This document shows positions 1 through 14,041 of a stretch of DNA of 14,041 bases, one piece after another. Each line of letters starts with the position of its first letter. The stretch's first letter is position 1. Below the pieces are notes generated by a model that did no database searches, was not told the origin of the DNA, and was given only the letters and a program-made list of their open reading frames with translations. This DNA comes from Spirochaetaceae bacterium (GTDB taxonomy: Bacteria > Spirochaetota > Spirochaetia > SZUA-6 > Bin103). The translations under genes and the position numbers were made by a program. The stretch lies in contig JAPOQV010000549.1 in the NCBI GenBank assembly GCA_026710565.1, positions 1 to 14,041 of the forward strand, read 5' to 3'.

Positions 1-2
1 AG

Positions 3-1175
3 CACGGCGGCACGCAGTGCGGGTTCTGCACGCCCGGCATCGTGGTGTCCCTGTATGGACTGCTGCTGGATGACGCGAAGGGGCTCTCCCTCGAAGACGT
101 GAAGTACGCCCTGAGCGGCCACCTGTGCCGCTGTACCGGGTACCGTTCGCTGAAGGATTGCGCCGAAACGCTGGACCGCCGGTTCGGCAGCCGGCTCAAC
201 GGGACCGGCGGTGCCGATGGAGTGAGCGGAGCGAACCTCACTCGAAGAGTGGCGGTGATGGCATCCGCCGGCGCGCTTCCCGACTACTTCACGACCATCC
301 CGGAGCGGCTACGGGATCTGCGCGGGGAGTCGCACGCACCCGAACCCGAAGCAGAGCCGGAAGTGCGCATCGCCGGCGGCACCGACCTGTACGTGCAGCA
401 GGGGGGAGAGGAGATCCCGGACCGCCGTGTGGAGGTGCTCAACCGGCGGCCGGCGTTGAAGGGCATCCGCGTCCGTGACGGCGAGTTCCGCGTCGGCGCC
501 CTGACCACCTTCGAGGAGTTCGGCGCCGACCAGCAGGTGACCGAGTCGATCCCCCGCATCGGGGCGTTCAATCACCTCATCGCTTCCTGGCAGATCAGAA
601 ACCGCGCCACCCTGTCCGGCAACATCGTCAACGCCTCCCCGATCGGAGACTTCACGGCGCTGCTGCTGGCCCTGGACGCACGAGTCGTGCTGGACGACGG
701 CGGCTCGCGGCGGTCGGTCTCCCTCAAGGACTTCTACCACGGCTACAAGCAGATGGACCTGCGGCCCGGTGAGCTGGTCACCGAGGTGGCGTTCGCCGAT
801 CCGGCCGATTCCCGGGTCAACTTCGAGAAGGTCTCCAAGCGGACCTGCCTGGACATCGCGTCGGTCAACAGCGCCTGCGCGATCCGCTGCATCGGGGACA
901 CGATCATCGACGCGCACGTCAGCCTTGGCGGCGTGGCGCCGATCCCGCTCTACCTTCACGAGACGTCGCAGGCGCTGCGCGGCCGCAACCTCGACCAGGA
1001 GGCGGCGTGGGATGCGTTGCGCCTCTCCCAGCAGGAGATCGCGCCGATCACGGACGTGCGGGGATCGGCCGAGTACAAGCGCCTGTTGGCGCGGCAGTTG
1101 CTGATCGCCCACTTCGTGACCCTGTTTCCCGAGCGCTTCGCCGCGGAAGCGTTCTACGCCGGGGGCCTGTCGTGA
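3..1175 (+). CDS. xdhA: Xanthine dehydrogenase Fe-S/FAD subunit (5' end cut by window)
   Basis: Small subunit of a molybdenum hydroxylase. It takes electrons from the Mo centre of XdhB through 2Fe-2S clusters to FAD and then NAD+. Of 390 visible residues, the first 45 or so are the second 2Fe-2S domain, with Cys6-Gly-Phe-Cys9 and Cys42-Arg-Cys44 as ligands. The FAD-binding domain follows, with the nucleotide-binding stretch RIAGGTDLYV near 122-131 and IRNRATLSGNIVNASPIGD further on. The C-terminal third fits the CO-dehydrogenase flavoprotein C-domain. The plant-ferredoxin-type first cluster (roughly 75-100 residues) lies before the window. A fused Fe-S plus FAD subunit is the Rhodobacter XdhA arrangement. 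The TGA overlaps the GTG of xdhB, so the two are probably translationally coupled. Assignment to xanthine rather than another substrate rests on the partner subunit and the purine genes nearby. Confidence 0.93.
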   Translation, partial: HGGTQCGFCTPGIVVSLYGLLLDDAKGLSLEDVKYALSGHLCRCTGYRSLKDCAETLDRRFGSRLNGTGGADGVSGANLTRRVAVMASAGALPDYFTTIPERLRDLRGESHAPEPEAEPEVRIAGGTDLYVQQGGEEIPDRRVEVLNRRPALKGIRVRDGEFRVGALTTFEEFGADQQVTESIPRIGAFNHLIASWQIRNRATLSGNIVNASPIGDFTALLLALDARVVLDDGGSRRSVSLKDFYHGYKQMDLRPGELVTEVAFADPADSRVNFEKVSKRTCLDIASVNSACAIRCIGDTIIDAHVSLGGVAPIPLYLHETSQALRGRNLDQEAAWDALRLSQQEIAPITDVRGSAEYKRLLARQLLIAHFVTLFPERFAAEAFYAGGLS

Positions 1176-3490
1176 ACCACATCGACTCCCACCTGCACGT
1201 GCGTGGCGAGTCGCAATTCGTGGACGACGTCCCGCCCCCGCCGGAGATGCTGCATGCCGCGGTGGCGGGCTCCCCGAAGGCTCACGGCATCGTCACCGGC
1301 ATCGACACCACTGCGGCCCGCGCCGCTCCCGGCGTGGTGGCTGTGCTCACCGCCGCCGACATCCCCGGCGCCAACCGCTTCGGCCCGATCTTCGAGGACG
1401 AGGAGCTGCTGGTCGAGCGCGAGGTGTGCTTCATCGGCCATCCGGTGGCCCTGGTGGTGGCCCGCACGGCTCATCAGGCGCGGCAGGCGCGCGAGCTGGT
1501 CGAGGTGGAGATCGACGATCTGCCGGTGGTGGTCGACCCGCGCGAGGCGTTCGCGAACGGTGACCTGATCCATCCGCCGCGCGCCATGGTCACGGGCGAC
1601 GTCGGCGCCACTTGGGACGACTGTGACGTGGTGGTCGACGGGCGCTGCGAGATCGGCGGCCAGGAGCATCTCTACCTGGAGACGCAGCGCGCCCGCGCCG
1701 TGCCCGGGGAGGACGGGACGATGCGGGTGTTCTCCTCCACCCAGGGTCCGGCGGCCGTGCAGCACGTCACGGCCGCCGTGCTCGGCCGGCCGATGCACAA
1801 GATCGAGGTGGACGTGAAGCGGCTCGGCGGCGGCTTCGGGGGCAAGGAGGACCAAGCCACGCACTGGGCGGCGATGGCCGCGCTGGCCGCCGACCACCTG
1901 GGCGCGCCGGTGGAGCTGGTGCTGAACCGGCTGGACGACATCAGCATGACCGGCAAGCGCCATCCCTACTCCGCCGACTTCAGGATCGGGCTGACCGCTG
2001 CCGGCAAGATCCTGGCCTACGAGGCCACCTTCTACCAGAACTCCGGCGCATTCGCCGACCTGTCACCGCCGGTGCTGGCGCGCACGCTGTTTCACGCCAC
2101 CAACGCCTACTTCATCCCCAACGTGCGCGTGACCGCCGCTCCGTGCCGGACCAACCTGCAGCCGCACACCGCCTTCCGCGGCTTCGGCGGCCCGCAGGGC
2201 ATGTACGTGATCGAGGCGGCCATCAACAAGGCCGCCGACGCCATGGGGATCGAGGCGTCCGCGATCCAGCGCGCCAACCTGCTGCGCGACGGCGACGTCT
2301 TCCACTACGGACAGGTGGTGGAGCGGAGCCGCGCCGAGCGGACCTGGGACGAGCTGGCGTCGGCGTTCGACGTGAACGGGATCCGCCGGCGGGTATCGGC
2401 GTTCAATCGCGGCAACTTCGCGGTCAAGAAGGGGTTCGCGCTGATGCCGGTCTGCTTCGGCATCTCCTTCACCAAGACCCACCTCAATCAGGGCAACGCC
2501 TTGATCCACGTCTACCTCGACGGCAGCGTGAGCATGACCACCGGCGGCATCGAGATGGGCCAGGGCATCAGCAGCAACGTGGCCGCCGTGGTGGCGCGCA
2601 CCTTCGGCATCTCGCGGCAACGGGTACGTGTCGAGAGCACCAACACCACGCGGGTCGCCAACATGTCGCCGAGCGCCGCCAGCGCCACCACCGACCTGAA
2701 CGGCAACGCGGCGATCATCGCGGTCGAGACCATCCTCGACGGCATGCGCGAGGTCGCGGCGGGCGAGCTTGGCGCGTCGACCCCTGCCGCGATCACCATC
2801 GCCGACGAGCAGGTCCGGGCCGGGGGCGAGCCCGCGGGCATGAGCTGGACCGACCTGGTCGGCCTCACCTACCGCGCACGCAAGCGCCTCTCGGCGCATG
2901 GCTACTACACGACGCCGGGCCTCCACTACGACCAGGAGCGCGAGCACGGCCACCCGTTCGCGTACCACGTCTACGGCACGGCCGTGTTCGAGGTAACCGT
3001 CGACTGCCTGCGCGGCACCTACGCCGTCGACCAAGTGAAGATCGTCCACGACCTGGGCCGCACCATCAATCCCACCGTGGATCGTGGCCAGGTGGAGGGC
3101 GGGCTGGCGCAGGGCATGGGCTGGATGACCATGGAGGCCCTGCAGTGGGACTCGGAAGGCCGCTGCCTCTCCCACGCGCTGTCCACCTACAAGGCCCCCG
3201 ACGTCTACTTCATGCCGGACGACATGGCGGTGAAGTTCCTTGAGCCGGAGGACAACCCCTACGGCCCGCTCGGCGCCAAGGCGGTCGGCGAACCGCCGCT
3301 GATGTACGGCATCGGCGTCTTCTTCGCCCTCCGCAACGCCATGAAGGCCTTCCGCCCCGACGCCGATCTGACCCTCGACGCCCCCATGACTCCGGAACGC
3401 GTGCTGCTCGACCTGCACCGGGGAGACATGAGACGAAGCACGCCGCCGACTGCTCATGGCCAACCACTCGAAGTACTCGGATCGACTTGA
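1172..3490 (+). CDS. xdhB: Xanthine dehydrogenase molybdenum-binding subunit
   Basis: Catalytic subunit that hydroxylates hypoxanthine and xanthine at the molybdopterin cofactor; cytoplasmic partner of XdhA. It has 772 residues, normal for the family. The three active-site residues of bovine xanthine oxidase are present: FGGKE with Glu226 (bovine Glu802), AFRGFGGPQ with Arg336 (bovine Arg880) and VGEPP with Glu707 (bovine Glu1261). The cofactor loop GGIEMGQG is also intact. The Arg in RGFGGPQ is typical of purine-oxidising members and argues against CO dehydrogenase or aldehyde oxidase. I chose GTG at 1172 because it overlaps the xdhA stop (GTGA) and the protein then begins with the usual short lead-in before the GESQFVDDVP segment. 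A longer in-frame extension to 1007 would run through the xdhA coding region. The last 25 or so residues look like a family-nonspecific tail. No XdhC-type maturation gene follows. Confidence 0.95.
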   Translation: MNHIDSHLHVRGESQFVDDVPPPPEMLHAAVAGSPKAHGIVTGIDTTAARAAPGVVAVLTAADIPGANRFGPIFEDEELLVEREVCFIGHPVALVVARTAHQARQARELVEVEIDDLPVVVDPREAFANGDLIHPPRAMVTGDVGATWDDCDVVVDGRCEIGGQEHLYLETQRARAVPGEDGTMRVFSSTQGPAAVQHVTAAVLGRPMHKIEVDVKRLGGGFGGKEDQATHWAAMAALAADHLGAPVELVLNRLDDISMTGKRHPYSADFRIGLTAAGKILAYEATFYQNSGAFADLSPPVLARTLFHATNAYFIPNVRVTAAPCRTNLQPHTAFRGFGGPQGMYVIEAAINKAADAMGIEASAIQRANLLRDGDVFHYGQVVERSRAERTWDELASAFDVNGIRRRVSAFNRGNFAVKKGFALMPVCFGISFTKTHLNQGNALIHVYLDGSVSMTTGGIEMGQGISSNVAAVVARTFGISRQRVRVESTNTTRVANMSPSAASATTDLNGNAAIIAVETILDGMREVAAGELGASTPAAITIADEQVRAGGEPAGMSWTDLVGLTYRARKRLSAHGYYTTPGLHYDQEREHGHPFAYHVYGTAVFEVTVDCLRGTYAVDQVKIVHDLGRTINPTVDRGQVEGGLAQGMGWMTMEALQWDSEGRCLSHALSTYKAPDVYFMPDDMAVKFLEPEDNPYGPLGAKAVGEPPLMYGIGVFFALRNAMKAFRPDADLTLDAPMTPERVLLDLHRGDMRRSTPPTAHGQPLEVLGST

Positions 3491-3608
3491 CCGATTGGCT
3501 GCGGAGTTGGTCTCCCGTCGTCCCGGAGGGGGACTCCAGGCCGCCGCCGGTGCGGACCAGCCGCCATGCGATGCCCGCGTTGGGATCCGGCGTGGCCGGT
3601 GGCGGCGG

Positions 3609-3719
3609 CTATACCACCATCATGACCGGAGCGTTCCGGCAACCGATCACCAGCAATGCGCTCGCCATGAGTGCCAACGCCACGTACCTCACTATCAATC
3701 CGATGTGACCCCGGCTCAT
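3609..3719 (-). CDS. Tiny lipoprotein-like peptide, 36 aa; possibly the 5' remnant of a larger lipoprotein gene
   Basis: A short frame that ordinary gene finders would skip. ATG at 3719 is preceded by a near-perfect Shine-Dalgarno (AGGAGGAG, complement at 3723-3730) at good spacing. The peptide starts with Arg residues, then a hydrophobic stretch (YVALALMASALLVIGC) ending in a lipobox with Cys27, as in a signal-peptidase-II substrate. After nine more residues it stops at TAG. The same frame stays open after that TAG, beginning with a Pro-rich stretch (PPPPATPDPNAG) of the kind often found just after a lipobox, but it then runs antisense into xdhB. So this may be either a genuine mini-lipoprotein or the signal-peptide end of a broken gene. 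A CCCC-n-AAT-type inverted repeat lies 57 bases upstream of the start, as it does before the other lipoprotein genes here. Function unknown. Confidence 0.45.
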   Translation of the reverse strand: MSRGHIGLIVRYVALALMASALLVIGCRNAPVMMVV

Positions 3720-3771
3720 CGTCTCCTCCTCGAGCGGAACGCCATACATGAGCGTCCGGAGACATAGGCGT

Positions 3772-3792
3772 CATGCCCCAAATGCGGGACAA
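3772..3792. repeat. CCCC-AAT-GGG inverted-repeat element, diverged copy D
   Basis: Matches the element at 10860 at 18 of 21 positions (CATGCCCC, then AAT, then GGGACAA). The arms are CCCC at 3776-3779 and GGG at 3786-3788. It sits upstream of the tiny lipoprotein frame on the minus strand, at nearly the same distance from the Shine-Dalgarno as in the Lp2 and Lp3 leaders (about 45-50 bases). Role unknown; could be an operator, a terminator of an upstream unit or a REP-like repeat. Confidence 0.45.
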
Positions 3793-4006
3793 GGGTACCA
3801 GGACGCTGCACGCTGGAAGACACGGCCGGTACCGGAGCGGGCCGTCACAACGAAGAGATCAGCTTCTCCCGCGGCACCGTGACGGCGTCGGTTGACCTGA
3901 CCGCTGTGTGCCCGGCACAGACGCGACGCTCACAGGCCCCCTACTCGCTCACGTTTGATCCCAGAAGCTAAGGCCGAGGCGGCGAGTTGACGATCATCGG
4001 AAAGTG

Positions 4007-4540
4007 ATGCTGGGAACCGACGTACGACGCGAGGCGAGGACGGGTGACGCCGAAGCGCAGTTCGAGCTCGGCTGCATGCACCATGACGGCTACGGCGTGC
4101 GCCAGGACTACGTGGAGGCGGCCAAGTGGTACCACCGCGCGGCCGAGCAGGGGCATTCGGGCGGCCAGTTCAACCTCGGCCTCATGCACTGGCTCGGCGT
4201 GGGCGCCCCCCATGACTACGCCGAGGCCGTCCGCTGGTTCCGTCGCGCTGCCGACCAGGGGGACGAGAAAGCGCAGTTCGCGTTGGGGCTCTCCTACCTG
4301 CACGGTCAGGGAGTTGCCCAGGACCTCGTGGCCGCCTACGTGTGGTTCGATCTGGCGGCGCGCGCCGAATCCGGGGCCGTACCGCGCTTCATGACGACGT
4401 GGGTCGAATTCGTCGCCACCGGGGACCATGAGGCGAGCCATATGCGCGACCACCTGGCCGAGCAGATGACCCGAAAGCAGGTCTCGGAAGCGCAGCGCGC
4501 TGCGCGCCAATCCATGAAGAGGATGGCCGCGGTTTCCTGA
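4007..4540 (+). CDS. Sel1-repeat (TPR-like) protein
   Basis: 177-residue protein built of three tandem Sel1 repeats of 36 residues, at about 13-48, 49-84 and 85-120. Each shows the signature A/G-x-x-x-LG at the first helix, a G-x-GV/A-x-x-D-Y turn and an A-x-x-W-Y/F-x-x-A-A second helix. Such repeats form alpha-solenoid scaffolds for protein-protein contacts. No signal peptide or membrane segment is visible, so it is probably cytoplasmic. The C-terminal 55 residues are charged and helical. ATG at 4007 is preferred over the adjacent GTG at 4004; neither has a strong ribosome site (GGAAAG lies just upstream). It converges on the LuxR gene with no intervening base, the two stop codons forming TGATCA. 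Partner unknown; a tie to purine metabolism is not supported. Confidence 0.85.
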   Translation: MLGTDVRREARTGDAEAQFELGCMHHDGYGVRQDYVEAAKWYHRAAEQGHSGGQFNLGLMHWLGVGAPHDYAEAVRWFRRAADQGDEKAQFALGLSYLHGQGVAQDLVAAYVWFDLAARAESGAVPRFMTTWVEFVATGDHEASHMRDHLAEQMTRKQVSEAQRAARQSMKRMAAVS

Positions 4541-5548
4541 TCAACTGCCGCGGTAGGTCGGTTCCCGCCGGGGAGACTGCCTCGCCGCCAGCGACAGGAC
4601 CATGCGCACCAGGTCCGCACGCCGCGAGATGTTGAGCTTCAGGTGGATGCGCTTGGCCAGTTCGCGCACGGTGCTCTCCGCGCGATCCGTGGCGGATGCG
4701 ATGTCCCGCATCGTCGCGCCTTCGGCCAGGGCTGCCGCTACGCGGCCCTCCGCCGGCGTGAGTCCAAGACCCGCGGCGACGCTCTCCGGATCGATGCCGG
4801 GTTTCGCTGTCGGGTCGACGACCACGACCAACCCGGCGACGAGTCCGAACGCGAACCCCGCATCGCGGATGTCTGCCGGGATCACATGCACGGCCAAGCG
4901 CGGCCTTTGAGGCGACCGAGCCACCGTCATCGAGTCGCTGGCTCCGCAACGCCCGGGCTGCGACAGGGCATGTTCGAGTAACCGCGAGAGGCGTTCATCG
5001 TCGGTCGTCTGCTTCGCACGCAGGGACCCGCCCCGCTCCACCAGCCCGGCGCCCTCGCGCAAGATCTCCCGCGCACGGGTGTTGACCTGAACGATCAGGC
5101 CCCGCCAGTCCAGGCAGATCACCCCGACCATCATGTTGTCGAGCAGTCCGGCGAGCGAGGCAGCGACGGCTTCCGCGCCCACAAGCGCCTGGCGGACGCG
5201 CACGAACTGGCGGACGTGGGGTGCAAGACGCTCGATCATCGCCGTCTGCTCCGGGGTCCAGCCGCCGCGTGTCGTCGCGTTGGCGAGGGCCCAGATGACC
5301 TGCAATCCGTTCGCTCCATCCACGCGGATGCTCAGGCCGTCGCCGCGTACAGGCTTGTTTTCGCGACTCGCTGCACCCCCGATCGCCAGATGAGTGCCGG
5401 TAGTCCCGCACGCACGATCGATCAGCGCGGATGCCTCCCGCCAGCGACCGCCGTCCAGCATCGCTTCGTGCAGCGAATCGATGACACGGTCAAACAAGGC
5501 GTTCTTAGCATGTATCTTTATTGGGGGGGGGGGGTAACGGTGCTGCAC
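4541..5548 (-). CDS. LuxR-family transcriptional regulator with PAS-like sensor region
   Basis: 335-residue regulator. Residues 263-321 are a LuxR/GerE helix-turn-helix (LTPAEGRVAAALAEG, then DIASATDRAESTVRELAKRI), with the usual T-P-E/A-x-x-V start and recognition helix. Residues 133-180 resemble a PAS core (LDNMMVGVICLDWRGLIVQV). The N-terminal FDRVIDSLHEAMLDGGRW segment looks conserved, so a start must lie before residue 18. The only in-frame start upstream is GTG at 5548, which reads through a run of C (12 G on the plus strand). The nearer ATG is out of frame. No receiver domain with a phosphorylatable Asp is seen, so a ligand sensed through the N-terminal part is more likely. It lies downstream of and co-oriented with the uricase/HIU hydrolase genes, and might regulate purine breakdown; that is inference. 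The C-terminus TYRGS is oddly the same as that of the HIU hydrolase. Confidence 0.85.
   Translation of the reverse strand: MQHRYPPPPIKIHAKNALFDRVIDSLHEAMLDGGRWREASALIDRACGTTGTHLAIGGAASRENKPVRGDGLSIRVDGANGLQVIWALANATTRGGWTPEQTAMIERLAPHVRQFVRVRQALVGAEAVAASLAGLLDNMMVGVICLDWRGLIVQVNTRAREILREGAGLVERGGSLRAKQTTDDERLSRLLEHALSQPGRCGASDSMTVARSPQRPRLAVHVIPADIRDAGFAFGLVAGLVVVVDPTAKPGIDPESVAAGLGLTPAEGRVAAALAEGATMRDIASATDRAESTVRELAKRIHLKLNISRRADLVRMVLSLAARQSPRREPTYRGS
5523..5534. repeat. 12-base poly-G tract at the 5' end of the LuxR gene
   Basis: Twelve consecutive G on the plus strand (C in the regulator's mRNA). The tract encodes four Pro at residues 6-9 if translation starts at GTG 5548. A change of one or two bases would break the frame between that start and the HTH domain. 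Homopolymers of this length slip during replication and also during sequencing, so the true length needs checking. Confidence 0.9.
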
Positions 5549-5660
5549 CTTTGGCCGACCAAGAGGTTACCAAGAATTGTACGCTGAACCCTGTGTGTCT
5601 ACAGCAATATGAGATTAAGTTACAATTTTTCTATCTATGCGCTGTTCATGTTTCTTGAGA
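5549..5660 (-). promoter_or_regulatory. AT-rich upstream region of the LuxR gene, probable promoter
   Basis: This stretch is distinctly AT-rich against its GC-rich surroundings. The best -10-like hexamer read on the minus strand is TACAAT (5576-5581), about 28 bases before GTG 5548. The hexamer 17 bases further upstream (CTGTAG) is a poor -35, so either an activator is needed or the real promoter differs. In the plus direction it encodes nothing convincing. Confidence 0.25.
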
Positions 5661-5661
5661 C

Positions 5662-5681
5662 TGTCCCCCAATATGGGGACA
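5662..5681. repeat. GTCCCC-CAATAT-GGGGAC inverted repeat, copy E
   Basis: A 7-bp perfect stem, TGTCCCC (5662-5668) with GGGGACA (5675-5681), and a 6-base loop CAATAT. It lies between the HIU hydrolase stop (5814) and the LuxR start (5548), 117 bases before the latter. It shares the CCCC-n-AAT-GGGGACA pattern with the elements upstream of the lipoprotein genes, with one extra base in the centre. No T-run follows on either strand, which argues against a simple intrinsic terminator. Confidence 0.5.
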
Positions 5682-5813
5682 TCCCATCTGCCCGAGACAG
5701 GCACACTCCCCGCGCAGGAGCAGACTTCGACGACCAGCGTGTGCTCGGCACGGCCGACCTGGCTTGTGTACGTCGGCTCCCTGTAAGTGAGGAGTCCGCG
5801 ACCGCGCGCGGGC

Positions 5814-6161
5814 TCAACTACCGCGGTAGGTGGTGTAGCCCCACGGCGCCACGAGCAGCGGCACGTGGTAGTGGGTGTCGGCTGCGATGCCGAAGCGGAT
5901 CGTGACCCGGTCCAGGAACGGCGGATCGGCCGTCGGCAGGTCCGTCGCCGCGAAGTACTCGCCGACGTGGAACACCAGCTCCCACTGCCCCGTACGGAAG
6001 GCATCGCCTTCGAGGAGCGGCGCGTCGCACCGCCCCTCCTGATTGGTGCGGACGGCGTTGACCGGGCGGCGGACGTCGTTTACGTCGAAGAGCTCCACGA
6101 GGATCCCCGCGCCCGGCCTGCCTTGCGCGGTGTCCAGCACGTGCGTGGTGAGTGCGCCCAT
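5814..6161 (-). CDS. uraH: 5-hydroxyisourate hydrolase (transthyretin-like)
   Basis: Converts 5-hydroxyisourate, the unstable product of uricase, to OHCU. It has 115 residues, the normal size for the cytoplasmic family. The landmarks are all present: the N-terminal LTTHVLDTAQGRPG with His7, RTNQEGR with Arg44, YHVPLL with His99, and the terminal tetrapeptide YRGS (112-115) that separates HIU hydrolases from vertebrate transthyretin. No signal peptide. I start at ATG 6161, which overlaps the uricase stop as TGATG and has GGAG seven bases upstream. The GTG three bases earlier is an alternative. This overlap indicates one transcript and coupled translation with uricase. The usual next enzyme, OHCU decarboxylase, is not adjacent and not in the window. 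Confidence 0.95.
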   Translation of the reverse strand: MGALTTHVLDTAQGRPGAGILVELFDVNDVRRPVNAVRTNQEGRCDAPLLEGDAFRTGQWELVFHVGEYFAATDLPTADPPFLDRVTIRFGIAADTHYHVPLLVAPWGYTTYRGS

Positions 6162-7012
6162 CACTCTCTCCGGAGCGTCACTTCGATCTGGCCGCTCGGC
6201 TCGTCAGTGGGCACGAACAGCTTGCCGCGAGCGTCCTTCCCAAACGGGGAGAGGTCGATCGGCAGATAGTGGACGTTGGGCATCCGCAGGGTGATCTCGC
6301 GGACTTCGGGCGCGGTGGCGAGCGCCGCCTCGCCCATCCGATACAGGCTGTCCTGCACCGAGGGGCTGTAGGTGGTAGCGAAGACGCGAAGCAACGCCTC
6401 CCGGATCGTGCCGGCCACCGCGTCATAGTCTCCGCGTTCATGGAGCGTGCCGCCCTCGAACCGCCACGTGGCCGCCATGCGGGTTGCGAGGATGCGGTCG
6501 GTGGTCGGCGGCAGCGTGGTGTACTCGTCCTGCAGAAAGTCGACGAACCCGGAGCCCGTGGTCTTCATGATCGCGAAGTCCTGAAAGCCGGCTTCGACCT
6601 CCCGCGAAGACCGGTTCACGGTCGCGCAGGCGAACGGCGTTCCGCCTTCCGCTCTCACGAAGCCGTGCTCGTGCTCGCGGCCGTCAACACGCATGCGACC
6701 CCAGACCGTCTCCTCGACCCGGACGCACGCTTCGGAAACCTGCCGGTAGCGGTCCAGGAAGCACTGCCCGATGGTCAGGGCGAACGACTCGTTGGCCGCG
6801 TCCAGGTGCTCGAGCGCCAGAACGTTGACCAGGTTCTTCATGGTGTCGGTTGCCACGATCGATGCGTTGTCGGCGTCCGTGTAGGCTCGGGAGAACTCGC
6901 CGTCCAGGATGACGTTGACACGGCCCTCTCGCGCCTGGTGACGATGCCCGTCCCGCTGCACGCGCAACACACGGACGTTGGCCTTTCCGTAGCGCTGTCG
7001 AACGAATGGCAT
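6161..7012 (-). CDS. pucL: Urate oxidase (uricase)
   Basis: Cofactor-free oxidation of urate to 5-hydroxyisourate, releasing hydrogen peroxide. 283 residues, cytosolic. The catalytic Lys10 and Thr57 fall at the same numbers as in the Aspergillus enzyme when ATG 7012 is used, which decides the start although its ribosome site is weak. His248 in PNVHYLPIDLSPFG is the third triad member, with Asn246 beside it. Substrate-site residues are visible: Phe in TGSGFVDFL, Arg in TDRILATRM, and Gln in SVQDSLYRM. The sequence NASIVATDTMKN is the uricase signature. It is the first gene of a two-gene unit with HIU hydrolase and supplies the step after XdhAB. An in-frame extension to 7144 has no family-like sequence and is rejected. 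Confidence 0.95.
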   Translation of the reverse strand: MPFVRQRYGKANVRVLRVQRDGHRHQAREGRVNVILDGEFSRAYTDADNASIVATDTMKNLVNVLALEHLDAANESFALTIGQCFLDRYRQVSEACVRVEETVWGRMRVDGREHEHGFVRAEGGTPFACATVNRSSREVEAGFQDFAIMKTTGSGFVDFLQDEYTTLPPTTDRILATRMAATWRFEGGTLHERGDYDAVAGTIREALLRVFATTYSPSVQDSLYRMGEAALATAPEVREITLRMPNVHYLPIDLSPFGKDARGKLFVPTDEPSGQIEVTLRRE

Positions 7013-7422
7013 GGATCGACGCTCAATCCCGTCGCTCGGTGCCGCGCGGTTGGTCTCGGCAGGCTTCGAGGTCGAACGTACCGCGCCCACGGCGAATCCT
7101 GGCGTGCAACGGGACCAAGCGAGCGTGTTCCACACGCCGGGCACGCAGCAGAAACCCCTCCGTGCTCCCCTCTATGCCGTAGGCTGGAGTGGTGAGCTGC
7201 CGCGTTGCGGCGACCTTGACGAGCACAATCGGCTACTCCTCCCCATACGCTATGGGAGTGAGAGCACTCCGTCAATCGCCCACCGGTAGCGAGGTCTTTC
7301 ACAAGACCCCACTACCCTCCCCACCCTACGCGACCCGCCTTTCGAGTCTTCCGGACTCAGGCACCCCGCGCTGGCGCGCCAAGCGCTCGTCAGCTACCGT
7401 GACTCAGCGTCGCGGCGTACGG
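7013..7422. other. Gene-poor stretch upstream of uricase
   Basis: About 410 bases with no coding region I can support. It should contain the uricase/HIU hydrolase promoter. Two small structures are visible. One is a perfect inverted repeat GCGTGT-TCC-ACACGC at 7123-7137, 111 bases before the uricase start, which could be a regulator site. The other is a hairpin CTCCCCATA/TATGGGAG at 7237-7256. Neither is followed by a T-run. Confidence 0.4.
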
Positions 7423-7830
7423 TCATCGTGGCGGACACTCGGTGACGAGATGGGCCCAGTTCCTGGTCGCCACGCGTTCGATCGCTGCACCAGGTCCGGC
7501 ATTGTAGCGATCGATCCAGTCCTGATACGCGGATACCGGCTGCTCGCCGACAATGATCTGCCCGAACAGGGTCATCGATTCGTGCATGAAATCCCCATTC
7601 GCGGCGAGTAGATCGGTACCACCATCGACAGCGTTGACGAAGGACTGCGTCAACACACAGACGTTGTTCGGCCCGAGGATGCCGTTCGGGCTGAAGCGCA
7701 CCTGGTTGACGTAGTTCACTCGCTCCGAATCGATCCAGTCGGGGTCTCCCAGTAACGCGAAGATATTCAGGCCCAGAGGCGTACTGCGCGCAATGACTCC
7801 AAGACCCAGACCGCTGAATTCGGGCGGCGG
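7423..7830 (-). pseudogene. 3' remnant of a probable extracellular solute-binding protein
   Basis: An open frame of 135 residues without a credible start, bounded upstream by TGA at 7831-7833. The reading begins PPPEFSGLGLGVIARS and continues to a C-terminal GQIIVGEQPVSAYQDWID. This pattern (a small motif I-x-GE-x-P followed by A/F-x-x-W/F and a glycine-rich turn before the last helix) resembles the end of ABC-transporter sugar/peptide binding proteins of the SBP-1 type. The N-terminal two thirds, including any signal peptide, are missing. The Lp1 stop is only 9 bases upstream, so Lp1 may have replaced the 5' part. GTG at 7719 could start a 98-residue peptide, but without a convincing ribosome site. 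Family assignment is tentative. Confidence 0.4.
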
Positions 7831-7839
7831 TCATGATTG

Positions 7840-9165
7840 TCACCATTTGCATGGCTCCCGGTTTGAACTCGGCTCGCGGGTCAGCGTGAGCCAGTAGTCA
7901 CCGTAGGGGAATCGAGGATTGTCCTTCCACACGGCTGCAATCTGTTCCTGTACCGGCAGGGCGTGCCCCGGCCAGAGCTGTTCAGACCACCATGTGGACA
8001 TGACGATGACGTCCTGTCTGTCGGTAGGCGCATAGGCGTTGCGCCATGTCTTGTTGTCGAACACTTCAACGTTGACGGCGCGTCTCTCGCGGACATTCGA
8101 CGTCGTATTGGTAAACGTGATGAACAGTTCGGATTGATCCAGGGTCAGCGTGCCGTGGAAACACTGCGGCGGGTACGGATCCGCACCAGGGGAGGGCCTT
8201 GACGCGAATTCAGGCTCCGACACGACCTCCATGGTCACGGTGTCGTCCGCGCGCAGTATGAACCGCCACGTCTCTGTGAACGTCCACGTTCCTTCCACGT
8301 TCTCGTATCTCGGACCTGCCCAAGAGCCGATCATCGACGCCGGGAGCGGGTTCTCCACCTTTGTGTAACGCTCGCGGTCGACAGTCATCGGAGCAGGATC
8401 ACCCCAATCCCACGGGTCGACCACCAAGTCGGCTCCATCGAACGTGAACTGCTTGGCAACGGACTGTATCGACTGCGTTTCGCCGTCGTACCACGTCTTC
8501 GTCAAAGTGGATCCGGAGATGCTCCAGCCTCCGCTCTGCTGGTAGCCCACATCGGTGGCGTGCCAGATCCAGCGGCTTGCCGTAAACGTGAGCGTCACGG
8601 TCTCGATATCGCCGCCTTCGTCGATGTCGATCTGCGCGCGATACGTGCCGATCAGACCGCGGGCCGGATCCATCATGGGAAGCGGCTCGCTGGTGGCGGT
8701 CGCACCGGGCGCCACCGTCAGGTGGATCATCCCGTCATCGGCAGCCGCAACGGTCAGATCGAACGTATCCCCGACGGTCACAACGGTGCCGCAGTCGTCG
8801 CCAACGCAACCCGTGATCTTTAGCGTTACGGCACCGCCTCCTGCCTCACCGGGCTCCACCTCCCAGGTGCCCGTCACCACGGTTGCTCTCAGCACCTCGC
8901 CATCGTGTCCGGCGTGCCGCGCCATCGACGCGGCTGCGTGGGTGACGGTCGTCACCCGCCTGAATGTCCGGTCGTCGTAGAGGTCGTACGTCACGGTCAC
9001 CCCATCGCCGTCGTCGTTTGCGTAGTGGGCGCTCCAACGGCCGACCAGATCCTCCGCAGCCACCGGTGTGTCCTTGACCGGCGTCGTAGCCGGGCACCCG
9101 ACGAGAACCAGGGCAAGGACAAGGGCGCCGACTATTGGCACCACATCGACCCGCATCACGTTCAT
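7840..9165 (-). CDS. Lp1: lipoprotein with three lipocalin-like modules
   Basis: 441-residue secreted lipoprotein. ATG 9165 has AAAGGAG (complement at 9174-9180) eight bases upstream and gives a signal peptide with hydrophobic core VGALVLALVLVGC, Cys24 being the lipidated residue. An upstream extension to 9252 is Arg-rich and would destroy the signal peptide. Three segments begin with the same pattern, hydrophobic-I/V-G-R/T/S-W/Y: LVGRW at 40, LIGTY at 171 and MIGSW at 278. Each is followed by alternating beta-strand-like sequence. The second contains VTLTFTASRWIW, close to VDYVTFTASRYVL in Lp3. The C-terminal FPYGDYWLTLT also matches FPHGGYWEIWTL at the Lp3 end, so the two are paralogues. 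Cys120 and Cys125 could form a disulfide. Ligand unknown; the lipocalin-like assignment rests on pattern only. Confidence 0.8.
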   Translation of the reverse strand: MNVMRVDVVPIVGALVLALVLVGCPATTPVKDTPVAAEDLVGRWSAHYANDDGDGVTVTYDLYDDRTFRRVTTVTHAAASMARHAGHDGEVLRATVVTGTWEVEPGEAGGGAVTLKITGCVGDDCGTVVTVGDTFDLTVAAADDGMIHLTVAPGATATSEPLPMMDPARGLIGTYRAQIDIDEGGDIETVTLTFTASRWIWHATDVGYQQSGGWSISGSTLTKTWYDGETQSIQSVAKQFTFDGADLVVDPWDWGDPAPMTVDRERYTKVENPLPASMIGSWAGPRYENVEGTWTFTETWRFILRADDTVTMEVVSEPEFASRPSPGADPYPPQCFHGTLTLDQSELFITFTNTTSNVRERRAVNVEVFDNKTWRNAYAPTDRQDVIVMSTWWSEQLWPGHALPVQEQIAAVWKDNPRFPYGDYWLTLTREPSSNREPCKW

Positions 9166-9322
9166 CGCTCCATCTCCTTTGGCCTCTGGGAGTGGGCAGC
9201 GCCGCCGGTATCGAGGCAACGGGCTGCACCGTTCGTTTCGTCGTCGGCTCATCTCTCCTCACGGGTGTTCCCCCCGCACACCCCCAGGGCCCGGTTATTC
9301 TGCGGCCCATGCGGAGACGTGT

Positions 9323-9345
9323 CGTACCCTGAATTGGGGACGGCC
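9323..9345. repeat. CCC-GAATT-GGGGAC element, copy C
   Basis: Matches the Lp2/Lp3 leader element at 18 of 23 positions, with the core GAATTGGGGAC identical. One arm is weakened (CCCT against GGGG). It lies 160 bases upstream of the Lp1 start, further away than in the other lipoprotein leaders, and the DNA between it and the ribosome site is not recognisably related to the 76-bp repeat. Confidence 0.5.
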
Positions 9346-9535
9346 AAGACTATTTCCTGAGTCGACGAGTCGGGGGTGAGATAGGCGACACCACCCAAGG
9401 CCACCCGGCCGGATCCGCCACGATCGGGTGCGCGGTCTGCCGCTCGCCGTCACAGGTCCGCCACGTACCTGCGCGGGTGTCGAGGTCGCCTACGTCAGCG
9501 GGAAGTACCGGATGCGGTTCCTTCTCAGTAAGTGC

Positions 9536-9567
9536 GAGCCCGCCCGCTGGCTTCTGCAGGCGGGCTC
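9536..9567. terminator. GC-rich hairpin downstream of Lp2
   Basis: Perfect 9-bp arms GAGCCCGCC (9536-9544) and GGCGGGCTC (9559-9567) with a 14-base loop, 69 bases beyond the Lp2 stop on the minus strand. No T-run on either side, so intrinsic termination is not assured. It may instead protect the mRNA 3' end. Confidence 0.3.
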
Positions 9568-9635
9568 AAGGGCACCGAAACGAACGCGTACGTACTAAGT
9601 CCGAAGAGCCGTCGATGCCAGGTGTGTCCGGGCCG

Positions 9636-10796
9636 CTAGTGAAGGGCGATGCCGTATGCGCCCGGCGCAGTTCCCACAACAACCTCGATGCCAGTTCCAT
9701 CAAGGTTGGCGCGTCGGATAGTACCGCCACGCTCTGCCCAATATATCTTTTTGGAGATTGCATCTACGGTGATTCCTGCTGGTTCATCCACGTCCGCATT
9801 GTTGGTCACAATTTGCTCAATCTCCGATCCGTCCAAGTTGGCCCGTGTAACGTTCATCTCTGACCGTCCGTGAGTCCAGTACAGCTTCTGGTTCACTGGA
9901 TCGACCGCGAGGCCATAGGGCGCTGCCAAACCGCTGGTCGTTACCGTCCGAATGTCAGACCCGTCGAGCTCGGCGCTCTGGATAGCATCACCCCCATCGT
10001 CTATCCAGTATATCCGCCTGCCAATAGGGTCAAGGGCTATTGCGGTGACAAACGACAGATCGGAGACGATCTCCTCATATTCGTTCCCATCCAGGTTGGC
10101 GCGATAGATATTGCTTCCCTCATCGCTGGACCAGTACATCTTGCCGCCTGCGAGGTCCAAATCGAGCGATCTCAGATTCAGATCTACGTCTACGATTTCC
10201 TCTACTTCGGAACCGTCCAAGTTAGCCCGTCGAATCATACCCGTAATGTAATCGGTCCAGTACATCTTGCCGCTTGGGACATCCAGCGCGATTCCATGTG
10301 GCTCGACTGTGCTGAGCGACAGGATCTTCGTTACGCCAGTGCCGTCGAGATTAGCGCTCATGATTGCTCCTTCGGTGAAGCGGAAGTCGGTCCAGTACAC
10401 CTTGGTGTGCATGACTACAACCGCGAACTTCAGCGGAACAGTGTCGCCGTCCTCGTCGGTGGCGCTGTAGGTCAGGTCATGGCTACCGACAGCGACCGGC
10501 ATGCCGCTGACGGTTCGCGTGGCCGGATCGAAGCTCAGCCCCTGAGGTATCGGCGTCACCGTGTAGGTCAGATCGCCGTTCCCGCCAGTCGCCGCCGGAA
10601 GCTGTACCGGGAAGGGGAGCGCGACGCGGACCGGCAAGGGCGGGATCTCGGGGATGGTCTGGGTTCCGAAGCTTGGCTTGGTGTCCGGCTCAGGGGGTGG
10701 CTCGTCCATCTTGGGGGTCGTTCCCCCACAACTCGCGAGCAGGGCCGTCGTGGCTACGGCTACCACGATCATGGCGATGCGTCTGATGATTGGCAT
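9636..10796 (-). CDS. Lp2: lipoprotein with putative Ig-like domain and YWTD beta-propeller
   Basis: 386-residue lipoprotein. The signal peptide is MPIIRRIAMIVVAVATT followed by lipobox LLASC with Cys23. A Pro-rich linker (31-60) follows. Residues 57-129 fit the He_PIG/putative Ig fold (PAATGGNGDLTYTVTP, then FDPATRTVSGMP). Residues 130-386 hold six LDL-receptor class B repeats, with YW at 134, 179, 221, 263, 306 and 352, spaced 42-46 apart. Each is followed by an ANLDG- or ELDG-type turn. Six repeats make one complete propeller, a fold used for protein or glycan contacts. ATG 10796 has AAAGGAG 11 bases upstream, inside the 76-bp repeat. It is probably displayed on an outer membrane or cell surface. 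The repeats are too regular for a decaying gene. Ligand unknown. Confidence 0.87.
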   Translation of the reverse strand: MPIIRRIAMIVVAVATTALLASCGGTTPKMDEPPPEPDTKPSFGTQTIPEIPPLPVRVALPFPVQLPAATGGNGDLTYTVTPIPQGLSFDPATRTVSGMPVAVGSHDLTYSATDEDGDTVPLKFAVVVMHTKVYWTDFRFTEGAIMSANLDGTGVTKILSLSTVEPHGIALDVPSGKMYWTDYITGMIRRANLDGSEVEEIVDVDLNLRSLDLDLAGGKMYWSSDEGSNIYRANLDGNEYEEIVSDLSFVTAIALDPIGRRIYWIDDGGDAIQSAELDGSDIRTVTTSGLAAPYGLAVDPVNQKLYWTHGRSEMNVTRANLDGSEIEQIVTNNADVDEPAGITVDAISKKIYWAERGGTIRRANLDGTGIEVVVGTAPGAYGIALH

Positions 10797-10806
10797 GGGT
10801 CTGCTA

Positions 10807-10882
10807 TCTCCTTTTGCAGAGGCTGCTCAAGCATCGTCCGCTACTGTCCGCCAGCGCGGCATGCCCCGAATTGGGGACAACC
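10807..10882 (-). repeat. 76-bp exact direct repeat, copy A: leader of Lp2
   Basis: Identical over all 76 positions to 12847-12922. Read on the minus strand it begins with the inverted repeat CCCC-AATTC-GGGG (arms at 10864-10867 and 10873-10876). It then has about 35 bases without clear promoter hexamers, a small GCAG-CCT-CTGC hairpin and the Shine-Dalgarno AAAGGAG used by Lp2. It is one base from the stop of the adenine deaminase remnant. Confidence 0.95.
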
Positions 10883-10883
10883 G

Positions 10884-11037
10884 CTATTGGATCACCGGGA
10901 TGCGGTGAAGAAGCCCGAGACCTCGACCAGGGCGATCACGTTCCGTCGCGCACCGCCAGGGTCGCGGTCACCGTGCCGGCTCGGCTTGCGGCGTCCACCG
11001 CGACATCCCGGGCGGCCAGGGGCCGAGGTACCCGGTA
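10884..11037 (-). pseudogene. Adenine deaminase remnant with internal deletions and frameshift
   Basis: Read on the minus strand this encodes RVPRPLAARDVAVDAASRAG, then TVTATLAVRDG. That matches RVPRPLAAEDFAVDAGGRTG, SVTA and TLKVRDG of the ade gene at 12924, with about 17 residues missing between the two parts. A larger deletion then joins it to LVEVSGF and, in a shifted frame, HRIPVIQ-stop, matching the ade C-terminus LVDVSRFTHIPVIQ. About 205 residues of ade are reduced to about 50. The DNA also matches, for example GCGTCCACCGCGA in both. It cannot make a functional enzyme. It sits just upstream of Lp2 exactly as intact ade sits just upstream of Lp3, showing that the ade-leader-lipoprotein block was duplicated. 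Confidence 0.85.
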
Positions 11038-11137
11038 GAGCATCGACCATCCCCACGTTGTACCGCGGTCTTGTTTCCGGCAGTCGTCCGGCGATGGGGT
11101 GACGGCGTGTCTGCACGATGGAAGCTGCGAAGGCGGC

Positions 11138-11290
11138 GTGAGAGAACGGCAGGAGCTGGACCATGTGATCCAGCTCCTCGCGGGAGTGGGCCAGTCCCTC
11201 CACGCCATCTCCCAGTACCTGGACATCCCCAACGAGGACGACGAAGACCAGGAGCCGACCGGCGTGCCGGGCTTCATGGACGATGACTGA
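11138..11290 (+). CDS. Small acidic protein, 50 aa, unknown function
   Basis: I do not recognise the family. GTG 11138 is preceded by GAAGG six bases upstream; a longer form from GTG 11099 would add a Cys-containing lead without a ribosome site. The peptide has an amphipathic helix-like first half (RERQELDHVIQLLAGVGQSL, then HAISQYLDIP) and a strongly acidic tail ending FMDDD. Codon choice is normal for the window. Its stop overlaps the start of the next small frame (ATGACTGA), so they form a coupled pair on the plus strand, opposite to all surrounding genes. Small helical acidic proteins of this kind occur in phage and mobile-element cargo, but no integrase or phage gene is nearby. Confidence 0.5.
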   Translation: MRERQELDHVIQLLAGVGQSLHAISQYLDIPNEDDEDQEPTGVPGFMDDD

Positions 11291-11476
11291 GGACCAGACC
11301 CAGCTCATGGTCGAGGCCCTGACCCGGCTGGTCGATGAGCAGGATGCGGCTGGTCCGCATCGACCGATCCCCTGATCCGGCTCCAGGAGTGGCACGGCAA
11401 CCTGAACGAGAAGCTGGACTCGCTGGTCACCGCGGTGGTGGCCGGCAAGGCCCACGGGCTGAACTGGTGGTTGTGA
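11283..11476 (+). pseudogene. Second small helical protein of the pair, frameshifted
   Basis: ATG 11283 overlaps the preceding stop by 8 bases. The frame reads MTEDQTQLMVEALTRLVDEQ, then drifts and stops at 11373-11375 after 30 residues. One frame over, the sequence continues as a plausible helix-rich tail (DPLIRLQEWHGNLNEKLDSL, then VTAVVAGKAHGLNWWL) to TGA 11474-11476. That tail has no start of its own. The simplest reading is one gene of about 64 residues with an indel near 11340-11365. Programmed shifting is possible, but no slippery heptamer is evident. Family unknown. Confidence 0.5.
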
Positions 11477-11548
11477 GGTTGCAGGGGGCCGCCAGGGGGT
11501 TGACGGAGCAATGGCGGCTGGCCTTAAGGTTGCCGGCAGGGTGAGTCG

Positions 11549-11581
11549 GGCGGGCGCGAAAGCATCCCCTCCGCGCCCGCC
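11549..11581. other. Perfect 10-bp GC hairpin
   Basis: GGCGGGCGCG (11549-11558) pairs fully with CGCGCCCGCC (11572-11581) across a 13-base loop. It lies 73 bases after the end of the small plus-strand genes. There is no T-run on the plus side. It may be the first part of a double terminator with the hairpin at 11642. Confidence 0.4.
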
Positions 11582-11641
11582 TGAGCTACATTACCTCGCG
11601 AGCCGGGCCAAGATCCCGATTCATGGGGCATCACCTCCTTG

Positions 11642-11674
11642 CGAGCCCTGGCTGCTGAATACAGCCAGGGCTCG
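11642..11674 (+). terminator. Intrinsic terminator, 13-bp perfect stem
   Basis: CGAGCCCTGGCTG (11642-11654) pairs fully with CAGCCAGGGCTCG (11662-11674) across a 7-base loop, followed on the plus strand by TCGTTTCTC. That orientation ends the small plus-strand pair. In the other direction it lies 43 bases after the Lp3 stop but lacks a T-run, so it would act weakly if at all. Confidence 0.6.
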
Positions 11675-11716
11675 TCGTTTCTCACGACATTGAATACCGA
11701 GGGGCGCCCGCCTGGG

Positions 11717-12841
11717 TCACGGCGCTTGCAGCGTCCAGATCTCCCAGTAGCCCCCGTGCGGGAACTCGTCGGGCATGGACTCGGGGTAGAAGCTGGAGGT
11801 CCTGATGGCCACCTGTCCTGCGATCAAGCGAGACGGGACATACGCGATGCGCGGAGCCGGATCAGTGTCACCGATGTCCTCCGGCGGGCCTCCGTGCGGG
11901 GTCCATGTCTCAATTACATTCGACAGATTGAGGAACAGGTGGTCAGGGTCGTGCGTCCAGGAGGCCGTGAGCATCCATACGCCATCGGGCTCATCGGTCC
12001 TCCAGGAGAACGAGCCGTCCGCTGACACGGTCATCGTGTGGACATTCACTTCGTCCTCGCGATTCCACACGCCAATCGGCGGAATGTACGCTGACGTATT
12101 CACCCGAGTCATCCAGTCCGTGTTCCAGGCAGAGCCAGGTGGAGAGTCGTCTGCCCATTCTCCCACGATCAGTTCGTCGTCGGAGATCAGGAAGTAGGGC
12201 TTCGCCAATCGCCGCTCCGTGTGTGGCGTCTCGTCGTTGTCGTCGTGGTTGCCATACAAGATCTGCACGATCTCCTCGTCGCCCAGCTCCCACGTCCCTT
12301 CGCTATGCCATACGTAGACGAAGGCGCCGAAATCGTCGTAATGCCCGCGCTCAAGAACGTACCGGGATGCCGTGAACGTCACATAATCCACGATCGTGCC
12401 GTCCTCGACTCCGCGGTTATCGTCTCCCCACCCCCTCTCGACACGCCACGTGCCGAGAATGCGATCTCTGTCTGTTCGGGGACTGGCGGCCACAGTGACG
12501 GTGAACCGCACCGACTCCATCGTCCCGCCCGTCGCCGGGTCCTTGGCCGTGTAGGTCATCGGGTAGACGCCCGGCGTGGTCGGCGTCCCACTCAGAACCC
12601 TGGTCGCGGGGTCGAACGCGAGCCCCGGCACGGCCGGCGACAGCGAGTACACCAGGCTCTCCCCGCCCGTGGCGGCCGGCAGGGGGTAGGAGACCTCCTT
12701 CCCGACAGTCATTCCCGGAATCGCGACCGTAAGGCCCTTGGCCGGGAACCTGACTTCGGGGACGGCCGTCCCCTGGCACCCGGCCAGGACGATGCCGGCC
12801 GCCGTCAGGGCCGCGGCGAGGGCGATCATCTTGCTCTTCAT
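11717..12841 (-). CDS. Lp3: lipoprotein with putative Ig-like domain and lipocalin-like modules
   Basis: 374-residue lipoprotein. ATG 12841 follows AAAGGAG within the 76-bp repeat, and gives a clean signal peptide (MKSKMIALAAALTAAGIVLA, then GC) with Cys22 lipidated; the 11-residue extension to 12874 is rejected. Residues 45-117 are a He_PIG-type domain (PLPAATGG, FDPATRVLSGTP), the same type as in Lp2. Residues 128-245 open with ILGTWRVER and contain VDYVTFTASRYVL, like module 2 of Lp1. A second similar start, PIGVW, is at 255. The C-terminus FPHGGYWEIWTL matches the Lp1 end. So Lp3 combines the front of Lp2 with the back of Lp1. It lies 82 bases downstream of ade on the same strand and could be cotranscribed. 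Function unknown; probably a surface or periplasmic binding protein. Confidence 0.85.
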   Translation of the reverse strand: MKSKMIALAAALTAAGIVLAGCQGTAVPEVRFPAKGLTVAIPGMTVGKEVSYPLPAATGGESLVYSLSPAVPGLAFDPATRVLSGTPTTPGVYPMTYTAKDPATGGTMESVRFTVTVAASPRTDRDRILGTWRVERGWGDDNRGVEDGTIVDYVTFTASRYVLERGHYDDFGAFVYVWHSEGTWELGDEEIVQILYGNHDDNDETPHTERRLAKPYFLISDDELIVGEWADDSPPGSAWNTDWMTRVNTSAYIPPIGVWNREDEVNVHTMTVSADGSFSWRTDEPDGVWMLTASWTHDPDHLFLNLSNVIETWTPHGGPPEDIGDTDPAPRIAYVPSRLIAGQVAIRTSSFYPESMPDEFPHGGYWEIWTLQAP

Positions 12842-12846
12842 TTCGT

Positions 12847-12922
12847 TCTCCTTTTGCAGAGGCTGCTCAAGCATCGTCCGCTACTGTCCGCCAGCGCGGC
12901 ATGCCCCGAATTGGGGACAACC
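12847..12922 (-). repeat. 76-bp exact direct repeat, copy B: leader of Lp3
   Basis: Same 76 bases as 10807-10882, offset by exactly 2040. It fills nearly the whole gap between the ade stop (12924) and the Lp3 start (12841). It carries the inverted repeat (CCCC at 12904-12907, GGGG at 12913-12916) and the Lp3 ribosome site. On both sides the two loci diverge at once: on the gene side after the Shine-Dalgarno, on the ade side within one or two bases. Confidence 0.95.
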
Positions 12923-12923
12923 C

Positions 12924-13967
12924 CTACTGGATCACGGGGATGTGGGTGAAGCGGGAGACGTCGACCAGACCCAGGTCGGAGATGCGCAGTTCGGGGATCA
13001 CGGCCAGCGCCAGCAGGCTGAGCTGCATGTAGCCGTTGTTGAGTGCGCAGCCGCATTCGGTGAGCGCCCGCATGACGCGGGCCGACTTCTCCGCCACCAC
13101 GCCGGCCCGCTCGTCGGACATCAGCCCGCCGATCGGAAGCTCGACCAGCGCGATCAGCGTGTCGTCGCTCACCACGGCCACGCCGCCGCCGGCGTCGATC
13201 AGCGCGTTCGCGGCCCGCGTCATGTTCGCGGCACAGGTCCCGGTCACCAGGAGGTGGTGGCAGTCATGTGCGACGGTGGTGGCCACTCCGCACGCAGCGT
13301 CGAAGCCGAAGCCCTGCACGAAGCCGTTCACGACCCTGCCGGTCCCGTGGTGGCGCTCCACCAGCGCCAGGGGCAGCACGTCTTGCGCGGGGTCGGGATG
13401 CACGGCGCCGTCGCGCACCTTTAGCGTCGCGGTCAGGTGGCGGGTGGCGGCGTGGTTCTCGATCACGCCGATCACGTTGGCCGTCACCGAGCCCGTGCGC
13501 CCGCCGGCGTCCACCGCGAAGTCCTCGGCGGCGAGAGGCCGCGGCACTCGGACCGAGCGGCGGAAGCGCTCTTCGTGTTTCCAGGGCGGCAGGTCGAGGA
13601 GCAGCCTCCCCTCCTCGGCCGCCACCTCGCCGCGGGCGATCACCGTCCCGGCAGCAAACTCGTCGAGATCCTCCACCAGCACCACGTCGGCGTAACGGCC
13701 CGGCGCCAGGCAGCCCAGATCGCGGTCGACGCCGAAGTTCTGGGCGGTGTTGATGGTGGCCATCTGCAGGGCGATCAACGGGTCGAGGCCGAGCCCGATC
13801 GCATGGCGCAGTACGCGGTCCATGTGACCCTCCGCCACCAGCGTGCCGGCGTGCACGTCGTCAGTGCACAGGATGAACTGGCGCGGGTCGAGGGCCCGCT
13901 CCGTGATTGCCGTGATCTGCGCGGCCACGTCGTACCAGGCCGACCCGAGCCGCAGCATCGGCCGCAT
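12924..13967 (-). CDS. ade: Adenine deaminase, C-terminal part (5' end cut or disrupted at window edge)
   Basis: Hydrolyses adenine to hypoxanthine and ammonia, feeding XdhAB. About 347 of a usual 570-600 residues are present. The end of the metal-dependent amidohydrolase domain is visible (FILCTDDVHAGTLVAEGHMD, with the metal-site Asp in CTDD, then ATINTAQNFGVDRDLG and the APGRYADVVLVEDL beta-sandwich strand). Next comes the adenine-deaminase C-terminal domain, with TVAHDCHHLLVTG and MQLSLLALAVIPELRISD. The protein ends THIPVIQ. Family sequence continues upstream of ATG 13967 as RRG, but within about 18 codons the frame meets TAG at 14025-14027, and the residues before it do not look like the family. 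This suggests either a sequence error in the G-rich edge or a broken gene. ATG 13967 is not the native start. Confidence 0.88.
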   Translation of the reverse strand: MRPMLRLGSAWYDVAAQITAITERALDPRQFILCTDDVHAGTLVAEGHMDRVLRHAIGLGLDPLIALQMATINTAQNFGVDRDLGCLAPGRYADVVLVEDLDEFAAGTVIARGEVAAEEGRLLLDLPPWKHEERFRRSVRVPRPLAAEDFAVDAGGRTGSVTANVIGVIENHAATRHLTATLKVRDGAVHPDPAQDVLPLALVERHHGTGRVVNGFVQGFGFDAACGVATTVAHDCHHLLVTGTCAANMTRAANALIDAGGGVAVVSDDTLIALVELPIGGLMSDERAGVVAEKSARVMRALTECGCALNNGYMQLSLLALAVIPELRISDLGLVDVSRFTHIPVIQ

Positions 13968-14041
13968 GCCGCGGCGGGGGGGGTCGACGGGGGCCCGCTC
14001 GCGCGGGGTGTCGGGGGTGTTGGTCTAAGCCCGGGCCGCGC

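Follow-up and report, generated by a model that had tools for sequence, protein, structure and literature searches.

Two copies of a 76-nt intergenic leader, identical to each other and each placed directly in front of a different lipoprotein gene, occur 2040 bases apart in the spirochaete contig of 14,041 bases that we analysed (hereafter the window). With moderate confidence we propose that an old local duplication copied the 3′ end of an adenine deaminase gene (ade) together with this leader, that the leader was later homogenised by conversion or re-copying, and that it serves both lipoprotein genes as promoter and 5′ UTR. The type of event is an ordinary and known one, and the host group, the spirochaetes concerned, is little studied.

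Two identical leaders precede different lipoprotein genes

A repeat search within the 14,041-base contig showed that positions 10807–10882 and 12847–12922 match at 76/76 sites, as claimed in a preliminary description of this DNA. The two stretches open a direct repeat of 99 nt (10807–10905 and 12847–12945, 96% identity, start-to-start distance 2040), in which the first 76 nt all match and the last 23 nt match at 19 of 23 sites. Chance is excluded as the source of an exact 76-mer occurring twice in 14 kb. No third copy was found by this search in the 14,041-base window.

Both leaders lie on the minus strand and fill nearly all of the gap between an ade-derived 3′ end and a lipoprotein start. 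Leader A (12847–12922) spans from the ade stop to the Shine-Dalgarno sequence of the lipoprotein gene Lp3, leader B (10807–10882) from a remnant of ade to the Shine-Dalgarno sequence of Lp2. The edges are sharp, i.e., identity stops at the ade stop and at the Shine-Dalgarno sequence. On the minus strand, the 3′ limit of the 76 nt is found just past AAAGGAGA, from which the ATG is 10 nt away for Lp2 (10796) and 5 nt for Lp3 (12841); these two ATG codons are probably the starts in use. The leader also contains an ORF of 11 codons. We rejected the leader as lipoprotein coding sequence, since the reading frame of its ATG at offset 71 is that of Lp3 but not that of Lp2. The region upstream of Lp1, the remaining lipoprotein gene of the window, was likewise rejected as a third leader copy, because its alignment to the leader spans no more than 15 nt and is outscored by two unrelated regions.

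Lp3 (11717–12841, minus strand) and Lp2 (9636–10796, minus strand) were assigned as lipoproteins from lipoboxes recognised by eye. Both carry a He_PIG domain (Pfam PF05345), and Lp2 has LDL-receptor class B repeats (PF00058) in addition. The He_PIG domains of the two proteins share 43% identity over 80 amino acids. On the gene side of the leaders, blastn found nothing beyond short chance matches between the Lp2 and Lp3 DNA, and the earlier statement that the following coding sequences are very different is thus confirmed. Lp3 has 172 homologues; in the best 120 of these 172 the closest non-self match reaches 70%, and the three that carry an organism name are all Spirochaetaceae. For Lp2, six homologues among the matches listed (P0121–P0126) reach 81–87% at a query coverage of 95–100%, and a search of 394 genomes of the class with the Lp2 protein (E 1e-40) gave 0/394.

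The leader is better preserved than the ade remnant beside it

The ade gene (12924–13967, minus strand; PF13382 and PF01979) is present with the C-terminal part of adenine deaminase and continues past the window end. The nearest locus that we found for the window, L001 in genome G001, comes from an uncultured Spirochaetia MAG, and its ade protein is 85% identical. Behind leader B, the minus-strand stretch 10884–11035 consists of four colinear pieces of the ade 3′ part, is no longer a gene and matches the window ade at 121/152 sites. The pieces 10884–10930, 10922–10954, 10943–10970 and 10964–11035 correspond in order to 12924–12968, 13140–13173, 13408–13435 and 13480–13551, with E-values of 2.6e-4, 8.9e-4, 0.003 and 4e-8, respectively. 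The two middle pieces are short and weak when taken singly, the outer two are convincing alone.

In a piecewise comparison, with the borders of the pieces set by us and the alignment fitted to the window ade, 121/152 remnant sites agree with the window ade, 114/152 with the ade of L001, 100/152 with that of L134 and 97/149 with that of L135. At sites where the window and L001 ade differ, the remnant follows the window at 16, L001 at 9 and neither at 4, and the split of 16 vs 9 is not significant (sign test 0.23). One piece fits the L001 ade (54/67) better than the window ade (54/72). Judged by these alignments, the remnant is ade of this group. As it resembles the window ade hardly more than the L001 ade, it could stem from the neighbouring ade or from another ade lineage. 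If it came from a diverged ade, the identity of the leaders would still call for an explanation, and their age relative to the duplication would not be fixed.

Leader and remnant differ strongly in preservation (76/76 vs 121/152 sites, Fisher 1.7e-6), also when only the two stronger remnant pieces are counted (85/111 vs 76/76, Fisher 4e-7). With 31 changes at 152 remnant sites, an equal rate would give zero changes in 76 sites with P = 3e-8. The test assumes that leader and remnant were duplicated jointly, which we infer to have been the case. Even ageing of the leader and the ade-derived DNA is therefore rejected, in agreement with the preliminary description, which had argued that a simple old duplication should have decayed evenly and had not. 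It had also placed diverged ade sequence behind both leaders; the divergence is real (121/152), but on the Lp2 side there is a broken remnant and no second ade.

On these counts, homogenisation, re-copying or a very dense constraint is needed. Dense constraint is the essence of an explanation by purifying selection alone, which we regard as rather unlikely: the whole 76 bp would be a control region made up of operator, promoter, leader and ribosome site and would have remained unchanged since the duplication. Such a reading fits the fact that identity ends at functional borders, i.e., the ade stop and the Shine-Dalgarno sequence, and that a palindrome and the 11-codon ORF lie inside the 76 bp. 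However, at the divergence of the remnant, selection alone would have to freeze at least about 83% of the 76 sites and leave about 13/76 free at most, an unusually dense constraint. Absence of a relevant Rfam match and an RNA fold with a z of −0.22 also speak against it, as does the absence of the leader from 26 genomes of the order, which may, however, simply lack the lipoproteins.

Position and RNA properties of the leader

Both leaders sit where a promoter and a 5′ UTR are expected, and a promoter used by both Lp2 and Lp3 would be located in the leader. A scan of 7500–14041 for sigma-70-like promoters, the one promoter type covered, called 0 (shuffles gave a mean of 1.0). Rfam searches with E up to 1 found no match near the leader, and the sole match in the window lies far away and below threshold. 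Folding of the leader RNA was unremarkable, with a z of −0.22 for the 76 nt and of −0.69 and −1.86 with flanks. From the lack of a relevant Rfam family and the z of −0.22 we rejected a structured RNA leader.

Hairpins follow both genes on the minus strand, one at 11642–11674 behind Lp3 with perfect 13-bp arms (z −5.95) and one at 9536–9567 behind Lp2 (z −4.69). They have arms of 12–13 bp, are listed among 11 inverted-repeat pairs of the block described below and are possible terminators without a T run. If they end transcripts, Lp3 and Lp2 are separate units and leader B therefore needs its own promoter.

A leader that was probably duplicated and later homogenised

Among selection, conversion and a mobile unit, we prefer conversion or re-copying as the source of leader identity. 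In the sequence of events that we propose, an old local duplication would have set a second copy of the ade 3′ end and intergenic leader behind the Lp3 gene, and this second ade copy would have decayed into fragments. Two distantly related lipoprotein genes, Lp3 and Lp2, would each have become joined to one leader just past the Shine-Dalgarno sequence. Long after the neighbouring DNA had diverged, the 76-bp leader would have been made identical again; the most likely process is gene conversion over a short tract, or local re-copying, between the two direct repeats, which lie 2 kb from each other. Selection for a functional promoter and ribosome-binding site perhaps contributed. Ade-derived DNA is found on the same side of both leaders.

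If leader and remnant were duplicated jointly, the identity tract is far younger than its homologous flank, as is expected for gene conversion. A converted tract is likewise expected to have homologous flanks on both sides, but here homology is present on the ade side only; the leader therefore works like a gene-converted duplicate without being a proven member of that class. The flank without homology makes conversion harder. Against conversion, moreover, no donor or intermediate is seen in the single contig.

Should the leader have been homogenised, or be shared by design, it would offer a simple route for bringing unrelated lipoproteins under one start signal in a spirochaete. Already in its present form, the locus cleanly exemplifies an intergenic control region that differs in age from the decayed gene beside it. 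A further reading, which we consider most improbable, treats the two leaders as active recombination handles. Crossover between them would remove Lp3 with its segment of 2,040 bp, and Lp2 would come to lie directly behind ade and leader; a population could then switch the lipoprotein under one signal, and recombination itself would keep the handles identical.

The identity could also be an artefact. The window consists of one contig of 14,041 bases, and assemblers fail at exact repeats. A faulty contig, in which variants of several strains were joined or a repeat was resolved incorrectly, is nonetheless quite improbable: the two copies have different flanks and the assembler therefore had to pass the repeat twice, whereas a false join would, by reasoning, normally leave one copy. 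Also, a decayed ade remnant is no product of assembly.

Known systems resemble the locus in part. A report on the tandem duplicate PE_PGRS17/18 describes gene conversion in which one stretch appears younger than the rest (PMC1762029). The likeness lies in neighbouring duplicated segments with one seemingly younger stretch; unlike PE_PGRS17/18, the stretch is an intergenic leader here, the genes that follow it are not recent duplicates, and the data come from a single contig. Horizontal regulatory transfer is described as the exchange of an intergenic region for a divergent one at a single locus in different strains (PMC5890482). It shares with our case an intergenic control region whose history is unlike that of the flanking genes, but here one leader is present twice in one contig. 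The literature excerpts on mechanisms and hosts yielded no description of this locus.

No convincing further leader copy in relatives and collections

Searches for further leader copies covered relatives and sequence collections, with the species of the window itself outside them. The leader matched 0/26 genomes of the order at E 0.01, and in G001 a search with E up to 10 gave 25 matches, the best of 0.06, i.e., noise. The 394 class genomes are a sample of a larger group and overlap the order set; three of them had matches of 21–35 nt (among the matches listed, with at most two candidates scored per genome). These matches, in G199, G245 and G037, were rejected as real copies because they lie inside open frames of 650, 347 and 435 codons, respectively. 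The G037 match covers 20/21 nt at that end of the query where the palindrome lies (E 0.0098), and chance expects such matches in a few of 394 genomes. A gapped exact leader pattern occurred 0 times in genome_contigs and 0 times in viral_contigs, two exact 21–22-mers of the leader 0 times in viral_contigs, and the leader had 0 matches in plasmids and phages.

We also compared regions upstream of lipoprotein genes, using seven of ten loci of G002 and G003 (L107, L109 and L113 were left out, and the ten do not include loci lying inside giant frames in G001 and G003). The seven regions had no leader in common with one another or with the window. When they were compared together with the three of the window, Lp2–Lp3 was the only substantial pair; L106 and L112 had a 23-nt match (E 0.002).

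The preliminary description had suggested that the leader might itself be a mobile or recombination unit, and this suggestion is so far not supported, with no convincing further copy in the 26 order genomes, the 394 class genomes, genome contigs, viral contigs, plasmids and phages. In such a reading, the 76 bp would be one of several genome copies in front of lipoprotein genes, spread by recombination or a small mobile unit; we consider this distinctly unlikely. Two different lipoprotein genes are indeed joined at the same point past the Shine-Dalgarno sequence. Lp2-type genes also occur on other contigs, none of which was recognised as shared with ade among the 120 ade matches listed, a weak point given that these represent the longest contig per cluster. 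Against it stand the absence of a third copy from the window and of any copy from the 26 order genomes. The flanks of the two copies are unrelated on the gene sides but ade-derived on the other side, unlike independent insertions. The seven upstream regions of G002 and G003 likewise count against it. A Pfam scan of 16 window ORFs found no transposase.

A palindrome in the leader recurs in the window

A motif scan located the imperfect palindrome TGTCCCCAATTCGGGG at 12904–12919 in leader A and at 10864–10879 in leader B. Related palindromes lie upstream of Lp1 (9327–9342, 2 mismatches), upstream of a LuxR-type gene at 4541–5548 (5666–5681, 3 mismatches) and between xdhB and a Sel1-repeat gene (3776–3791, 3 mismatches). 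A small intergenic palindrome is a likeness to REP elements and RAYT transposases; differences are the mixed controls in relatives and the number of loose matches, no more than a few dozen in any genome.

Compatible with the other readings, TGTCCCCAATTCGGGG might be the operator of a shared regulon, bound by a local regulator such as the LuxR-type protein, which would control its own gene, Lp1, Lp2 and Lp3. With up to 3 mismatches, the window holds 5 sites vs 0.13 expected; every one is a minus-strand site, and none falls within a gene named here. A 13-base form of the palindrome gave 15 matches vs 1.26 expected, a count in which palindromic sites score on both strands. Given the rate found in relatives (48 in 14.6 Mb), the three extra sites have P 1.6e-5, or about 1e-3 after 61-fold correction, and in G001–G003 the motif exceeded its reversed control (48 vs 20; second scan, 5 vs 0).

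Nevertheless, we regard a regulon of this kind as very unlikely. The 16-mer was picked after the sites had been seen, and the best of 61 leader 16-mers had at least 3 extra matches in 72/200 model sequences. The looser form TGTCCCCNNNNNGGGG showed no excess, neither with 2 mismatches in the window (9 vs 10.0 expected) nor as exact matches in the 26 relatives (41 vs 52 reversed). The site at 3776 has no obvious minus-strand gene downstream. Of three genomes, only G003 has a relative of the LuxR-type gene, at 40%, and the 20 kb around this relative contain no such site. No TGTCCCCAATTCGGGG-type site was found in four stretches of relatives (L001, L134, L135 and L201), and over six genomes the motif gave 7 matches vs 5 for its reversed form. 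A regex built from the five sites matched 0 of 300 model sequences, which is circular and hence no evidence. Because the controls disagree, recurrence of the palindrome at three other intergenic spots is suggestive only.

The leaders are part of an extra block between uricase and ade

Lp1, Lp2, the ade remnant and Lp3 form a block at 7013–12922 (no strand assigned) between the uricase gene and ade; in G002 and G003, uricase and ade are direct neighbours. In the window, the distance from uricase (start at 7012) to the ade stop (12924) is about 5.9 kb and includes three lipoprotein genes. The gap between ade and uricase is 21 nt in G003 (L134), and the two frames overlap by about 13 nt in G002 (L135), where ade reaches into uricase; HIUase is next in both. 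The corresponding interval of L001 measures about 4.5 kb and contains other open frames. The leader is part of an extra block that is absent from G002 and G003. Searches of plasmids with the whole block gave 0 matches, and a prophage origin of 11036–11716 was rejected, as three ORFs in that stretch have no PHROGs match.

Formation of a uricase–ade operon in G002 and G003 is a possible alternative to insertion of the block. By ade DNA identity, G002 and G003 are each other's closest match (0.877); that of the window is G001 (0.835). From these relationships, the extra block is therefore likely to be an insertion in the lineage of the window.

Organization of the adenine deaminase/uricase junction

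In G003, one of the relatives, the junction between the adenine deaminase gene (ade) and the uricase gene is tight (12046–12068 of locus L134), and in a second relative, G002, both genes overlap (13761–13773 of locus L135). By contrast, differing multi-gene stretches occupy this junction in the window (7012–12924) and in the third relative, G001 (11044–15684 of locus L001). Across the window and G001–G003, this pattern resembles that of an insertion hot spot.

The window end (14017–14041) gave no alignment to the relatives' ade, with blastn matches stopping at 14004–14016; the unaligned nucleotides are possibly a contig-end error. At the opposite end, an ORF (42–1175) carries [2Fe-2S] and FAD-binding portions of an enzyme of the xanthine dehydrogenase type. 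Its counterpart in L134 (1333–2805) is split into two stretches with about 380 nt between them, and that in L135 is a single stretch.

Leader contents and lipoprotein upstream regions

An 11-codon ORF (MPRWRTVADDA) is predicted on the minus strand entirely within each copy of the 76-bp leader preceding Lp2 and Lp3, i.e., at 10827–10862 and 12867–12902. The end of the leader that bears the imperfect palindrome matched 21 nt (20 identical, E 0.0098) near position 1501 of L138, a stretch of the class-level genome G037. Judged by eye, this match lies within an open frame, at its extreme end, and is probably due to chance.

Three of the seven upstream regions compared carry the octamer TGTTACAA, i.e., at most 60 nt upstream of the lipoprotein start in the relatives' loci L112 and L117 (both G003) and L118 (G002). 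This octamer is possibly a promoter motif.

Matches to He_PIG, the domain found in Lp2 and Lp3, also occurred in giant open frames at G001:C2 1027839–1058585, G001:C2 206350 and G003:C79 28838–48394 (11,163, 6,595 and 7,398 aa, respectively), with multiple matches in the first and third.
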